A stretch of DNA of 64,000 bases, from positions 1,116,001-1,180,000 of the forward strand of contig NZ_CP042301.2 of the NCBI RefSeq assembly GCF_007922615.2, given 5' to 3'. Shown here piece after piece: positions 1-64,000 of this stretch. The position numbers and the translations under genes are program-made. Source of the stretch: Nitratireductor mangrovi (GTDB lineage: Bacteria > Pseudomonadota > Alphaproteobacteria > Rhizobiales > Rhizobiaceae). Numbering within the stretch: the first letter of the stretch is position 1; the number at the start of each line of letters is the position of its first letter. The notes beneath the pieces are model-generated. The model was not told the origin of the DNA. It did no database searches and was given only the letters and a program-made list of their open reading frames with translations.

Positions 1-183
1 GCCGAGCGGCACGCGGGTGGCGAAGATGCTGGCGCCCAGCACGACGCCCCAGATGCCGAGATAGAGCGTGCGGGCAAACGCGTCGCTTTCGATGCCGAGC
101 GTGGTGCCGCGGTCGCCGCTGGTCACCAGCAGGATGAGCCCGCCGCCGATCAGTGCCATGATGATCCAGAAGAATCGCGGCAA
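1..183 (-). CDS. TIGR02281-type clan AA aspartic protease, N-terminal fragment
   Basis: Partial gene running off the left edge. Translating the minus strand from a TTG at 183-181 gives an N-terminus with a hydrophobic segment (FFWIIMALIGGGLILLV), a short polar stretch and a second hydrophobic segment (LYLGIWGVVLGASIFA). This two-helix start, directly after a DUF1289 gene and beside cobT, resembles the rhizobial TIGR02281 aspartic proteases. The catalytic part lies outside the window, so the call rests on context and the membrane anchor. An in-frame TGA two codons upstream rules out a longer N-terminus; an ATG eight codons in is the alternative start. Confidence 0.5.
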   Translation of the reverse strand, partial: MPRFFWIIMALIGGGLILLVTSGDRGTTLGIESDAFARTLYLGIWGVVLGASIFATRVPLG

Positions 184-186
184 GGG

Positions 187-420
187 TCAGCCCGCCGTTC
201 CGCGCTCGCGCGCCATGCGCGCACGGCGGGTCTCGCGCCGCGGCTTGCGTTCCACGGTCGCCAGCCGTTCCGCCAGCGCGCCCATGATCTCGCGGCGCTC
301 GTCCGGTGTCATGCCGATCCAGCCGGCGATCTCGTCGCGCGTGCGGCCGCAACCGAAACAATAGCCCGTTTTCATGTCGATCGAGCAGACGAGGATGCAG
401 GGCGATTCAATCGCAGCCAT
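187..420 (-). CDS. DUF1289 family small cysteine protein
   Basis: 77-residue protein with the DUF1289 pattern: [10 protein letters not shown] near the start, then [16 protein letters not shown], giving four cysteines that look like a metal site, followed by a helical segment and a basic tail. The ATG at 420 is chosen because the protein then begins MAAIESPC, as family members do; longer readings add unrelated sequence. The stop lies three bases before the aspartic-protease start, so the two genes are probably co-transcribed. The biochemical role of the family is not established. Confidence 0.85.
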
Positions 421-581
421 TCCGACTCCCTTGGCGTCGGAATCACATGGTTCACTTCGCGCCGCGATGCAAGTCGGCGGGCGGCAGACGCAGACCCGTT
501 TCCGCCCTGCCATGCCGCCGGCCATTGTGCCGGCCGGCAAGTGCGGCTATTGCGGCGGGCGCACCTTGGCGATGGACCTTC

Positions 582-1583
582 ATGATTTCCGGCCTTCCTT
601 TCGACGATATCCGCCAGCTGCTGCGCAAACTCCCGGCGCCGGACCCGGTCACGGCCGGCGCGGCGCGCGCGCGGATCCGCGAGCTCGAACCGGTCGCACG
701 TCTCGGCCCGCTCGGCGACCTCGCCGTATGGTTCGCCGAATGGCGCGGGCGCATGCCGCCGGTTCTGGCGCGGCCCCAGGTCGCCGTCTTTGCCGGCACC
801 CACGGTGTGGAGCGCCACGGCGTCTCGGGGCGGGCTACCGGCTGGACCGCCGCCATGGTCGAGCATTGCGCGGCCGGCGGCGCGGCGGTCAATCAGGCCT
901 GCCTTGCCAATGACGTCGCGCTCAAGGTGTTCGACCTGGCTCTCGACCTTCCCACCGACGACATCACCCGCGAGGCCGCTCTCGACGAGCGCGGCTGCGC
1001 CGCCACCATGGCTTTCGGCATGGAAGCGGTCGCCGAAGGGGCGGATCTTGTGGTAATGTCCGATCTCGGCGCGGGCAACGAGACCGTCGCCGCGGCACTG
1101 CTGGCGGCGCTTTTCGGCGGCGGCGGTACCGACTGGATCGGCGACGACGAAGGGCAGGGGGCGCTCGTGGCAGAGGCGGCGCGGGCCGTGGTCGATGCCG
1201 CGCTCGCATGCCATTCCGGCTATCTCGGCGACCCGCTCGAGGCGCTGCGTCGGGTCGGCGGCCGCGAATTCGCGGCCATCGCCGGCGCCATCCTGGCGGC
1301 GCGCACCCAGAACGTGCCGGTCATCCTCGACGGGCTGCCGGCAACGGCCGCCGCCGCCGTCCTCCATGCGGTGGAACCCGGCGCGATCGCGCATTGCCGC
1401 CTTGCGGCGATCGAGCCGCTGATTGCGCACCGCCGGGCGGCCGAGCGGCTTTCGCTTCGACCGATGCTGAGCGATGCGCCGGCGCGTTCGGCGGGCGCCG
1501 CCGGCGCGCTTGCCGCCGGCATGGTTCGTGCGGCGACCCTGTGCCTTTCCGGCATGCGGCCCTTGCCGTCGCCTGCCGGCTGA
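582..1583 (+). CDS. cobT: CobT-like nicotinate-nucleotide:dimethylbenzimidazole phosphoribosyltransferase, atypical active site
   Basis: 333 residues, normal CobT length, starting MISGLPFDDI as rhizobial CobT does. CobT makes alpha-ribazole phosphate for the lower ligand of cobalamin. Clear family segments are AVFAGTHGVERHGVS (about 68-82), AAGGAAVNQAC, KVFDLALDLPT, AATMAFGMEA and GGREFAAIAGAILAAR (about 227-241). Two regions normally carrying catalytic acids look altered: the GEMGIGNTT-type segment reads SDLGAGNET (160-168), and the C-terminal LGEGSGA-type motif reads ARSAGAAGA (301-309) without its glutamate. The HxSxEPG-type segment is also missing. It may be a diverged or inactive paralogue. 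Divergent from the DUF1289 gene. Confidence 0.75.
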   Translation: MISGLPFDDIRQLLRKLPAPDPVTAGAARARIRELEPVARLGPLGDLAVWFAEWRGRMPPVLARPQVAVFAGTHGVERHGVSGRATGWTAAMVEHCAAGGAAVNQACLANDVALKVFDLALDLPTDDITREAALDERGCAATMAFGMEAVAEGADLVVMSDLGAGNETVAAALLAALFGGGGTDWIGDDEGQGALVAEAARAVVDAALACHSGYLGDPLEALRRVGGREFAAIAGAILAARTQNVPVILDGLPATAAAAVLHAVEPGAIAHCRLAAIEPLIAHRRAAERLSLRPMLSDAPARSAGAAGALAAGMVRAATLCLSGMRPLPSPAG

Positions 1584-1593
1584 ACGGCTGCCG

Positions 1594-3114
1594 TCAGGCC
1601 GCGCTCGAGGTCTTGCGGCGTGCGCCGTCGCCCGGCAGCGACGGCATCACGCGCGTGGTCGGGAAGATGGCGATCGCCTCGGTGCCCTCGCGCAGCTTGG
1701 AGCGCAGCTCAAAACGCCCGCCATGGATGTCGAGCAGCCCCTGCACGATCGGCAGGCCGAGCCCGGTCCCCTGTTCGGCGCTCTTGATGGCGATCGAGCC
1801 TTGCCCGAAGGCCGACAGCACGACCGGGATCTCCTCCGCCGGAATGCCGGGACCGTTGTCCTTGACCGAGACATATTGCCCGCCGCCGGTGGTCCATCCG
1901 GCGCGTACCCTGATTTCGCTGCCGGTGGGCGCGAACTTGATGGCGTTGGAAAGCAGGTTGAGGGCGATCTGCCTGACCGCGCGCTCGTCGGCATAAAGCT
2001 GTGGCAGGTCGGGCTCGAACTCGCGTATCAGCCGCAAGTCCTTGTTGCGGGCCTTGAGCTCGACCAGGTTGCAGCATTCCTCCACCGTGTGCGCGATGTC
2101 GACCGGCTCCTCCTTGAGCTTGTAGCGGCCGGCCTCGATGCGCGAGATGTCGAGGATCTCGTTGATCAGCGTCAGGAGATGGTTGCCCGAATCGTGGATG
2201 CTGCGCGCATAGTCGCGATAGGTCTGGTTTTCCAGCGGCCCAAGCACCTCCTCCGCCATCACCTCTGAGAAGCCGAGGATGGCGTTGAGCGGCGTGCGCA
2301 ATTCGTGGCTCATCGAGGCCAGGAAGCGCGATTTGGCGAGATTGGCTTCCTCGGCGCGCCGGCGCGCTTCGTCGGAGATCGATTTTGCCGTTTCCAGTTC
2401 GGCGATCAGCCCGTCCTTTTCGGTGCGGAACGACAGGAGCATCACCGCCGAACGGTGAAGATGGCCGGAGACGAAGCTGAAGAAGGGCAGGGAGGCGGCG
2501 AGCAGCCCGGCCATCGCCGCCTCGACCGGCTGCCAGAGATTGGCGGCGAAGCCGACATAGGCGAGGACCGGCAGCGCGAAGGTGGCGAGCAGCGAACCGC
2601 GCAGCGCATGCGCAAGGATCGCGGTTGCCGCCACCGCGATCAGCAGGATCACCGCCTTCATGATCGGAAACTGTTCGATCTGGCAGGGTTCGCAGCCGAG
2701 CGTGGCGAACCAGGCCCAGCACAGTCCCGTGGCCGCATGGGCGATGAGGAAGCGGAGATGGATGGCGCCGATATCGATGTCGGCGGCGTCGGTGTGCCTG
2801 ACATGGCGGGCATAGATGAAAAGGCCGACATAGGACAGCGCTGTCACGGCCGCCCAAAGTGCCACCGCCGCCCCCATGCCGATGAAGAGCCCGCCTACAG
2901 CGACGGCGAAGGCCAGAAGCGGCAGCACCGCCGCGCTCGCCGTCAGCGCACCGGCGTGCAGCTTCAGCATCTCGCGGTCGAAAGCGGGATTGCCGGGTTG
3001 CTGTGAGAGCCGGTCGCGCGTCTCCTTCACCGTGCGGGCGACATCGGCGTTGCGGCGCGCCCGGGTGCGGTCCACAATGTTCTTGTCCGCCGTTTTCGAG
3101 GGTCGGGGCGCCAT
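1594..3114 (-). CDS. PleC/DivJ-type membrane sensor histidine kinase
   Basis: 506 residues from the ATG at 3114; a TTG at 3144 is possible. About six hydrophobic segments lie between residues 60 and 215, with no obvious periplasmic sensor domain. A short coiled-coil linker (TAKSISDEARRRAEEANLAK) leads to the dimerisation domain with phospho-acceptor His270 in FLASMSHELRTPLNAILGFS. The ATPase domain has the N box (ALNLLSNAIKFAP), G1 (DNGPGIP) and G2 (GTGLGLPI). The HisKA sequence (GPLENQTYRDYARSIHDSG) is of the PleC/DivJ/PdhS kind that in alphaproteobacteria signals to DivK-like regulators. No response regulator is adjacent, so the partner is unknown. Confidence 0.85.
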   Translation of the reverse strand: MAPRPSKTADKNIVDRTRARRNADVARTVKETRDRLSQQPGNPAFDREMLKLHAGALTASAAVLPLLAFAVAVGGLFIGMGAAVALWAAVTALSYVGLFIYARHVRHTDAADIDIGAIHLRFLIAHAATGLCWAWFATLGCEPCQIEQFPIMKAVILLIAVAATAILAHALRGSLLATFALPVLAYVGFAANLWQPVEAAMAGLLAASLPFFSFVSGHLHRSAVMLLSFRTEKDGLIAELETAKSISDEARRRAEEANLAKSRFLASMSHELRTPLNAILGFSEVMAEEVLGPLENQTYRDYARSIHDSGNHLLTLINEILDISRIEAGRYKLKEEPVDIAHTVEECCNLVELKARNKDLRLIREFEPDLPQLYADERAVRQIALNLLSNAIKFAPTGSEIRVRAGWTTGGGQYVSVKDNGPGIPAEEIPVVLSAFGQGSIAIKSAEQGTGLGLPIVQGLLDIHGGRFELRSKLREGTEAIAIFPTTRVMPSLPGDGARRKTSSAA

Positions 3115-3187
3115 CGGACCGGTGAAATTCCTGTTGAGGATCAACGGGGAAGAATTACTTCCGAATGGTTAAGAGACCCTTCCGGGG

Positions 3188-3796
3188 ATGAGCCGCATTT
3201 CGTTCCGACGCCGCCCGCCAAGCACCAGCCGCAGCCCTTTTCGCTGGCTCCTGGATGCGTTGCTGGCCGCCGCCATCCTCGGTCTGCTGCTCATGGTTGC
3301 GGGGCGACTGGAACGCTTTGCCAGTGTCGAGCTCGCCGGGTCGGCGGTCGTCAATGACGGGGATTCGCTCACCATCGGCGGCGACCGTGTGCGGCTGAAG
3401 GACATCGACGCACCGGAACTCGCGCAATCCTGTCGACGCGCCGGCGGCGATTATGCCTGCGGCCGGCAGTCGCGGGAGGCGCTTCGGCGCCTTGTGAATG
3501 CGGGAAAGGTTGTCTGTAGCGGCGGCGAGCGCGACCGCTTCGGGCGGCTCCTGGCCTATTGCATGGCGGGCGAAACCGACCTCAACCGCTCCCAGGTGGC
3601 GGACGGTTGGGCCGTTGCGTATGGCGGCTATGAGGATGCCGAGGCCGAGGCCCGCGCCGCCGGCCGCGGCATCTGGGCTGGCGAATTCGACCAACCGCGT
3701 GACTGGCGCGCCATGCATGGTGACGCTACAGACGACGGGGTCGGTCTCTTCACGCGCTTGTGGGCTTGGGTGACGGCGCTGTTTGGTGCACGCTGA
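3188..3796 (+). CDS. Membrane-anchored thermonuclease-like (SNase) protein
   Basis: 202 residues. A basic N-terminus precedes one hydrophobic helix (LLDALLAAAILGLLLMVAG, about 21-39), so the enzyme is anchored or exported. The rest is a staphylococcal-nuclease fold: VVNDGDSLTIGGDRVRLKDI with DAPE, then a disulfide-prone insert (QSCRRAGGDYACGRQS), GERDRFGRLLAYC, LNRSQVADGWAVAY and ARAAGRGIWAG. The acidic and arginine residues of the SNase site (D-G-D, R-L-x-x-I-D-A-P-E, ERDRFGR) are present. ATG at 3188 sits just after GGGG; divergent from the kinase gene, 73 bp from its start. Confidence 0.85.
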   Translation: MSRISFRRRPPSTSRSPFRWLLDALLAAAILGLLLMVAGRLERFASVELAGSAVVNDGDSLTIGGDRVRLKDIDAPELAQSCRRAGGDYACGRQSREALRRLVNAGKVVCSGGERDRFGRLLAYCMAGETDLNRSQVADGWAVAYGGYEDAEAEARAAGRGIWAGEFDQPRDWRAMHGDATDDGVGLFTRLWAWVTALFGAR

Positions 3797-3832
3797 GCGG
3801 CAGGTTCGAGACGGTTATTCGGGAGGAACGAC

Positions 3833-4444
3833 GTGAAATTGTTCGACGGCGGGCGGGCGCCCAATCCCCGGCGCGTGCGGATGTTCCTGGCCGAAAAGGG
3901 CATAGAGGTGCCGCTGGTGCCGATCGACATGAACGCTATGGGTCATCGCGGCGCTGACGTTACGGTACGCAATCCGCTGCAAAGGCTGCCGGTGCTCGAA
4001 CTCGACGACGGAACGATCCTGACGGAATCCGTCGCGATCTGCCGCTATTTCGAGGAGCTTCATCCCGAGCCGGCTCTGTTCGGCCGCGGGGCCGTCGGCA
4101 AGGCGCAGGTCGAGATGTGGCAGCGGCGCATGGAGCTCAACTTCATGCTCTGCGTCAGCCAGGCTTTCCGCCATATCCACCCGGCGATGAAGGAATGGGA
4201 GGTTCCGCAATTGCCGGAATGGGGCGAGGTCAACAAGCCGCGTGCGGTCCAGTTCCTGGAAATCCTCGACCGCGAGCTCGCGACACGCGAATTCGTGGCC
4301 GGCGACACGTTTTCGATCGCCGACATCACCGGCATGATCGGCGTCGATTTCATGAAGCCGGCCCGCATCGAGATGCCGGAGAAGCTGGCCAATGTCAGGC
4401 GCTGGTACGCCGCCGTCGCCGCCCGCCCCAGCGCCAAGGCGTGA
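3833..4444 (+). CDS. Glutathione S-transferase family protein
   Basis: 203 residues with GTG start behind GGGAGGA. The N-terminal thioredoxin-like domain reads MKLFDGGRAPNPRRVRMFLA, then the cis-proline region NPLQRLPVLELDDGTILTES with ESVAICRYFEEL contacting glutathione. The C-terminal helical domain has FSIADITGMIGVDF, the usual GST folding motif. Substrate cannot be told. The stop overlaps the next ATG by one base (TGATG), so it is probably translated together with the uracil-DNA glycosylase gene. Confidence 0.9.
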   Translation: MKLFDGGRAPNPRRVRMFLAEKGIEVPLVPIDMNAMGHRGADVTVRNPLQRLPVLELDDGTILTESVAICRYFEELHPEPALFGRGAVGKAQVEMWQRRMELNFMLCVSQAFRHIHPAMKEWEVPQLPEWGEVNKPRAVQFLEILDRELATREFVAGDTFSIADITGMIGVDFMKPARIEMPEKLANVRRWYAAVAARPSAKA

Positions 4445-5106
4445 TGACGCAAGACGACGGCGCCGGAACGCTCGAGGAACTGACGCGGAAAATCCGCGCC
4501 TGCCGCATCTGCCGCGACACGCCGGCAGGCAGGCCTTTGCCGCATGAGCCGCGCCCGGTGGTCGTCGCGTCGTCGACGGCCCCGGTGCTGATCGCCGGCC
4601 AGGCGCCGGGCTTGCGTGTTCATGAGTCGGGTTTGCCGTTCGACGACCGTTCAGGCGATCGGCTGCGCGACTGGCTCGGCGTCACGCGGGAGGAGTTCTA
4701 CGATCCGGAACTGTTCGCCATCGTGCCCATGGGTTTCTGTTTTCCGGGCTATAATGACAAAGGCTCCGACCTGCCGCCGCGACGCGAATGCGCGCCGGCC
4801 TGGCGCGCCGAACTCATCGCACGCATGCCGCAGGCGGGGCTGTTGCTGGCGATCGGCAAATACGCCCAGGACTGGCATCTCGGCCCGCGCCGCAACAAAT
4901 CGCTGACCGAGACGGTTGCGGCCTGGCGGGAAACGTTTTCCGGGAGCGGTCATCCAAAAATCCTGCCCTTGCCGCACCCGTCATGGCGCAACACCGGCTG
5001 GCTCAAGCGGCATCCCTGGTTCGAGGCCGAATTGCTGCCGGTGCTGAGACGGGAAATTTCCGACCGGCTGCGCCAGGTGCGAGAGAACACCGGCTACGGA
5101 AATTAA
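4444..5106 (+). CDS. Uracil-DNA glycosylase superfamily protein
   Basis: 220 residues starting at the ATG that overlaps the GST stop. Motifs fit the UDG fold: GQAPGLRVHESGLPFDDRSG (motif 1, the catalytic loop), CFPGYN, and HPSWRNTGWLKRHPWF (motif 2, DNA intercalation loop) near the C-terminus. Cysteines in ACRICRDTPAG near the start could belong to a metal site as in Fe-S family UDGs. This branch is usually annotated only as 'uracil-DNA glycosylase family'; which lesion it removes cannot be read from sequence. Confidence 0.85.
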   Translation: MTQDDGAGTLEELTRKIRACRICRDTPAGRPLPHEPRPVVVASSTAPVLIAGQAPGLRVHESGLPFDDRSGDRLRDWLGVTREEFYDPELFAIVPMGFCFPGYNDKGSDLPPRRECAPAWRAELIARMPQAGLLLAIGKYAQDWHLGPRRNKSLTETVAAWRETFSGSGHPKILPLPHPSWRNTGWLKRHPWFEAELLPVLRREISDRLRQVRENTGYGN

Positions 5107-5182
5107 GCGTCTGGGAGAAAAGATTTCTTGTCCTTTGCGCGATGAGGCGTAGATTCGGCAAAAATTTCTCACGGGTGCTGTC

Positions 5183-5671
5183 ATGGACCGTCTCGACAAG
5201 AAAATCCTGCGCCTCCTCCAGGAGGATTCCACATTGGCCGTGGCCGATGTCGCCAAGAAGGTCGGCCTGTCGACGACGCCGTGCTGGCGGCGCATTCAGA
5301 AGCTGGAGGAGGAGGGCGTCATCAAGCGCCGCGTCGCCATCCTCGATCCGGTCAGGGTCAACACCCGCGTCAATGTCTTCATCTCGATCCGCACCAGTTC
5401 CCACAGCCATGAATGGCTGAAGCGTTTTTCGGAAGTGGTGCAGGAGTTTCCGGAGGTGGTCGAGTTCTACCGCATGAGCGGCGACGTCGATTATCTGATC
5501 CGGGTCGTGGTTCCGGACATCGCCGCCTATGACGTCTTCTACAAGAAGCTGATCTCGAAGATCGAGATCCGCGACGTCTCGTCCGCCTTCGCGATGGAGC
5601 AGATCAAATACACGACGCAGCTGCCGCTCGACTACATGGTGCTCGACAAGGAAAGCGCCAGCGCCGCCTGA
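5183..5671 (+). CDS. Lrp/AsnC family transcriptional regulator
   Basis: 162 residues: winged HTH (MDRLDKKILRLLQEDSTLAV, VGLSTTPCWRRIQKLEEEGV) followed by the RAM effector domain (FYRMSGDVDYLIRVVVPDI; DVSSAFAMEQIKYTTQLPL). Such proteins sense amino acids as dimers to octamers. It stands alone between UDG and a convergent DUF3299-like gene, so its target is not suggested by neighbours. The 76-bp gap before it must hold its promoter. Confidence 0.9.
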   Translation: MDRLDKKILRLLQEDSTLAVADVAKKVGLSTTPCWRRIQKLEEEGVIKRRVAILDPVRVNTRVNVFISIRTSSHSHEWLKRFSEVVQEFPEVVEFYRMSGDVDYLIRVVVPDIAAYDVFYKKLISKIEIRDVSSAFAMEQIKYTTQLPLDYMVLDKESASAA

Positions 5672-5687
5672 GCGGACTGCGCTACGC

Positions 5688-6245
5688 CTACTGCCGCTGA
5701 AGCCGCTTCCACGGGTTGCGGCCGCCCGTGGCCGGTGGCGCATCAGGCCCTTCGGCAAGGCGGGCGATTTTCGCTTGTCCGACCCGGTAGCCGGATTCGA
5801 CCACCGCGACCCCGTCGAGCACGAAGAGCTGGGTCTGCGACAGCCCGAGCCTGAGATGCCCGGTCACCGAGACCGGTTCGTAGATGCCGCGTGCCCGCCA
5901 CGGTTCCTTCGGAAACACATGCACGACCTGATTGGCCGCCGGCACCCTGTGGCTGCAACTGCCCTTGGCCGGCACCAGCATGAATTCGTAGACGAGGTCG
6001 CCTTCGCGGTCGACCGGCAGCATGTAGCCGGAAATCTCGACCGCGCGGCCGCGAAGGTCCTGCGCAAGATGCTTGCCGGGCTCGGCCTGTTGGCCCGGGA
6101 CCGCCGGTTCGCCGCTGATGTCGGCGCGCAGATCGTTCCAGCCGATCGGCAGCGTTTCGGCCGCGCCAGCGCTGCCGACGGCGAGGGAGATCGTGACCGC
6201 GACCGCGGCAATTCGCGCTCGCATGCTGGGGAGGGTGGTGAACAT
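5688..6245 (-). CDS. Periplasmic DUF3299-like protein
   Basis: 185 residues. Signal peptide with AGSAGAAE cleavage region near residue 30. The mature part has the DUF3299 pattern: VEISGYMLPVDREGD, YEFMLVPAKGSCSHRVPAAN, QVVHVF, and a beta-rich end (VSVTGHLRLGLSQTQLFVLD). Members are exported and often lie near membrane transporters, but their function is unknown. ATG at 6245 is used; ATG at 6224 would give a more compact signal peptide. Convergent with the Lrp gene. Confidence 0.75.
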   Translation of the reverse strand: MFTTLPSMRARIAAVAVTISLAVGSAGAAETLPIGWNDLRADISGEPAVPGQQAEPGKHLAQDLRGRAVEISGYMLPVDREGDLVYEFMLVPAKGSCSHRVPAANQVVHVFPKEPWRARGIYEPVSVTGHLRLGLSQTQLFVLDGVAVVESGYRVGQAKIARLAEGPDAPPATGGRNPWKRLQRQ

Positions 6246-6276
6246 GGCCGCATTTGAACGCCGTCGGCCTCCGCCG

Positions 6277-6993
6277 TCAACGCGCTCCGGCCGCCTTCTT
6301 CCTTTCGAACCGTGCCAACGTCTTTTCCACCGTCAGTTCCTTGACCGCGTCCTTGCCGATCCAGCGCGCGGTACGGTCGTCGCGGTCGGCAAGCCGCTGC
6401 GCCAGCGCGAGCGCGGCCTCGTTCAGCGCGGGGGAGCGCTTGCCGATCGACCGCAGCGCCCAGCTGACACCCTTCTTGACGAAATTGCGGGGGTCGGTCG
6501 CGTGTTTTTCGATCAGCGGGAGGAAGCCCAGAAACGTCTCCTCCGGCTCCTTCTTGCGGTGCACCACAGCCCACGCCATCATCGCGAAGGCGGTGCGGCG
6601 CACGAACTCGCGCTCGTCTTCGGCAAATTCCGCAATCAGCTCTCTCCAAGGCTCGGTGTCGACGAACAGGTCGGCGACGCCGTCGACGATATCCCAGGAA
6701 TCGAATTCCGACGCCCAGCGCCTTGCGTCAGCGGCGGTGAACAGCTTCGGGTCGGCGCTGCGCGCGGCGATGAACTGCGCCTCGGTGATGCCGCTCGCCC
6801 AGAGTTCGAAGGCGCGGACGTGGTTGCGCTTGATCTTTTTGGCGATATCGCGCTGAACCCCGTGCGAAATCCCGAGCGCGCGGTCGGTCTTGATGCCGTA
6901 GCGCTTCATGCCCTCGCGGTTGTCGGCCGAGGCGAGCGTCTTCAGATGGGCGATGACCTCGCTGGCGGATGACTCGGGAGCTAGGGCGCTCAT
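6277..6993 (-). CDS. AlkD-like DNA alkylation repair protein
   Basis: 238 residues made of HEAT-like helical repeats, e.g. FVRRTAFAMMAWAVVHRKK and RNFVKKGVSWALRSIGKRSP. The pattern (MKRYGIKTDRALGIS, ARRWASEFDSWDIVDGVADL) matches AlkD-type glycosylases that remove bulky or cationic alkylated bases by DNA bending. It follows the DUF1444 gene by 9 bp on the same strand, so the two probably share a transcript. Confidence 0.9.
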   Translation of the reverse strand: MSALAPESSASEVIAHLKTLASADNREGMKRYGIKTDRALGISHGVQRDIAKKIKRNHVRAFELWASGITEAQFIAARSADPKLFTAADARRWASEFDSWDIVDGVADLFVDTEPWRELIAEFAEDEREFVRRTAFAMMAWAVVHRKKEPEETFLGFLPLIEKHATDPRNFVKKGVSWALRSIGKRSPALNEAALALAQRLADRDDRTARWIGKDAVKELTVEKTLARFERKKAAGAR

Positions 6994-7002
6994 CGGATAT
7001 CC

Positions 7003-7818
7003 TCAATCTGTTGCGGTGACCCAGACATGCCCTTGCCGAACAAGAAGTGAGTCGGCGATTGGATGGCTTTCAGTCTCGTACATGTGTTTCGCAAGGCGAC
7101 GGAGGTACGCGCGAATCTCGGTCGTGTCGCTGGCGCTGAACAAGACGGTTCCACGTGCCGGAGCGATCGCAATGATATCTCCGCCGGATTGTTCTGTAAC
7201 TTCTCTCCAGAACTCGTTGTCAACGAGAAAGCTGCTCTCGAAAGTTCCCCGAGCCGCTACAAAATAGAGGCCATCCTCTGACCTTAAATGTTTGGCGGTA
7301 GGGAACGCGCGGCGAAGATTGTTCACGCTGAGGGCTCGTAGAGTTTCGATCTTGGCGTTTCCCAGATACTCGGAGCCCAGCAGGGTCATATTCTCGTCTT
7401 TGTGTTGGCAAAACAGAAGAACGAACGGGTCAGCGATTTCATCACAGATCAGGTCCAGGGCGATTCCTTGCTTTTGGAATAGGTCCTGAAGCCCACGGAC
7501 GTAGTCGTGACTGCGGACGACCGGCAGGATGTCGTCAAGGCTCAGGGTGAAGTTTGCCCGATTGGCATCGATAGCCGCGACCACAGCGGACGCATGATGG
7601 GTGATTGAATCCTTTAGCGAGATATCTAGCCGGAGATAGTCCGCGTAGGCATCTCTCAGGGAGACGTCATGCCGGAACCCGCCGGCAGTAAGAACCGCCA
7701 ACGCGAGTTGGCCGGTTTTGGTGACCAGAAAGTCCGGACGCTTGCTACACAGCAGTGCGGCGTAGGCTTCGCCATACTGAGCGTCGGTTCGTTTCCGCGA
7801 TCTCAAGAACCTGAAAAT
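7003..7818 (-). CDS. DUF1444-like protein with probable ATT start
   Basis: About 271 residues. The C-terminal half shows DUF1444 features (DDILPVVRSHDYVRGLQDLF, ALSVNNLRRAFP, GLYFVAARGTFESSFLVD, GDIIAIAPARGTVLFSAS). No ATG, GTG or CTG stands near the expected N-terminus. An ATT at 7818, 6 bases after GGGAG, would give (M)FRFLRSRKR, like relatives that begin M-F-x-F-L/F; a TTG at 7806 is the conventional alternative. It follows the dehydrogenase gene directly and precedes the AlkD gene by 9 bp. Codon use is less GC-biased than in the neighbours. Confidence 0.7.
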   Translation of the reverse strand: MFRFLRSRKRTDAQYGEAYAALLCSKRPDFLVTKTGQLALAVLTAGGFRHDVSLRDAYADYLRLDISLKDSITHHASAVVAAIDANRANFTLSLDDILPVVRSHDYVRGLQDLFQKQGIALDLICDEIADPFVLLFCQHKDENMTLLGSEYLGNAKIETLRALSVNNLRRAFPTAKHLRSEDGLYFVAARGTFESSFLVDNEFWREVTEQSGGDIIAIAPARGTVLFSASDTTEIRAYLRRLAKHMYETESHPIADSLLVRQGHVWVTATD

Positions 7819-7847
7819 AGGTCGCTCCCAAGCGTTCTTGCGCCTGC

Positions 7848-8717
7848 CTACTTCTCCAGCCGCGCCAGGAGCGAGGAGGTGTCCCAGCGCCTGCCGCCCA
7901 TCGCCTGCACGTCCTTGTAGAACTGGTCGACAAGCGCGGTCACCGGCAGTTTGGCGCCGTTGCGGTCGGCCTCGGCCAGGCAGATGCCGAGGTCCTTGCG
8001 CATCCAGTCGACCGCGAAGCCGAAATCGTATTTGCCGGCGTTCATGGTCTTGTGGCGGTTTTCCATCTGCCAGGAGCCGGCCGCGCCCTTGGAGATGACG
8101 TCGATGACGTTGTCGATGTCGAGGCCGGCCTTCTTGCCGAAATGGATGCCCTCGGCCAGTCCCTGCACCAGCCCGGCGATGCAGATCTGGTTGATCATCT
8201 TGGTCAGCTGGCCGGCGCCCGCCGGTCCCATCAGCCCGACCATGCGGGCATACGCGTCGATCACCGGCTTCGCCTTGTCGAAGGTTGCCTGCTCGCCGCC
8301 GACCATCACGGTCAGGACGCCGTTTTCCGCGCCGGCTTGTCCGCCGGAAACAGGCGCGTCGAGGAAGCCGAAGCCGCCAGCCTTCGCCGCCGCGTCGAGT
8401 TCGCGCGCGACCTCGGCCGAAGCCGTCGTGTTGTCGATGAAGACCGCGCCCTTTTTCATGGTGGCGAAGGCGCCGTCCTCTCCCAGCGTGACCGAGCGCA
8501 GATCGTCGTCGTTGCCGACACATGAAAAGACGAAGTCCTGGCCTTCGGCCGCAGCCGCCGGCGTCGAGGCAAGGCCGCCGCCATGCTCCTCGACCCATTT
8601 CGCAGCCTTTTCGGCGGTCCGGTTATAGACAGTCACCTCGTGGCCGCCCTTGTTCTTCAAGTGCCCGGCCATCGGGTAACCCATCACGCCGAGACCCAGA
8701 AATGCGACTTTGGCCAT
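7848..8717 (-). CDS. 3-hydroxyisobutyrate dehydrogenase-family NAD(P)-dependent oxidoreductase
   Basis: 289 residues. Rossmann domain starts at once (VAFLGLGVMGYPMAGHLKN), with FLDAPVSGGQAGAENG as substrate-binding signature and GAGQLTKMINQICIAGL carrying the catalytic lysine (K in TKMINQ). These match beta-hydroxyacid dehydrogenases such as 3-hydroxyisobutyrate or tartronate semialdehyde reductase; the exact substrate is open. Same strand as, and 44 bp after, the amino-acid ABC permease gene. Confidence 0.88.
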   Translation of the reverse strand: MAKVAFLGLGVMGYPMAGHLKNKGGHEVTVYNRTAEKAAKWVEEHGGGLASTPAAAAEGQDFVFSCVGNDDDLRSVTLGEDGAFATMKKGAVFIDNTTASAEVARELDAAAKAGGFGFLDAPVSGGQAGAENGVLTVMVGGEQATFDKAKPVIDAYARMVGLMGPAGAGQLTKMINQICIAGLVQGLAEGIHFGKKAGLDIDNVIDVISKGAAGSWQMENRHKTMNAGKYDFGFAVDWMRKDLGICLAEADRNGAKLPVTALVDQFYKDVQAMGGRRWDTSSLLARLEK

Positions 8718-8761
8718 GCGGCCCTCCATTCTTTCGGTTGCGCTTCCCGGCCTGCCGCGCG

Positions 8762-9589
8762 TCAGCGCTTCAGATGCCGGGTGAGGCGGTTTTCGATCAG
8801 GTTCCAGATATTGCGCAAGGTTTCCACGATGACGAGGTAGAAGATCGCCGCCCAGATATAGGTCTGGAAATCGTAGGTGCGCGAATAGGCGCGGCGCGTC
8901 TCGCCCATCAGGTCGTAGACGGTGGCAAGCGCCACGATCGCCGAGCCCTTGATCATCAGGATGATCTCGTTGCCGTAGGGCCTGAGCGCCACGATCATCG
9001 CTTGCGGCAGGATGACCTTGTACATGGTCTGGAACCGTCCGAGGCCGAGGGCCGCGGCACCCTCCCATTGTCCTTTCGGCACGCTTTCGATGGCGCCGCG
9101 CAGGATCTCCGCCTGATAGGCGGCGGTGTTGAGCGCGAAAGCGAAGACGGCGCAGTTCCAGGCCTCGCGGAAGAAGGCCCAGAGGCCGACGGCCTCCAAC
9201 TGCGGCCGGAACGAGCCAAGCCCGTAATAGATCAGGAACAGCTGCGCGATCAGCGGCGTGCCGCGAAACACGTAGACATAGGCGAAGGCAAGCCGGCTCA
9301 GGACCGGATTTGTCGACATGCGCCCGATCGCGACGGGAATTGAAAGGACGGCGCCGATCAGGATCGAGATGCCGACCAGTTGCAGCGTAACGAGCAGGCC
9401 GGAAATGTAGCTCGGCCCGTATTTGGCGACCTTCTCCGGCGCCCACGCCAGAACCAGGTACCAGGCAAGCAGCACGCCGGCGATCAGCCAGAAGGCGAGG
9501 GTAACGTTGCCGGCGATGCGCGCCGGTGTCCATGGACGCGCCGGGGCGGGCGGCCGCACGGTGTCTGCGATGCTGTCGAGCGCGCTCAC
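8762..9589 (-). CDS. Polar amino-acid ABC transporter permease (HisM/ArtM-like)
   Basis: 275 residues, GTG start at 9589 overlapping the stop of the upstream permease (GTGA), so coupled translation is likely. An N-terminal helix (VTLAFWLIAGVLLAWYLVLA) precedes the core permease helices. Family signatures: YVFRGTPLIAQLFLIYYGL, LNTAAYQAEILRGAIESVP, and the EAA loop AAALGLGRFQTMYKVILPQA which contacts the ATPase. Pairs with the next gene as a heteromeric inner-membrane channel for polar or basic amino acids. Confidence 0.92.
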   Translation of the reverse strand: MSALDSIADTVRPPAPARPWTPARIAGNVTLAFWLIAGVLLAWYLVLAWAPEKVAKYGPSYISGLLVTLQLVGISILIGAVLSIPVAIGRMSTNPVLSRLAFAYVYVFRGTPLIAQLFLIYYGLGSFRPQLEAVGLWAFFREAWNCAVFAFALNTAAYQAEILRGAIESVPKGQWEGAAALGLGRFQTMYKVILPQAMIVALRPYGNEIILMIKGSAIVALATVYDLMGETRRAYSRTYDFQTYIWAAIFYLVIVETLRNIWNLIENRLTRHLKR

Positions 9590-10299
9590 CGGGCCGCCTC
9601 GCCGCGTTTGGCTGCCGCCTCGATGCGGCCGAGCACTACGGAGGAAATCAGCGCCAGCACCAGGTAAAGCAGTGCCGCCAGCCCGAAGAACAGGAAGGCT
9701 TCCTTGGTGTTGCGCGCCGCCACCCCTGTCTGGCGCAATATGTCGGTGAGGCCGATCGCCGAGACCAGAGCAGTGTCCTTCAGCAGGATCATCCACAGAT
9801 TGGAGAGGCCCGGGAGCGCGATGCGGATCAGCTGCGGCAGCACCACCAGCTGCATCACCTTGCCATGATGCAGGCCGAGCGCGTAGCCGCCTTCATACTG
9901 GCCGCGCGGAATGGCCCGGAACGCCGACAGGAACACCTCGCTGGCGAAGGCGGAAAACACGAAGGCCAGCGCGATGACGCCGGCCAGGAAGGCGTTGATC
10001 TCGATGCCGGTCTCGATGCCGACGGCGCGAAAGACCTGCTGGAAGCCGATCTGCAGGCCGAAATAGACCAGGAACAGCGTCAGCAATTCCGGCAGGCCGC
10101 GAAAGATGGTCGTGTAGATGTCGGCCGCCAGCCGGAACGTCCATTCCTCGCTCTGCTTGGCGAGCGCGATCAGGAAACCGACGAAGAGTCCGACCGGCAG
10201 GGTGGCGAGCGCCAGCGTTACCGTGGTGACGACGCCGAGGGCGATTTCGTCGCCCCAGCCCTGGTCGCCGAAGCTCAGAAGTGTCAGGTATGTGTCCAT
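9586..10299 (-). CDS. Polar amino-acid ABC transporter permease (HisQ/ArtQ-like)
   Basis: 237 residues, with TTIFRGLPELLTLFLVYFG, FASEVFLSAFRAIPRGQYEG and the ATPase-contact loop GYALGLHHGKVMQLVVLPQ. These are HisQ-type signatures. It lies 86 bp downstream of the binding-protein gene and overlaps the second permease. No ATP-binding subunit is in this cluster. Confidence 0.92.
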   Translation of the reverse strand: MDTYLTLLSFGDQGWGDEIALGVVTTVTLALATLPVGLFVGFLIALAKQSEEWTFRLAADIYTTIFRGLPELLTLFLVYFGLQIGFQQVFRAVGIETGIEINAFLAGVIALAFVFSAFASEVFLSAFRAIPRGQYEGGYALGLHHGKVMQLVVLPQLIRIALPGLSNLWMILLKDTALVSAIGLTDILRQTGVAARNTKEAFLFFGLAALLYLVLALISSVVLGRIEAAAKRGEAAR

Positions 10300-10385
10300 G
10301 AGACCGTCGGCCTGCCCCCACCGGTGCCCCGGCGGAGAGAGGGGCCGGGCAGGTTAGCCCGTCCGGCCCCGGCCTTCATTCGGCG

Positions 10386-11171
10386 TCAGCCGCCATAGAC
10401 ATCAACGTCAAAGTACTTGTCGTTGATTTCCTTGTATTTTCCGTTCTCGCGGATCGCCTTGATGGCGGCCGAGAACTTGTCGGCCAGCTCGGTTTCGCCC
10501 TTGCGCACCGCGATGCCGGCGCCTTCGCCGTTGATCACCGGGTCCGGCGTCAGCGTCGACAGGATCTTGCAGCAGGCGCCGTCGTCGGTCTTCAGCCATT
10601 CCGAAAGCACGATGACGTCGTCGATCACGGCGTCGATACGGCCGTTGGCGATGTCGAGCTTGTATTCGTCAGGCGTCGGATAAAGCTTCAGGTCGGTCGA
10701 CGGCAGCTTTTCCTCGGCATAGTTGGAGTGCGTGGTCGAGGATTGCGCGCCCAGCGCCTTGCCGGCGAGTGCCGCGTCCGTCGCTTCGGTGATGTCGCTG
10801 TCCTTGGGCACGGCGATCGCCGGCGGCGTGTTGTAGTACTTTTCGCTGAAGTCGACCTTTTCCTTGCGCTCGTCGGTGATCGACATGGACGCGATGATGG
10901 CGTCGAACTTGCCGGCCTGAAGTGCCGGGATGATGCCGTCCCAGTCCTGCGTGACGAATTCGCAGTCGGCCTTCATCTCCTCGCAGAGCGCCTTGGCGAT
11001 GTCGATGTCGAACCCGACCAGCGAGCCGTCGGCCTCGAGATTGTTGAACGGAGGATAGGCGCCCTCTGTGCCGATCTTGAGCTTCATCATGTCCTGGGCA
11101 TGTGCCGCGCCGAGGGAAAGGGCAAGGAAGGCGGCCGAAGCGGTGATCGCCAGACGCTGGTGAATACGCAT
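10386..11171 (-). CDS. Periplasmic polar amino-acid binding protein
   Basis: 261 residues with a signal peptide (LAITASAAFLALSLGAAHA, mature from about 26). Type II binding-protein fold: KIGTEGAYPPFNNLEADGSL, VGFDIDIAKALCEEM, IIASMSITDERKEKVDFSEK, a typical lysine/arginine/ornithine or octopine/nopaline-like pattern. First gene of the transporter operon; promoter must lie in 11,172-11,321. The ligand is inferred only as a polar or basic amino acid. Confidence 0.92.
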   Translation of the reverse strand: MRIHQRLAITASAAFLALSLGAAHAQDMMKLKIGTEGAYPPFNNLEADGSLVGFDIDIAKALCEEMKADCEFVTQDWDGIIPALQAGKFDAIIASMSITDERKEKVDFSEKYYNTPPAIAVPKDSDITEATDAALAGKALGAQSSTTHSNYAEEKLPSTDLKLYPTPDEYKLDIANGRIDAVIDDVIVLSEWLKTDDGACCKILSTLTPDPVINGEGAGIAVRKGETELADKFSAAIKAIRENGKYKEINDKYFDVDVYGG

Positions 11172-11321
11172 GTTGTTCCTCTCTGTTTATTGGCTGGCTT
11201 GCGCCCCCGCGCCGCCCGCGATGTTGGGCGGGCGCCGAAACGCGCGCCGAAACCCGATACTCCCATTGTTGTTGCGGGAAATGCAACCGCAAAGGACATG
11301 CCTTCGCGGGCCTGGTCGCGA

Positions 11322-11843
11322 TCAGCTTCGGGCTCTGGCGAGGCCGCACGCGCTTTCGATGAAGTCGGCAATGGCCCGGATGTCGTCGAGCGCGAACACC
11401 GGCACGTTCTCGTTATCGATCGGGTGGTCGCTCGCGACCGCGACGACGTTGGGCGATATCGCGGTCAGCGGCTCGCGGCTGCGCGCTTCGAGCCGCCGTG
11501 TCTCGATCTTCGGATGGGCGTCGCGCTTGTAGCCTTCCACCAGCACCAGATCGCAGGGCGACAGCCGTGCCAGGACGTCGTCGAGCGACGGCTCGTTTTC
11601 GCCTTCCAGCTCGTGCATCAGCGCCCAGCGCCGGCCGGAAACGATCGCCACCTCGCCGGCGCCGGCCTGGCGATGGCGAAAGGAATCGGTGCCTTCGTGA
11701 TCGATGTCGAACTCATGGTGCGCGTGCTTGACCGTCGAGACCGTGTAGCCGCGGCGCCGGAACTCGCTGACCAGCGCGGTGGTCAGCGCCGTCTTGCCGG
11801 AATTCTTCCAGCCGGTGATGCCGAATACGCGCTGTGCCGTCAT
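11322..11843 (-). CDS. mobB: MobB, molybdopterin-guanine dinucleotide biosynthesis adaptor
   Basis: 173 residues. Walker A GITGWKNSGKTALTTAL at about 8-24, HAHHEFDIDHEGTDSFRHRQ and VLVEGYKRDAHPKIE (switch region) are MobB hallmarks. It is a GTPase that helps MobA convert molybdopterin to the guanine dinucleotide form. The ATG overlaps the mobA stop by four bases (ATGA), so the two are coupled. Confidence 0.93.
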   Translation of the reverse strand: MTAQRVFGITGWKNSGKTALTTALVSEFRRRGYTVSTVKHAHHEFDIDHEGTDSFRHRQAGAGEVAIVSGRRWALMHELEGENEPSLDDVLARLSPCDLVLVEGYKRDAHPKIETRRLEARSREPLTAISPNVVAVASDHPIDNENVPVFALDDIRAIADFIESACGLARARS

Positions 11844-12466
11844 TGCGTCTCTCTCGCAAGACGCCGCACCTCGTCGAGATCGTCCGGCGTGTTGACGTTG
11901 AAGAACGGATCGATCTTTCCGGCGGCCGTTTCCAGTTCAGCGAACTCGAGCGCTGCCGTCTCATGCCGGGCACAGAAGGCAGCGACGCTGAGATCGTCGG
12001 CTTTCGACAAGAAGTCCGCAAGTTCGTCGGCAAGCTCAGTGCGCCAGAGGCCGAAGACCGGATGCAACTGGCCGCCCGAGGCGGCGAGCACGATGGACGC
12101 TCCCGCGCTTTGCCGTGCAGTCGCCATGCGCGCCACCAGGTCTTGCGGAAAGAACGGCGTGTCGGTGGCCACGCTCGCCAGGCTATCGAATCCTTCGTTC
12201 GCGGCCCAGACCAGGCCGGTGTGAAGCCCGGCGAGCGGGCCGCGATGGCCGGGTATAAAGTCCGCAAGCACGGGCCGCTTCAAATCGGCGAAAAGGGACG
12301 GGTCGGCGTTGGAACTGATTGCCGTCTTCGCCACCTGCGGTCTCAGGCGCGCTGTGGCGCGCGCGACCAGCGTTTGACCGCCAAGTTCGAGGAACGCCTT
12401 GTCGGCGCCGCCCATGCGTTGCGAACGCCCACCGGCCAGAACGAGACCTGCGACGCCGTCTGCCAT
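11840..12466 (-). CDS. mobA: MobA, molybdenum cofactor guanylyltransferase
   Basis: 208 residues. The nucleotide-binding motif LAGGRSQRMGGADKAFLELG (about 10-29), FIPGHRGPLAGLHTGL and SVATDTPFFPQDL (Asp ligand for Mg) identify MobA. It transfers GMP to molybdopterin. The start lies one base after the TAG of the upstream MFS gene, so all three may share a transcript. Confidence 0.93.
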   Translation of the reverse strand: MADGVAGLVLAGGRSQRMGGADKAFLELGGQTLVARATARLRPQVAKTAISSNADPSLFADLKRPVLADFIPGHRGPLAGLHTGLVWAANEGFDSLASVATDTPFFPQDLVARMATARQSAGASIVLAASGGQLHPVFGLWRTELADELADFLSKADDLSVAAFCARHETAALEFAELETAAGKIDPFFNVNTPDDLDEVRRLARETQ

Positions 12467-12467
12467 T

Positions 12468-13676
12468 CTATGTCACCAGCGGGCCTTCGCGGCGGTCGAT
12501 CGAGACGCCGTAAAGCGTGGCGAGAACCGCGGCGGCCGAGGAAAGCATCATCACCCACAGCAAGGGTGCGGCGCCGCTTTCGGCAGACAGCAGCGCGCCG
12601 GCCACGACCGCGAGCGCGGCGCCGCCGCCGATCTGCATGGCGCCGCCGAGGCCCGAGGCCGACCCAGCCAGGTGCGGCCGTACGCTGACGATGCCGGCAT
12701 TGGCGTTGGGAAGCGCGACGCCGTTGCCGACGCCGACCAGTGTCGCCGGCCCGAACAGGGATGCCGGGTGCACGTAGCCTGCGGCGAACAGCACGATCGA
12801 TATGCACATGCCGCCGGTCGAGATGAGGTTGCCGGCAAGCATCATGCGGTTGATGCCGATACGGCTCGACAGGCGCCCGGAGGTAAAGTTGCCGGCCATG
12901 TAGCCGACCGAGATCAGCATGAAATAGAGCCCGTACTCGGACGGACGCAGATCCAGCATCTCGGTCGACACGTAGGGCCCGCCCCCCAGAAAGGCGAAGA
13001 AGGCGCCGGAAGTGAAGGCGGCGGTCAGTGCGTAGGCCCAGAAGCGCCGCGACCGTAGCAGTTCCGGATAGGCGCGGAACTGCGCCAGGAAGCTCGGCGA
13101 AGGCTGCTGGTTGGTCTCGTTGAGGTCGAAATAGACGATACCGAAGGCGACGATGCCGAAGACGAGGGTGAGCACGAAGGTTGACTGCCAGCCATACCAT
13201 TCGTCGAGATAACCGCCGATCACCGGGCCGATCATCGGCACCAGCGACATCCCCATCACCACATAGGCGATCTTGCTGGCCGCTTCCGTGGCGCTCACCG
13301 TGTCGCGAACGATGGCGCGCGACAGCACCATGCCGGCAGCCGAAAAGGCCTGAAGCAGGCGGCAGACAAGCAGGATCTCGATGGTCGGCGCATAAAGTGC
13401 GGCAATCGTTCCGACGATGAAGATGACGAAGCAGGTCAGCATCACTGGCCGGCGGCCGAAACGGTCGGAGGCGGGACCGATGAAAAGCTGCAGGATGGCC
13501 GTCGCCGCCAGGTAGAGCGACACCAGCAGTTGCACCACCGCGTAGTCGGCGGAAAAGTGCCTGGCGATCGTCGGCAGCGACGGCAGGAAGATGTTCATCG
13601 CCAGCGCGCCGGTCGCGGTCGCGATGACCAGCGTGACGATGTGCGGCGAACGCACGGCCTGGCGCCGGTCGGTCAT
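12468..13676 (-). CDS. Bcr/CflA-type multidrug MFS exporter
   Basis: 402 residues with twelve predicted membrane helices. The loop between helices 2 and 3 has GPASDRFGRRPVMLTCFVIF (MFS motif A); LSRAIVRDTVSATEAASKIA and VPMIGPVIGGYLDEWYGWQ are Bcr/CflA-type signatures (motif C in helix 5). ATG at 13,676 is chosen (MTDRRQAVRS); upstream codons add nothing typical. Drug substrates cannot be inferred. Confidence 0.9.
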   Translation of the reverse strand: MTDRRQAVRSPHIVTLVIATATGALAMNIFLPSLPTIARHFSADYAVVQLLVSLYLAATAILQLFIGPASDRFGRRPVMLTCFVIFIVGTIAALYAPTIEILLVCRLLQAFSAAGMVLSRAIVRDTVSATEAASKIAYVVMGMSLVPMIGPVIGGYLDEWYGWQSTFVLTLVFGIVAFGIVYFDLNETNQQPSPSFLAQFRAYPELLRSRRFWAYALTAAFTSGAFFAFLGGGPYVSTEMLDLRPSEYGLYFMLISVGYMAGNFTSGRLSSRIGINRMMLAGNLISTGGMCISIVLFAAGYVHPASLFGPATLVGVGNGVALPNANAGIVSVRPHLAGSASGLGGAMQIGGGAALAVVAGALLSAESGAAPLLWVMMLSSAAAVLATLYGVSIDRREGPLVT

Positions 13677-13704
13677 GGCGCGGCCTTTCGCACGGAGCAA
13701 CCCC

Positions 13705-14625
13705 TCACAGCCCGTCCGGTCCCATGGCCGGGCTGGTGCTTTCGGCGGCGGGCAGCCGACGCCCGCGGATCTGTTCGCGGTAGAGCGTGAACAGGCCGGA
13801 GCCGACGACGAAGGAGGCGCCGAGGATCATTAGCGCGTCGGGCACCTCGCCAAAGACGAGGTAGCCGAGCAGGATCGCCCACAGCAGCGCAGTGTACCGG
13901 TAGGGCGCGATGAAGGAGACCTCGCCGGTGCGCATCGAAAGAATGATGCAGTGGTAGCCGATCAGCACCAGCACTGCCGCGCCGGCGAGAAGCAGCACGT
14001 TTTCCGTGTCGAGCGGCTGCCAGCCGCCCATCGGCGCAAACAGGAAGGCGCCGACGATGGTGACGGCGAGCGCGCTGAAGGTCGAGACGAGCAAGGTCGG
14101 CACCGACTGGTCGATGCGCTTGGTGGCCAGGTCGCGCACGGCGCAGAAGAAGACCGCCAGCAGTGCCAGCAGCGACAGCGCCTCGAAGCCTTCCAGCCCG
14201 GGCCGGATGATGATCAGCACGCCGACGAAGCCGGCCGTGATCGCTGTCCAGCGTCGCCAGCCGACCGGCTCGGCAAGGACCAGCGCGGCGCCCATGGTCA
14301 CTGCCAGCGGCAGCGCCTGCAGGATCGCCGAGACGTTGGCGAGCGGCAGTTGCGCGAGCGCGGTGAGGAAGGAGACCGTCGCGCCGACTTCGCCCGCCAC
14401 CCGCAGCAGCACCATCGGCGACAGCGCGCCGCGCAACTCGCGCAGCGCGCCGCTGTGCCAGGCAAGAAGCGCGACCATCGCGGTCGCGAATACGCCACGC
14501 ACCAGCATGATCTGGCCCATGTTCATGTCGGCGCTGACCGCCTTCACCACGGCGTCGTTCAAAGTGAAGCCGGCCATGGCGATGACCATGAAAAGCGCGC
14601 CGCGCAGATTGGGAGAGAGGGGCAA
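13705..14625 (-). CDS. EamA/DMT-family transporter
   Basis: 306 residues, TTG start giving MPLSPNLRGALFMVIAMAGF. Ten hydrophobic helices arranged as two EamA repeats, the first around residues 8-135 and the second from about 150. Such permeases export or import metabolites such as amino acids; no substrate is suggested. It lies 28 bp upstream of the Bcr/CflA exporter gene on the same strand. Confidence 0.88.
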   Translation of the reverse strand: MPLSPNLRGALFMVIAMAGFTLNDAVVKAVSADMNMGQIMLVRGVFATAMVALLAWHSGALRELRGALSPMVLLRVAGEVGATVSFLTALAQLPLANVSAILQALPLAVTMGAALVLAEPVGWRRWTAITAGFVGVLIIIRPGLEGFEALSLLALLAVFFCAVRDLATKRIDQSVPTLLVSTFSALAVTIVGAFLFAPMGGWQPLDTENVLLLAGAAVLVLIGYHCIILSMRTGEVSFIAPYRYTALLWAILLGYLVFGEVPDALMILGASFVVGSGLFTLYREQIRGRRLPAAESTSPAMGPDGL

Positions 14626-14751
14626 GGGCGTGGCTTCCGCAAGAAAACTGGCCCGGATGTAGCAACAGTTCCCGGAATCGCAACCGCAAACGACTATGCC
14701 AGCGCGCGGACGAGGCCGAGGCTGTCTTCAGGCGGATGCCGACGGCGCGCC

Positions 14752-15108
14752 TTATTCGGGCGTCAGGACTTCCGTGCCGACGCCTTCCTGTCCGGCGATG
14801 GTCCAAAGCCCGTTGAGGCTGCCGTCCGGCAACACCTTGTAGATGACCAGGCCGAAGATGTCGCCCATGACGTAGGCGGCGGCGAAAGCGTCGCCGTTGC
14901 GGCTGCAGATGCCGCCTGCGGTGGTGGAGCCGGTCTCCCAGACGATCTCGCAGGTCGTCTCGCTGGTCAGCGAGATCTCGACCGAACCCTCGTAGGGCGA
15001 GCCGTCGAGATTGGTGCCTTCGGCGGAGTAGCTGCCGCCGATCGACTGGGCATGAAGCGGCGCGCAGGTGAAGGCCAGCGCCAGGGCCGAGGCGATGATG
15101 TTTTTCAT
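14752..15108 (-). CDS. Small exported protein of unknown function
   Basis: 118 residues with a signal peptide (MKNIIASALALAFTCAPLHA, cleavage after AHA-like LHAQ). The mature protein is beta-rich with GGSYSAEGTNLDGSPYEGSV and LPDGSLNGLWTIAGQEGVGTE, plus two cysteines (TTCEIVW, GGICSRNGD) that may pair. Similar proteins in rhizobia are labelled hypothetical or 'fibronectin-binding'. No function can be assigned. Confidence 0.7.
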   Translation of the reverse strand: MKNIIASALALAFTCAPLHAQSIGGSYSAEGTNLDGSPYEGSVEISLTSETTCEIVWETGSTTAGGICSRNGDAFAAAYVMGDIFGLVIYKVLPDGSLNGLWTIAGQEGVGTEVLTPE

Positions 15109-15213
15109 GTCGGAAGATCCCCGCGATCCGGGATCGGACCGCGCCGGCAGCCTATCCGAAGCCGCGTACGGCGTAAATTGGTGCGGCGTGCGATCGCGCG
15201 CGGGCGAACGCGG

Positions 15214-15690
15214 CTACGGCCCCTTGAGGCTCTTGCCCATGTCGGCGATGTAGGGTTCGTATTTCGGCTTCAGGTCGGTCGGGAAGCGCAGCAGCATGGC
15301 GTGGATCACGTCGTTGGCGCCGAACTCGAAGCGGTCATAGAAGATGTCGCCCTCGACATAACCCGACAGCACCACCCAATTGTCCTTGACGCGCCGGTAG
15401 GTCACCTCGAAACCCTCGCGCCCGGCGGGCTCGCTCGCCGTGTCGGCGAATTCCTCCGGCGTCTGCATCAGCGCGTTGTTGAAAGCGTAGATGGCCAGGC
15501 TGGCGCCGTCGTCGGAAAGCCATGTCATGCCGTCGCCGTTCTCCGGCGGTTCCATCGCCTGACGGAAGATCTCGGCCGGGAAGGTGATCGAGGTGCCGAA
15601 GCGCGAATTCTTGTAGGTCAGCGTGTCGGCCAGCGCCGGCGCCGCGACGACGAGGCCCGCCATGACTGAAAACAGGAAACGCATGGTCAT
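15214..15690 (-). CDS. Exported protein of unknown function
   Basis: 158 residues. Signal peptide MTMRFLFSVMAGLVVAAPAL then ADTLTYKN. The mature part (RFGTSITFPAEIFRQAMEPP, DDGASLAIYAFNNALMQTPE) resembles small periplasmic proteins with a PsbP/PrcB-like beta fold, but no family is certain. It lies 27 bp upstream of the moaA stop on the same strand order, with no evident functional link. Confidence 0.7.
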   Translation of the reverse strand: MTMRFLFSVMAGLVVAAPALADTLTYKNSRFGTSITFPAEIFRQAMEPPENGDGMTWLSDDGASLAIYAFNNALMQTPEEFADTASEPAGREGFEVTYRRVKDNWVVLSGYVEGDIFYDRFEFGANDVIHAMLLRFPTDLKPKYEPYIADMGKSLKGP

Positions 15691-15717
15691 GGCCGGTCCT
15701 CCTCCCAGGCCCAGGCG

Positions 15718-16728
15718 TCAGCCTCCGGTGACGCTCATGTGGCGCGATACCGACGGGCGCTGCGTGCGCCGGTCGATGATGAAGTCATGGCCCTTGGGCT
15801 TGCGGCCGATCGCTTCGTCGATCGCCTGCGCCAGCAACTCGTTGCCCTCCGAGGCGCGCAGCGGCGCGCGCAGGTCGGCGGCGTCCTCCTGGCCGAGGCA
15901 CATGTAGAGCGTGCCGGTGCAGGTCAGCCGCACCCGGTTGCAGCTTTCGCAGAAATTATGCGTCATCGGGGTGATGAAGCCGAGCCGGCCGCCGGTTTCG
16001 CCAACCTCGACATATCGCGCCGGCCCGCCGGTCTTGAAGGGGATGTCGGTCAGCGTGAACTCGCGCTCCAGCATGGAACGCATCAGTGACAGCGGCAGAT
16101 ACTGGTCGGTGCGGTCGGCATCGATCTCGCCCATCGGCATGGTCTCGATCAGCGTCAGGTCCATGCCGCGGCCATGCGCCCAGCGTAGCATGTCCGGGAT
16201 TTCGGCGTCGTTGAAGCCTTTGAGGGCGACGGCATTGATCTTGACCTTGAGCCCGGCACGCTCGGCCGCTTCCAGCCCCTCCATCACGCGGCCGAAATGG
16301 CCCCAGCGGGTGATCTGCCGGAACTTGTCGGGATCGAGCGTATCGAGCGAGACATTGATGCGCTTCACCCCGCAATCGGCCAGTTCGCCGGCGAAGCGGG
16401 CAAGCTGCGAGCCGTTGGTGGTGAGCGTCAGTTCGTCGAGCGCGCCGCTCTTCAGGTGCCGTGACAGTTCGCGTACCAGATGCATGATGTTCTTGCGCAC
16501 CAGGGGCTCGCCGCCGGTCAGCCTCAGCTTTTTCACGCCCTTTTCGATGAAGGCGGTGCACAGCCGGTCGAGTTCCTCAAGCGACAGCAGGTCCTTCTTG
16601 GGCAGGAACGTCATGTCCTCCGCCATGCAATAGGTGCAGCGGAAATCGCAGCGGTCGGTCACCGAGACGCGCAGATATTCGATCGCGCGTCCGAAAGGAT
16701 CGATCATGGAGCTGGCGGTGGCCGTCAT
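15718..16728 (-). CDS. moaA: MoaA, GTP 3',8-cyclase
   Basis: 336 residues, radical SAM enzyme for the first step of molybdopterin synthesis. N-terminal cluster CxxxCxxC is in [17 protein letters not shown]; the SAM site is [13 protein letters not shown]; the C-terminal cluster is [20 protein letters not shown] (CxxC...C) that binds GTP. Start taken at the ATG giving [14 protein letters not shown]; upstream residues are atypical. With mobA and mobB 3-4 kb away it forms part of a molybdenum cofactor region. Confidence 0.95.
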
Positions 16729-16936
16729 TTCCCGGTCCTGTTGCTGGCATTCGGGGCTTGTGTGTCGCATATGGTGGCGGCACCGGCCCGATATCAACGC
16801 TGGTAGCATTTCCGCTGTATCTGACGCAATATATCGCTGGGTCGAAACAGTTCCAACGGAATGCCTTCAAGAGGCCGTGAACCCAACCAGGCGGACGAGG
16901 GCACTCGGCCCGCCGCGACGGAGAAAGTGCCAAAAA

Positions 16937-17281
16937 ATGTCCGCCCCGAAGGAATTGCGCGTTGCGAAGGACCGCCGGCTTTTGACGGTCCGCTTCGCGG
17001 ACGAGGCCCACGAGCTTCCGGCGGAAATGCTGCGCGTGCTGTCGCCGTCGGCCGAGGTGCAGGGCCATTCGCCCGAGCAGCGCATCACCGTCGCCGGCAA
17101 GCGGGACGTCGCCATCAGCCGCATCGAGCCGGTCGGCAATTATGCCGTGCGCATCATCTTCGACGATGGTCACGACACCGGCATCTTCACCTGGACCTAT
17201 CTGCGCACGCTGGGCCGCGAGAAGCAGGCGCGTTGGCAGGCCTATCTCGACGAGTTGGAGGAAAAGCGGCTCAGGCGCTGA
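16937..17281 (+). CDS. DUF971 / gamma-butyrobetaine hydroxylase-like N-terminal domain protein
   Basis: 114 residues: LRVAKDRRLLTVRFADEAHE, LPAEMLRVLSPSAEVQGHSP, VGNYAVRIIFDDGHDTGIFT, WTYLR. This is the small DUF971 domain, found alone in bacteria and fused to hydroxylases in eukaryotes; some relatives act in Fe-S or molybdenum enzyme maturation. It is divergent from moaA, which fits a cofactor link but does not prove it. ATG at 16,937 gives the standard N-terminus. Confidence 0.88.
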   Translation: MSAPKELRVAKDRRLLTVRFADEAHELPAEMLRVLSPSAEVQGHSPEQRITVAGKRDVAISRIEPVGNYAVRIIFDDGHDTGIFTWTYLRTLGREKQARWQAYLDELEEKRLRR

Positions 17282-17284
17282 CCC

Positions 17285-17620
17285 TCACGGACAGTCGCTC
17301 GGCGCCAGGTAGCGGCGCTTCGCCCAGCCCGACACGACGCGGTCGCCGTCATAATGGGTGATGCGGCACCAGCGGCTCGGCAGCGGCCGGTGCGAGGGCG
17401 TGCAGGGGCCGTCGCCGGCGATGATGCCGTGGTTGCCTGGCCGCAGCATCTCCACGATCGAGGCGCTCGCCGAGGCCCGGCTGCGCACGTTGAGCACGTC
17501 CCAGCTCTCGACATTGACGACCTGGTAGCATCCGGGCCCGGACGTGGCCTGGGCGGGCAGGGCGGTGGCCAGCAGGCAAAGGGCGGACGCCGCCATCGCG
17601 GCACGCAATCCTGTCATCAT
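17285..17620 (-). CDS. Exported SH3-like domain protein
   Basis: 111 residues. Two adjacent ATG codons, then a signal peptide (AAMAASALCLLATALPAQA). The mature part YQVVNVESWDVLNVRSRAS is the start of a bacterial SH3 (SH3_3/YgiM) domain, ending in WCRITHYDGDRVVSGWAKRR YLAP. Such domains bind cell-wall peptides. Cysteines may form disulfides. Convergent with the DUF971 gene, 3 bp between stops. Confidence 0.78.
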   Translation of the reverse strand: MMTGLRAAMAASALCLLATALPAQATSGPGCYQVVNVESWDVLNVRSRASASASIVEMLRPGNHGIIAGDGPCTPSHRPLPSRWCRITHYDGDRVVSGWAKRRYLAPSDCP

Positions 17621-17669
17621 GGCGTTGTCTCCGTCTGAAACGCGGGCCCCGGAGCCGGCATGTGGTAGC

Positions 17670-18092
17670 TCAGCCAGCCTCGAGCATGTCGAGCACCGGG
17701 CAGGCGGCTGATTCCTCACTTGCGCAGCGGCCGACCGTGTCGGAAAGGATGCGCTCCAGCCGCGAAAGGTCGGCGAGCTTGGCGCGGACCTCGTCAAGAT
17801 GTGCCTGCGCGATGCGCTCCACCTCGGCGCAGCTTGCTTCCTCGGGCGATGCCAGCGCCAGCATGGCGCGGATGTCGGCGATGCCGAAGCCCAGTTCGCG
17901 CCCGCGGCGGATGAAGGCCAGCGTCCGTCGGTGGCTGTCGTCATAGACCCGGCGCCCGGCCGCCGTCCGCGGCGGGGCATCGAGGAGGCCGACGCGCTCG
18001 TAATAGCGGATCGTTTCGATGTTCACGCCGGTGCGGCGCGACAGGCGGCCGATCGCCATGCCGACCGCTCGCGATTCCGTGATCTCTGCCAC
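17670..18092 (-). CDS. merR: MerR, mercury-type MerR-family regulator
   Basis: 140 residues with GTG start, or 129 from the ATG at 18,059 (MAIGRLSRRTGVNIETIRYY). MerR HTH at the start, a long dimerisation helix, then cysteines at 88, 123 and 131. Tn501 MerR binds Hg(II) through three cysteines with nearly the same spacing (82, 117, 126). Divergent from merT-merP across a MerR-type operator. Expected to repress and, with Hg(II), activate the transport genes. Confidence 0.87.
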   Translation of the reverse strand: MAEITESRAVGMAIGRLSRRTGVNIETIRYYERVGLLDAPPRTAAGRRVYDDSHRRTLAFIRRGRELGFGIADIRAMLALASPEEASCAEVERIAQAHLDEVRAKLADLSRLERILSDTVGRCASEESAACPVLDMLEAG

Positions 18093-18104
18093 GTTACAAA
18101 CCCC

Positions 18105-18135
18105 TTGTTTCTGTAGTCGCTACAGCATGTACCGT
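18105..18135 (+). promoter_or_regulatory. MerR-type operator/promoter of merT
   Basis: A perfect dyad CTGTAG-TCG-CTACAG at 18,111-18,125 sits between a -35-like TTGTTT (18,105-18,110) and a -10-like TACCGT (18,130-18,135), with a 19-bp spacer. An over-long 19-bp spacer holding a dyad is the hallmark of promoters that MerR untwists. Expected transcription start near 18,141-18,143. Confidence 0.8.
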
Positions 18136-18141
18136 TGCTTC

Positions 18142-18546
18142 ATGTCGAGCAACCATGTGCATCGCGACATTCCGCAAACCGCCGCGACGGAGACGCCGCC
18201 GGGCCCGTTTCTGGCCGTCATCGGGGCGCTGTCGGGCGGCATGGCAGCAACAGCCTGCTGCATCGTGCCGCTGGTGCTGTTCGGGCTCGGCATAGGTGGC
18301 GCCTGGATCGGCACGCTGACGGCGCTGGCGCCCTATCAGCCGCTGTTCCTGGGCGTCGCGGCGTTGTCGATCGGCTACGGCTACTGGCGCATGCGCCGTG
18401 ACCGGGCGTCGGCCTGCGCCACCGACGGAGCCTGCGCGCGACCGCTGTCGCGGACATTCATGAGCATCGCGCTTGGCGCTGCGCTCGTCCTCGTCGCCGC
18501 CGCGATCGGCTTCGACATCGTCGCGCCTGCTCTGCTTGGGCTTTGA
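18142..18546 (+). CDS. merT: MerT-like mercuric ion transporter
   Basis: 134 residues. Helix 1 carries the Hg(II)-binding cysteine pair (GMAATACCIVPLVLFGLGIG), helix 2 is YQPLFLGVAALSIGYGYW, a cytoplasmic loop has a second pair (CATDGACARP) and helix 3 is MSIALGAALVLVAAAIGF. This is MerT architecture: it takes Hg(II) from MerP across the inner membrane. The ATG at 18,142 nearly coincides with the predicted transcription start, so the message may be leaderless. Confidence 0.87.
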   Translation: MSSNHVHRDIPQTAATETPPGPFLAVIGALSGGMAATACCIVPLVLFGLGIGGAWIGTLTALAPYQPLFLGVAALSIGYGYWRMRRDRASACATDGACARPLSRTFMSIALGAALVLVAAAIGFDIVAPALLGL

Positions 18547-18558
18547 AAGGAGGTTTTG

Positions 18559-18837
18559 ATGCTGTTGCGTTCTCTGGTCGTGCCGGCACTACTGGCCGTG
18601 ACCCTCCCGGCGGTCGCCGCCGAACGGACCGCGGTGCTCGAGGTCGAAAACATGTATTGCGCAACTTGCCCCTATATCGTGCGGGAGGCGCTCCTGAGGG
18701 TCGAGGGTGTGGCCAATGTTGCGGTCTCGCTCGACGAACGCACCGCCACCGTCGTTTACGACGACACGACTGCCGATCTCGACGCGCTGTCGGCGGCCGC
18801 CACCGACGCCGGCTATCCGGCGCGGGCGAGGCGGTGA
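18559..18837 (+). CDS. merP: MerP-like periplasmic mercury-binding protein
   Basis: 92 residues. Signal peptide (LLRSLVVPALLAVTLPAVAA), then a heavy-metal-associated domain with VENMYCATCPYIVREALLRV, whose CxxC binds Hg(II), and the ferredoxin-like fold end DAGYPARAR. It passes Hg(II) to MerT. Strong ribosome site AAAGGAGG at 18,546-18,553; a TTG just upstream is not needed. Confidence 0.9.
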   Translation: MLLRSLVVPALLAVTLPAVAAERTAVLEVENMYCATCPYIVREALLRVEGVANVAVSLDERTATVVYDDTTADLDALSAAATDAGYPARARR

Positions 18838-18838
18838 C

Positions 18839-19081
18839 GTGGTCGCGCTCCGTTCGACGCTGACCTGCCCGCGTTGCGGCATTCGCGAGACCTGCGAAAT
18901 GCCGGTCGACGCCTGCATGTTCTTCCACGAATGCAGCGGCTGCGGCGAACTGCTGAGGCCGCTGGCCGGCGATTGCTGTGTCTTCTGCTCTTACGGCACG
19001 GTGCCGTGCCCGCCGGTGCAGGAGGCCGGCGCCGCGGCCTGCTGTGCTCCCGATACGCCGCCTGCTAGCGGCGCGTCGTGA
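18839..19081 (+). CDS. GDCCVxC-domain metal-binding protein
   Basis: 80 residues, GTG start one base after the merP stop. Cysteine-rich: LTCPRCGIRETCEM, CSGCGELLRPLAG, GDCCVFCSYGTVPCPP and CC near the end. The GDCCVxC motif names a family found in mer operons; it probably binds Hg(II) or another soft metal in the cytoplasm. There is no merA reductase here. Its last 17 bp overlap the convergent FSR exporter gene. Confidence 0.85.
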   Translation: MVALRSTLTCPRCGIRETCEMPVDACMFFHECSGCGELLRPLAGDCCVFCSYGTVPCPPVQEAGAAACCAPDTPPASGAS

Positions 19082-20279
19082 GATTGGGCAGGAAGATCGT
19101 CAACAGGCCCAGCAGCGGCAGGTAGGAGCAGACCTGGTAGACGAAGTCGATGCCTTTCGCGTCGGCGACGACGCCGAGCACGGCCGCGCCGAGCCCGCCA
19201 AGCCCGAAGGCGAAGCCGAAGAACAGCCCCGCCACCATGCCGACCCGGCCCGGCAACAGTTCCTGCGCGAAGACGACGATCTGCGGGAAGGCGGAGGACA
19301 GGATCAGCCCGATCATGATCGTCAGCACCGGCGTCCAGGCATAACTCGAATAGGGCAGGGCCAGCGTGAACGGCAGCACGCCGAGGATCGAGAACCAGAT
19401 TACCGTCTTGGAGCCGAAGCGGTCGCCGATCGGCCCGCCGAGGATGGTGCCGGCAGCGGCCGCGCCGAGGAAGATGAACAGGAGGATCTGCGATTCCTGC
19501 ACCGTCACCCCGAAGCGCTCGATAACGAAGAAGGTGTAGTAGCTGCTGATCGAGGCCAGGTAGACATGCTTGGAAAAGACCAGCATGACCAGGATGGCAA
19601 GCGTGAAGGCCACCTTGCCTCTGGTGAGGTCGAGGCTCGCAGTTGGCGCCGGGCGGCTTGCGGCACGGCGGCGATAGGCCGAATACCAGCCGCCGACCCG
19701 CCACAGGATGATCATGCCGGCGAGCGCGGCGAGCGAGAACCAGGCAACCGAGCCCTGGCCGCGCGGCACCACGATGAAGGCGGCGAGCAGTGGTCCGATC
19801 GCGGTGCCGACATTGCCGCCGACCTGGAACAGCGCCTGCGCCATGCCGTAACGTCCGCCCGAGGCGAAGCGCGCCACCCGCGAGGATTCGGGGTGGAACA
19901 CGGCCGAGCCGATGCCGACGAACGCCGCGCCCAACAGCAACAGCGGGTAGGTCGCGGCGGTGGCGAGCAGGATCAGCCCGAACATCGTCGAGCCCATGCC
20001 GAAAGGCAGCGAGTAGGGCATCGGGCGCCTGTCGGTGGTCATGCCGACCGCCGGCTGCAGCAGCGACGCGGTGACCTGGAAGGTCATGGTCAGAAGCCCG
20101 ATCTGCCAGAAGTCGAGCCCGTAATCGGCCTTCAGCATCGGGTAGATCGCCGCCAGCAGCGACTGCATGACGTCGTTGAGCAGGTGGCAGAAGCTGACCG
20201 CCAGGAGCACGGCGTAGACCGTGCGTTCCTGCGAGATCGGTGCTGACTGGGCGGTGGTATCGGTCAATGCGGGCTCCAT
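19065..20279 (-). CDS. FSR-family (fosmidomycin resistance-like) MFS exporter
   Basis: 404 residues, twelve helices. SFCHLLNDVMQSLLAAIYPM and LKADYGLDFWQIGLLTMTFQ in the first helices, GMTTDRRPMPYSL in loop 2-3 and GIGSAVFHPESSRVARFASG are typical of FSR-like exporters. ATG at 20,279 (MEPALTDTT) is used; upstream residues look non-coding. Divergent from an AraC regulator 100 bp away, which probably controls it. Confidence 0.9.
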   Translation of the reverse strand: MEPALTDTTAQSAPISQERTVYAVLLAVSFCHLLNDVMQSLLAAIYPMLKADYGLDFWQIGLLTMTFQVTASLLQPAVGMTTDRRPMPYSLPFGMGSTMFGLILLATAATYPLLLLGAAFVGIGSAVFHPESSRVARFASGGRYGMAQALFQVGGNVGTAIGPLLAAFIVVPRGQGSVAWFSLAALAGMIILWRVGGWYSAYRRRAASRPAPTASLDLTRGKVAFTLAILVMLVFSKHVYLASISSYYTFFVIERFGVTVQESQILLFIFLGAAAAGTILGGPIGDRFGSKTVIWFSILGVLPFTLALPYSSYAWTPVLTIMIGLILSSAFPQIVVFAQELLPGRVGMVAGLFFGFAFGLGGLGAAVLGVVADAKGIDFVYQVCSYLPLLGLLTIFLPNLTTRR

Positions 20280-20379
20280 CGGCGCGCGGGCTGGAGCCCG
20301 CGAGGCACGCTTATACGCCGCTTGCAAATGACCTTCTTTGCTGATCTGGTCGAGTTGTTTTGCAAGTGGGCCATATACG

Positions 20380-21201
20380 ATGACCAGATTCGAGCGCGAT
20401 TCGACGGAAACGGCGCGGCTGCGCGAACTGCGCCACGCCTGGCTGGAGGCGGCCGGCGGCGCCGTCATCGTGCATGCCAACGACTATCCGAATGCCTATG
20501 CCGTGAAGGCGCATCGCCACGGCCGCGCGCAGCTCCTGCATGCGCGCTCCGGTGTGGTGCTGGTCAAGACCGGTCTCGGCCACTGGATGGTGCCGGCCGG
20601 CCACGCCATCTGGATCCCGGCCGGGATCATGCATGCCGTCGACATGCTCGGCGGGGTCAGCATGCTGTCGGCCTATGTGAAGCCTCAGGCGCTCGACGGC
20701 CTGCCGCGCGACCTGCGCGTCGTCGCCATGACGCCGCTGATGCGCGGACTTTTGACCGAGGCGGCTTCGCTGGACTTCGAGGCGCCGGCGGACGCGCGCG
20801 CCGCGCTGATCCTCGACCTCGTGCTGCACGAGATTCCGAGGCTCGCCGAAATGCCGCTCGGCCTGCCGTTCCCGGCAGACGAGCGCATGGCGGCGCTCTG
20901 CCGCGACTATCTCGCAGCACCGCGCCCCGACGTCACCATCGACGGCTGGGCCGGCAGGCTCGGCATGAGCCGGCGCACCTTCACCCGCCGCTTTCAGCGC
21001 GAGACAGGGGTCAGCCTCTCCTTGTGGCGCCAGCAGGCGAGCCTTTTCGCCGCCTTGCCGAAGCTCGCCGCGGGCGAGGCGGTGACCAATGTGGCGCTTG
21101 ACCTCGGCTATGAAAGCGTCGCCGCCTTCACCACCATGTTCCGCCGCATGCTGGGTTCGCCGCCGCGCAGCTATCTGTCGGCCAACCTGGCGGCGGAGTG
21201 A
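20380..21201 (+). CDS. AraC-family transcriptional regulator
   Basis: 273 residues: an N-terminal cupin sensor (HRHGRAQLLHARSGVVLVKT, GHWMVPAGHAIWIPAGIMHA) and a C-terminal AraC HTH pair (WAGRLGMSRRTFTRRFQRET; NVALDLGYESVAAFTTMFRR; LGSPPRSYL). Cupin-AraC proteins of this type often sit beside and control an exporter, here the divergent FSR gene. The ligand is unknown. ATG at 20,380 chosen over an upstream ATG at 20,338. Confidence 0.9.
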   Translation: MTRFERDSTETARLRELRHAWLEAAGGAVIVHANDYPNAYAVKAHRHGRAQLLHARSGVVLVKTGLGHWMVPAGHAIWIPAGIMHAVDMLGGVSMLSAYVKPQALDGLPRDLRVVAMTPLMRGLLTEAASLDFEAPADARAALILDLVLHEIPRLAEMPLGLPFPADERMAALCRDYLAAPRPDVTIDGWAGRLGMSRRTFTRRFQRETGVSLSLWRQQASLFAALPKLAAGEAVTNVALDLGYESVAAFTTMFRRMLGSPPRSYLSANLAAE

Positions 21202-21213
21202 GCGAAAGGCAGG

Positions 21214-21666
21214 TTATTTGTCGGCGAGCGTGTCGACGATGCGCCGCATCTGCTCGCCCATCAGGTCGCATTCGCGCGGCGAGGACTGCGCCATCACCTT
21301 GTCGATGAGTTCGGTGTAGACGGCGAGCGCCTCCAGAAGCAGCTTTTCGCCCTCCGGCGTCAGGAAAAGCCGCATGACGCGCTTGTCGGAGGCATCGCTC
21401 TCGCGCCGCACCAGCCCCTGTGATTCGAGCTGCGGCAACAGCATGGTGATGTTGGAGCGCCCGACCAGGAGCCGGCGCGCCAGGTCGTGCTGCGACTGGC
21501 CTGGATGGCGGTAGAGGTTCATCAGCATGTCGAGCTGCGCGATCTTCAGATCGAGCGGCGCCAGCGCCTTGGAAAGCGCGCGGATCACGGCCTTTTCGGC
21601 CCGCACCACGGCGATCCAGTTGCGAAAGCGCGGGTTGTCCCACGGCAGGTCTTGTTTTTTGTTCAT
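21214..21666 (-). CDS. MarR-family transcriptional regulator
   Basis: 150 residues: dimerisation helices at both ends, winged HTH with LDMLMNLYRHPGQSQHDLAR and LLVGRSNITMLLPQLESQGL, wing VRRESDASDKRVMRLFLTPE. Divergent from an alpha/beta hydrolase gene with 48 bp between starts, so it probably regulates both. Four TGAAC half-sites lie in the gap. Confidence 0.9.
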   Translation of the reverse strand: MNKKQDLPWDNPRFRNWIAVVRAEKAVIRALSKALAPLDLKIAQLDMLMNLYRHPGQSQHDLARRLLVGRSNITMLLPQLESQGLVRRESDASDKRVMRLFLTPEGEKLLLEALAVYTELIDKVMAQSSPRECDLMGEQMRRIVDTLADK

Positions 21667-21694
21667 TCTTGAACTAATATGTTCATCATTGAAC
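21661..21694. promoter_or_regulatory. Array of four alternating TGAAC half-sites (likely MarR operator)
   Basis: GTTCA at 21,661-21,665, TGAAC at 21,670-21,674, GTTCA at 21,681-21,685 and TGAAC at 21,690-21,694. The second and third form TGAAC-N6-GTTCA; TGAACTAAT is repeated in direct orientation. The first half-site overlaps the marR start codon, which suits autorepression. Confidence 0.65.
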
Positions 21695-21714
21695 TAATTT
21701 CACGGTGACCCACC

Positions 21715-22626
21715 ATGGCATCATTTCCCCTGACTGTCATCCGCTCCGCCTTCCGCCTCACAGATCATCTCGCGCCCCGCCTCGCCGGCCGCCTCGCCTT
21801 CGAACTGTTCTGCCGCACGCCCCATCCCGACAAGGTGTCGGACAAGGAGGCGAGGGCGCTGGCGCAGGCCGCACCCTTGATGGCCGAGGCCCGGCTGCAC
21901 CGGCTCACCACGCCGACCGGCTGCATCGCCGCCTATGATTTCCGCCCGCCCGCCGGCACCGAGCGCCGCCGCACCGTGCTCGTCATCCATGGCTGGCGCT
22001 CGCGCACCGACCACATGGTTGCCGTCATCGACGCGCTCAGGCGCGAAGGCGCGCGTGTCATCGCCATCGACCTGCCGGGCCACGGCAAGTCGTCCGGACG
22101 CCGGCTCAACATGGCCAACGCCGTCGAGGCCGCCGGCATGGCGGCCGAATGGTTCGGCCCCTTCGACGCCGTGATTGGCCATTCCTTCGGCGGCGCCGTC
22201 GCGGTCAATGCCGTCGTCGGCTCGATCCAGGGTGTGCCGCCGCTGCCGGCCGAGCGGCTGGTGCTGATCTCGGCGCCGAACTCGATGCCGACCTTTTTCG
22301 CCGAATTCGGCCGCATGCTCGAACTCGGGCCGCGCAGCCAGACGGTGCTCGTCAACCATGTCGAGACGCTGACCGGACGGCCGCTGGAGGATTTCGTCGG
22401 CTCGCTGCAGCTTGCCGAGTTCGAGGTGCCGACGCTGGTCATCCACGCGCCGGAGGACAAGGAGGTCCCGGCCGCCAATGCCTGGGCCTACGAGAAGGCG
22501 GGGCCGCATATCCGCCTCGTCTGGGCGCCCGGCCTCGGCCACCGGCGCATCCTCGCCGCGCCGGGCGTGATTGAAGAATTGACCAACTTCGTCGCCGGCG
22601 AACGCGCACCGGCGCTAGTGAATTAG
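21715..22626 (+). CDS. Alpha/beta hydrolase
   Basis: 303 residues. Oxyanion region VLVIHGWRSRTDHM, nucleophile elbow AVIGHSFGGAVA (Ser in GHSFG), acid in HAPEDKEVPA and catalytic histidine in APGLGHRRIL. The order and spacing fit a serine hydrolase of the alpha/beta fold. Divergent MarR gene suggests induction by a small aromatic or lipophilic compound; substrate unknown. Confidence 0.9.
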   Translation: MASFPLTVIRSAFRLTDHLAPRLAGRLAFELFCRTPHPDKVSDKEARALAQAAPLMAEARLHRLTTPTGCIAAYDFRPPAGTERRRTVLVIHGWRSRTDHMVAVIDALRREGARVIAIDLPGHGKSSGRRLNMANAVEAAGMAAEWFGPFDAVIGHSFGGAVAVNAVVGSIQGVPPLPAERLVLISAPNSMPTFFAEFGRMLELGPRSQTVLVNHVETLTGRPLEDFVGSLQLAEFEVPTLVIHAPEDKEVPAANAWAYEKAGPHIRLVWAPGLGHRRILAAPGVIEELTNFVAGERAPALVN

Positions 22627-22773
22627 CCTGCATGGCGTTGCGAGGGGGCAGGGACGTTCGCCCGGCCCCCTCGTTACCGGCCATCTGCGAGATCAAGGCT
22701 TGCCCCACGTAGCCTGCGACTGGACTTGGGGCATGAAATCCGTTTCGCTGCCGGCTTGGCCGGAGGCGCGCTC

Positions 22774-23166
22774 ATGCAAACGATACGGACTCTCTGGGCT
22801 GGTTGCCTGGCGGCGGTGCTGCTCGCGACCGTGGCACTTGCCGGTCCTCAGGACGATTTTGCCAGGGCACAGGAACTGCGCGAGCGTGGCGATCTCACCG
22901 GCGCCTTCGAACTGTTTCGTTCAGCCGCAACGCACGGCCACCTCGATGCGCGAGTGGAGATGGGGCGAAGCTATGCCAACGGCATGGGCGTACCGCAAGA
23001 CTTCGCCAAGGCGCATGTCTGGTATGACATCGCCGTGATGAACGGCAGTTCGGGAGCAATTTTCGGCCGCCGCAACGCCTTCAAGCAACTGTCGGACTCG
23101 GAAGTCGCAGAAGCCACCGCGCAAGCGCGGCTGTGCATCGAGACCAATTATCTCGACTGCATGTGA
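22774..23166 (+). CDS. Exported Sel1-repeat protein
   Basis: 130 residues, ATG at 22,774 after GGAGGCG. Signal peptide (LWAGCLAAVLLATVALAG), then one or two Sel1/TPR-like repeats (GDLTGAFELFRSAATHGHLD, ARVEMGRSYANGMGVPQDFA, KAHVWYDIAVM). C-terminal cysteines (ARLCIETNYLDCM) could form a disulfide. Function unknown; such proteins usually mediate protein contacts. Confidence 0.82.
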   Translation: MQTIRTLWAGCLAAVLLATVALAGPQDDFARAQELRERGDLTGAFELFRSAATHGHLDARVEMGRSYANGMGVPQDFAKAHVWYDIAVMNGSSGAIFGRRNAFKQLSDSEVAEATAQARLCIETNYLDCM

Positions 23167-23201
23167 CCAGAAAGGCGGCGGCCCGCGTCGGGTCTCTCGA
23201 A

Positions 23202-23251
23202 AGGCTCAGCCCTTCGGCTTGCCCGGCTCGTGCGGCAGGCCGGCCTCCTTC
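23202..23251. repeat. 50-bp direct repeat, copy 1 (duplicate of rhodanese 3' end)
   Basis: 50 bases identical to 26,314-26,363, which contains the last codons and stop of the rhodanese gene. This copy has no gene attached. The two copies bracket the lower-GC three-gene insert. Confidence 0.92.
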
Positions 23252-23307
23252 TATCAACGGGTTCGTAGCCCCGCCCAGTCAGTGTTGTCCCTGAGGAAGA
23301 CTCTCCA

Positions 23308-24138
23308 CTAGGACCGTTCGTCTAGAGGCCGAGCCGAGAAATGGGGCGGAGTCTCTCTGCGGAACTCAAACTCGAGTTGCTTCGAGGTAAGAAGCTGATC
23401 GCCATTGGCCCGAGCGTATCGGACGAAAGATTCGCCGGACCAAGAACTGCGATTGCAGACGTGTCTCAGCAATGGGCGGTGGGGATAGGCCTTAGCATCG
23501 AGATTGGAAAGATGTTGCCATCCGTTGGTGTCGATCTGCTCTGCGATAAAATTGAGTAGAGAGCCGGACGCCCTCATATGATGCACGACTAATTTCCGGA
23601 TTGCACGAATAGCGGCACCAGCGGGATTGGGATTGGGAAGCAAATTTACATCGAGGAATCGTTCGTTCAGCGCTTCTCGCGTTCCCTCTTTCGCTACAAG
23701 ACGGTTCTCGCCAAGCACATAAAGAATAGCGTCAACGTTAAAGAAAGTCGTTTCGACTACATCTTCCAAGCGAGATACATTCTTATGTCCTTCGACATTA
23801 GCCCACGTCTCTTGAGCGCTCCAAAAATCGATTCTAATGCCACCATGGAATTTTAGTCCATAGCCGCCAAACTTGTTTGGTCGAGCATCGTAATGGGAAA
23901 TAACTTGTTTGAACGCTGCGGCGTCTTGAACCTCCACTACGAAGTCCAAATCAGAAGTGAACTGTGCAGGCGGGAGGAAATGAAGCTCGCGCAACGCTCC
24001 TCCGATAAGTGCGACTCTGCCTGCGCCACGAAGGCGATCTAGTGCAACAGCGACCTCACGATCACGTTTTACATATCGACTTCGGACAGAGCGAGCTCTG
24101 CTTATCAATTGCTTGTCAGTGGTAATCGTATCGCCCAT
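23308..24138 (-). CDS. Nucleotidyltransferase-fold protein
   Basis: 276 residues from ATG 24,138 (a start at 24,171 is possible). The nucleotidyltransferase core is VALIGGALRELHFLPPAQF then TSDLDFVVEV, giving GG at 46-47 and Asp63/Asp65, with a third acid in GIRIDFWSAQ. Then a helical region and a long charged C-terminus. It is not a recognisable CCA enzyme; it looks closer to stand-alone or AbiEii-like nucleotidyltransferases. Last gene of the operon; its start overlaps the dNTPase stop by 23 bp. Confidence 0.72.
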   Translation of the reverse strand: MGDTITTDKQLISRARSVRSRYVKRDREVAVALDRLRGAGRVALIGGALRELHFLPPAQFTSDLDFVVEVQDAAAFKQVISHYDARPNKFGGYGLKFHGGIRIDFWSAQETWANVEGHKNVSRLEDVVETTFFNVDAILYVLGENRLVAKEGTREALNERFLDVNLLPNPNPAGAAIRAIRKLVVHHMRASGSLLNFIAEQIDTNGWQHLSNLDAKAYPHRPLLRHVCNRSSWSGESFVRYARANGDQLLTSKQLEFEFRRETPPHFSARPLDERS

Positions 24139-25555
24139 CGTCCAACTGTCTAAATTTGGCCTCGAGATCAATGGCGAAATTCTCCGTCATCCCAGAGACC
24201 ATATCAGTCAGAAGCAGCATCTGGCGATATCGCACTCCTGCGGCGTCGCCCATGCCTGCGGTATCTGACTCATAGCACCGTACATAGTTTTGAGAGATGT
24301 GACTAAACACAAACTCTCCAAAGGGTGTCGACGTCCGCGGAGCCAAAGCAGCGCGGTCATTTCCGTCAAGCTCAGACGGTAGCGGGGAGCACTCTTCGAT
24401 TGACCGCCAGAAGTAGCTCAACAACGAACGGAGAAGATTATCCCCGCGTAGTTCAATTTCCTTTACTGCCGGGGCGTTATACGCGTGGTCAGATGCAAGC
24501 GATTTCAGGGCCTTACATAGGTCCGAAGCTTCCGACGCCTTGATGAGGGACTGCTTAAAGTTCCCACTGATTATAGCATCTGAGTGGGCCAAGAAGGTCT
24601 TGGAGGTTGCGACTACCATCGTCTGGATAACGAATGTGCGATAATACTGAGCGCCAATATCGTTCACCTCGGATACGCTGCGCTTTTCACTCTGAAGTTC
24701 AGAAACGCGAATTTCGATTGCAGTGGCAAGATCCTCATAGTGACCATTGTTAATGCGTCTCAGAGCGGCAATAATATCGTTTATAGAAATTAACTGCTTC
24801 TTAACCGCATCTTCTATGTCAATGACAGAATAGGCGATATCGTCACAAGCTTCCATCAAATAGGCGATAGGGTGTCGCTGTCCCGGCGCTAGCCCTACTT
24901 CCGAAAGAACTCGCTCGGCGTTTTTTCGATCTGCATCAAAATAGCCAAATTTCTTGAAAGCTGGATGCTCTTCTTTTCCTCGTTTTTCAGAGCCGACGGT
25001 GTATTTCATCAACGCCGCGAGAGTAGCGAACGTTAAGTCGAGGCCATGGGAACCTTTTGACACCTGCAATCGTGTCAGTAGCCGAAAGGCCTGGGCGTTC
25101 CCCTCCCAATGCTCAAAATCTGTACGCATCTGTTCAGTTAACGGAACACCCCAACCCTCTCCATCGAATCGTTCGACAAACCAACGGCTGATCGACGTTT
25201 CACCTTGATGGCCAAAAGGAGGATTTCCTAGGTCGTGAGCAAGCCCAACCGACGCTGCAATAGTGGGCGCAAACTCAGTGTTTGGGGCGTTGCCAAACGC
25301 ACACTTTCGTTCGCGCAGTATCTGAGTAGCCAAAGACCGGCACAGATTTGCGACCTCGTGGGAATGGGTCAATCTAGTGCGGACGCTATCGTTCTTCTCC
25401 AACGGAAAGACCTGGGTCTTGTCGGCAAGGCGGCGCACGGGAGCAGAAAATAGGATGCGGTCGAAGTCCCTCTCAAACTCGTTGCGAGTGCTGTCATCGG
25501 TCTTTTCAACGCGCTCACCTTCGGAGAATCTCTTGTTGTTGTACAAATCGCCCAT
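24116..25555 (-). CDS. dGTPase-like HD-domain deoxynucleotide triphosphohydrolase
   Basis: 479 residues. RDFDRILFSAPVRRLADKTQ and VFPLEKNDSVRTRLTHSHEV begin the fold; the metal-binding HD set is His in THSHE, HD in GLAHDLGNPPFGHQGE and Asp in EACDDIAYSVIDIED, all present. Enzymes of this family cleave dNTPs to nucleoside and triphosphate. Some relatives protect bacteria by depleting dNTPs on phage infection. ATG at 25,555 preferred; a TTG at 25,573 would add six residues. Middle gene of the insert operon. Confidence 0.88.
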   Translation of the reverse strand: MGDLYNNKRFSEGERVEKTDDSTRNEFERDFDRILFSAPVRRLADKTQVFPLEKNDSVRTRLTHSHEVANLCRSLATQILRERKCAFGNAPNTEFAPTIAASVGLAHDLGNPPFGHQGETSISRWFVERFDGEGWGVPLTEQMRTDFEHWEGNAQAFRLLTRLQVSKGSHGLDLTFATLAALMKYTVGSEKRGKEEHPAFKKFGYFDADRKNAERVLSEVGLAPGQRHPIAYLMEACDDIAYSVIDIEDAVKKQLISINDIIAALRRINNGHYEDLATAIEIRVSELQSEKRSVSEVNDIGAQYYRTFVIQTMVVATSKTFLAHSDAIISGNFKQSLIKASEASDLCKALKSLASDHAYNAPAVKEIELRGDNLLRSLLSYFWRSIEECSPLPSELDGNDRAALAPRTSTPFGEFVFSHISQNYVRCYESDTAGMGDAAGVRYRQMLLLTDMVSGMTENFAIDLEAKFRQLDDGRYDYH

Positions 25556-25627
25556 GCCAATCTCGTTTGCCAATGCACTTAAAACGTTCTCTTTCAGCGG
25601 TTTGTATCATAAGTGAGTGGTGGCACT

Positions 25628-26119
25628 TCAGAGTTTTTGAATTGCTGTTCTTATTTCTTTGGTCACATCGCGCACGCCTTGTGCCATCCAAACACTATCC
25701 CGCAGCATGAATTTGCTGCTGTTCGTGTGCGGAACATAAGTTGCCTGCTGCTCGACCACGGAGCGAGGTATGAGCGCCGCCCGTATCACATTGAAGTCGT
25801 CCTCAAACAATACCCCGGCGAGCACGTCAAAGTGGCCGCCGACAAGGTCACGGACGGCTGATAACTGACGTGACTTGTTACGTTTGTGGATGCGTCGTCC
25901 TTTGATCTGGTAACGCGTTCCATCTTCTCCGGTGGCGTCGAAACCACGCTCGGAATTGGGCGCTTGTTGCCATCCAAATGTTCGGCAGAACAGATACTCG
26001 GCGAAGTCTCCAGTGGGATTGTTGGCGCTTCTGACGATGCTACGCGACCTCAATTCTTCAATTATTTTCGTATGAAGAGCGAGCAAATCCGCCACGGTCG
26101 TTTCATTTAATCGGCTCAA
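25628..26119 (-). CDS. DUF6998-like protein with PD-(D/E)XK nuclease-type core
   Basis: 163 residues, TTG start at 26,119 with GGCAGG upstream. An N-terminal helix precedes NPTGDFAEYLFCRTFGWQQ, then RGFDATGEDGTRYQIKGRRI. Glu41, Asp61 and Gln71-x-Lys73 have the spacing of a restriction-endonuclease-like site (E...D...QxK). The rest is beta-rich (GGHFDVLAGVLFEDDFNVIR). First gene of the operon; 72 bp before the dNTPase ATG. Nuclease activity is inferred. Confidence 0.65.
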   Translation of the reverse strand: MSRLNETTVADLLALHTKIIEELRSRSIVRSANNPTGDFAEYLFCRTFGWQQAPNSERGFDATGEDGTRYQIKGRRIHKRNKSRQLSAVRDLVGGHFDVLAGVLFEDDFNVIRAALIPRSVVEQQATYVPHTNSSKFMLRDSVWMAQGVRDVTKEIRTAIQKL

Positions 26120-26228
26120 ACTGCCTGCCCCGATTAGGTCCCAGGTTACAGAACATATCGCAAAACTTGCATCCTATCTCACGTAGCACAACACACCTAG
26201 AACCACACTTTGAGGATTCTTGATTGGC

Positions 26229-26281
26229 TGGTGCCGCCTACGTGACTCGAACACGTGACCCATCATTACGAACTAGGCGGT
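26229..26281 (-). pseudogene. Truncated tRNA-Thr(CGT)-like sequence
   Basis: On the minus strand the segment has an intact T arm (ACGTG-TTCGAGT-CACGT), acceptor 3' strand AGGCGGC plus ACCA, and an anticodon loop TTCGTAA (CGT, threonine). The 5' side reads CCGCCTAG, which still pairs with AGGCGG, but the D arm and 5' half of the anticodon stem are missing. Too short for a working tRNA; probably a leftover of site-specific integration at a tRNA gene or a carried attachment site. Confidence 0.65.
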
Positions 26282-26313
26282 CGAAGGCGTTGGCCGGGCC
26301 GACCGAAGACGCG

Positions 26314-26363
26314 AGGCTCAGCCCTTCGGCTTGCCCGGCTCGTGCGGCAGGCCGGCCTCCTTC
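26314..26363. repeat. 50-bp direct repeat, copy 2 (inside rhodanese gene)
   Basis: Identical over 50 bases to 23,202-23,251. It covers the rhodanese C-terminal codons, stop and four following bases. The original copy, because the gene reads through it intact. Confidence 0.92.
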
Positions 26364-26713
26364 CAGGCCGAGAACCCGCCCTCGACATGGCTGACGCGTT
26401 CCAGCCCCATGTCCTGCGCGGTCTTGGCCGCCAGCGCCGAGCGCCAGCCGCCGGCGCAGAAAAAGACGAAGTGGTTGCCGGTCGCGAACAGTTCCTTGTG
26501 ATAGGGGCTTTCGGGATCGATCCAGAATTCCAGCATGCCGCGCGGGCAGTGCCTGGCTTGCGCGATACGGCCTTCGCGGTCGAGTTCGCGCGGATCGCGC
26601 AGGTCGATGAAGGTCACGTCGTCATTGCCGAGCAGCCCGGCGGCGTCGGCCGGAGCCAGCGCGTTGACCTCCGCGTTGGCTTCTTCGAGCAGCGCCTTGT
26701 AGCCCTTTTTCAT
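26318..26713 (-). CDS. Rhodanese-like sulfurtransferase domain protein
   Basis: 131 residues, single rhodanese domain: VTFIDLRDPRELDREGRIAQ, HCPRGMLEFWIDPESPYH, and the active loop FFCAGGWRSALAAKT with catalytic Cys87, then VEGGFSAWKEAGLP. The CxGGWRS loop marks the single-domain type that handles sulfane sulfur. Its 3' end is the site of the neighbouring insert and remains intact. Confidence 0.92.
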   Translation of the reverse strand: MKKGYKALLEEANAEVNALAPADAAGLLGNDDVTFIDLRDPRELDREGRIAQARHCPRGMLEFWIDPESPYHKELFATGNHFVFFCAGGWRSALAAKTAQDMGLERVSHVEGGFSAWKEAGLPHEPGKPKG

Positions 26714-26764
26714 TGGCTTCCCGTCATTGTTGTCCGCGCCGACCGCCCGCGGCGGCCTTGCCGG

Positions 26765-27388
26765 TCAGCGTATCACGACGACGCGGGTGCCGACATCGAC
26801 CTGGTCGTAGAGATGCGTGACGTCGTCATTGGCCATGCGGATGCAGCCCGACGACATCGCCTGGCCGATCGTCCACGGCTGGTTGGTGCCGTGGATGCGA
26901 TAAAGCGTGGCGCCGATGTAGAGTGCGCGGGCGCCGAGCGGATTGTCCGGCCCGCCGGGCATGTAGGCCGGCAGCTTGCGTCCCTTGGCGGCCTCGCGGC
27001 GGATCATCTGCGGCGGAGGTGTCCAGCCCGGCCATTCCTGCTTGCGCGAGATGCGGTTGCTGCCGGCCCAGGTGAAACCCTCGCGGCCGACGCCGACCGC
27101 GTATTTGATCGCCCGGCCGTCGCCGAGCGTATAGTAGAGCCGCCGCTCCGACGTATTGACGATGATCGTGTTCTTGCCGTGCGGCCCGTCATAGCGGATC
27201 ACCTCGCGCGGGATCGGCGAGGAATCCGAAGAACTGCGCTTGCCATGCTCGATGCGCGGCTGGCCGCCGCGGATGATCCGCGCGAACAGGCTTTCCGCTT
27301 CAGCCGGCGCCACCAGCGGCGATGCCGGCACGATCACGAGCATCAAGGCGGCCAGCGCCGCCGCAATTGCCGAACCCAGTCTGGCCAT
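26765..27388 (-). CDS. Exported L,D-transpeptidase (YkuD family)
   Basis: 207 residues from ATG 27,388. Signal peptide (SAIAAALAALMLVIVPASPL), then a YkuD domain: NTIIVNTSERRLYYTLGDGR, YAVGVGREGFTWAG, and the catalytic block RIHGTNQPWTIGQAMSSGCI RM with His and Cys (HGTN...SxGCIRM). Forms 3-3 crosslinks or anchors outer-membrane proteins to peptidoglycan. This is the short ErfK/YbiS-like type common in several copies in rhizobia. Confidence 0.92.
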   Translation of the reverse strand: MARLGSAIAAALAALMLVIVPASPLVAPAEAESLFARIIRGGQPRIEHGKRSSSDSSPIPREVIRYDGPHGKNTIIVNTSERRLYYTLGDGRAIKYAVGVGREGFTWAGSNRISRKQEWPGWTPPPQMIRREAAKGRKLPAYMPGGPDNPLGARALYIGATLYRIHGTNQPWTIGQAMSSGCIRMANDDVTHLYDQVDVGTRVVVIR

Positions 27389-27400
27389 GTCACCCACCCG

Positions 27401-27423
27401 AAAAAAACGCCCCCGCCGGGGCG
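27401..27423 (-). terminator. Rho-independent terminator downstream of fumarase
   Basis: On the minus strand, CGCCCC-GGCG-GGGGCG (27,423-27,408) is followed by seven T residues (27,407-27,401). It lies 95 bp after the fumarase stop and before the L,D-transpeptidase gene, so it ends the fumarase transcript. Confidence 0.8.
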
Positions 27424-27517
27424 ATCGAACCTGAACGCATCTTGCGCGGCTTCGCGTGCACGTCAAGCGGTCTGGCTCGAGCCACTCATGGTTGCGACAA
27501 AGACCGCGAGGGGACAC

Positions 27518-29137
27518 TCACCCCAGATTGAGTTCCTTGAAGAAGTCGTTGCCCTTGTCGTCGATGACGATGAAGGCCGGGAAATCCTCGACCTCGATGC
27601 GCCACACCGCCTCCATGCCGAGTTCGGAATATTCCACCACCTCGACCTTCTTGATGCAGTCCTGCGCCAGCCGCGCCGCAGGTCCGCCGATCGAGCCCAG
27701 ATAGAAGCCGCCATGGGCCGCGCAGGCCTCGCGCACCTGGCGCGAACGGTTGCCCTTGGCGAGCATCACCATCGAGCCGCCGAAAGACTGGAACTGGTCG
27801 ACGAAACTGTCCATGCGGCCCGCCGTCGTCGGTCCGAACGAGCCCGAGGCGTAACCCGCCGGCGTCTTCGCCGGGCCGGCATAATAGACCGGGTGGTTCT
27901 TCAGGTAGTCTGGCATCGGCTCGCCGTTTTCGAGCCTCTCGCGAATCTTGGCATGCGCCATGTCGCGCGCCACGATGATCGGCCCCGACAGCGAAAGCCG
28001 CGTCTTGACGGGGTGCTGGCCGAGTTCCTTCAGGATATCCGCCATCGGCCGGTTGAGGTCGATGCGCACGACATGCGAGGTCAGCTTTTCCTCGTCGATG
28101 TCGGGCATGTAGCGCGCCGGGTTGGTCTCGAGTTCTTCCAGGAAGATGCCGTCGCGGGTGATCTTGCCGAGCGCCTGGCGGTCGGCCGAGCACGACACGC
28201 CGAGCCCGATCGGCAGCGAGGCGCCGTGGCGCGGCAGCCGGATCACCCGCACGTCGTGGCAGAAATATTTGCCGCCGAACTGCGCGCCGACCCCCATCTG
28301 CTGGGTCAGCCTGTGCACCTCAGCCTCCATCTCGACATCGCGGAAGGCGTGCCCGGCCTCGCTGCCCTTGCGCGGCAGGCCGTCGAGATAGCGCGTCGAG
28401 GCGAGTTTCACCGTCTTCAGGTTCATCTCGGCCGAGGTACCGCCGATGACGATCGCCAGGTGGTAGGGCGGGCAGGCGGCGGTGCCGAGCGTCAGGATCT
28501 TTTCCTTCAGGAAGTCGATCAGCCGGTCATGGGTCAGGAGCGACGGCGTGCCCTGGTAGAGAAAGGTCTTGTTGGCCGAGCCGCCGCCCTTGGCCACGAA
28601 CAGGAACTTGTAGGCGTCCTCGCCCTCCTCATAGAGCTCGATTTGCGCCGGCAGGTTGTTTTTCGTGTTCTTCTCCTGGAACATCGACAGCGGCGCCAAC
28701 TGCGAATAGCGCAGGTTCTTCCTTTCATAGGCGTCGAGCACGCCGCGTCCGAGCGCATCGGCGTCGCCGCCCTCGGTCCACACCCGCCGCCCCTTCTTGC
28801 CCATGATGATCGCCGTGCCGGTGTCCTGGCACATCGGCAGCACCCCGCCGGCGGCGATGTTGGCGTTCTTCAGAAGGTCGTAGGCGACGAAGCGGTCATT
28901 GTCGGTCGCCTCCGGGTCCTCCAGGATCGCGGCCAGCTGCCTCAGGTGTCCGGGCCGCAGCAGATGGTTGATGTCGGCGAAGGCGGTTTCCGACAGGAGC
29001 CGCAACCCCTCCGGTTCGACGCTCAGGATGTCCTGGCCGCGGAAGGTGTCGGTACCGACATGCTCCGAGGTCAGCTTGCGGTAGGGCGTCTCGTCGGCGG
29101 CAAGCGGAAAGAGGTCTGCGAGGACCGCATCGGCCAT
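27518..29137 (-). CDS. fumA: Class I fumarate hydratase (4Fe-4S)
   Basis: 539 residues, full length for the iron-sulfur class I enzyme. Cluster cysteines appear in [35 protein letters not shown] and [20 protein letters not shown]. The C-terminal beta domain has [20 protein letters not shown] (substrate loop) and [20 protein letters not shown]. Interconverts fumarate and malate in the TCA cycle. Oxygen-sensitive cluster expected. Confidence 0.95.
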
Positions 29138-29442
29138 GGGGCACTCCTGGCATCAGGCTGGGCGTTGCTGGCCGTCTTATTGTCCCTGCCGGCACAAATG
29201 TCCATGCGCCGCGCTCGGTCGCGGGTTTTCCCGGAAAACGCCGGGCTTTCCGTGAAAACGGGCAAAAACCCGGCAAAAAATTCTTTCCCCGGGTGAAAAA
29301 CTTCGCGGAGACCTTCGCGCTTTGGTGACGTTCCTGCGATTTGCGAATGCCGCAATCGACCGTTAGGCTCGATTCGGCTAGCGTTAGCCAGTCCGCAAGG
29401 CGGATGGAAGACGAGCATTTTCGAGCGAACGGGCATGGGGCG

Positions 29443-31296
29443 ATGATGACGGTTTTCCGGCAGTTTCTTGCGATCCCGGCATGTTTTCTGGCGGTGGCGG
29501 TGCTCGCCGCGCCTGAACCCGCCCAGGCCCAGAACATTTTCGAGCGGTTGTTCGGCGGCGGCATCAAGCGCAAGGAGCGCGAGGAGGTGCGGCCGGCGCC
29601 GCAGCCTAAGAAGCGCGTCGTCAAGCGCGTCAAGATTTCGGCCCCGTCCTACTACACCTATCGAGCCGACCCGCTGGTCAAGGTTTCCTTCAAACCCATT
29701 CTCGAAGGCAGGCAGGAGGTGAATTTCGCGCCGTCGCTTGGCGGCAATGGCTTCGACGAAGCTCTTGACGGACTTCAGGATTTCGACCTGCGCGCCTATG
29801 AGGATGTGGCCGCCGCGCTCGGCGAATATTACGCCGACAATCGCCGTTTCATCTGGGTCTCGGGCTTCAGCGCCAACGCCCGCGCCACTGAGGCAGTGCG
29901 CGTTCTGGGCGAGGCGGCGGGTTACGGGCTCGACCCGGCCGATTATTCGCTCAGCCTGCCGGCGCCGGGATTTGCGATGGAGGACACCGCGGCGCGCTAC
30001 GCCGAGCTGATGCGTTTCGAAATGACGCTGTCGGCGCGCGTTCTGCTTTATGCCCGCGATGCCTGGCGTGGCCGCATCGATCCCAACCGGCTTTCCGGCT
30101 ATCACGATTTTCCCGCAAAGCCGCTCGACCTGGCAAAGGTGCTCGACCGGCTGGCGCATACCCAGGACGTGCGCACCTATCTGGAATCGCGCCATCCCCA
30201 GAACGAGCGCTACGCCGCCCTGCGTGTCGAGCTTGAAGCGCTCCGGGCGAGCGCGGAAAACGACATCGTCGTCGATCCGAAGCTGTTCCTGCGGCCGGGC
30301 CAGTCGAGCCCCGAATTTCCCAACATGCTCAAGCTGTTCGCGCGCGAGACCGACGACGCCTTCCGGACGGAGTTCAAGGAGTTGCTCGAGGTCCACGCGG
30401 CGAGCGAGGAATACGCGCAGGAACTGGCGCCGCTGGTCAAGGCGGCGCAGAAATTCAAGGGCTTGCAGGCCGACGGCATCATAGGCCCGCGCACGGTCGG
30501 AGCCTTCGCCGGCGAATCGAAGGCGGCGCGCATCGACAAGGTCGAATACGCGCTCGAGCGTCTGCGCTGGCATCCCTCCGAACTCGGCAGCCCGCGCGTC
30601 TTCATCAACCAGCCGGCGTTCACCGCGACCTATTTCGAGGGCGGCGAGGATCGGCTGTCGATGCGCGTCGTGGTCGGCAAGACCACCAACCAGACCAGCT
30701 TCTTCCACGACGTGATCGAGCAGATCGACTACAACCCCTATTGGGGGGTGCCGCAGTCGATCATCGTCAACGAGATGCTGCCGCGGCTTTACAACGATCC
30801 GGGCTATCTCGACCGTGCCGGCTACGAGGTGACGGATGCGCGCGGCCGGCGCATCTCGTCGTCGTCGATCAACTGGGGCCGCTACGGCGGCAAGGTGCCG
30901 TTCAACGTCCGCCAGCGCCCCAGCGAGCGCAACGCGCTCGGCGAATTGAAGATCCTGTTCCCCAACAAGCACGCCATCTACATGCACGACACGCCGTCGA
31001 AGAGCCTGTTCGAGCGCGACGTGCGCGCCTTCAGCCATGGCTGCGTGCGCCTTGCCGACCCGCGCGGCATGGCCGCCGCGGTGCTTGCCAAGCCGGTCGA
31101 CTATGTCGCCGCCAAGATCGGTGCCGGCCACTCCTCCGAAAAGATCACCCGCAACATTCCGGTCTATGTCGCCTATTTCACCGCCTGGCCCGACGATGCC
31201 GGTACTGTGACCTATTCCGACGACATCTACGGACGCGACGACCGGCTGAAGAAGGCGTTCGAGGCGATCGACGCCGTGCGCAAGCCGGCCGGCTGA
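29443..31296 (+). CDS. YcbB-type L,D-transpeptidase with peptidoglycan-binding domain
   Basis: 617 residues. Start at the first of two ATGs followed by a signal peptide (VFRQFLAIPACFLAVAVLAA, AQAQ). A long scaffold domain (about 100-390) includes a peptidoglycan-binding segment (LVKAAQKFKGLQADGIIGPR TVGA). The catalytic domain spans about 440-580 with IYMHDTPSKSLFERDVRAFS, HGCVRLADPR (catalytic His and Cys). This architecture matches YcbB/LdtD. Forms 3-3 crosslinks in the periplasm. Confidence 0.93.
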   Translation: MMTVFRQFLAIPACFLAVAVLAAPEPAQAQNIFERLFGGGIKRKEREEVRPAPQPKKRVVKRVKISAPSYYTYRADPLVKVSFKPILEGRQEVNFAPSLGGNGFDEALDGLQDFDLRAYEDVAAALGEYYADNRRFIWVSGFSANARATEAVRVLGEAAGYGLDPADYSLSLPAPGFAMEDTAARYAELMRFEMTLSARVLLYARDAWRGRIDPNRLSGYHDFPAKPLDLAKVLDRLAHTQDVRTYLESRHPQNERYAALRVELEALRASAENDIVVDPKLFLRPGQSSPEFPNMLKLFARETDDAFRTEFKELLEVHAASEEYAQELAPLVKAAQKFKGLQADGIIGPRTVGAFAGESKAARIDKVEYALERLRWHPSELGSPRVFINQPAFTATYFEGGEDRLSMRVVVGKTTNQTSFFHDVIEQIDYNPYWGVPQSIIVNEMLPRLYNDPGYLDRAGYEVTDARGRRISSSSINWGRYGGKVPFNVRQRPSERNALGELKILFPNKHAIYMHDTPSKSLFERDVRAFSHGCVRLADPRGMAAAVLAKPVDYVAAKIGAGHSSEKITRNIPVYVAYFTAWPDDAGTVTYSDDIYGRDDRLKKAFEAIDAVRKPAG

Positions 31297-31299
31297 GGC

Positions 31300-32145
31300 C
31301 TATTCGACAGCGGCGACCAAGAGGTCGCGCGACCCCGGCACCAGATGCACCACCTTGTAGCCGCCGGCCTTGAGGTCGGCGAGCAGACCCGGCAGCATGG
31401 TCGCCGTGCGGGCATGGATGTCGTGCAACAGGATGATGCCAGAGCGTTGCCCGGCAAGACGCGCCATGGTGCGGGCACGGATCGCCGCTGGGCTTGACTT
31501 GAAATAGTCCTTGGAATCGATGTTGGCGTCGATCACCACGATACCGCGCGCGGCGAGATGGCTGCGCAAGGCGGCCGTCGAGGCCAGATAGGGAAAGCGG
31601 AAGAACGGTGCGGCGCGATGTCCGCCGAGCGCGGCGGCAACACTGGCGCGCCCCTTGTCGATCTCGATTACCGCCGCGGCGTGGCCAAGGCCTGCCAGAT
31701 TGGCGTGGCCTTGCGTATGCGTGCCGATGGTGTGGCCGCGCGCGGCCACCTTGCGGGCGGTCCCCGGATAGGCCTTTGCCATCTGACCGACCATCAGGAA
31801 GGTCGCCTTGACGCCGAAACGGTCGAGCACCTCCAGCACCCTGTCGGTGCGGCCGGGGATCGGGCCGTCGTCGAAGGTGAGCACCACTTCGCCGGGCCTC
31901 AACGCGATGTCGGAGATGCGGCTGACGCGGATCGTGCGGCCGGCGAGGCCGCCCGAGACGAGCGGCAACTGGTCGGGGCGCAGCATCGCGACCTGCGGGC
32001 TGATGTCGGCAGGTCCGGCCTGCTGCTCCTCTGCAAAGGCCAGTGCCGGTCCGTCATCGCCGGCCAGCTTCTTGGGCGCATTGGCGCAGGCTGACAGAAA
32101 AAGCGCGGCCGAAAACAGGACCGCCGTACCAAACACGCAACGCAT
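31300..32145 (-). CDS. Polysaccharide deacetylase family lipoprotein
   Basis: 281 residues. Lipoprotein signal with lipobox LSAC (Cys20). NodB domain: VVLTFDDGPIPGRTD (catalytic Asp and metal Asp), GTHTQGHANLA (HxxxH metal histidines), RFPYLAS, and a late histidine in IILLHDIHART. Likely removes acetyl groups from peptidoglycan or a surface glycan. Convergent with the YcbB-type gene, 3 bp between stops. Confidence 0.9.
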   Translation of the reverse strand: MRCVFGTAVLFSAALFLSACANAPKKLAGDDGPALAFAEEQQAGPADISPQVAMLRPDQLPLVSGGLAGRTIRVSRISDIALRPGEVVLTFDDGPIPGRTDRVLEVLDRFGVKATFLMVGQMAKAYPGTARKVAARGHTIGTHTQGHANLAGLGHAAAVIEIDKGRASVAAALGGHRAAPFFRFPYLASTAALRSHLAARGIVVIDANIDSKDYFKSSPAAIRARTMARLAGQRSGIILLHDIHARTATMLPGLLADLKAGGYKVVHLVPGSRDLLVAAVE

Positions 32146-32604
32146 GACACCACCCGAACAGACGAAACCTTCGGCAGCCTAACCGCGCATGGTTAAGAAC
32201 CTGCTAATAGTCGCAGTTCGTTAACCGACTTGTTCACGAAGCCGTCAGTTGCTCCTTATGTTACCGTTGGCCTGCATCGAGGCTTCGATTAGATACCCAT
32301 CTTCGCGTCCGAATATTGAAATGCCTGATCAGTGAAAAACATACAAACGCTCATAAAGACATGATATGATATACGAATGCGAAGCGCATCTTATATGATA
32401 GAATTAAAGCTCTTAGAAAAATTAGATTTTCATCGAGGAAACTAAACATAGGGCATAAATTATGTAAACTCGTGAATACGAAATAAGTAAAAAAGTATAC
32501 TAAACTTTAAGCGGCTATCCCCGCCCGATGACTCACTCCTGTATTCTGGCGACGTGCCGGCGGTAGCGGCAACCTCCGGCGTTGATCCAACGCAGGAGGA
32601 CATC
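32146..32604. other. Gene-free 459-bp stretch, A/T-rich in its middle
   Basis: Divergent upstream region of the deacetylase and RTX genes. About 32,290-32,515 is markedly A/T-rich compared with everything around it. An imperfect inverted repeat, GGTTAAGAAC at 32,191-32,200 and GTTCGTTAACC at 32,216-32,226, lies near the deacetylase start. No ORF of note and no RNA gene were recognised; it should contain both promoters. Confidence 0.5.
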
Positions 32605-34314
32605 ATGGTCACGACACCCAACTTTACCGACGGCACCTGGCGGATCGCCTCGACGCTGCACATCAACGGCGCGCCCTTCGGCGACATTCTCTGGCAGAAC
32701 ATCAACAACCAGTCGCTGGTGCTCTGGCAACAGGATGGTGCCACTACGGTCGCAACCAGCGTCCTGCCCTCGGTCAGCAAGCACAAAGTCGCCGTGGTCG
32801 GTGATTTCGACGGTGACGGCCGCGCCGACCCCTATCTGCGCGATCAGGCTGTCGGCACCAACAAGGTGCTTCTGAGCAGCACCGGAGCGATTGCCAACTC
32901 CGCCTCAGCCTCCTCGGTCGCCGATGCCCGTGCGGCGACCGATCTCAACGGCGACGGCAAGGATGACATCGTCTATTTCATCAACTCCAACGCCAACCTG
33001 CTGGTCTTCCAGATGAACGGCGCCTCGGTCGCGGGCACCAGCAGCTTTGCCTCCAGCTATGCCACCAACGACACCTTGCTGAGCGTCTTCGATGGCGCCG
33101 GGTTTAGGACCTTCTCAAGCCTCTGGTTCGACACCTCGGCCAACCAGTTCAATATCGCGCGCTACACCGACGGTGTGCATTCGCTCAGCGACACCTTTAC
33201 CGTCGGAGCCGGCAGGGAATTCGTCAGGGACGGCGATTTCGACGGCGACGGTGAGCGCGACTTCCTGTTCGTCGACAACGAAGGATCGGGGCTGGGCAGT
33301 TTCGAGGTCGTTTTTACCAATGGCATCGTCGATACGGGCCGGGTCATCTACTCGAATCAGTTTCTTGGCCTGCTTGGCCTCAACGCCGGCGATTTCGACG
33401 GCGACGGCCAGCTCGAACTGCTGCTTCGCGACGTCGCCACCGAAGAACTGATCGTGGCTAATGTGCGTGCCGGTACGGCAAGCGCGCAAACCATCCTCGG
33501 CACCAACGGCGCCGATTTCATCGACGGGCAGAACGGCAATGACCGCATCTGGGGGCAGGGCGGCGACGACTTCCTGCTCGGCGCCGATCAGGACGATACG
33601 ATCTTCGGCGGCACCGGCGACGACCGCATCGACGGCGGCGAGGGCAACAATTCGCTGTTCGGCGATGCCGGCAACGACCGGATCCTCGGCGGCTCGGGTG
33701 ACGACTATATCCGCGGCGGCGCCGGCGACGACAGCATCAGCGCGGGCACCGGCATGGATTTCATCGACGGAGATGAGGGCAATGACTATCTCGTCGGCGG
33801 TGCCTTCGGCTTTCATCATCTGCGCGGCGGCGCCGGCGACGACATCCTGATCGGCGACGACAACGTCATCATGGAAGGCGGTGACGGCAACGACATCCTG
33901 CAGGCCGAAAACGGGCTCGACAATCTGTTCGGAGGCGCCGGCGACGACTTCCTCGTCGGCGATCTTTCCGCCGACACGCTCTACGGCGGCGACGGCAATG
34001 ACATCCTGTTCGGGCCGGACCGGTTCGGGCTTTCGGGCACGTCCGACACCTACTACGGAGGCGCGGGACAGGATTTCTTCTATCTCGGCAACGAGGACGT
34101 GAAATTCTATACCGGATCCGGGGAGGCGATCATCAAGGACTTCTCGCCGTTTCAGGACAAGATCGTGGTGAGCGGATTCAGCTCGGACTACAACTTCAAC
34201 GATCTCGGCAACGACATCCAGATTCGACTGAGTTCCAACAACAACGTGATCGCGACCGTGGAGAACGCAGTCGACATCGCCAATGTTCAGAACAATCTGA
34301 TCTTCATCGGCTGA
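32605..34314 (+). CDS. Secreted RTX calcium-binding protein with FG-GAP/VCBS-like N-terminal repeats
   Basis: 569 residues, ATG five bases after AGGAGG. No N-terminal signal. The first 300 residues repeat GDFDGDGxxD-type loops (VVGDFDGDGRADPYL, TDLNGDGKDDIVYF, GDFDGDGERDFLFV, GDFDGDGQLELLL), as in FG-GAP/VCBS propellers. Residues about 310-500 are RTX nonapeptides (GGTGDDRIDGGEGNNSLFGD style). The C-terminus (KDFSPFQDKIVVSGF...NNLIFIG) is a type I secretion signal. No secretion genes nearby. Role: probable cell-surface or released protein. Confidence 0.9.
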   Translation: MVTTPNFTDGTWRIASTLHINGAPFGDILWQNINNQSLVLWQQDGATTVATSVLPSVSKHKVAVVGDFDGDGRADPYLRDQAVGTNKVLLSSTGAIANSASASSVADARAATDLNGDGKDDIVYFINSNANLLVFQMNGASVAGTSSFASSYATNDTLLSVFDGAGFRTFSSLWFDTSANQFNIARYTDGVHSLSDTFTVGAGREFVRDGDFDGDGERDFLFVDNEGSGLGSFEVVFTNGIVDTGRVIYSNQFLGLLGLNAGDFDGDGQLELLLRDVATEELIVANVRAGTASAQTILGTNGADFIDGQNGNDRIWGQGGDDFLLGADQDDTIFGGTGDDRIDGGEGNNSLFGDAGNDRILGGSGDDYIRGGAGDDSISAGTGMDFIDGDEGNDYLVGGAFGFHHLRGGAGDDILIGDDNVIMEGGDGNDILQAENGLDNLFGGAGDDFLVGDLSADTLYGGDGNDILFGPDRFGLSGTSDTYYGGAGQDFFYLGNEDVKFYTGSGEAIIKDFSPFQDKIVVSGFSSDYNFNDLGNDIQIRLSSNNNVIATVENAVDIANVQNNLIFIG

Positions 34315-34329
34315 GCGGGCTTGGCCCGC

Positions 34330-34357
34330 GAGAGTGCCGGCGCCAGCCGGCACTCTC
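34330..34357 (+). terminator. Strong hairpin after the RTX gene
   Basis: Perfect 12-bp stem GAGAGTGCCGGC / GCCGGCACTCTC with loop GCCA, starting 15 bp after the RTX stop. No T-run follows, so it may slow exonucleases or need Rho, but its position suits transcript termination. Confidence 0.65.
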
Positions 34358-34495
34358 CGTCTCCGCCGGCGATCGCCGCCATCTGGTGGACGCGCGGCGC
34401 CCGGCAGGCTATCCGGGGGCAACCGCGCTGGCGCGTTTGCCGGCGGCTGCGTATGTAGCGGGCGGAGTGGGCTCTTTGTTTCAGCGGATAGTGGC

Positions 34496-35245
34496 GTGAG
34501 AAACGCATTCAGGGACTTTTTCAGGCGCATTCGCGTTGGCCGCCATGTAAGGACCAATGGCGACCTCTACAACTACCGTGGCCTGGAGGTCGAATGCCCG
34601 CTCAGCGCCGGCCTTGGCGTCTGCAACGCGCTGATGCGCGGTAAATACGAGCGCGACGAGGCCGACATGATCCTCGCGCACCTGCCGGCCCATCTTCCCG
34701 TCATCGAGCTTGGCGGCTCGCTCGGCGTCGTTTCGCGGCTGATCCGCTCGCGCCTCGATGCCCGCACCCGTCATCTCGTGGTGGAGGCCAACCCGCGCAT
34801 CGTCGAAACCTGCCGCAAGAACGCCACCCGCGACGCCGAAGACGGCGCCACCGATGTCGTGAATGCCGCGCTTTACTATGGCGCGGCCAGGGCATCCTTC
34901 ACGCTCGGACCCGACGTCCATTCCAATGCGCTGTCCGGCACCGGCCGCCGCGGCGAGGAAATCGAGGTCGATACGGTCAGCCTGTCGGCGCTCCATCAGC
35001 GTCTGGGCGCGCCGGAGCGCTTTGCCCTGGTCAGCGACATCGAGGGCGGCGAGTACCAGATCATCCGGCACGAGCCGGACATGCTGGCAAAGGTCGAGAT
35101 CGCCATCGTCGAAATCCACCCGGCGGCCTTCGCGGCCGAGGGCGGCAGCGAGGCTGCGTTTCTGGCGGCCTTCCACGAACGCGGTCTTGTCGAGATCGAC
35201 AGGCGCGGCGACGTCGTGGTGATGAGCCGTGCCGGCACGGTCTGA
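34496..35245 (+). CDS. FkbM-family methyltransferase
   Basis: 249 residues, GTG start giving MRNAFRDFFRRIRVGRHVRT. SAM-binding fold: LPVIELGGSLGVVSRLI (motif I), HLVVEANPRIVETCRKNA (acidic end of strand 2), and FALVSDIEGGEYQIIRHEPD, the FkbM 'DIEGxE' signature. Such enzymes methylate sugars or lipids. The substrate is unknown; upstream codons in frame are not protein-like. Confidence 0.82.
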   Translation: MRNAFRDFFRRIRVGRHVRTNGDLYNYRGLEVECPLSAGLGVCNALMRGKYERDEADMILAHLPAHLPVIELGGSLGVVSRLIRSRLDARTRHLVVEANPRIVETCRKNATRDAEDGATDVVNAALYYGAARASFTLGPDVHSNALSGTGRRGEEIEVDTVSLSALHQRLGAPERFALVSDIEGGEYQIIRHEPDMLAKVEIAIVEIHPAAFAAEGGSEAAFLAAFHERGLVEIDRRGDVVVMSRAGTV

Positions 35246-35614
35246 ACGCCGGCCGAGCCCTGATCGTGACCTGCGGCCGGCAGCCTTGCCGGCCGCGAGA
35301 ACGAATCCGTAAGAGCAGGCGCCGACGGCCGCCTCTCGAGTTGTCCGGGGCCGTGAATGCCTCGGAAACCGCTGGCGAGCCAAGGCGGAATCGTCCGCGC
35401 GCTCGCTGCGAAAGCGGGCGCACCGCTACTGGGAAGACGACGGAGGCATTCGCCGATCAGCGACCACCCTCGTCCGGGTGGCAGCGAACGCAGCGTAACG
35501 TGAGGGGTACTGGCGCGGACTGTCCAATTGCGCTAGATGGCGCGGCATAGGGGCTTTGCCAAGGTCGCGCGCGGTTCTCGTTGATGATAGTGTGACGGCT
35601 GGAGGAGAATAACG
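35246..35614. other. Gene-free 369-bp stretch
   Basis: Lies between the FkbM gene and the HWE kinase, both rightward. No convincing ORF, RNA or repeat was seen. The end supplies the kinase ribosome site (GGAGGAGAAT before the ATG). Confidence 0.5.
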
Positions 35615-37132
35615 ATGCCCCGGCCCGGCACGCGCGCCTTTCAGCGGTTTCCGGCGGTTTCAGTCGAACCACGTAGCCTCCAGGCATTCGCGCTCGCGAC
35701 AGCTTCTGTCGCTGTAGCCTTGGCGGTCAGGTGGGTCCTGGGTTTGTTCGACCCCTCGACGCCTCCCTTTGCTGCCTTCCTGGTGGCCATCGTGGTCACG
35801 TCGATCCTGGCCGGCTCCGCCGCGGGCGTTTTTGCTGCGGCAGCCGGATTGCTCACTTCCGTGCTGATGATTGCTCCCCAGGTCCCGTCCGCATTCGGAT
35901 GGGGAGGAATATTTCAATTCATCGCAACCAGCGGGTTGATCATCTGGATCGCCGACGAGTACCGGCGCCTGTTGCGAAATGTTCAGCAGAAGGAAATCAC
36001 GCTTGCCCGACAGCAGGAGCTCATGGAGGCTGAAAATTCGGTGCTCGCGATGATTGCCGAAGACCGGCCGCTCGTGGAGACAATGAGAGGCATCGCCGAA
36101 ACCATCGAAAGATATCTCGATCATCAGGTCCTTGCGTCCGTGCTTCTGCTCGACGCCAAGGAAAAGAAGCTCAGGCATTGCGCAGCACCGAGGCTCCCCA
36201 AAGCCTACAATGAGGCAATAGACGGCCTGGATATCGGCCCGGCGGTTGGTTCATGCGGCACAGCAGCCTACCGTGGTGAGCCGGTCTATGTCAGCGACAT
36301 TCAGACCGATCCGCTGTGGAAGGATTTCCGTTCTCTCGCCGACGAACATGGATTGCGCGCGTGCTGGTCGACGCCGTTCAAGACGCCATCAGGCACTGTC
36401 CTGGGCACCTTCGCCGTGTACCACCGGCAACCGCATGCACCCCAATCCTCGGAAATCGAGATCGTCAATCTGCTGACCAAGATTGCTGTGCTCGCCGTCG
36501 AACGAAACAACACAAATGAGCAACGCGAGCTTTTGCTGCGAGAGCTCGTACATCGCGTCAAGAACTCCATGGCCGTAGTCAGATCGGTAGCGAGCACCTC
36601 GCTGCGGCCGCACGTGGATCGGGAGCATTATCGGGATTTCGAGAAACGCCTCACTGCTCTCGGCGAGGTGCAATCGCTGCTGACGAAGGCCAGTTGGGCG
36701 GGGGTTGATCTTAAGACATTGCTCGATCAGTTGGCCATACAGCCCTTCACCGGAACCTCGGACCGGTTTCGGGTAAAGGGGCCGCCTGTCACCCTGCCTG
36801 CCGCGATCACGCTTCCGTTCGCGATGGCTATCCACGAATTGTGCACAAATGCCCTGAAGTATGGGGCGCTCAAGAGCTCGGACGGTATCGTCACGGTCGA
36901 ATGGGGATTCCGCGGCACCGGGTCACAGGCAAATTTCTGCCTGACGTGGACAGAGCGCGGTGGCCCGACCGTAAGGCCGCCGCAGACGACGGGCTTCGGT
37001 TCGCTGATGATCGAAAAGGCCTTGGCGCACGCGCTCGGCGGTACGGCGCAATGGAAGTATCAGCCTGAGGGGCTGATATGCGAGATTTTGCTACCCAAGA
37101 GTGCTTTCGCCGAGGTTGATCCGGAGGTTTAG
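35615..37132 (+). CDS. HWE-family sensor histidine kinase with GAF domain
   Basis: 505 residues. Membrane helices at about 22-40, 53-85 and 98-113 (DUF4118-like), a coiled coil, a GAF domain at about 150-295 (VGSCGTAAYRGEPVYVSDIQ, ACWSTPFKTPSGTVLGTF), and an HWE kinase core with phospho-acceptor His313 in LLLRELVHRVKNSMAVV, HELCTNALKYGALKSSDG and LTWTERGGPTV. HWE kinases in rhizobia often serve light or general stress responses. No response regulator nearby; it is the last host gene before the prophage. Confidence 0.92.
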   Translation: MPRPGTRAFQRFPAVSVEPRSLQAFALATASVAVALAVRWVLGLFDPSTPPFAAFLVAIVVTSILAGSAAGVFAAAAGLLTSVLMIAPQVPSAFGWGGIFQFIATSGLIIWIADEYRRLLRNVQQKEITLARQQELMEAENSVLAMIAEDRPLVETMRGIAETIERYLDHQVLASVLLLDAKEKKLRHCAAPRLPKAYNEAIDGLDIGPAVGSCGTAAYRGEPVYVSDIQTDPLWKDFRSLADEHGLRACWSTPFKTPSGTVLGTFAVYHRQPHAPQSSEIEIVNLLTKIAVLAVERNNTNEQRELLLRELVHRVKNSMAVVRSVASTSLRPHVDREHYRDFEKRLTALGEVQSLLTKASWAGVDLKTLLDQLAIQPFTGTSDRFRVKGPPVTLPAAITLPFAMAIHELCTNALKYGALKSSDGIVTVEWGFRGTGSQANFCLTWTERGGPTVRPPQTTGFGSLMIEKALAHALGGTAQWKYQPEGLICEILLPKSAFAEVDPEV

Positions 37133-37272
37133 TAAGCCGGACGGCGCCTTCCTTTCGCGGGCCAATGCGATGTTGCGCCTGGTGGACGCGGCCTGTGGGA
37201 AACGGGGAAGGCATCTTCGGCCCATCGATCACGAGTAGCCGTCAGAGTTGGGTTTTGGTCGGCTACGTGCCG

Positions 37273-37515
37273 ATGCCATTCAAAGTAGCGCGCTCCACGG
37301 CATCGATGGTGTAACGCGCAAGTTCAGATGGCACTGGCCGGGAAAAGGTGGGAATCGCCGGGAAACGGCGGGACGAACTGATTTTCGGCAATCTTTTCAA
37401 ACAGGTGGCGGGAACGCGCGGCGGAGATCGGAGGCCTGACGGGGACCGAGGCCACGCAAGTTCGAATGGCACTAACGGGCCGAAAACGGCCCGGCCGCGC
37501 AAGTTCGAATGGCAC
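37273..37515. repeat. Transposase-site-like repeats at the prophage left end
   Basis: CGCAAGTTCGAATGGCAC occurs perfectly at 37,455-37,472 and 37,498-37,515, with 16/18 matches at 37,317-37,334 and 14/18 in inverted orientation at 37,273-37,290. Mu-like phages carry several transposase-binding sites in mixed orientation at each end, so this cluster is the best candidate for the MuA-binding left end. Confidence 0.7.
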
Positions 37516-37574
37516 CGGCAAACGGCGCTTCCTGCAGGGAAAACAATGGCATAGGCGCAAACGGGCGAAATCGC

Positions 37575-37599
37575 GAAGTGGGAAATGAGTTCCCACTTC
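37575..37599. promoter_or_regulatory. Perfect inverted repeat GAAGTGGGAA-N5-TTCCCACTTC
   Basis: Ten-base arms at 37,575-37,584 and 37,590-37,599, with a third exact half-site at 37,679-37,688. It lies just past the leftward gene block, so it could be a terminator-like hairpin or an operator. Confidence 0.5.
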
Positions 37600-37703
37600 C
37601 GCAGCCGAGCCAGTTTTCAGCGTAAGCGCTTGGCTTTTCAAGGTTTTTCCCCGTAGCGCGCGCTTCCCCGGTTGGACGGAAGTGGGAAATCCGTATCCGA
37701 CAT

Positions 37704-37982
37704 TCAGGCGGTCCTGGCGCGCCAGAGGTTGAAGGCATCCTCAAGGGTGACGAAAGCCTCGCGCCGCGAGCGACAGAGGCCGCTGTTGGGCGTGCACGGA
37801 AACCAGGCAAACCATCGCCATTCGACGCCGCGATCTGGCGTCCGGAAGATGTAAACGCGGCCGACAGCGAGGGAACCGTCGTAGGCGATGAAATCGCCAT
37901 CATCGGCCTTCGGCTCCTCGGTCCCGCACCAGGCCAAAGCGACCGGCGCGGCGCCGGCGGTGCATTCGCGGCGAAGGACCAT
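37704..37982 (-). CDS. Small prophage protein of unknown function
   Basis: 92 residues, ATG at 37,982. The C-terminal two-thirds looks like a folded domain (DGDFIAYDGSLAVGRVYIFR, RGVEWRWFAWFPCTPNSGLC, SRREAFVTLEDAFNLWRA), beta-strands followed by a helix that resembles small phage or rhizobial domains. Last gene of the leftward repressor block. No function assigned. Confidence 0.6.
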   Translation of the reverse strand: MVLRRECTAGAAPVALAWCGTEEPKADDGDFIAYDGSLAVGRVYIFRTPDRGVEWRWFAWFPCTPNSGLCRSRREAFVTLEDAFNLWRARTA

Positions 37983-37988
37983 TCTCGT

Positions 37989-38330
37989 TCAGTGCAAGGT
38001 GTTGCCCGCGAGCGCCGGCTCAAAGGCGCGAAGCGCGGCGCCGATCTCGGCCAGGAGCAGCGGCGATGGCGGGCGTTTCAGCCGGCCTCGACCGGTGTCG
38101 TTGTCGATCGTGCCCATGACGGGGAAGACCAGGAACTCATCGCTGCCCTTCACCGTCGCGGCGTCAACCGCGAATCCGTGAAGCGGGAAGCGGCCCGCCA
38201 GGTAGCTCCGAAGCTGGCGCAGCGCCGCGTCGGACCGGAAGCAGGGTTCGTCGGGCGGGAACACGATGAACTCGTCCGCCTCGGGCACGGACGGATCGTC
38301 CGGCCAGGCGCTTCTGGCGCGACCATGCAT
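37989..38330 (-). CDS. Prophage protein of unknown function
   Basis: 113 residues, ATG at 38,330 behind AGGAGGT. It contains two related segments, EADEFIVFPPDEP and GSDEFLVFPVMG, which suggests an internal repeat of a small beta motif. Leftward, 6 bp before the next gene. No family recognised. Confidence 0.6.
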   Translation of the reverse strand: MHGRARSAWPDDPSVPEADEFIVFPPDEPCFRSDAALRQLRSYLAGRFPLHGFAVDAATVKGSDEFLVFPVMGTIDNDTGRGRLKRPPSPLLLAEIGAALRAFEPALAGNTLH

Positions 38331-38409
38331 AGGAACCTCCTCTATGGATGTTCCTATTTTGTTCCAACGATTCCCGTATTGTCAACGGCGGGTCGAGATC
38401 AGCGCAAGT

Positions 38410-38697
38410 TCATAGAAATCCGAGGCGGCGACAGGTGTTCACCACCTTGCGCGCATAGTCCTCCGAATCGACCGCCCGCCAGTTGTCATCGACCAGTTCG
38501 CAAACCCGCCTCACCTTGTCGGTCTCATCCGGTTTTGCCTCCGAAAGACGAAACAACTCGGACCGCGCTTCCTGTAGCATTGCCGCCTCGGCTTTTGCGG
38601 CCTGCTTTGCCTCCCACTGCCTCCAGAGATATAGCCCGCCGACCGCGATGACGATGCAACAGGCAGCGGCCACCAGGATTTTCAGGACAGCGTTCAC
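38410..38697 (-). CDS. Small single-span membrane protein
   Basis: 95 residues, GTG start overlapping the repressor stop by four bases. One N-terminal helix (ILVAAACCIVIAVGGLYLW), then a charged helical domain with two cysteines (RRVCELVDDNW, KVVNTCRRLG). Coupled to the repressor, so probably expressed in the lysogen; a role in lysogenic conversion or superinfection exclusion is possible but unproved. Confidence 0.6.
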   Translation of the reverse strand: MNAVLKILVAAACCIVIAVGGLYLWRQWEAKQAAKAEAAMLQEARSELFRLSEAKPDETDKVRRVCELVDDNWRAVDSEDYARKVVNTCRRLGFL

Positions 38698-39368
38698 AGT
38701 TCACCTCCTACCCATCTGACGCGGCCCTCGACGATCAGTTCGGGCTGCTCGTCGACTGGTACCGTCTCAGGCTCGTAACGCGGGTTGTCACTCTTCAGAA
38801 CGATGCCGCCAGTGCGCAGCAGCTGCACGCGCTTTACGATGACGAGCCCGCCATAGACGACCACATAAACGCCCTCGTCGACAATTTCGCGGATGGAGAC
38901 GTCGACGATCATCATGTCGCCGTCGCTGATGGTGTCGTGCATGGAGTCGCCGCGGGCGAACATCAACCTGGCGAAACGGGGGCTGACGCCGATACGACGC
39001 AACCAGTCCTCGCGAAACGCCACGACTTCGTCGTCATTTGGAAGGGGCTGCGGGACCAAGGCGCCAGGCCCTGCGCTCGGCCGAACATCGAGCTTCGGAA
39101 TTGGCAGAAATCCGCCGCCTGCTCCCGAATCGCCGCGTTGAATGGGGTGCGTCCCGTTTCCTTCAACCAACCAGTTAAGATCGACGCCTGTCGTTTCTCG
39201 CAATTGTGTAAGAAAACCCCATTCTGGGCTCCGCTCTCCCCTCTCGTAACCTCCGAGGGTGTTCTCATGGACACCAATGATCGACGCGAACTCAGTGCGC
39301 GTCTTCCCCTGGCGCAGGGACTTTAGGCGCTCGCCCAAGCCGGGTGAGGTTTTTGCAGGTCTTCCCAT
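38694..39368 (-). CDS. Prophage repressor with S24 (LexA-like) peptidase domain
   Basis: 224 residues. N-terminal HTH (LGERLKSLRQGKTRTEFASI, IGVHENTLGGYERGERSPEW) and a C-terminal S24 domain with Ser142 in ARGDSMHDTISDGDMMIVD and Lys179 in VYGGLVIVKRVQ; the 37-residue Ser-Lys spacing equals that of LexA. A possible Ala83-Gly84 cleavage site lies in GDSGAGGG. This suggests an SOS-inducible repressor, unlike Mu c, which lacks this domain. Leftward, facing the Ner-like gene. Confidence 0.88.
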   Translation of the reverse strand: MGRPAKTSPGLGERLKSLRQGKTRTEFASIIGVHENTLGGYERGERSPEWGFLTQLRETTGVDLNWLVEGNGTHPIQRGDSGAGGGFLPIPKLDVRPSAGPGALVPQPLPNDDEVVAFREDWLRRIGVSPRFARLMFARGDSMHDTISDGDMMIVDVSIREIVDEGVYVVVYGGLVIVKRVQLLRTGGIVLKSDNPRYEPETVPVDEQPELIVEGRVRWVGGEL

Positions 39369-39376
39369 TCCGATAG

Positions 39377-39427
39377 ATACACGTTCGCGGCGTTAACGCT
39401 TTACAAAACCGCAATCGTGTATATTCT
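39377..39427 (+). promoter_or_regulatory. Early promoter/operator region between repressor and Ner-like genes
   Basis: A 10-bp palindrome GCGTTAACGC at 39,390-39,399 adjoins a -35-like TTTACA (39,400-39,405) with a -10-like TATTCT (39,422-39,427). Flanking arms ATACACG (39,377-39,383) and CGTGTAT (39,416-39,422) form an inverted repeat. Layout fits repressor and Ner binding sites over the early promoter. Confidence 0.5.
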
Positions 39428-39506
39428 CCCCTCTGCTTCCGCCAACATGGAAGTGATTCACCGAAAGAAGGGAGGCCGGGCAGGGCCTCCCTTCACAGGA
39501 GGCAGT

Positions 39507-39800
39507 ATGGACCCGATCCAACGCTCGGCCAAGATCAGGGACGCGCTCTATGTCCGCGGCCTGAAGTTCAAGGATATCGACGAGCATTTCCGACTGCCGA
39601 CCGGCACGGCCTGGCGAACGATGCGCGAGCCGAACCCGAAGGGGGAGGCGGCGCTGTGCGAGGTGCTGGACATGGCGCCGACAGCGCTGTGGCCGGAGCG
39701 CTACGACGCGGATGGCGAGCGCCTGAACCCGCAGCCGCTGTCGAACTACAAAAGCCTGCCGACGATGAGCGAGCGGCGCAGGAAGGTGCGCGCGGCATGA
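39507..39800 (+). CDS. Ner-like DNA-binding protein
   Basis: 97 residues, ATG behind AGGAGG. MDPIQRSAKIRDALYVRGLK, FKDIDEHFRLPTGTAWRTMR and LDMAPTALWPERYDADGERL are Nlp/Ner signatures; Ner of Mu is a small HTH protein that turns down early transcription and favours lytic growth. First rightward gene, opposite the repressor. Confidence 0.85.
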   Translation: MDPIQRSAKIRDALYVRGLKFKDIDEHFRLPTGTAWRTMREPNPKGEAALCEVLDMAPTALWPERYDADGERLNPQPLSNYKSLPTMSERRRKVRAA

Positions 39801-40006
39801 GCGCCACCATCATTCCGTTTCCGCGCCGGAATCGTCCGTATTCGCTCGTCGAGCGGATACTGGAGAAGCTGGCATGGGAGCGCGAGATTTGGCCCGAGGC
39901 TTGCGGGCGCGCCGCCACTGCTGCGGAAACACCAGCGCCTGACGGCGAGCGGCCTTCACGGTTTGCTCCATGTGCCGGCTCAGGCTGCGAAGGCGATCCG
40001 GCGTGA
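39797..40006 (+). CDS. Small prophage protein of unknown function
   Basis: 69 residues, ATG overlapping the Ner-like stop (ATGA). Begins MSATIIPFPRRNRPYSLVER ILEKLAWE, a style common for short phage proteins with an N-terminal IIPFPR peptide. The C-terminus overlaps the end of a gene on the other strand. Coupling to ner supports it; function unknown. Confidence 0.5.
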   Translation: MSATIIPFPRRNRPYSLVERILEKLAWEREIWPEACGRAATAAETPAPDGERPSRFAPCAGSGCEGDPA

Positions 40007-40196
40007 TCGGCGAACCGGCCAGGCTCGCGGCGACCTCGGCGTCGCTCATGTCGCCGACATCGTGGATGTCGCCGGCATGCGCGGCGAAGACGCCGCTGTC
40101 AGCGATCAGCTTGCCGAGCGCTGCCTCCAGCAGCAGTTCGAGCGCCCAAATGCGGGTCTCAAGGTTTTTGAGGCGGTCCTTGTCCTCAACCGTCAT
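39810..40196 (-). CDS. Antisense helical protein in the early region
   Basis: 128 residues, ATG behind GGAGGAGACG. The first 75 residues look protein-like (DKDRLKNLETRIWALELLLE AALG; MSDAEVAASLAGSPITPDRL), a coiled coil plus helices; the basic C-terminus overlaps the preceding rightward gene for nearly 200 bp. Good ribosome site but antisense position inside an otherwise rightward block. No family recognised. Confidence 0.55.
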   Translation of the reverse strand: MTVEDKDRLKNLETRIWALELLLEAALGKLIADSGVFAAHAGDIHDVGDMSDAEVAASLAGSPITPDRLRSLSRHMEQTVKAARRQALVFPQQWRRARKPRAKSRAPMPASPVSARRANTDDSGAETE

Positions 40197-40403
40197 CGTC
40201 TCCTCCGGGGCAAGTTGCGAGGGGATGATCAGCGTCGGGCGGCGTTGGCGCGCCGCCCGGCGACTCGTTACGGGCGAAGGGAAGCAGAGCCGTCCTGCAG
40301 CGACCAGTCAAAAAGCACCGAGCGTAATTGACAGTATACGGCGCCAAGGCGGCGCGATCCGTCCCCAAACAGCCAATCTCCTGACAAGAGCGAGCCGCGC
40401 AAC

Positions 40404-41228
40404 GTGAGCGAGCAAGAGCTGCCCGTCGATCAAATCCGCGTACCGGCCGGCCGGCGGCGCCTCGACCCCGACTGGGTCGAGACGCTGGCCTGGCTGATTG
40501 CGGAACAGGGCCAGAAACAGGCGATCGAGGTGATCGCGGAGAGCGAAGGCTACCGGCTAGTCTTCGGCGCGCACCGGCTGGCGGCTGCGCGCCAGGCAGG
40601 GTTCGCGACCATTCGCGGCATGGTGAAAGACGCCGAGGCGTTTGCCAACGAGTTCGAGGTCACGCTGCGCGAGATCACGGAGAACCTGGCACGGCGCGAA
40701 CTCTCGGTGCTCGACCGCTCGGTCGACATCGCGCGCTGGCGCGAGGTCTACGAAGCGACCAACACGATCGCGGGGCGCGGACGGCCGAAAAAGCGGACGG
40801 ATGCCGACGACGAAGAAAAGAGTCGCAAGTTTGCGACTCTTTTTTCCGAGGTCGCACAGAAGACGCTTGGCGTCAGACGCGACAGCATTTTTCGCGCCCT
40901 ACGGATCGCCCGCATTCCGGCCGCCGTGCGCGACCGGATCGCACTGCATGCCATCGCCGACAACCAGTCGGAACTGCTGCTCCTGGCCGGCGAGGCGCCG
41001 GAACGCCAGGAACAGATCGCCGCGCTGCTGACAGGCGATCCGCCCAAGGCGGCCACGGTCGGCGAGGCGATCGCGCTGATCGACAGGACTGCACCACGAT
41101 CCAGCGCACCGCGCTGGCAGAAGCTCTCGACAGCGTTCTCACGCCTCAAACCATCCGAGCAAAGCCGGTTCTTCGAGCTGCACGAAGCCGCGATCACACG
41201 CTGGCTGTCGGAACGGGGGACGCGATGA
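40404..41228 (+). CDS. ParB-like protein of the prophage early region
   Basis: 274 residues, GTG start. ParB/sulfiredoxin-like N-terminal domain (LPVDQIRVPAGRRRLDPDWV; LIAEQGQKQAIEVIAESEGY; RLVFGAHRLAAARQAGFATI; ITENLARRELSVLDRSVDIA) with the GxHR nucleotide motif, then an HTH-like part (LGVRRDSIFRALRIARIPAA). Such proteins are frequent just upstream of transposase genes in alphaproteobacterial Mu-like phages; their role is unclear. A perfect inverted repeat is embedded at 40,816-40,843. Confidence 0.82.
   Translation: MSEQELPVDQIRVPAGRRRLDPDWVETLAWLIAEQGQKQAIEVIAESEGYRLVFGAHRLAAARQAGFATIRGMVKDAEAFANEFEVTLREITENLARRELSVLDRSVDIARWREVYEATNTIAGRGRPKKRTDADDEEKSRKFATLFSEVAQKTLGVRRDSIFRALRIARIPAAVRDRIALHAIADNQSELLLLAGEAPERQEQIAALLTGDPPKAATVGEAIALIDRTAPRSSAPRWQKLSTAFSRLKPSEQSRFFELHEAAITRWLSERGTR
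40816..40843. repeat. 28-bp perfect inverted repeat with flanking A/T runs inside the parB-like gene
   Basis: AAAAGAGTCGCAA-GT-TTGCGACTCTTTT, followed by two further T residues. It has the form of an intrinsic terminator but lies in frame, encoding the residues around SRKFATLF. Confidence 0.85.
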
Positions 41229-41698
41229 AGCGCCGCCGCGATCCGCATACCAGCGACCTGTTCGCGACCGATTGGGAGCCGCCGCAGGTGGCGGTCGGTT
41301 ATGCGCCCGACGTCGCCGGCCGCGGGCGGCTGGACAGCCGGATCGCACGCCTGGTCAGCCGGGCGCTGCGCGACGCGCGCGACGAGGACGGGAAGGCCCG
41401 TGCCGACATCGCCAGATGCATGTCGGCCTATCTCGACCGGCCGGTCTCGGAAGCCATGCTCAACAAGTGGGCGGCGGAGGCCAGCGAGGAGCATCGCATC
41501 CCGCTCGACGCTTTCGTGGCGCTGATCGAAGCGACGGAAGCCAAGGACTTGCTCGGCTTTGTGCCGGAGCTGTTCGGCTTCGCCGTGGTTCCCGAACGCT
41601 ACGCCTCGTTGATCGAGGCGCATCTTTGGGAAGAGCGCGAGCAGGAAGCCGTACGACGCCGACAGGCAGCCGAGATGCGCTGGAGGGCCTCGCGATGA
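41225..41698 (+). CDS. Prophage early protein of unknown function
   Basis: 157 residues, ATG overlapping the ParB-like stop. RLDSRIARLVSRALRDARDE, RADIARCMSAYLDRPVSEAM and LNKWAAEASEEHRIPLDAFV look like a helical DNA-binding-style domain often encoded before Mu-like transposases. Ends in a basic amphipathic helix. Function unknown. Confidence 0.72.
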   Translation: MKRRRDPHTSDLFATDWEPPQVAVGYAPDVAGRGRLDSRIARLVSRALRDARDEDGKARADIARCMSAYLDRPVSEAMLNKWAAEASEEHRIPLDAFVALIEATEAKDLLGFVPELFGFAVVPERYASLIEAHLWEEREQEAVRRRQAAEMRWRASR

Positions 41699-41811
41699 AC
41701 CGTTTCCAGCCGCGACCACCGATGCCCGGCCTGCCGGCGACGACCATCGCGGCGGCGATGCTCATCGGCGTCGTTGTGCTTTCGATCCTGATCCTCGGGA
41801 GGCTCACATGA
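41695..41811 (+). CDS. Micro membrane protein (38 residues)
   Basis: MNRFQPRPPMPGLPATTIAA then AMLIGVVVLSILILGRLT: a proline-rich start and one hydrophobic helix. ATG overlaps the preceding stop by four bases, and its own stop overlaps the next ATG, so it sits inside the coupled chain. Function unknown. Confidence 0.6.
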   Translation: MNRFQPRPPMPGLPATTIAAAMLIGVVVLSILILGRLT

Positions 41812-42053
41812 CCAGGCGCACCTGCCCGGTACCGGGCTGCATCAACGAAGTTCCGGCGGGCGCGACAGCGATCTTCTGCGTCGACCACTTCTTCATGCTG
41901 CCGGAGAAGGAAACCGCGTGGCTCTTCCGATGGAAGACCAAGACGCTGCGCTGCGACGACCCCGAGGAGCAGCGCTACATGCGCGAACAGCTCGACGGCT
42001 ATGTCGGACGCGCGGTGAGGCTGATCCAGGTCAAGGAGGCCGCGCTATCGTGA
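41808..42053 (+). CDS. Small cysteine-containing prophage protein
   Basis: 81 residues, MTRRTCPVPGCINEVPAGAT then AIFCVDHFFMLPEKETAWLF and LRCDDPEEQRYMREQL. Cys6, Cys11, Cys24 and His27 form a plausible zinc knuckle. Start and stop overlap both neighbours (ATGA, GTGA). Function unknown. Confidence 0.65.
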   Translation: MTRRTCPVPGCINEVPAGATAIFCVDHFFMLPEKETAWLFRWKTKTLRCDDPEEQRYMREQLDGYVGRAVRLIQVKEAALS

Positions 42054-42166
42054 ACGCCCGGCGTCCCGTGATTCCGTTTCTCGCCTCGCTGGCGATGGGG
42101 TTGCTGATTGCGACCATGGCAACCGCGACCCTGGCAGCACTTATGCACATCGGGGGCGGCGCATGA
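42050..42166 (+). CDS. Micro membrane protein (38 residues)
   Basis: GTG start overlapping the previous stop. MNARRPVIPFLASLAMGLLI then ATMATATLAALMHIGGGA: basic start and one hydrophobic helix. Second such micro-protein in 360 bp. Its stop overlaps the ATG of the winged-helix gene. Confidence 0.55.
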   Translation: MNARRPVIPFLASLAMGLLIATMATATLAALMHIGGGA

Positions 42167-42471
42167 GCGAGATTTGCCCGCATTGCGGCCAGCCGCTGCC
42201 CTCCGAGACCACGTTCGATCCCACCGAAGGCATGGTCTATCGCGGCGGCCAGGCGCTGCACCTCGGGGCGCGCGAGCTGATCGTGATGCAGGCCCTGCAG
42301 GGCTCGGCACCGCGACCGATGACGGCGGCCAGGCTGCAGGCCCTGATCGGCGGCCGGACGCCGGCGCGGCGTGTCATCTTCGTCCTGCGCCGGAAGCTCT
42401 CCGCGATCGGCCTGGCGATCGAAAACCACAACCGCGCCGGCTACCGGCTGGTCGAAAGGGCCGACCGATGA
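42163..42471 (+). CDS. Winged-helix protein with zinc-knuckle start
   Basis: 102 residues. MSEICPHCGQPLPSE carries a CxxC pair; the rest (LHLGARELIVMQALQGSAPR, AARLQALIGGRTPARRVIFV, LRRKLSAIGLAIENHNRAGY RLVE) resembles the OmpR-type effector domain, with RRVIFVLRRKL as recognition helix and GYRL as the final wing. No receiver domain. Possibly a regulator of early genes; directly before transposase A. Confidence 0.72.
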   Translation: MSEICPHCGQPLPSETTFDPTEGMVYRGGQALHLGARELIVMQALQGSAPRPMTAARLQALIGGRTPARRVIFVLRRKLSAIGLAIENHNRAGYRLVERADR

Positions 42472-44660
42472 AGGAGTGGCTGACCGCGCGCGAGATCGCC
42501 GAGGAGGCGCTTCCGGAGGTGCCTTCAACCAAGCGGGGCGTCAACGAACTGGCCGAGAGGAAGCGCTGGTACGACAATCCGGCTCTCGCTCGCGAACGCA
42601 GCGGGCGCGGCGGCGGCACCGAATACCATATCCACCTCCTGCCCATCCTGGCGCAGATCACCTATGCGCAGCGATACATGACGGTCGGCGCGGCGGAAGA
42701 GAGCGCCGACACCGCGCGGCCTGACCAACTCTCCGGCCAGGCCCGGCAGCAGCGGGACGCGCGGCTGGCGATCGTCGCCGCCTATCATCGCTTCACGCGC
42801 GGCCTCAATCTCGGCGCGGCAACGCATCTGCAGGTCTTCACCGACAAGTACAATGCCGGGTCGATCGCGGTCGAGGAGTGGGTGCGCGAGACGATCCCGA
42901 CCGTCTCGAAGCGCTCGCTCCTGCGCTGGCGCTCGGCCCGGCGCGACGGCCGCGGCGACAGGCTCGCCTTCGACCGGGGCGCGTCGCGCAAAGGGACCGG
43001 TGTGCTGGACCGCGCGAATGACGGCCAGGTCCGTACCTTCATCCTCGGACTGATCGCACAGCAGCCACACCTTTCGGCCGAGCAGGTCCGCACCCAATGC
43101 CGGGACACGTTCGGCGACACGATCAAGGTCGTTTCAAGGGGTGTTGAAAAGAGCATGGCGATACCGCCGACGCGGACGTTCCAGCACGCGCTGAAGCAGC
43201 TCAAGGCCAGCAACGAGGTCGCGCTCACCAAGCTGACCAATCCCGACCTTTACCGCTCGACGATGGCGCCGGCGGGCCGCGGCGCGCTGCGGCACATCAG
43301 CGAGCCGAACCAGCTCTGGCAGATCGACGCGTCGCCAGTCGACGCGCTCTGCACGGACGGCCGGCATTCGATCTATGGCTGCATCGACATCGCGACGCGG
43401 CGGACCGTCTGGCAGGTGTCGCGCACGCCGCGCGCCTCGGCTGTCGCGCTTTTGATCCGCAAAGCCATTCTCGCCTGGGGCACGCCGGACGTCATCAAGA
43501 CGGACAACGGCACGGATTTTGTGGCGCGCGACACCCAGCGCCTGTTCGCCTCGCTCGACATCGAGGCCGAAGTCTCCGACGCCTACCAGCCGCAGCAGAA
43601 GGGCCATGTCGAGCGCGTGATCGGCACGTTCCAGCGGGACTGCGCCGCGCTTCTGCCGGGCTTCGTGGGGCACTCGGTCGCCGACCGCAAGGCGATCGAA
43701 AGCCGCAAGTCCTTCGCCGAGCGGCTCGGTGAAACAGAGGCCGAAACCTTCGGGGTCAGTCTGTCGGGCACCGAGCTGCAGGGGCTGGTCGACCGCTGGG
43801 CGGCCGAGATCTACGAGCACCGCCCGCACGAGGGTCTCGGCAGGCGGACGCCGCACGACGTTGCCGCTGCCTCACAGCGCCCGCGCCGCGCCGTCGACGA
43901 GCGCGCGCTCGACCTACTGCTGATGCCGGTCGCGGGCGGCAACGGCCAGCGGCGGGTGACGAAATTTGGCATCCGGATCGACCATCACCACTACCAGACG
44001 CCGACCATCCTGCCGGGCACGGACGTGTTCGTGCGCATGGACCCGAACGACCTCGGCCGCGCCTTCGCCTTCGAGCCGGACGGCGGAACCTTCCTCGGCG
44101 AAGCGATCTGCCCCGAGCTGGCCGGCGTTTCGGCCGCCGCGCTGACACGCGCGACCAAGGAAATGCACGCCGAAATCCTCAAGGAGAAGACGCGGGACAT
44201 CCGGGCCGAGATGAAGCGCATCGCCAAGGGGCCGGCGCTGATAGAAAAGGCCCTCAATGTCGCCGCGAAGGACGCCGCCAAACGCGCGGCAGAGCAGGAA
44301 AACATCATCCCACTGCCGCAGCGTTCTGTCGAACACTCGACGCCGCAAATCGCGGCAGCCCTCGATGCAATGACGCCGCGCCGGGCGACCCCGGCGCTCG
44401 ACGAGCGGGCGGCCGAACTCCACCGCGAAATGCTGGCCGAGCAGGAGGCGCCCGCCTTGAAGGCGGTCGTCACGCCGCTGCGCAAGGAAGAGACACAGCA
44501 CCAACGGTTCCGCCGCGCGCTCGACATCGAGCGCCGGATCGCGGCCGGCGAGCCTGTTGCCCCGGAAGAGGCGGTCTGGCTCGGCGGCTACCAGTCCGGC
44601 CCGGAGTATCGGGCCCTGCGTTCCATGTTCGACGAGTTCGGCGAGGCCATGAGCCTCTGA
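42468..44660 (+). CDS. MuA-like DDE transposase
   Basis: 730 residues; ATG overlaps the previous stop. An N-terminal MuA-type HTH (MKEWLTAREIAEEALPEVPS TKRG) binds the phage ends; the catalytic RNase H-like core has Asp287 (NQLWQIDASP), Asp346 (VIKTDNGTDF) and Glu382 (QQKGHVERVIGTFQ). After it come the beta-barrel domain (HHHYQTPTILPGTDVFVRMD) and a charged C-terminal tail that in Mu contacts MuB and ClpX. Length is close to Mu A (663) with a longer tail. Catalyses integration and replicative transposition. Confidence 0.95.
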   Translation: MKEWLTAREIAEEALPEVPSTKRGVNELAERKRWYDNPALARERSGRGGGTEYHIHLLPILAQITYAQRYMTVGAAEESADTARPDQLSGQARQQRDARLAIVAAYHRFTRGLNLGAATHLQVFTDKYNAGSIAVEEWVRETIPTVSKRSLLRWRSARRDGRGDRLAFDRGASRKGTGVLDRANDGQVRTFILGLIAQQPHLSAEQVRTQCRDTFGDTIKVVSRGVEKSMAIPPTRTFQHALKQLKASNEVALTKLTNPDLYRSTMAPAGRGALRHISEPNQLWQIDASPVDALCTDGRHSIYGCIDIATRRTVWQVSRTPRASAVALLIRKAILAWGTPDVIKTDNGTDFVARDTQRLFASLDIEAEVSDAYQPQQKGHVERVIGTFQRDCAALLPGFVGHSVADRKAIESRKSFAERLGETEAETFGVSLSGTELQGLVDRWAAEIYEHRPHEGLGRRTPHDVAAASQRPRRAVDERALDLLLMPVAGGNGQRRVTKFGIRIDHHHYQTPTILPGTDVFVRMDPNDLGRAFAFEPDGGTFLGEAICPELAGVSAAALTRATKEMHAEILKEKTRDIRAEMKRIAKGPALIEKALNVAAKDAAKRAAEQENIIPLPQRSVEHSTPQIAAALDAMTPRRATPALDERAAELHREMLAEQEAPALKAVVTPLRKEETQHQRFRRALDIERRIAAGEPVAPEEAVWLGGYQSGPEYRALRSMFDEFGEAMSL

Positions 44661-44698
44661 TGAGCCCCGAGGGGCAACCCGACCACGAGAGACGAAGA

Positions 44699-45451
44699 AT
44701 GAATGCACCCTTCCATGCCGTCAGCGACGGCTCAACCGCACCGATCAAGAACGTCGCCGCCTGCCGCGGCCTCGTCGAAAGCCTGATCACGGCCCCCGCG
44801 CACGTGCCGAACATCGGCGTGTTTTCCGGCCATTCCGGCTACGGCAAGACGATGGCGGCGGCCTATTCGCAGAACAAGACCGGCGCCATCATGATCGAGG
44901 TCTTCGACAGTTGGACCCGCAAGAAATTCTGCTGGTCGCTGCTGCGCGAGCTCGGCGTGCAGCAGCCGCGCGGCACGCTCTCAGACATGATGGACGAGAT
45001 CGTCGAGCGGTTGGCCGACGACCCGTCGCGGCTCCTGATCATCGACGAGGCGCACACGGCGATCGCGCGCGGCATGGTCGAGCTGATCCGCCAGATCAAC
45101 AAGCTCGCCCATATCCCGATCCTGCTGGTCGGCGAGGAACAGCTGCCGATCCAGCTCTCGGCCTATGAGAACACGGACAATCTGGTGCTTGAGCGGGTGC
45201 TGGCGCAGCCCTGCGACCTCGAAGACACGCGAGTGCTGGCGAAGCTCTACCACCCGAAGCTGCCGATCGCCGACGACCTTCTGGAGGCCTTTGCCCGCGA
45301 GACCGGCGGGCGGGCGCGGCGTATCGTCTCGACGCTGCAGTCGGCCGCGACCTGGGCGGTGAACCACGGCGCCGAGAGCCTCGACCTTGCTTCCTATCGC
45401 GGCCGCATCGTGACCGGCGCGCTGCCGAGACGCCGCACGGGAGCCGCCTGA
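44699..45451 (+). CDS. MuB-like AAA+ target-DNA activator
   Basis: 250 residues from ATG 44,699; an ATG at 44,660 overlapping the transposase stop is possible. Walker A VFSGHSGYGKTMAAAY at about 41-56, Walker B RLLIIDEAHTAI at about 111-122, sensor-like PILLVGEEQLP. It should form ATP-dependent filaments that select target DNA and stimulate MuA, as in Mu. Its stop shares a base with the next ATG. Confidence 0.92.
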   Translation: MNAPFHAVSDGSTAPIKNVAACRGLVESLITAPAHVPNIGVFSGHSGYGKTMAAAYSQNKTGAIMIEVFDSWTRKKFCWSLLRELGVQQPRGTLSDMMDEIVERLADDPSRLLIIDEAHTAIARGMVELIRQINKLAHIPILLVGEEQLPIQLSAYENTDNLVLERVLAQPCDLEDTRVLAKLYHPKLPIADDLLEAFARETGGRARRIVSTLQSAATWAVNHGAESLDLASYRGRIVTGALPRRRTGAA

Positions 45452-46092
45452 TGCCGACCGACCTCAAGCTCGTCGTTTCCGGGGTGGAGCCGCTGCTGCG
45501 CGGGCAGGATCATTTCTGGAAGGTCATCCGCACGCTCGGCGCGGACGGCCGCACCTTCAGCGCCTCGGCGGTCTCGGCCTGCTCGCAAGAGCCACATACC
45601 GGCACGATCACGACCTTCCTTCGCCGTCTGCACCTCGCCGGCATCGTCGCCGACACGGGCGAGCGGCAGAAGGCCGCCAACGGCCGCCAGGAAACTCTCT
45701 GGCAATTGGCGAAGTCGCCCGAAGCGACTCCGATCGTGAGCAGGGACGGAACGCAGACGCGGCAGCGTTCGGCCCAGCAGCAGATGTGGAACATCATGCG
45801 CGGCACGGCCGGCCGCGCCGGCTTCACCTATCGCGACCTCATCGCGCTCGGCTCCACCGACGATCTGGAGATCGCCGACAACACCGCCAAGAGCTTCATC
45901 CAGCAGCTGTCGCGCGCCGGCTATCTGCAGAAGCTCGATGCCGGCGGACCCGGCCGGCCGGCGCGCTGGCGGCTGCGCCCGGCGATGAACTCCGGCCCGC
46001 TGCCGCCCAAACTGCTACGCGCAAAGCTCGTCTACGACCAGAACCGGGAGCGCGTCACCGGCGACGTGATCGCCGAGGAGGATGCCCGATGA
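45451..46092 (+). CDS. Prophage protein with tandem winged-helix-like domains
   Basis: 213 residues. First half ends in HTGTITTFLRRLHLAGIVAD, second half has NTAKSFIQQLSRAGYLQKLD and GGPGRPARWRLRP; both look like winged helices with wings. Located right after MuB in the replication block, so a role in DNA transactions is likely, but no family function is known. Confidence 0.7.
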   Translation: MPTDLKLVVSGVEPLLRGQDHFWKVIRTLGADGRTFSASAVSACSQEPHTGTITTFLRRLHLAGIVADTGERQKAANGRQETLWQLAKSPEATPIVSRDGTQTRQRSAQQQMWNIMRGTAGRAGFTYRDLIALGSTDDLEIADNTAKSFIQQLSRAGYLQKLDAGGPGRPARWRLRPAMNSGPLPPKLLRAKLVYDQNRERVTGDVIAEEDAR

Positions 46093-46475
46093 GCGCCCCG
46101 GACCGGATCAGCATGGTCGACAAGGCCGTGACCGCCTGGGGCGAACCGCCGGACTGGGTGCGCGAACTCGCCGATCTCGCCGACCGGGAAGGCCAGCGGG
46201 CGGCTGCCGGCCGCATCGGCTACTCGGCTTCGACCGTCTCGATGGTGATCGCCAATCGCTATGGCGGCGGCGACCTGGCGCGGGTCGAAGAGAAGGTCCG
46301 CGGAGCGCTGATGGGCGTGGTCGTGGACTGTCCGGTGCTCGGCGCGATCGGCCGCGATGTCTGCCTCGACTGGCAGAAGAAGCCGTTCGCGGCGACGTCA
46401 TCGCGCCGCCTGCAAATGTACCGCGCCTGCCGCGCGGGCTGTCCCCACGCACGCATCAAGAACGGAGTCCGCTGA
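46089..46475 (+). CDS. Small HTH prophage protein
   Basis: 128 residues, ATG overlapping the previous stop. REGQRAAAGRIGYSASTVSM VIANRYGG is a helix-turn-helix; the C-terminus carries cysteines (VDCPVLG, RDVCLDW, YRACRAGCPHAR) that may bind metal. This type recurs in rhizobial Mu-like phages. Role unknown. Confidence 0.68.
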   Translation: MSAPDRISMVDKAVTAWGEPPDWVRELADLADREGQRAAAGRIGYSASTVSMVIANRYGGGDLARVEEKVRGALMGVVVDCPVLGAIGRDVCLDWQKKPFAATSSRRLQMYRACRAGCPHARIKNGVR

Positions 46476-46816
46476 TGGCCAAGGAGTCCCCGAGAACAAT
46501 GTCCTATGAGCTCTCCGACAGCCTGCGCGAACTGGCGAGCGACCTTTCGGAGTTTGCGTCTGGCGGCGTTGTGCTCGACGGTCCCAATGTCGAGAAGCTG
46601 ATGCAGCGCATCCGCCATTTCGGCGACCTCGCGCTGGCCCTCGAACACCGGGTGAGCCGCAACATCTGGAACGGCCTTGCCGCGACCGAGCGCGAAGAGC
46701 GCGAGCGTGAGACCGCGGCGATCCTCGCCGCCGTTGCCGAGCCGGGCTCCAACGTCACGCTGCTGCCCGGCCTTGAACGCCCGTTCTCGGACGGCCGCCC
46801 GGAGACGCTCTCGTGA
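46475..46816 (+). CDS. Helical prophage protein of unknown function
   Basis: 113 residues; the ATG shares its A with the previous stop (TGATG). Mostly helical (LSDSLRELASDLSEFASGGV, VEKLMQRIRHFGDLALALEH) with an acidic, coiled-coil middle. It overlaps the next GTG by four bases. No recognised family. Confidence 0.6.
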   Translation: MAKESPRTMSYELSDSLRELASDLSEFASGGVVLDGPNVEKLMQRIRHFGDLALALEHRVSRNIWNGLAATEREERERETAAILAAVAEPGSNVTLLPGLERPFSDGRPETLS

Positions 46817-47448
46817 TCGCCATCCGGGAAATCATCGCGCTGACAGCGCTCAATTTCGGGTTCGACGCCCGCGACATCGTCGCTGACAACCGCACCACGC
46901 CGGTCCGGATCGCTCGCCATGTCGCGATGTATGTGGCCCGCAAGACGACGCCGCATTCGATGGAAGTGATCGGCAAGGCCTTCAACCGCGACCACACCAC
47001 GGTGATCTACGCGGTCGAAAAGATCGAGGCGGAGATCCGCGCCGATCCCAAACTGAAGGCGCTCGTCAAGGCGATCGCCAGGAACGTCGAGTTCCGCGAG
47101 CGGATCGAGGCGCTCGGCGGCATCGACGTCCTGCCGCTGGCCCGCCGGATCGCAGCGGACCCGGTCCGGCGGGCCATGAGCGCCTCGGTGATGGAGGTCT
47201 CGGCGCTGGCCGGGACCATGCTCGACCTGTGGGAAATCGCCCAGGCGGCCGAGGAGGCGATCCGGCTACGCGAACGCGTGATCGCGATCACCAGCGACGA
47301 AGTGATGACGTCCGCACTGATGGAGGAGGAGGACGCGACAAGCGCGCGGATCGCTGCGCTGGAGACCGCCATCCTCGACGAAATGGCCGCGCTGCGCGGC
47401 GAAACCCCCGAAGAAGAGGAGACGACAGATGGACGCTGTCATTCTTGA
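46813..47448 (+). CDS. Protein with DnaA C-terminal-like DNA-binding domain
   Basis: 211 residues, GTG start. Residues 30-75 (RIARHVAMYVARKTTPHSME; VIGKAFNRDHTTVIYAVEKI) match the DnaA domain IV signature that binds DnaA boxes, including the DHTTVIYA motif. The rest is a helical, acidic coiled coil. No AAA+ domain. It may bind host-type DnaA boxes or regulate phage replication. Confidence 0.85.
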   Translation: MIAIREIIALTALNFGFDARDIVADNRTTPVRIARHVAMYVARKTTPHSMEVIGKAFNRDHTTVIYAVEKIEAEIRADPKLKALVKAIARNVEFRERIEALGGIDVLPLARRIAADPVRRAMSASVMEVSALAGTMLDLWEIAQAAEEAIRLRERVIAITSDEVMTSALMEEEDATSARIAALETAILDEMAALRGETPEEEETTDGRCHS

Positions 47449-48079
47449 AGAGCGCCCGAGCGGCGAAGTGGTGGTGAACGGCAAGACCTACATGCCCGAC
47501 GCCAAGGGCAACCTGGTGCCGGTCGAGACGATCAAGGCGGCCCACAGGCTGGAAGACGAGACGGTTCGCAAGGTCATCGGCTACGCCGCCGAGCTTTCGG
47601 CACAGATTGCGCGCTTCAAGGCGCACACCTTCGACGATCTCTCGGCCTTCGAGGCGCTGCTGGCCCAGGAATACGAAGCGGCGAAGGGCGGCCGGAAGGG
47701 GAACAAGACCTTCATGACCTTCGACGGTCTGATGAAGGTGCAGGTCCAGGTCCAGGACACGATCGATTTCGGCCCGCAACTGCAGACCGCCAAGGCGCTG
47801 ATCGACGAGTGCCTCAACGAGTGGTCGGCCGACAGCCGGCCGGAAATCCGGGCGATCGTGACGCGGGCCTTCAACACGGACAAGGAGGGCCAGATCAACC
47901 GCGCCGAGATCTTCATGCTGTTGCGGCTGGAGATCGAGGACGAGCGCTGGGGCCGCGCCATGGAAGCGATCCGCGCCGCCATGCGCGTTGTCGGCTCGAA
48001 AACCTATGTCCGCTGCTACCGGCGCCCGGCGATCGACGCGGCCTGGGAAGCCATCACCATCGATTTGGCCAAGGCATAG
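47429..48079 (+). CDS. DUF3164 family protein (Mu gp8-like)
   Basis: 216 residues, overlapping the previous gene by 20 bp. VNGKTYMPDAKGNLVPVETI, FMTFDGLMKVQVQVQDTIDF, AIVTRAFNTDKEGQINRAEI and KTYVRCYRRPAIDAAWEAI are DUF3164 signatures. Found in nearly all Mu-like phages between B and gemA; function unknown. Confidence 0.92.
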   Translation: MDAVILEERPSGEVVVNGKTYMPDAKGNLVPVETIKAAHRLEDETVRKVIGYAAELSAQIARFKAHTFDDLSAFEALLAQEYEAAKGGRKGNKTFMTFDGLMKVQVQVQDTIDFGPQLQTAKALIDECLNEWSADSRPEIRAIVTRAFNTDKEGQINRAEIFMLLRLEIEDERWGRAMEAIRAAMRVVGSKTYVRCYRRPAIDAAWEAITIDLAKA

Positions 48080-48105
48080 GAGGCGGGGATGAGCGATGCG
48101 ACAAC

Positions 48106-49607
48106 AGACGAGAATGTATTTGTGCGCGACATTTTGCCGAGAAGGCTGTTGCTACAATGCTCCGCCGTGTCCGCCGCTTCAGCTGGGTTGAAAGTCGAAA
48201 ACGCGCCTATACGCTTCTGGGAATTCCCTCTCCGCGGCCTCCAGAGACAACGCCGGACATACTCCTTCGTTGTGACGTCCTTCGGGTATCTTATCCAAAT
48301 TGAGGGAAGGGAAATCGTTTCCCCGGTTGTCGCTAAAGGTGGCCCGCCAAGCTGGAATGCCATCATTCTTAGCAGTCTCCCAGGACTCTCGATATCGAGG
48401 ATCACAGAGCTGAATTTGGGCCAGCGCCTCGCGGGTGATGTTTGCGCGATCTGCGTAGACGATAGGAGGGTAGTCGGCCCAAGCCCAACTACCCGTGAGA
48501 GAATAACTGGGCTTCTCTTTCGAGGAATCCACTACGAAGCGAATTCCGGTTCCAGTCAAATTAGAATCGTGCACGGACAATCCGTCAAGGTATCCTTGCA
48601 ACCCCGCGTGCGAGAGATCAGTTTTCTCAAATCGCATTCCTCTCATATCAGTTTCATCCAATTCAGTGCCTATTACTGCGTTGTGAAAGTCACTCCATTC
48701 GAAACGAGAGTTACGAAGGGTCATTCCATTCAATACAGCGTTGTCTGCATTGAGAAGGTGAAAGTGTACATTGCTAAATTCGGCGTTCCAAGTGTCGTAA
48801 CTTACTCTTGCACGTCCACCAAGATCAAAAACGTCTGTCAATGTGTCGTCAGACTTCCAGGAGCCGAAATAGCATGCCTCGTTCTCGTAGATACCAGGTG
48901 TCCCGAACCGCATCATTTGACCGCAATCGGGGGCCGTCGGAGCGCCCACCAACCACTTCGCGACTTCGTCGAAAACGAGGGCGACGATTGTCGGATTTCT
49001 CTCAATCGATGGAGCGAATTGAACAAACGTAAGCTCGGGTTGGCGGGTGCATTCCCCGTCCAGCACTACGCCGGTCTTTTCACAGCTTATGACCAAGTGG
49101 CGTATGGAGCCGGTCAAACGGACAAGATGGGTCAACGCGGATCCCCGCGTCTCTGGATCGAGGACGGGGCTTGCTGCATCTACCCTCAGCTGACGGATCA
49201 CCTCCCATCGCTCACGCCTTCTTTCGTCCGTGCGGTCGGAGATTTCTTGGAGAACTTGATAAGAGGCGAGAACAACAGACAAAAAAGTGGCCGTGGCCAA
49301 CACGATACCGAACAACCGTACGAAGCCACTTCCAGTTGCCCGTCGCAAGAATCGCCCAACGAACTGATCAAGTCTTCGCAAGAATTCTCCAAAAACCACG
49401 ATCAAGAGAAGTACTGCACGAATTGGCTGCAAAACGGCTATCCAAGACTGGGTTGTCGGCGACGGAGTGGGGCCAGATTTGCCGTTTCTAAATTTTTCGG
49501 GGCTAATCACTACGATATACCTCCCAGAACCCACGCTTCCACAGGAGAAATTGGCGATCTGTATCGCGATGGTCAACCGCAGGATCTACCCGGAAGCTTT
49601 CAACTGT
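48106..49607. mobile_element. Cargo (moron) segment inserted at the start of gemA
   Basis: Upstream, AGGAGG and ATG at 48,089 begin MSDATT..., which is what the gemA N-terminus would read if 48,105 were joined to 49,614. GACAAC occurs at both joints (48,100-48,105 and 49,608-49,613) in the same codon phase. The insert is visibly lower in GC and encodes one antisense gene. Boundaries are inferred. Confidence 0.6.
48179..49576 (-). CDS. Membrane-anchored pentapeptide-repeat protein (phage cargo)
   Basis: 465 residues, antisense to all surrounding phage genes. Two hydrophobic segments (IAVLQPIRAVLLLIVVFGEF; LFGIVLATATFLSVVLASYQ) are followed by a coiled coil and a long soluble part. Residues around 270-350 show pentapeptide-like repeats (AEFSNVHFHLLNADNAVLNG; FEWSDFHNAVIGTELDETDM; FEKTDLSHAGLQG). 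Similar membrane plus pentapeptide proteins are sometimes linked to defence or exclusion, but no specific match is known. The start is uncertain; GTG codons downstream are possible. Confidence 0.72.
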   Translation of the reverse strand: MTIAIQIANFSCGSVGSGRYIVVISPEKFRNGKSGPTPSPTTQSWIAVLQPIRAVLLLIVVFGEFLRRLDQFVGRFLRRATGSGFVRLFGIVLATATFLSVVLASYQVLQEISDRTDERRRERWEVIRQLRVDAASPVLDPETRGSALTHLVRLTGSIRHLVISCEKTGVVLDGECTRQPELTFVQFAPSIERNPTIVALVFDEVAKWLVGAPTAPDCGQMMRFGTPGIYENEACYFGSWKSDDTLTDVFDLGGRARVSYDTWNAEFSNVHFHLLNADNAVLNGMTLRNSRFEWSDFHNAVIGTELDETDMRGMRFEKTDLSHAGLQGYLDGLSVHDSNLTGTGIRFVVDSSKEKPSYSLTGSWAWADYPPIVYADRANITREALAQIQLCDPRYRESWETAKNDGIPAWRATFSDNRGNDFPSLNLDKIPEGRHNEGVCPALSLEAAEREFPEAYRRVFDFQPS

Positions 49608-50229
49608 GACAACTCTCGCCACCATCCACGTCGGGCTGAAGCAGCTCGGCATCGCCGAAGACGACGCGCGCGACATCTACGAACGCCAGACCGGCAAGCG
49701 CTCCCTGCGCGAAATGTCGCCGCGCGACCATGAGGCGGTGATCGGGGAGCTGCGCCGGCTCGGCTTCCGGCGCCCCGTGAAGGGCGCCCGAAAGCGGCTT
49801 CAAGGGCGCTTCGCCAGGAAGCTGCAGGCGCTGTGGATCGCCGGATGGAACCTCGGCCTGGTCCGCAACCGCGCCGACGAGGCGTTGCTCGCCTTCGTCA
49901 AGCGGCAGACCGGCATCGACCATGTGCGCTTCCTCCAGAACGCCCATGACGGTGCACGCGCGATCGAAGCCCTGAAGGGCTGGCTGGCGCGCGAGGCGGG
50001 CGTGAGCTGGGAGCGCGACAGTTTCGCGGCCTTCTGGCAGGGCGCGCCGGGCGCCCGCATCGCCTCCGCGCAGTGGACGCTGTTGGCGAAGGCCGGCCTC
50101 GTCGACGGCGAGTTCGATGCCTTCGTCCGCTTCGTCCAGGAGCATGCCGGCCTCGGCGTCGGGCAGATGACGGCGCGCGACTGGGTCGGCGTGATGAACA
50201 CGCTGGGCGAGCGGGTGAGGCGGGGTTGA
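49606..50229 (+). CDS. GemA-like protein (Mu gp16, DUF1018)
   Basis: 207 residues, GTG start. LATIHVGLKQLGIAEDDARD, IYERQTGKRSLREMSPRDHE and ALWIAGWNLGLVRNRADEAL are gp16/GemA features; GemA modulates host gene expression and DNA supercoiling in Mu. The present GTG looks like a replacement start: the original start was probably ATG 48,089, now cut off by the cargo insert. Confidence 0.88.
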   Translation: MTTLATIHVGLKQLGIAEDDARDIYERQTGKRSLREMSPRDHEAVIGELRRLGFRRPVKGARKRLQGRFARKLQALWIAGWNLGLVRNRADEALLAFVKRQTGIDHVRFLQNAHDGARAIEALKGWLAREAGVSWERDSFAAFWQGAPGARIASAQWTLLAKAGLVDGEFDAFVRFVQEHAGLGVGQMTARDWVGVMNTLGERVRRG

Positions 50230-50591
50230 CCGACCGCGAAGAACGGCTGTCGGCCGAACTGCTCAATCTGATCGGGCCAGCCGCCTTCCTGCGACTGGCC
50301 GAGACCTTTGGCGGCCGCCGGCTGTTCGTTCCGGTTTCGGCCGATGGTACCCAACTGACCAAGGCACTCGGCCGCGAGACGACCGAAAGGCTGATTAAGC
50401 GCTACGGCCGATCCTATCTGCGGGTGCCGCTTGCACGCGTCCACCGGGCGCGGCACTATCGCGACGCCGGCCTCTCGAATGGCGAGATCGCGCATCGGCT
50501 CGGAATGACCGAGACAGGCGTCGACAAGATCTTTGCCCGTATGTCCGAAAAGCCCCAAAAGGGCGCCCGGCAACTCACCCTCTTCTCCTGA
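50226..50591 (+). CDS. Mor-like middle/late transcription activator
   Basis: 121 residues, TTG start overlapping the GemA stop. TFGGRRLFVPVSADGTQLTK, YLRVPLARVHRARHYRDAGL and SNGEIAHRLGMTETGVDKIF (HTH) match the Mor/C family. Mor dimers recruit host RNA polymerase to middle promoters. It closes the early block, which supports its role as the switch to later genes. Confidence 0.88.
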   Translation: MTDREERLSAELLNLIGPAAFLRLAETFGGRRLFVPVSADGTQLTKALGRETTERLIKRYGRSYLRVPLARVHRARHYRDAGLSNGEIAHRLGMTETGVDKIFARMSEKPQKGARQLTLFS

Positions 50592-50600
50592 CCATCGCAC

Positions 50601-50618
50601 TGCCCGCCACCGCGGGCA
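50601..50618 (+). terminator. Hairpin after the mor-like gene
   Basis: TGCCCGC-CACC-GCGGGCA starting 10 bp after the stop. It marks the end of the early/middle block and shares its 3' arm and following bases (GCGGGCATGAT) with the hairpin at 60,021-60,040. No T-run, so its termination strength is uncertain. Confidence 0.55.
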
Positions 50619-50703
50619 TGATGCCTGATCTTCAGCCATGGTCTTCTCGGCTTGCACTCGGCCGGCGCCACTCGCCGGCCGGTTTTCGCAAGCGGAGACC
50701 GTC

Positions 50704-51606
50704 ATGATCGATACAGCGACGAGGCAAGCCATCGCGGCGCAAGCGCGGCGGCTTGGGTGTGAAGAGGCCGCGCTCCTGGCCGTGATCGAGGTCGAGAGCG
50801 CCGGCAAGGTCTACGCGAAGGTTGACGGGCGCAACGAGCCGCTGATCCGCTTCGAAGGGCACTATTTCGACCGACGCCTGAGCGGCAGCAAGCGCGCCAA
50901 GGCGCGCGCCGCAGGCCTCGCCAATCCGAAGGCCGGAGCCGTGGCCAACCCGCGCAGCCAGGCGGCGCGCTGGAAGATGCTGAACGACGCCATCGAGATC
51001 GACGCCAAGGCGGCGATGGAGTCGGTTTCTCTGGGCCTTGGCCAGGTCATGGGAGCGCACTGGGCCTGGCTCGGCTACGCCAGCGTGGAAGCCATGGTCA
51101 ACGTGGCACGTTCCGGCGTGCCCGGCCAGGTCGAGCTGATGGTCCGCTACATCGAAAAGGCGGGCCTTGCCGGAGCGCTGCGCAGGCGTGACTGGCATGC
51201 CTTCGCCAAGGGTTACAACGGCCCCGCCCACGCCAAATGGGGCTACCACACCAAGATGGCGGACGCCTATCGGCGGCACGCCCGCGGCGCGCCGACGCCA
51301 CCAGCCGATCGACGCGCCGCCAAACCGGCCGCCACCGTCCTGAAGCGCGGCATGCTTGGCAGCCGCATCGCCGAACTCCAGACGGCGCTGACGCGGGCCG
51401 GCCACATGGTAACCGCGGACGGAAGTTTCGGGCCGGCCACCGAACGGGCCGTGCTGGCGTTCCAGAAGGCCGCCGGGCTGACGGTCGACGGGGTGGCGGG
51501 CCGGCAGACGCTCGAAGCGCTCGCCAAGGCCGGCGGCACCAAAGGTCCCCAGTCGGTCTGGATGCGGCTTCTGCACGATTTCCTTTCCTGGTTGAGGAGA
51601 AGCTGA
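50704..51606 (+). CDS. Endolysin: N-acetylmuramidase domain plus peptidoglycan-binding domain
   Basis: 300 residues, ATG after GGAGACC. N-terminal DUF3380-type muramidase (AALLAVIEVESAGKVYAKVD, RNEPLIRFEGHYFDRRLSG, SVSLGLGQVMGAHWAWLGY, KGYNGPAHAKWGYHTKMADA) with the catalytic Glu in IEVESAG; C-terminal PG_binding_1 (LGSRIAELQTALTRAGHMVT, DGSFGPATERAVLAFQKAAG). Degrades the cell wall at lysis. Its stop shares a base with the holin ATG. Confidence 0.92.
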   Translation: MIDTATRQAIAAQARRLGCEEAALLAVIEVESAGKVYAKVDGRNEPLIRFEGHYFDRRLSGSKRAKARAAGLANPKAGAVANPRSQAARWKMLNDAIEIDAKAAMESVSLGLGQVMGAHWAWLGYASVEAMVNVARSGVPGQVELMVRYIEKAGLAGALRRRDWHAFAKGYNGPAHAKWGYHTKMADAYRRHARGAPTPPADRRAAKPAATVLKRGMLGSRIAELQTALTRAGHMVTADGSFGPATERAVLAFQKAAGLTVDGVAGRQTLEALAKAGGTKGPQSVWMRLLHDFLSWLRRS

Positions 51607-52136
51607 TGTCCGTTGTCGGTTCCCTTATCGCGACCATCGCGACACGCATCGGCGCCGAGCTGGTCGGCAAGGCGGTCAGCGGGCGCTTCGGCGAGGCGGG
51701 CGGCCAACTCGCGGAAAGCGTGATCACGACCGTCGCCGAACGGCTCGGCGTCGACATCGACGAAGTGCCGGCACAGCCCGAGGCCGAGATCGAGGCGGCG
51801 GTCAAGGAAACCGAGACCATGATGCCGGAGATGATCGCGCTCTGGTCGCAAGGGCTCGACGGCCAGTTCGCGCTGTTGCGGCAGGAAACCGCGGCCGGGT
51901 TCTGGCACTCGGCCTGGCGCTGGGGCTGGATGTATCTGCTGGCGCTGTTCTGGTCCTGCTACATCCTGGTCTTCCCGGTGCTCGACGTGCTCGGCTTCGC
52001 GATCGAGCGGATCGACGTGGCGATCCTGCTAACGCTGACCACCTGGTTCATCTCGCTCTATATGGGCGGCCATACCGTCAAGGCGCTGGGCGAGAGCGCC
52101 ATCAACGCGGTGCGCTCCTGGCGGGGCCGGGTATGA
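51606..52136 (+). CDS. Holin-like membrane protein
   Basis: 176 residues. N-terminal half is amphipathic and helical, the C-terminal half has two hydrophobic helices (WGWMYLLALFWSCYILVFPV; VAILLTLTTWFISLYMGGHT). Resembles the 3TM-type holin family of Mu-like phages. Position next to the endolysin supports a role in releasing it or disrupting the membrane. Confidence 0.82.
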   Translation: MSVVGSLIATIATRIGAELVGKAVSGRFGEAGGQLAESVITTVAERLGVDIDEVPAQPEAEIEAAVKETETMMPEMIALWSQGLDGQFALLRQETAAGFWHSAWRWGWMYLLALFWSCYILVFPVLDVLGFAIERIDVAILLTLTTWFISLYMGGHTVKALGESAINAVRSWRGRV

Positions 52137-52354
52137 AAACCGGCAACGCCGCCTACGAGCTGGCGGACCGGCTCGCCGAGCGTGAACGCGCGGCAGGCAT
52201 CGCCCGCGTCCAGTCGCAGCTTTCCGGATCGTCGGGCCGGCTCGTCTGCGATTGTGGCGAGACGATCTCGGAGGCGCGGCGCCGGGCCGTGCCCAACACG
52301 ACCAAATGCATCGATTGCGCGATGTTCGAGGAAAGGCAGCGGAGACGGGCCTGA
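52133..52354 (+). CDS. TraR/DksA-type zinc finger protein
   Basis: 73 residues. VCDCGETISEARRRAVPNTT KCIDC provides the C4 zinc finger of TraR/DksA proteins; the N-terminal helix is short, as in phage TraR. Such proteins enter the RNA polymerase secondary channel and alter promoter use. Overlaps both neighbours by 1-4 bases. Confidence 0.88.
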   Translation: MKTGNAAYELADRLAERERAAGIARVQSQLSGSSGRLVCDCGETISEARRRAVPNTTKCIDCAMFEERQRRRA

Positions 52355-52689
52355 TGGATTTGAATGAAGTCATGCCCTGGCTCGGGGCAATCGCGCTGAT
52401 CGTCTCGCTGGTGAACTCATTCCATTCCTTCTTCACGTCAGGAACGAAAGAGAACGCCAAGCGGCTGGAGGCGATCGACGGACCGGATGGCAAGGTGACC
52501 AAGCTGGAAAGCCGTGTCCAGGCGGTCGAGAACGAGCTGAAGCACCTGCCCGACGTGCAGACCGTCAACGACATCAAGCTGGCGATCGCCGAGCTGCGCG
52601 GCACGATGGGCCAGCAGGCCGAGGTCATGAACGGCGTGGCGCGCACGGTGCACCGGCTCGAAAACTATCTCCTCGAGAAGGGCAAGTGA
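52354..52689 (+). CDS. DUF2730 family protein (Mu gp25-like)
   Basis: 111 residues: N-terminal membrane helix (AIALIVSLVNSFHSFFTSGT), then a coiled coil (KVTKLESRVQAVENELKHLP; VARTVHRLENYLLEKGK). Typical DUF2730. In Mu-like phages the gene sits in the lysis/packaging block and may act as a spanin-like or lysis accessory protein; unproved. Confidence 0.85.
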   Translation: MDLNEVMPWLGAIALIVSLVNSFHSFFTSGTKENAKRLEAIDGPDGKVTKLESRVQAVENELKHLPDVQTVNDIKLAIAELRGTMGQQAEVMNGVARTVHRLENYLLEKGK

Positions 52690-52985
52690 TGAGCTTCGAA
52701 GACTTCCTCGCGGCCGATGCCAGGCTGACCATCCTGAAGGAACTTGCCCGACAGAGCGACGGCCGATTGAACGAGACCCTGCTGACGACGGTGCTCGACA
52801 CTTTCGGTTACAAGCGCAGCCGGGAGTGGGTGCGCACTCAGCTGCGCAAGCTTGAAGAACTCGGTGCTGTTACGCTCATGCAGGCGGGCACCGTCCTGAT
52901 CGCGTCGATCACGCGCGCCGGCATGGACCATGTCGAGCGGCGCAGTCTGCTCGAAGGGGTGGCGAAGCCCTCGCCGGAGGCCTGA
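52689..52985 (+). CDS. VpaChn25_0724-family phage protein (winged helix)
   Basis: 98 residues. SFEDFLAADARLTILKELAR, LNETLLTTVLDTFGYKRSRE, WVRTQLRKLEELGAVTLMQA and ASITRAGMDHVERRSLLEGV match a widespread Mu-like phage family that looks like a winged helix. Between gp25 and gp27 equivalents, i.e. in the gp26 position. Function unknown. Confidence 0.85.
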   Translation: MSFEDFLAADARLTILKELARQSDGRLNETLLTTVLDTFGYKRSREWVRTQLRKLEELGAVTLMQAGTVLIASITRAGMDHVERRSLLEGVAKPSPEA

Positions 52986-52986
52986 C

Positions 52987-53565
52987 ATGGCGCGCCGCGG
53001 TGGGTCCGAACGGCGGGTCTTGTCCTCGCTCGATTTGCTGCCCGAGGAGTGCCAGGACGACGTCGTCTGGGCGTTGGCGCGACTGAACGAACGTCAGCGA
53101 ACCCAAGCCGACATCCTGTTTGAGCTGAATGACCGGCTTGCCGTCAAAGGCCAAGGGCCCATCTCCAGATCGGCTTTCAGCCGGCGCTCAGTTCGCATGA
53201 GCAAACGCGCGCGGCAACTCGAAGAGAGGAGCCACCTCTATGCCGGCATCGCCGAGAAGCTGACTCCGGAGGAGATCGGCCAGGCTGACATCGTGCTCGG
53301 CGAGTTCCTCAAAACGCTCATCGATGAGCTTCTGGACCATCCGCAACTGACGCCGAAAAACGCGATGGAACTGGCGCGGGCCTATCAATCGATCGTTGCC
53401 GCGCAACGCACCTCCGTGGATCGCCAGGAGAAATCCGAAAGGGCTACCGCTGCGAAGCTTGCGAAGGCAGTCGACGAGGCTGTCGAGACGGTGGCCAAGG
53501 AAAAGGGCATGTCGGCGGAGACCGTCGAGGCGATCAAGCAGAAGATCCTCGGGGTACGGTCGTGA
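52987..53565 (+). CDS. DUF3486 family protein (Mu gp27-like)
   Basis: 192 residues. SSLDLLPEECQDDVVWALAR, QADILFELNDRLAVKGQGPI, SRSAFSRRSVRMSKRARQLE are DUF3486 signatures, an HTH that in Mu-like phages is thought to be the small terminase subunit. Just before the large terminase gene region, consistent with packaging. Confidence 0.88.
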   Translation: MARRGGSERRVLSSLDLLPEECQDDVVWALARLNERQRTQADILFELNDRLAVKGQGPISRSAFSRRSVRMSKRARQLEERSHLYAGIAEKLTPEEIGQADIVLGEFLKTLIDELLDHPQLTPKNAMELARAYQSIVAAQRTSVDRQEKSERATAAKLAKAVDEAVETVAKEKGMSAETVEAIKQKILGVRS

Positions 53566-53924
53566 GTGAAGTCCGGACCCCGTGCCTCAACGAACGCTGT
53601 CGGCGCACCTTCATACAGCGATATGCCGGCGAAGTGTTGGTGTGCCTCCAGTGCTGGAAGCTGCTGCCGGGAGCATGGCACGCGCGCTACAAACAGCTGC
53701 GAAAGCGTTGGAAGCTTGTCGAGCGACTTGAGGCGAAGGGCGTCCAGTACCGTCGCCGCGGTTGCAAATTCGACCAACCCGGTCGTGGTGTGCCCCAGAG
53801 CTATTCCATGCGCGCAAAGCTGGAGCGGCTCTGGAACCTGTTGTGGAACCGCATTCACAACTTCTTCGAGAACCCCGAAAAGCCACTTGGCCTTGACGCC
53901 TTCCTAGAGGAGATGCGGCTTTGA
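53562..53924 (+). CDS. Zinc-ribbon prophage protein
   Basis: 120 residues, GTG start overlapping the DUF3486 stop. TPCLNERCRRTFIQRY and VCLQCWKLL form a CxxxxC...CxxC zinc-ribbon-like set; the rest is basic and helical. Inserted between small and large terminase genes, where Mu has none, so it may help DNA packaging or be an accessory. No family recognised. Confidence 0.65.
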   Translation: MSEVRTPCLNERCRRTFIQRYAGEVLVCLQCWKLLPGAWHARYKQLRKRWKLVERLEAKGVQYRRRGCKFDQPGRGVPQSYSMRAKLERLWNLLWNRIHNFFENPEKPLGLDAFLEEMRL

Positions 53925-55606
53925 GCGCGCCGCTCTCAAGGGAGGAGTGGGAGCGCATCCGGCGGGAGTCGACCGAGGCGCTGCCGCAGCTCGTCGCCGA
54001 TCTCGGCCTGCCCAATGTGCTTCTGGAGTACCAGGCGAAGCCCGTGGACCTGCTCGACGCCGGCACGGCGGTACTGGTCATCGAGAAAAGCCGGCGTGTC
54101 GGGCTGACCTGGGGGCTTGCCTCCTATGCTGTGCTGCGCGCGGGCCGGGCCCGCAGCGCCGGCGGCATGGACGCCATGTACATCTCCTATTCCCAGGAGA
54201 TGACGCGCGAGTTTGTCGACGCCTGCGCAATGTGGGCCCGGGCCTTCGCGATCGCCGCGGCAGATGTTGACGAGTTCCTGTTCGACGATACCGATCCGGC
54301 GCACCCGGACGAGACCCGCCATATCCAGGCCTTTCGCATCCGCTTCGCCTCGGGCTACGAGATCCTCGCGCTGTCGTCGGCGCCGCGCACGCTGCGCGGC
54401 AAGCAGGGCGTGGTGATCATCGACGAGGCGGCCTTTGTTGATAGCCTGAAGGAACTCATGAAGGCGGCGCTCGCCTTCCTGATGTGGGGCGGCCAGGTCG
54501 TCGTCTGCTCGACCCACAATGGCGTCGACAACGAGTTCAACGTCATCGTCCAGGACATCCTGGCCAAGCGGTCGAAGTTCAAGCACTTCAGGATCGACTT
54601 CGACGAGGCGCTGAAGGCGGGGCTCTACCAGCGCATCTGCCTGGTCACCGGCAAGGAGTGGTCGGCGGCGGGCGAGGCAGAGTGGCGCCAGGACATCATC
54701 GACTTCTACGGCGACGGCGCCGACGAGGAACTGTTCTGCGTTCCCGCCATGGGCTCGGGCGCCTGGCTGACGACGCCGCTGATCGAGGCGCGCATGACGC
54801 TCTCGGCCGCCGAGGCCCCGGTGCTGCGGCTCGACCTCCCGGACGACTTCCTGCACCGGCCGGAGCTGGAGCGGAAGTCGCTGCTGGCGCCGTTCACGGA
54901 GGAGCTCAAGGAAGCCCTTGAGGGCCTCGATCCGGAGCTCCAGCATGCCGCCGGCTACGATCCGGCGCGCAAGAGCGATCCCGCAGTGTTCGAGCTGCTG
55001 GCGATCGAAAAGGACCTGCGCCGGCGCGCGGCGTTGACGATCGAGATGCGCGGCGTGCCGTTCCAGGAGCAGCGTGCGATCTGCATCGATGTGCTGAAGG
55101 CGGCGCCCAACCTGGTCGGCGCGGCCGTGGACGCCACCGGCATGGGCATGAACTTAGCCGAAGACCTCGGGCGCGCGTTCGGCATCCGCGAGGAAGAGGA
55201 AGGCGCCGGCCTGGTGTGGATGATCACGCTCGGGCCGAACTGGTACAACGAGCACATGCCGCCGTTGAAGGCGGCGTTCGAGGACGACACGATCGCACTC
55301 GCCAGGGACGCCCACCACGTCGTCGACCTGCGTCTCGTCAAGATTATCCGCGGCATTCCCGCCATCCCGCCCGAGCGCGAAGGCGAGGCCGGCAAGAAGC
55401 GCCATGGCGATTTCGCGGTGGCGCTGGCGCTCGCCTATTTCGCCAGCCGCATGCTGTGGGTCGAGTTCGGCTACCAGGCTGTCGCGCGCAAGCGCTCGCG
55501 CTTCGAACTGCCCATGGCCGACGACGACGCCTGGCGCGAGCGGGCCGACGAACGCCGCGGCGAGTTCCGGATGGCGTCGCTCAGGCGCAGCGGAGGGATT
55601 GTTTGA
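53921..55606 (+). CDS. Mu gp28-like large terminase subunit
   Basis: 561 residues, TTG start overlapping the previous stop. ATPase motifs: Walker A-like VIEKSRRVGLTWGLASY, Walker B GVVIIDEAAFVDS, coupling-type VVVCSTHNGVDNEF. The C-terminal RNase H-like nuclease has ACIDs in AGYDPARKSDPAVFELLAI, AAVDATGMGMNLAEDLG and KRHGDFAVALALAYFAS. Packages phage DNA by headful cutting. Confidence 0.93.
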   Translation: MSAPLSREEWERIRRESTEALPQLVADLGLPNVLLEYQAKPVDLLDAGTAVLVIEKSRRVGLTWGLASYAVLRAGRARSAGGMDAMYISYSQEMTREFVDACAMWARAFAIAAADVDEFLFDDTDPAHPDETRHIQAFRIRFASGYEILALSSAPRTLRGKQGVVIIDEAAFVDSLKELMKAALAFLMWGGQVVVCSTHNGVDNEFNVIVQDILAKRSKFKHFRIDFDEALKAGLYQRICLVTGKEWSAAGEAEWRQDIIDFYGDGADEELFCVPAMGSGAWLTTPLIEARMTLSAAEAPVLRLDLPDDFLHRPELERKSLLAPFTEELKEALEGLDPELQHAAGYDPARKSDPAVFELLAIEKDLRRRAALTIEMRGVPFQEQRAICIDVLKAAPNLVGAAVDATGMGMNLAEDLGRAFGIREEEEGAGLVWMITLGPNWYNEHMPPLKAAFEDDTIALARDAHHVVDLRLVKIIRGIPAIPPEREGEAGKKRHGDFAVALALAYFASRMLWVEFGYQAVARKRSRFELPMADDDAWRERADERRGEFRMASLRRSGGIV

Positions 55607-57189
55607 TGGCGGACTTCACTTGGTACGACGCCTATGGTCGCCCCGTGGACACCGGCGCGCTGAAGGAGGAACAGGCCGCGCCGACCATCAAGGGCATCCG
55701 CAGGCCCGATGCGCTGCACCCAGCGGCCGGGCTTACACCGGGCCGGCTGGCAGCGATCCTGCGCGATTCGATCGAAGGCAGCCCGGAAGCCTATCTGGCG
55801 CTCGCCGAGGACATCGAGGAGCGCGACAACCACTATCTCTCGGTTCTTTCGACCCGGAAGTTCCAGGTGGCGGGGCTGGAGATCACCGTCGAGGCAGCCG
55901 GCGACGACGCCAAGTCGGTGGCGGTCGCAGACTTGGTGCGCGAGGTGATCTCGCGCGACAGTTTCGAGGTCGAGCTGCGCGACATCCTCGATGCGACCGG
56001 CAAGGGCTTTTCCTGCACCGAGATCATCTGGGACACGTCCGAAAGCCAGTGGATGCCGAAGCGGCTGGCCTGGCGAGACCCGCGCTGGTTCGTCTTCGAT
56101 CCGATCGACGGCGAGACGCCGCTGGTGCGCCAGCTCGGCGAGGACGAGCCGCTGAAACCGTTCGGCTGGATTTATCACTCCTTCAAAGCCAAGTCGGGCC
56201 TGCCGATCCGGGGCGGCCTGGCGCGCGGCGCGGCCTGGAGCTTCCTGTTCAAGTCGTTCACGGTGAAGGACTGGGCGATCTTCTGCGAGGCCTACGGCCA
56301 GCCGCTGCGGCTCGGCAAGTGGGGACCGGGCGCGACCGAGAAGGACAAGGAAGTGCTCGCCGAGGCGGTGGCCAGCATCGGCACCGACTATTCGGCGATC
56401 GTGCCCGCCTCGATGGCCGTCGAGTTCATCTCGGCCGAGATCAGCGGCAGCCACGAACTTTACGAAAAGCGCGCCGACTGGCTCGACCGGCAGATCTCCA
56501 AGCTGGTGCTCGGCCAGACTTCCACCACCGACGCCCAGAAGGGCAGCTACGCGGTCGGCACGGTTCACGACCGGGTGCGCGACGACATCGAGAAGGCCGA
56601 CGCCAAGGCACTGGCCGCGACGCTCAACCGCGACCTGGTCAAGCCGCTGGTCGACCTCAATCACGGGCCGCAGAAATCCTATCCGCACATCAGGATCGGC
56701 CGACCGGAGGAGATCGACGCGCCCAAATTCATGGCGACGGTGGAAAAGTTCGTGCGCCTGGGCGGCAAAGTCGGGGCGGCAACGGTCCGCGACAAGCTCG
56801 GCCTGCCGGACCCGGCGGCGGACGAGGAACTCCTGACCGCGGCGAAGGCGGCGCCTCAACCCGGCGAGGAAACGGAGGAAGAGCCGGACCAGGCCGCTGA
56901 CGACCGCAAGCCGCCGAAGGGACAGGGTGCGATGGCCGCGCAGCGCGGCAGGGTCGAGCCGGACGCGATCGACCGCCTGGCGAAGGAAGCGGCCGGCGAT
57001 TGGCAAGAACTGGTCGGGCCGATGATCGCCGGACTGGAGGAGGAAATCGCCAGGGCGACGGATCTCGACCAAGTCCGCGCGATCCTGAGCCGCCGCTTCG
57101 ACGGCATGGATGTCTCGGCCATGCAGGAGGAGTTGGCGCGCGCGGTCTTCGCGGCGCGGCTTGCCGGCGAGGCCGACGAGCAGCTTTGA
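55606..57189 (+). CDS. Portal protein, DUF935 (Mu gp29-like)
   Basis: 527 residues. LTPGRLAAILRDSIEGSPEA, YLALAEDIEERDNHYLSVLS, KGFSCTEIIWDTSESQWMPK, FCEAYGQPLRLGKWGPGATE and LVLGQTSTTDAQKGSYAVGT are DUF935 features. Forms the dodecameric portal through which DNA enters the head. The charged C-terminus is longer and more variable. Confidence 0.94.
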   Translation: MADFTWYDAYGRPVDTGALKEEQAAPTIKGIRRPDALHPAAGLTPGRLAAILRDSIEGSPEAYLALAEDIEERDNHYLSVLSTRKFQVAGLEITVEAAGDDAKSVAVADLVREVISRDSFEVELRDILDATGKGFSCTEIIWDTSESQWMPKRLAWRDPRWFVFDPIDGETPLVRQLGEDEPLKPFGWIYHSFKAKSGLPIRGGLARGAAWSFLFKSFTVKDWAIFCEAYGQPLRLGKWGPGATEKDKEVLAEAVASIGTDYSAIVPASMAVEFISAEISGSHELYEKRADWLDRQISKLVLGQTSTTDAQKGSYAVGTVHDRVRDDIEKADAKALAATLNRDLVKPLVDLNHGPQKSYPHIRIGRPEEIDAPKFMATVEKFVRLGGKVGAATVRDKLGLPDPAADEELLTAAKAAPQPGEETEEEPDQAADDRKPPKGQGAMAAQRGRVEPDAIDRLAKEAAGDWQELVGPMIAGLEEEIARATDLDQVRAILSRRFDGMDVSAMQEELARAVFAARLAGEADEQL

Positions 57190-57289
57190 TGGCGCTCGCG
57201 GACCATACCGCGCCTAACGGCGCTGGCCCTCCGCGGGGGGCGGCCGATCGCGGCCGGCGCGCGGTCGCGCGCTTGGGGCAAGCCCTGAT

Positions 57290-58081
57290 ATGGCGCAGCT
57301 GATCCCTCTGCCGCCGCGCGACGCGATCGCGGCACTCGAACGCCGCGGGCTTCGGCTCGATCCGTCCTTTTCCTGGCTCGACCATTGGCAGGCCGATCAC
57401 GCCGCGATGTTCACGGTCGCGAACTCGGTGGGCTTCGACGTTCTCGACGACATCCTGCAGGCGCTGAAGCGTGCCCTGGAAGAAGGGCACACCTTTCGCG
57501 AGTTCGCCGCCGAGCTGGAGCCGCTTCTGAAGGCGAAGGGATGGTGGGGGCAGCGGCCGGTGATCGACCCGGAGACCGGCGAGCCGGTTCTGGCGCAGCT
57601 CGGATCGGCGCGACGGCTGCGCACCATCTTCGAGACCAACATGCGCGTCGCCTATGCGGCGGGGCACTGGTCGCGCTTCGAGCGCGGCAAGGCGGCGCGG
57701 CCGTTCCTGCGCTACGTCCACGTCGACCCGGAGCTACACGATCCCGACAGCCGGGCTCATCATGCCAGGCAGCACAACCTGGTGCTGCCGGTCGATCATC
57801 CGCACTGGCGCGTCTGGGGGCCGCCGAATGGCTGGGGCTGCCGCTGCACCCTGCAGAGCCTGTCGCAGCGCGATGTCGAACGGCTCACCGAGGCCGGCGA
57901 AGCGCTGGTCTTCGATCCGCCCGAGGACACTTTCCGCAACTTCGTCAACCGGCGCACGGGCGAGGTCACGCGCGTGCCTGACGGCATCGATCCGGGCTGG
58001 GGCTACAATCCCGGCCAGGCCGGCTGGGCCGAGGTCGAGCGCCAGCTCGCGGCGAAGATCGAAAACGGCTTCCAGGACTGA
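57290..58081 (+). CDS. Phage head morphogenesis protein (Mu gp30/F-like)
   Basis: 263 residues. ARRLRTIFETNMRVAYAAGH, FLRYVHVDPELHDPDSRAHH, WRVWGPPNGWGCRCTLQSLS and FVNRRTGEVTRVPDGIDPGW are signatures of the Mu F/SPP1 gp7 domain. A minor head protein needed in assembly. The 100 bp before it contain no convincing gene. Confidence 0.92.
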   Translation: MAQLIPLPPRDAIAALERRGLRLDPSFSWLDHWQADHAAMFTVANSVGFDVLDDILQALKRALEEGHTFREFAAELEPLLKAKGWWGQRPVIDPETGEPVLAQLGSARRLRTIFETNMRVAYAAGHWSRFERGKAARPFLRYVHVDPELHDPDSRAHHARQHNLVLPVDHPHWRVWGPPNGWGCRCTLQSLSQRDVERLTEAGEALVFDPPEDTFRNFVNRRTGEVTRVPDGIDPGWGYNPGQAGWAEVERQLAAKIENGFQD

Positions 58082-58198
58082 TTTGCCGAAATCGCCACAG
58101 AAGCCCGCTGAGCGCGATTCAGTGATTTGCGGGCGATGGGCGGTCGGAGGTCGCCCGCGGCTATTCTACCCCGTTTAATCCCCCTTCAACGGCGACAA

Positions 58199-59965
58199 TT
58201 AGGGAGACACGTCGGTGAACGAAGATCTTCGTGCTGAAACCCAATCGCAGATGTCCTCTATGAATTTCCACACGTCGTCCTGCGCCGGCACGACGTAGCT
58301 CGGATCGGACGGCTCCGTTCCCAGCCTCGCAAGTGCGTTTTGAACCCAATCGTGCTTTCTTCCGCGGATGTCGTATTGGGCCAGCCACTGTTCGAGTTCG
58401 CCGAATGGAGGTGCAAATATGCCGAATTGCGACACTCTTTGTAGCAGCCGGTATAGCGTATCGGGATGGACCATGCCGGGAGCCCGAACTCCTCGTTTCT
58501 TGAAATCCTTAGAGGCAATTTGGGTACGTAACGATTGCCGGAGCCGCTGCATTTCGATCAGCTCGCTGGGAGAGCAGCCTGCGGCTCTGAGCAATGCTTC
58601 AAATTCACCACCGCCGGCTTTGAGAAAATCTATGTCCGGAAGTGCTACCGCAGGGACGCCGAATTTGTTGAGCGGTCCGGTAACCTTCGCCATCGCACTC
58701 TTTCCGTTGACGTTGACAAACTGAAGCATGGGGAGCGTAGCCTTATCTCTGAGCAGACGCCCGTATATGTTTTCGTAGAAGACGCGATCGCTATCGTCCT
58801 CCGTCACCACAACGCCGTCGTGAAACAAGCCCGATACGAAACTAGAGCTCCTGATACGCGGATCCTTGAGGATTTGGGCCAAGGTGTCTGACGAGATTTG
58901 AAGTCCTCGTGAGCGGCCATCTTTGTATGCAAGCCGCACAATCGTGACACGAGCAGTGGCATCCAGGCAGCCTGAAATGAAATCGGGGCTGTGAGTGGCA
59001 ACTGCCAGGAAGCCCTTTCTTTTTAGGACTGCTTCTGTCATTCGCCGGCCTGCTAGTCTTGCCAGTGGTGGATGCAGATAAGCATCCGGCTCATCGACCA
59101 GGTAGTACGGCTCGCGGTGCACGCTGGCCGCGACTATCTGCGCAACGAATGATCGGATGCCTTTGCTGAACTGGTCCAGACTACTCGCGGAACGTAGGAT
59201 ACGGAGGCTTTCGCGGTCTAGCGACCGTTCGTCGACCTGAGGTTCGGCGGCCGCCAATCGAATTGTCAGTTTCCCGTTTTCAGATGGATCAATCACGAGA
59301 TATTGGCCAATGCCGCCAGCAATGATCTCGCGCACCCTGTGCTTCAGGGCTTCGTCGTGAAAAAGGCGTCCGACAAGACTTGAGAACGAGCTAAGGAGGT
59401 CGCCTTGGTCTTGAGGTTCTAAAATTGGTTCAATAGCTTCTGGCGAATAAAGCTGTGTCCCCCAACTTAGTACGCTATTTGCAATATACTCTTTGCTGTG
59501 GCTTCCCAAGGTGCCGGCCATCGTAACGATTGTAGTTTTCCGTTTGCCTAGGGCGTGCAGCGTCACCTTGTCATCCTGGGGTTCCCGCTTGCCTTCCCCA
59601 GCAATATCATGGAGCCATCGGTGCACATCTGCCGGCTCAAAATCAATGAACTCGAAGTCACGAACTATCTTCGCTCTCGGCCACGTACCTCCGCTGAGAG
59701 CATTGGCGATCTCGCTCAAGACTGTCGTTTTGCCAGAATTGTTCGGTCCAACAAAAACGATTACGCCGGAGGCTTGTAGTTCAATTTCATCAGAATCAGT
59801 GAATCCCAACCTGATTGATCGAAGTGGAGTTGCGCTGAAGGTAGAAGTATCGGCGTGCATTTTGGCGCTGTGTCCCCAACTGCCGAGTTCGGCTCCCTCT
59901 ATGATCCCATCACGTGTCACTGCTTGCTGCAACAATTGACGTTTAGTACGGTTCGAATCCGCCAA
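58199..59965 (-). CDS. OLD-family ATPase with TOPRIM nuclease domain (phage cargo)
   Basis: 588 residues, antisense to the phage genes. ABC-type ATPase: Walker A FVGPNNSGKTT (71-81), signature-like SSLDQFSKGI (261-270), Walker B YYLVDEPDAYLHP (287-299), H-loop His325 in VATHSPDF. TOPRIM domain: VVVTEDDSDRVFYE with Glu389, and ALPDIDFLKAGG with Asp444 and Asp446. This is the class 1 OLD nuclease layout, as in P2 Old, which excludes phage lambda. No GajB-type helicase nearby. ATG at 59,860 is an alternative start. GC is lower than in flanking genes. Confidence 0.88.
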   Translation of the reverse strand: MADSNRTKRQLLQQAVTRDGIIEGAELGSWGHSAKMHADTSTFSATPLRSIRLGFTDSDEIELQASGVIVFVGPNNSGKTTVLSEIANALSGGTWPRAKIVRDFEFIDFEPADVHRWLHDIAGEGKREPQDDKVTLHALGKRKTTIVTMAGTLGSHSKEYIANSVLSWGTQLYSPEAIEPILEPQDQGDLLSSFSSLVGRLFHDEALKHRVREIIAGGIGQYLVIDPSENGKLTIRLAAAEPQVDERSLDRESLRILRSASSLDQFSKGIRSFVAQIVAASVHREPYYLVDEPDAYLHPPLARLAGRRMTEAVLKRKGFLAVATHSPDFISGCLDATARVTIVRLAYKDGRSRGLQISSDTLAQILKDPRIRSSSFVSGLFHDGVVVTEDDSDRVFYENIYGRLLRDKATLPMLQFVNVNGKSAMAKVTGPLNKFGVPAVALPDIDFLKAGGGEFEALLRAAGCSPSELIEMQRLRQSLRTQIASKDFKKRGVRAPGMVHPDTLYRLLQRVSQFGIFAPPFGELEQWLAQYDIRGRKHDWVQNALARLGTEPSDPSYVVPAQDDVWKFIEDICDWVSARRSSFTDVSP

Positions 59966-60020
59966 CAGTGGACTAATCTAGACACCTCGCCGCGGACATC
60001 CTGATCCGACAGACAAGCAC

Positions 60021-60040
60021 ATGCCCGCCTCGGCGGGCAT
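60021..60040 (+). terminator. Hairpin before the protease/scaffold gene
   Basis: ATGCCCGCC-TC-GGCGGGCAT followed by GATTTCGTTT. It lies between the OLD cargo gene and the capsid block and may separate transcripts. Its 3' arm and the bases after it (GCGGGCATGAT) recur in the hairpin at 50,601. Confidence 0.6.
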
Positions 60041-60076
60041 GATTTCGTTTGGGCGAAGCGGCCATTGTCGCTCGCC

Positions 60077-61252
60077 ATGAAGGACAACCTCAAAGACCTG
60101 CTTTCGGCCGCCTCGGTCGCCGCGCTGCAGTCGCCGCTTTCGGCCGGCGACGCCGCTGGCAGCTGGGTGCGCCTGGTGCCGGCCGGCCGCTTCTCGGCCC
60201 GCGACGGCCGCGGGCCTTTCGAGGCCGGCGGCCGTGCGGCCATGGAAGCGATCGTCGAGCGCACCCGCAGCTATCACGGCCGCAACGACATCGTCGTCGA
60301 TTACGACCATCAGTCGGTGTTCGGCGTGAAGGATGGCGTCGGTGGCACGGCCAGGGCGGCGGGCTGGATCAAGGCGCTCGAAGTCCGCCAAGACGGCATC
60401 TGGGGCCGCATCGAATGGACGGAGACGGCGGCGGCCGCGATCCGCTCGGGAGAGTACCGCTACCTCTCGCCGGTGATCCCGCACGCCAAGGACGGCCGCA
60501 TCGTGCTGATCCACAACGTGGCGGTCACCAACACGCCGGCGCTCGATCTCGACGCGCTCGCCGCCAGCGCGAAATTCTCACCAGCAACGGAAGACCACGA
60601 GATGGAGAAAATCCTTGCCGCCCTCGGCCTGGCCAAGGGCAGCGGCGAAGACGCCGTCCTCGCCGCCCTCAACGCGATCGCCGCCTCCACCACCGCGATC
60701 GCCAAGGCGCTCGGCCTGCCCGAGGACGCCAAGCCGGCCGACATCACCAGGGCCGCCGAGGCCGCCTGCGCCGACCGGAGCAAGCTTCTGGAAGCCGCCG
60801 GCCAGAAGCCGGACGGCAAGGTCGACGACGCGATCGCCGCGATGAAGGCGAAGACGCCGGGTGGCGACAAGAGCGGCGCGCTGGACCCGACCAAATACGT
60901 GCCGATCGAGCAGGTCAGCGCGCTGCAGGCCGATTTGAAGGCGCTCAAGGACCAGGTCGGCGCGGACAAGGCCGAAGAGATGGTCGAGGCCGCGATGAAG
61001 GCCGGCAAGCTGGCGCCGGGCCTGAAAGACTGGGGCCTGGACCTCTGCAAGGCCGATCCGGCCAAGTTCGAGGCCTTTGTCGGTGGCGCGCCGGCGCTCA
61101 CCCAGACCCAGCTGAAGACGCCGAAGAAGGAGGGCGATACCGCCGTCCTGACCGCCGAACAGTCGAGCGTGGCCAAGATGCTGGGGCTCGACCCGAAGGA
61201 TTATGCCGAGACGCTCAAGGCCGAGCGCTCGACCGCTGAGGAGCTGCACTGA
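60077..61252 (+). CDS. Mu I-like head maturation protease with scaffold C-terminus
   Basis: 391 residues. N-terminal protease domain (DIVVDYDHQSVFGVKDGVGG, AGWIKALEVRQDGIWGRIEW, EYRYLSPVIPHAKDGRIVLI, VTNTPAL); His in YDHQ and Ser in YLSPVI are likely catalytic. The C-terminal half is helical and lysine/alanine-rich scaffold. An in-frame ATG at 60,602 (MEKILAALGLAKG) sits exactly between the parts and could start the free scaffold, as Mu Z does. Confidence 0.92.
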   Translation: MKDNLKDLLSAASVAALQSPLSAGDAAGSWVRLVPAGRFSARDGRGPFEAGGRAAMEAIVERTRSYHGRNDIVVDYDHQSVFGVKDGVGGTARAAGWIKALEVRQDGIWGRIEWTETAAAAIRSGEYRYLSPVIPHAKDGRIVLIHNVAVTNTPALDLDALAASAKFSPATEDHEMEKILAALGLAKGSGEDAVLAALNAIAASTTAIAKALGLPEDAKPADITRAAEAACADRSKLLEAAGQKPDGKVDDAIAAMKAKTPGGDKSGALDPTKYVPIEQVSALQADLKALKDQVGADKAEEMVEAAMKAGKLAPGLKDWGLDLCKADPAKFEAFVGGAPALTQTQLKTPKKEGDTAVLTAEQSSVAKMLGLDPKDYAETLKAERSTAEELH

Positions 61253-61698
61253 TGGCCGCACTTGCGAAGGACCGCAACACGCCCGAGGCGATCGGCGACA
61301 TGCGTGAAGGCCCGGTTGCGGCCGCCACGGTGATCTTCGCCGGCGCCATCGTGATGCGCAACGCCGCCGGGGACCTGATCGAGGCGGCGACCGCGCTCGG
61401 CCTGGTCGGGGTCGGCCGTGCCGAGAAACGTGCCGACAACACCGGCGGCGCCGCCGGCGATGTCACCGTCAAATACCGTCCCGGCGTGTTCCGGTTCGGC
61501 AACTCGGCCGCCGCCGACGAGATCACCGCCGCCGAGATCGGCAAGCCCTGTTACGCCGTTGACGACCAGACGGTCGCCAAGACGGACGGGACCGGCACGC
61601 GCTCGATCGCCGGCTTCGTCGACCATGTCGATGCGCAGGGTGTGTGGGTCCGCTTCGACGAGGCGATGGTCCAGACCCACCTTGCCGGCATTGCCTGA
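61252..61698 (+). CDS. Head decoration/capsid cement-like protein
   Basis: 148 residues; ATG shares a base with the protease stop. VAAATVIFAGAIVMRNAAGD, ALGLVGVGRAEKRADNTGGA, VTVKYRPGVFRFGNS resemble the small beta-rich DUF2190-like proteins beside the capsid gene in Mu-like phages. Probably stabilises the head surface. Confidence 0.8.
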   Translation: MAALAKDRNTPEAIGDMREGPVAAATVIFAGAIVMRNAAGDLIEAATALGLVGVGRAEKRADNTGGAAGDVTVKYRPGVFRFGNSAAADEITAAEIGKPCYAVDDQTVAKTDGTGTRSIAGFVDHVDAQGVWVRFDEAMVQTHLAGIA

Positions 61699-61731
61699 CG
61701 CCCGGACCGAACCTCAAGCAAGGACGCTCAC

Positions 61732-62625
61732 ATGATCATCAACACCGCCAATCTCGACGCGATCCGGGTCGGCTTCAACACCGCCTTCCGGCGCGGTCTC
61801 GGCCAGGCGCAGTCGCAGTACAAGCGCATCGCGACCGTGGTCCCGTCCTCGACCAAGGAGAACAAGTATGGCTGGCTCGGCAAGCTGCCCAACATGCGCG
61901 AATGGGTCGGCCCGCGCCATGTCCAGGGACTGGCCGAGCATGACTACGCAATCCGAAACAAGTCCTACGAGCTGACGATCGGCGTCGACCGCGACGATAT
62001 CGAGGACGACAATCTCGGCGTTTACGAGCCGCTCTTCGTCGAGATGGGCGAAAGCGTTGCCGCTCACCCAGATCTCTTGTGCTTCGGGGCGCTGCCGGGT
62101 GGCTTCTCCACGGAGTGCTATGACGGCCAGTATTTCTTCGACACCGATCATCCGGTGCTCGACGCCAACGGCGACACGATCTCGGTTGCCAACACCGATG
62201 GCGGCGGCGGGACTCCCTGGTACCTGCTGTCCACCAGACGTGCGCTGAAGCCGGTCATCTTCCAGGAACGACGCAAACCGCAATTCGTGGCCAAGGACCG
62301 GCCGACCGACGACAACGTCTTCGACAACAAGGAGTTCCGCTACGGCACGGACGGCCGCTGGAACGTCGGCTACGGTTTCTGGCAGATGGCCTGGGGCTCC
62401 AAGCAGACGCTCGACAAGGACGGCTACGCGAACGCGCGCGAGGCCCTGATGTCGATGAAGGGCGATTATGGACGCCCGCTCGGCCTGATGCCCGACCTGC
62501 TGGTGGTGCCGCCCTCGCTGGAAGGCGAGGCCATGGAGGTCCTGAAGGCCGAGCGCGACGCCGCCGGCGCCACCAACGTCTACAAGGCGACCGCCGAGCT
62601 CTTCGTCTCACCCTGGCTGGCCTGA
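61732..62625 (+). CDS. Mu gpT-like major capsid protein
   Basis: 297 residues. IINTANLDAIRVGFNTAFRR, ENKYGWLGKLPNMREWVGPR, YELTIGVDRDDIEDDNLGVY, YDGQYFFDTDHPV and PDLLVVPPSLEGEAMEVLKA are typical of the Mu-like major head subunit (HK97 fold family). Followed by a terminator hairpin, as expected for a highly expressed gene. Confidence 0.95.
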   Translation: MIINTANLDAIRVGFNTAFRRGLGQAQSQYKRIATVVPSSTKENKYGWLGKLPNMREWVGPRHVQGLAEHDYAIRNKSYELTIGVDRDDIEDDNLGVYEPLFVEMGESVAAHPDLLCFGALPGGFSTECYDGQYFFDTDHPVLDANGDTISVANTDGGGGTPWYLLSTRRALKPVIFQERRKPQFVAKDRPTDDNVFDNKEFRYGTDGRWNVGYGFWQMAWGSKQTLDKDGYANAREALMSMKGDYGRPLGLMPDLLVVPPSLEGEAMEVLKAERDAAGATNVYKATAELFVSPWLA

Positions 62626-62643
62626 TCCCACTCGGGCCACCCT

Positions 62644-62681
62644 CCCGCCGGCGGCCGGTCTCGCGTCCGCCGGTGGGTTTT
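62644..62681 (+). terminator. Terminator after the major capsid gene
   Basis: CCCGCCGGCGG pairs with CCGCCGGTGGG (one G-U) and is followed by TTTT. Starts 19 bp after the capsid stop. Confidence 0.78.
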
Positions 62682-62682
62682 C

Positions 62683-62718
62683 CGAAAGCGCCTTCAAGCC
62701 TGCTTCGAGGCGCTTTCG
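62683..62718. repeat. Second inverted repeat downstream of the capsid gene
   Basis: CGAAAGCGCCT at 62,683-62,693 and AGGCGCTTTCG at 62,708-62,718, a perfect 11-bp stem with a 14-base loop. It directly follows the terminator and precedes the HhH-domain gene by 26 bp; possibly an RNA-level or protein-binding control site. Confidence 0.6.
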
Positions 62719-62743
62719 AAAGACCCGTCAAGGAGCCGCCATC

Positions 62744-63442
62744 ATGGACGATCTCACCCGCATCAAGGGCATCGGCAAGGCCACGGCCAAGCGGCTGGCA
62801 GAAGCCGGCATCGACAGCTTCGCGAAGCTTGCTGCCGTACCCGACGATGCACTCGCCGCCGACGAACTCGGCATCGAGGGTGCCTGGATCGCCCAGGCAA
62901 CCGAGCTGGCGACCGAGAATACCCAGGAGAAGCCGCCGCGCTCCGAGGATGAACCCGAGGCCCAACTGCAGGACGGGGCGGGCCTCCCGGCGGACAGCGG
63001 GGCGGGAGACCCGCACACCAATTCTCCGGATACTCCGGAGGGGAGCTCCGGTACGGCTCGCGAGGCCCCCGGCACCTTGGAGGGACGCGAAGCGAAAGCT
63101 TCAGACGTAGGGGTTCAGCCCGGCTCCCCGCATCGTGAGAGCGGGAGCGGCGATCCGGCCGTTCCGGAAACGCAGCCCACTGAGGAGACGGCACCGTTCC
63201 TCCAGCCGGGCTTCGTCGAGAGCTATCCGCACTTCGCCGCCGCGCTCGACGCCTGGGTGGCCAAGGTCGGCCGCGAGCAGCCGCCGAGCGGGGTGCGCAT
63301 CGTGTCGAAGCGCGAAGGTTTCCGCCGCGCCGGGTTCGCCCACAGCAAACAGGCGACCGAGCATCCGATCGGCCAGTTCCACGATCTCGATCGGCTGGAG
63401 GCGCTCTGCGCCGAGCCGATGCTGACGGTGGAGCTGGTCTGA
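62744..63442 (+). CDS. Helix-hairpin-helix plus Mu gp35-like (HI1506-related) protein
   Basis: 232 residues. N-terminal HhH domain (LTRIKGIGKATAKRLAEAGI, SFAKLAAVPDD), a long low-complexity linker rich in E, P, S, G and T (about 60-155), and a C-terminal domain VRIVSKREGFRRAGFAHSKQ, FHDLDRLEALCAEPMLTVEL typical of Mu gp35-like proteins. Usual position after the capsid gene. The linker explains its length; function unknown. Confidence 0.85.
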   Translation: MDDLTRIKGIGKATAKRLAEAGIDSFAKLAAVPDDALAADELGIEGAWIAQATELATENTQEKPPRSEDEPEAQLQDGAGLPADSGAGDPHTNSPDTPEGSSGTAREAPGTLEGREAKASDVGVQPGSPHRESGSGDPAVPETQPTEETAPFLQPGFVESYPHFAAALDAWVAKVGREQPPSGVRIVSKREGFRRAGFAHSKQATEHPIGQFHDLDRLEALCAEPMLTVELV

Positions 63443-63900
63443 TGTCCGGCAAGGTCGAGGGCCTTCCTGTCTCCGGCTATCGCCCGCAAACGCCCGAGGC
63501 GATCGAAACGGTCAACGCGCTCAAGGACATGGAAGAACACGTCCTGCGCCTCCTCGACGAGGTGGCCGAGGACCGGACGATTGCGGCGGACGGACGCTGG
63601 CTGGCGATCGGCCGCACCATGATCGAACAGGGCTTGATGGCCGCCAACCGGGCGATCTTCAAGCCCGAGCGGATCGCGCTCCCCGAGGAAGACGACCCGG
63701 TCATCGAGGCGGGCTGGGTGCTGGAGCGCGCCGACAGCGACACCGCCGCACCGCTCTACTACGCGCCCTGCGGCGGCCATGGCGAGCAGTGGTCGCACAA
63801 TCATCTGAAAGCCCTGCGGCTGGCGCGGCGCGAGGACGGCGAAGCACTTGCGGAGGCGCTGGCGATCGAGGTCCGCGTCGCCGAGCACGAGTGGAGCTGA
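63442..63900 (+). CDS. Acb2/Tad1-like hairpin protein fused to a second small domain (candidate anti-CBASS sponge)
   Basis: 152 residues; ATG shares a base with the previous stop. Residues about 13-76 look like the Acb2 helical hairpin: YRPQTPEAIETVNALKDMEE then DGRWLAIGRTMIEQGLMAAN RAIFKP. Acb2 proteins bind cyclic di- and trinucleotides and blunt CBASS defence. Residues about 88-152 form another module (GWVLERADSD, PLYYAPCGGHGEQWSHNHLK, AEHEW) seen in small phage proteins. Acb2 was described in transposable Pseudomonas phages, which fits this position. Call made by pattern only. Confidence 0.6.
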   Translation: MSGKVEGLPVSGYRPQTPEAIETVNALKDMEEHVLRLLDEVAEDRTIAADGRWLAIGRTMIEQGLMAANRAIFKPERIALPEEDDPVIEAGWVLERADSDTAAPLYYAPCGGHGEQWSHNHLKALRLARREDGEALAEALAIEVRVAEHEWS

Positions 63901-63907
63901 GGCAGCA

Positions 63908-64000
63908 GTGAGCTACGTCGTCAAACAGGGCATGATCGACCGCTTCGGCGAGCGCGAGCTGGTGCAGCTCACCGACCGCGCCAACAAGCCGCCGACGACG
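63908..64000 (+). CDS. DUF1320 family protein (Mu gp36-like), N-terminal fragment
   Basis: Partial gene cut by the right edge. GTG start giving MSYVVKQGMIDRFGERELVQ then LTDRANKPPTT, the standard DUF1320 beginning (RFGExELxQLTD). In Mu-like phages this head-tail connector gene follows gp35. Starts 7 bp after the Acb2-like stop. Confidence 0.87.
   Translation, partial: MSYVVKQGMIDRFGERELVQLTDRANKPPTT

Follow-up and report, generated by a model that had tools for sequence, protein, structure and literature searches.

A predicted Clover-type and BisI-family defence cassette between direct repeats of a rhodanese 3′ end in Nitratireductor mangrovi

Introduction

The described systems closest to the locus considered here are the Clover operon, the BisI family of endonucleases, the CIMEs and the islands found at tRNA-Thr(CGT) genes. 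In PMC12265719, Clover is a gene pair with the same members and the same order as in the present cassette, which shares with it the HD and HE catalytic residues, most of the dTTP- and p3diT-site residues of CloA, and the acidic triad of CloB. With respect to Salmonella CloA, the dTTP-site residue Y452 is F in the window protein, and the p3diT-site residues T25 and N181 differ. Unlike Clover, the cassette has a BisI-family gene preceding the pair, and Clover activity at this locus is predicted. The BisI family, including Eco15I and NhoI (PMC11347163), shows full-length similarity to that additional gene, with the same catalytic E, D and Q-x-K residues; in contrast to those enzymes, the window gene adjoins a Clover operon, and its specificity is predicted.

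The CIMEs (cis-mobilizable elements; PMC5704250) resemble the cassette in carrying accessory genes between two repeats of a gene 3′ end, without integration genes; no integrating relative with the att-like sites of the cassette was found in 59 genomes, viral_contigs and phage records. Islands at tRNA-Thr(CGT), for example in G003, contain the same 3′ half of tRNA-Thr as the cassette, from the anticodon loop to CCA. In contrast to these islands, the cassette lies away from a tRNA gene, has no integrase, and carries a half copy that is decayed.

The locus was examined in a stretch of 64,000 nucleotides of N. mangrovi contig NZ_CP042301.2 (hereafter the window, in which all positions in Table 1 are counted).

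Results and Discussion

Boundaries and composition of the insert

The two direct repeats that bound the insert lie on the same strand, are identical at 50 of 50 positions in the window sequence, and are separated by 3112 bp from start to start. Each consists of the final 46 nt of the rhodanese ORF, stop codon included, followed by 4 nt; a chance origin is ruled out by the 50-bp length. The original prediction of a perfect repeat of the rhodanese 3′ end, with a three-gene insert that could be placed to the base between its copies, was thereby confirmed. The GC content, calculated per 150 bp, is mostly 41–58% within the insert versus roughly 60–75% in the surroundings. This lower GC, together with the absence of the insert from relatives, also supports the proposed insertion of foreign DNA.

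The insert contains three co-oriented genes, all on the minus strand, plus the 3′ half of a tRNA-Thr(CGT), which is the sole tRNA sequence in the window, no whole tRNA being found there. An Rfam search at the insert borders gave no match at E 0.5, and promoter and terminator scans returned nothing beyond the level of shuffled sequences. A transposon with target duplication was considered and rejected: no inverted repeat of at least 18 nt joins the insert ends, and no transposase is present among the three genes. A length of 50 bp is, moreover, very long for a transposon target duplication. A hairpin across the rhodanese stop codon does not rise above shuffled flanks on either side (118/1000 for the right flank, 127/1000 for the left), and so favours neither flank as the native one.

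Table 1. Features of the insert and its flanks (positions in the window)
Feature	Position	Strand	Basis or remark
Alpha/beta-hydrolase-like gene, adjoins the rhodanese gene in relatives	21715..22626	+	named by eye
sel1-repeat gene, left flank	22774..23166	+	at this place in its own genome alone
Left repeat, orphan copy of the rhodanese 3′ end	23202..23251	-	50/50 match to 26314-26363
Insert, 3062 bp	23252..26313	-	repeats as bounds, lower GC, absence in relatives
CloB-like nucleotidyltransferase, 276 aa	23308..24138	-	invariant acidic triad, CCA-adding fold
CloA-like dGTPase, 485 aa	24116..25573	-	322 bits to 9p8t, site residues, TIGR01353
BisI-family modification-dependent endonuclease, 163 aa	25628..26119	-	Eco15I 107 bits, NhoI 79 bits, PADLOC mREase_II 220 bits
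tRNA-Thr(CGT) 3′ half, anticodon loop to CCA, one-base deletion, att-type remnant	26229..26272	-
GC-rich stretch, 41 bp, tRNA remnant to right repeat	26273..26313	undefined
Right repeat, in-place rhodanese 3′ end (last 46 nt + 4 nt)	26314..26363	-
Rhodanese-domain gene, intact	26318..26713	-	PF00581 65 bits

Identity of the cargo

Homology and conserved motifs indicate that the cargo, left unnamed in the original prediction, is very probably a Clover operon accompanied by a BisI-family endonuclease. The CloA-like protein matches the dGTPase family models TIGR01353 (317 bits) and PADLOC dGTPase (243 bits), and reaches 190 of the 400 bits of the NCBIfam antiphage dGTPase model, which is under the cut-off of that model. 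Its top solved relatives are 9p8s–9p8v (314–322 bits, with 9p8t at 322); the remaining solved dGTPases score at most 198 bits, and the stand-alone Shewanella enzyme 9p8w gives 92 bits. The entries 9p8s–9p8v are interpreted as the CloA structures that PMC12265719 reports. The codes read 8P9S–8P9V in that preprint and 9p8s–9p8v in the PDB copy; since 38 of 39 residues checked coincide once an offset of 2 is applied, the printed codes are regarded as a slip.

Identity to Salmonella CloA amounts to 180 of 446 aligned positions, about 40%. The binding sites were compared in an alignment of the window protein, Salmonella CloA, four other dGTPases encoded ahead of a CloB-like gene, and a control set of 28 dGTPases from 29 loci (L034–L062, one of which has no long enough ORF). 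All six catalytic residues (HD motif and HE dyad) are kept in the CloA-like protein, as are 8 of 10 p3diT-site residues and 7 of 8 dTTP-site residues, whereas the 25 full-length controls, three truncated ones not being counted, keep at most 6 and at most 5, respectively. Because the controls share several of the ten residues at the p3diT site, the discrimination there rests on F41, N75, Q311 and R314; at the dTTP site it rests on Q172, K256, S418 and N420.

The start of the CloB-like gene overlaps the stop of the CloA-like gene, by 23 bp. Its product has a CCA-adding fold; the structure 3aqm is that of PcnB or poly(A) polymerase. The CloB active-site motif [D/E]h[D/E]..h[D/E]h is present, with D63, D65 and D104 invariant in 14 of 14 sequences. 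The protein is 31% identical over 192 aa (E 2e-29) to the partner in Phaeobacter, and the CloA beside this Phaeobacter partner is 50% identical to Salmonella CloA. The CloA–CloB pair also occurs in G413 and in G276, on a prophage contig and on a Phaeobacter plasmid. CloB profile matches were obtained in 4 of 394 family genomes (the host included, one match being weak) and in a single one of 385 class genomes, which is that of the host; no CloB was confirmed in genome_contigs. For the genome with the weak match (G166), tblastn detected neither CloA nor CloB within the stretch read.

Two further arrangements of the pair were observed. In G413 and the Phaeobacter plasmid pP14_b, CloA–CloB is preceded, in the same order, by genes for DUF5131 (Gp37/Gp68) and for a product that the plasmid annotation calls TcmP (L097 5836–10243; L129 3860–8147), which is a possible four-gene form of Clover. 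A 44-kb viral contig contains an internal CloA–CloB pair, followed by genes matching an N6/N4- and a C5-DNA methylase (L106 8500–13563).

Regarding the BisI-family protein, the alignment, read by eye against the family motif as given in PMC11347163, shows that the catalytic E, D and Q-x-K are kept as E41, D61 and Q71–K73, and that an H-T pair occupies the position of H-V in Eco15I and NhoI. Relatives at E ≤ 1e-3 number 1140 among 1222 candidates; no BisI-family gene was found in viral_contigs. On a Loktanella plasmid (L128 6001–8513), an unannotated BisI-like stretch has a recombinase gene and a tRNA-Met adjoining it, a neighbourhood that fits island cargo.

Collectively, the insert is best explained as a horizontally acquired phage-defence cassette with a putative anti-phage effect. 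The signal made by CloB (p3diT in Clover) would hold the CloA dGTPase inactive; dTTP raised by phage would switch CloA on, and dGTP would be destroyed. The BisI-family endonuclease would depend on 5-methylcytosine and cut methylated GCNGC sites, cleavage of GCNGC that carries several modified cytosines being characteristic of the family.

The tRNA-Thr half copy

The tRNA remnant sits 41 bp inside the right edge of the insert, between the cargo and the right repeat. Compared with the host's own gene, it lacks one base and carries substitutions; to a Sinorhizobium tRNA-Thr it is 95.6% identical over 45 bp. When the native 41-bp flank of the rhodanese gene was sought in eight relatives, by 16 local comparisons, nominal matches arose on both sides and so favoured neither, namely G003 (p 0.006) and G275 (p 0.036) on the right, and G275 (p 0.004) on the left.

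In this family tRNA-Thr(CGT) is an island site. Among the matches listed, 3′-half copies occur in at least six of 151 related genomes (G003, G063, G069, G113, G130 and G827; L164–L169), where they start at the anticodon loop or up to about ten bases before it and lie 7–40 kb downstream of a whole tRNA-Thr(CGT); both copies were inspected at the sequence level in four of the six, whereas for G113 and G130 this inspection covered the half copy. In G003, which belongs to the same genus as the host, a tyrosine integrase is located between the whole tRNA-Thr and the half copy. Close to the tRNA-Thr(CGT) gene of the host itself, at a distance of about 270 bp from its 3′ end, are genes for a large serine recombinase and a DUF2924 protein (L100 5702–7953).

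In view of its tRNA-Thr 3′ half, the cassette probably represents a fragment of a tRNA-Thr island, in agreement with the earlier idea that the insert derives from something larger. The cassette looks like the carrier of an island edge, though without such an island around it. Cassette DNA in plasmids is limited to 12 records, covering at most 13% of the insert, of which seven match the BisI gene and five the tRNA piece.

The insertion site in relatives

In relatives the rhodanese and hydrolase-like genes are convergent. They lie within about 90 bp of each other in 22 of 44 related genomes, the gap being measured from the rhodanese stop to the aligned end of the hydrolase. Among the first four genomes they are neighbours in three (G002, G003, G035), and G001 is rearranged. 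The 40 further genomes were the best-scoring of the others among the 103 that had a match in 297 searched: 19 have a gap of 10–87 bp, and 16 yielded no hydrolase in the stretch. In the remaining five, which is 5 of the 24 with the hydrolase found (L187, L191, L195, L207, L212), the junction holds 0.45–1.9 kb of other sequence; a long repeat was found at none of these five inserts.

The gap in the host's own genome contains the sel1 gene and the cassette. The original prediction of an empty site in relatives is supported. In addition, the sel1 gene is missing from this place in the relatives where the two genes are neighbours. A word-based protein search gave no further homolog of the sel1 gene at E ≤ 1e-3, and Sel1 matches in 199 family genomes are partial and mostly 30–40% identical; given both, it is uninformative as a native marker.

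Route of entry

A perfect repeat ending at the 3′ end of a gene is the usual mark of an integrase, which counts against capture by homology. The simplest account of the repeat would be a decayed or satellite integrative element resembling a CIME, in which an integrase, since lost or acting in trans, joined an attP identical to the rhodanese tail to the chromosomal tail, the repeats being attL and attR; a related integrase could still mobilise the cassette. The 50-bp repeat at a gene 3′ end, the restored gene and the identity extending to 4 nt past the stop are all consistent with this account. PMC5704250 describes decayed elements in which attL and attR are retained, and eight PF00589 genes are encoded elsewhere in the host genome.

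However, a recombinase is absent inside the insert, as had been foreseen, its three genes being of defence type, and no PF00589 integrase lies within the 64-kb window. A different att-type remnant, that of tRNA-Thr, is present close to the right edge. Furthermore, a second copy of the genome's own tail of at least 22 bp downstream of the rhodanese was found in 0 of 59 genomes (19 + 40), in a comparison that reached up to 20 kb downstream, or less where contigs end sooner (down to 2.7 kb), and that includes some distant rhodaneses which may be paralogs. The best partial second tails reached 21 bp (90% identity) and 20 bp (95% identity). A tail-derived pattern gave nothing in viral_contigs, and phage records yielded three weak matches, to Streptomyces phages, at E 0.1.

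The 50-mer was also sought in other genomes, as the original prediction had proposed. A second full copy occurs in 1 of 61 genomes, that of the window itself; the runner-up in this set, a separate tail match of 34 bp with 88% identity, lies in G046 on a contig other than that of its rhodanese. An exact scan of genome_contigs, a collection that may omit the window's own genome, found none. The rhodanese end as a recurrent integration site thus has no support in this sample. Taking these observations together, the CIME-like element is a possible but somewhat doubtful explanation. It is unlikely that the locus represents an integrase-less 3.1-kb mobile defence unit (Clover plus BisI), moved in trans, built from tRNA-Thr island debris and employing a new attachment site at the rhodanese 3′ end.

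Duplication in place was also considered. A staggered break in the rhodanese tail would have been filled in and joined to a foreign fragment, or a polymerase would have switched to foreign DNA and returned 50 bp upstream, the repeat being in either case a copy of the host's tail. This is the best account of the bases common to both copies, which share differences from the congeners G001 and G002 (3 differences to G001 in 46 nt), and Ku is encoded in the genome. Nevertheless, a conspecific donor explains the shared identity equally well, duplication in place does not explain why the repeat should end immediately after the stop codon, and no such repeat accompanies the other inserts at the junction. 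This route appears distinctly improbable.

Recombination anchored in the rhodanese tail has about an even chance of being the route of entry. The cassette would have broken out of an island integrated at tRNA-Thr(CGT) and entered the tolerant junction of the convergent hydrolase and rhodanese genes. Either one end would have recombined by homology within the rhodanese while the other underwent illegitimate joining at a point 46 nt ahead of the stop, or a circle with a rhodanese tail would have been inserted by a single crossover; the tail would thereby be duplicated and the rhodanese left intact. With tail-anchored capture, the identity would end 4 nt past the stop because two related tails part there, and the lack of reuse of the tail site would also be explained. 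The uptake of other sequence at this junction, without a repeat, in 5 of the 24 genomes with the hydrolase likewise speaks for this route.

Comparable events have been reported. In E. coli, single-crossover duplications of 109–950 bp (sequenced in 14 clones, with 56 of 60 clones positive by PCR) were more frequent than the expected deletions, according to PMC3240628, and a one-sided homologous insertion leaving 3′ ends behind has been proposed for Vibrio arrays in PMC5361080. In both articles, homology-facilitated illegitimate recombination is described as rare. A donor with the cassette beside a rhodanese was not found. Of the two routes originally put forward, site-specific integration and homologous capture, the former is so far unsupported by the second-tail, viral and phage searches and by the tRNA-Thr att remnant, and capture is at least as likely.

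Conclusions

The cargo adds a new member to defence families already described, and the evidence does not establish the rhodanese end as a new integration site. The locus carries a caution, in that a perfect repeat of a gene 3′ end is not necessarily an integrase site. It also presents defence genes that seem to outlast their island. As a compact and well-bounded alphaproteobacterial Clover operon beside a methylation-dependent nuclease, it is well suited to asking whether nucleotide depletion and the cleavage of modified DNA cooperate.
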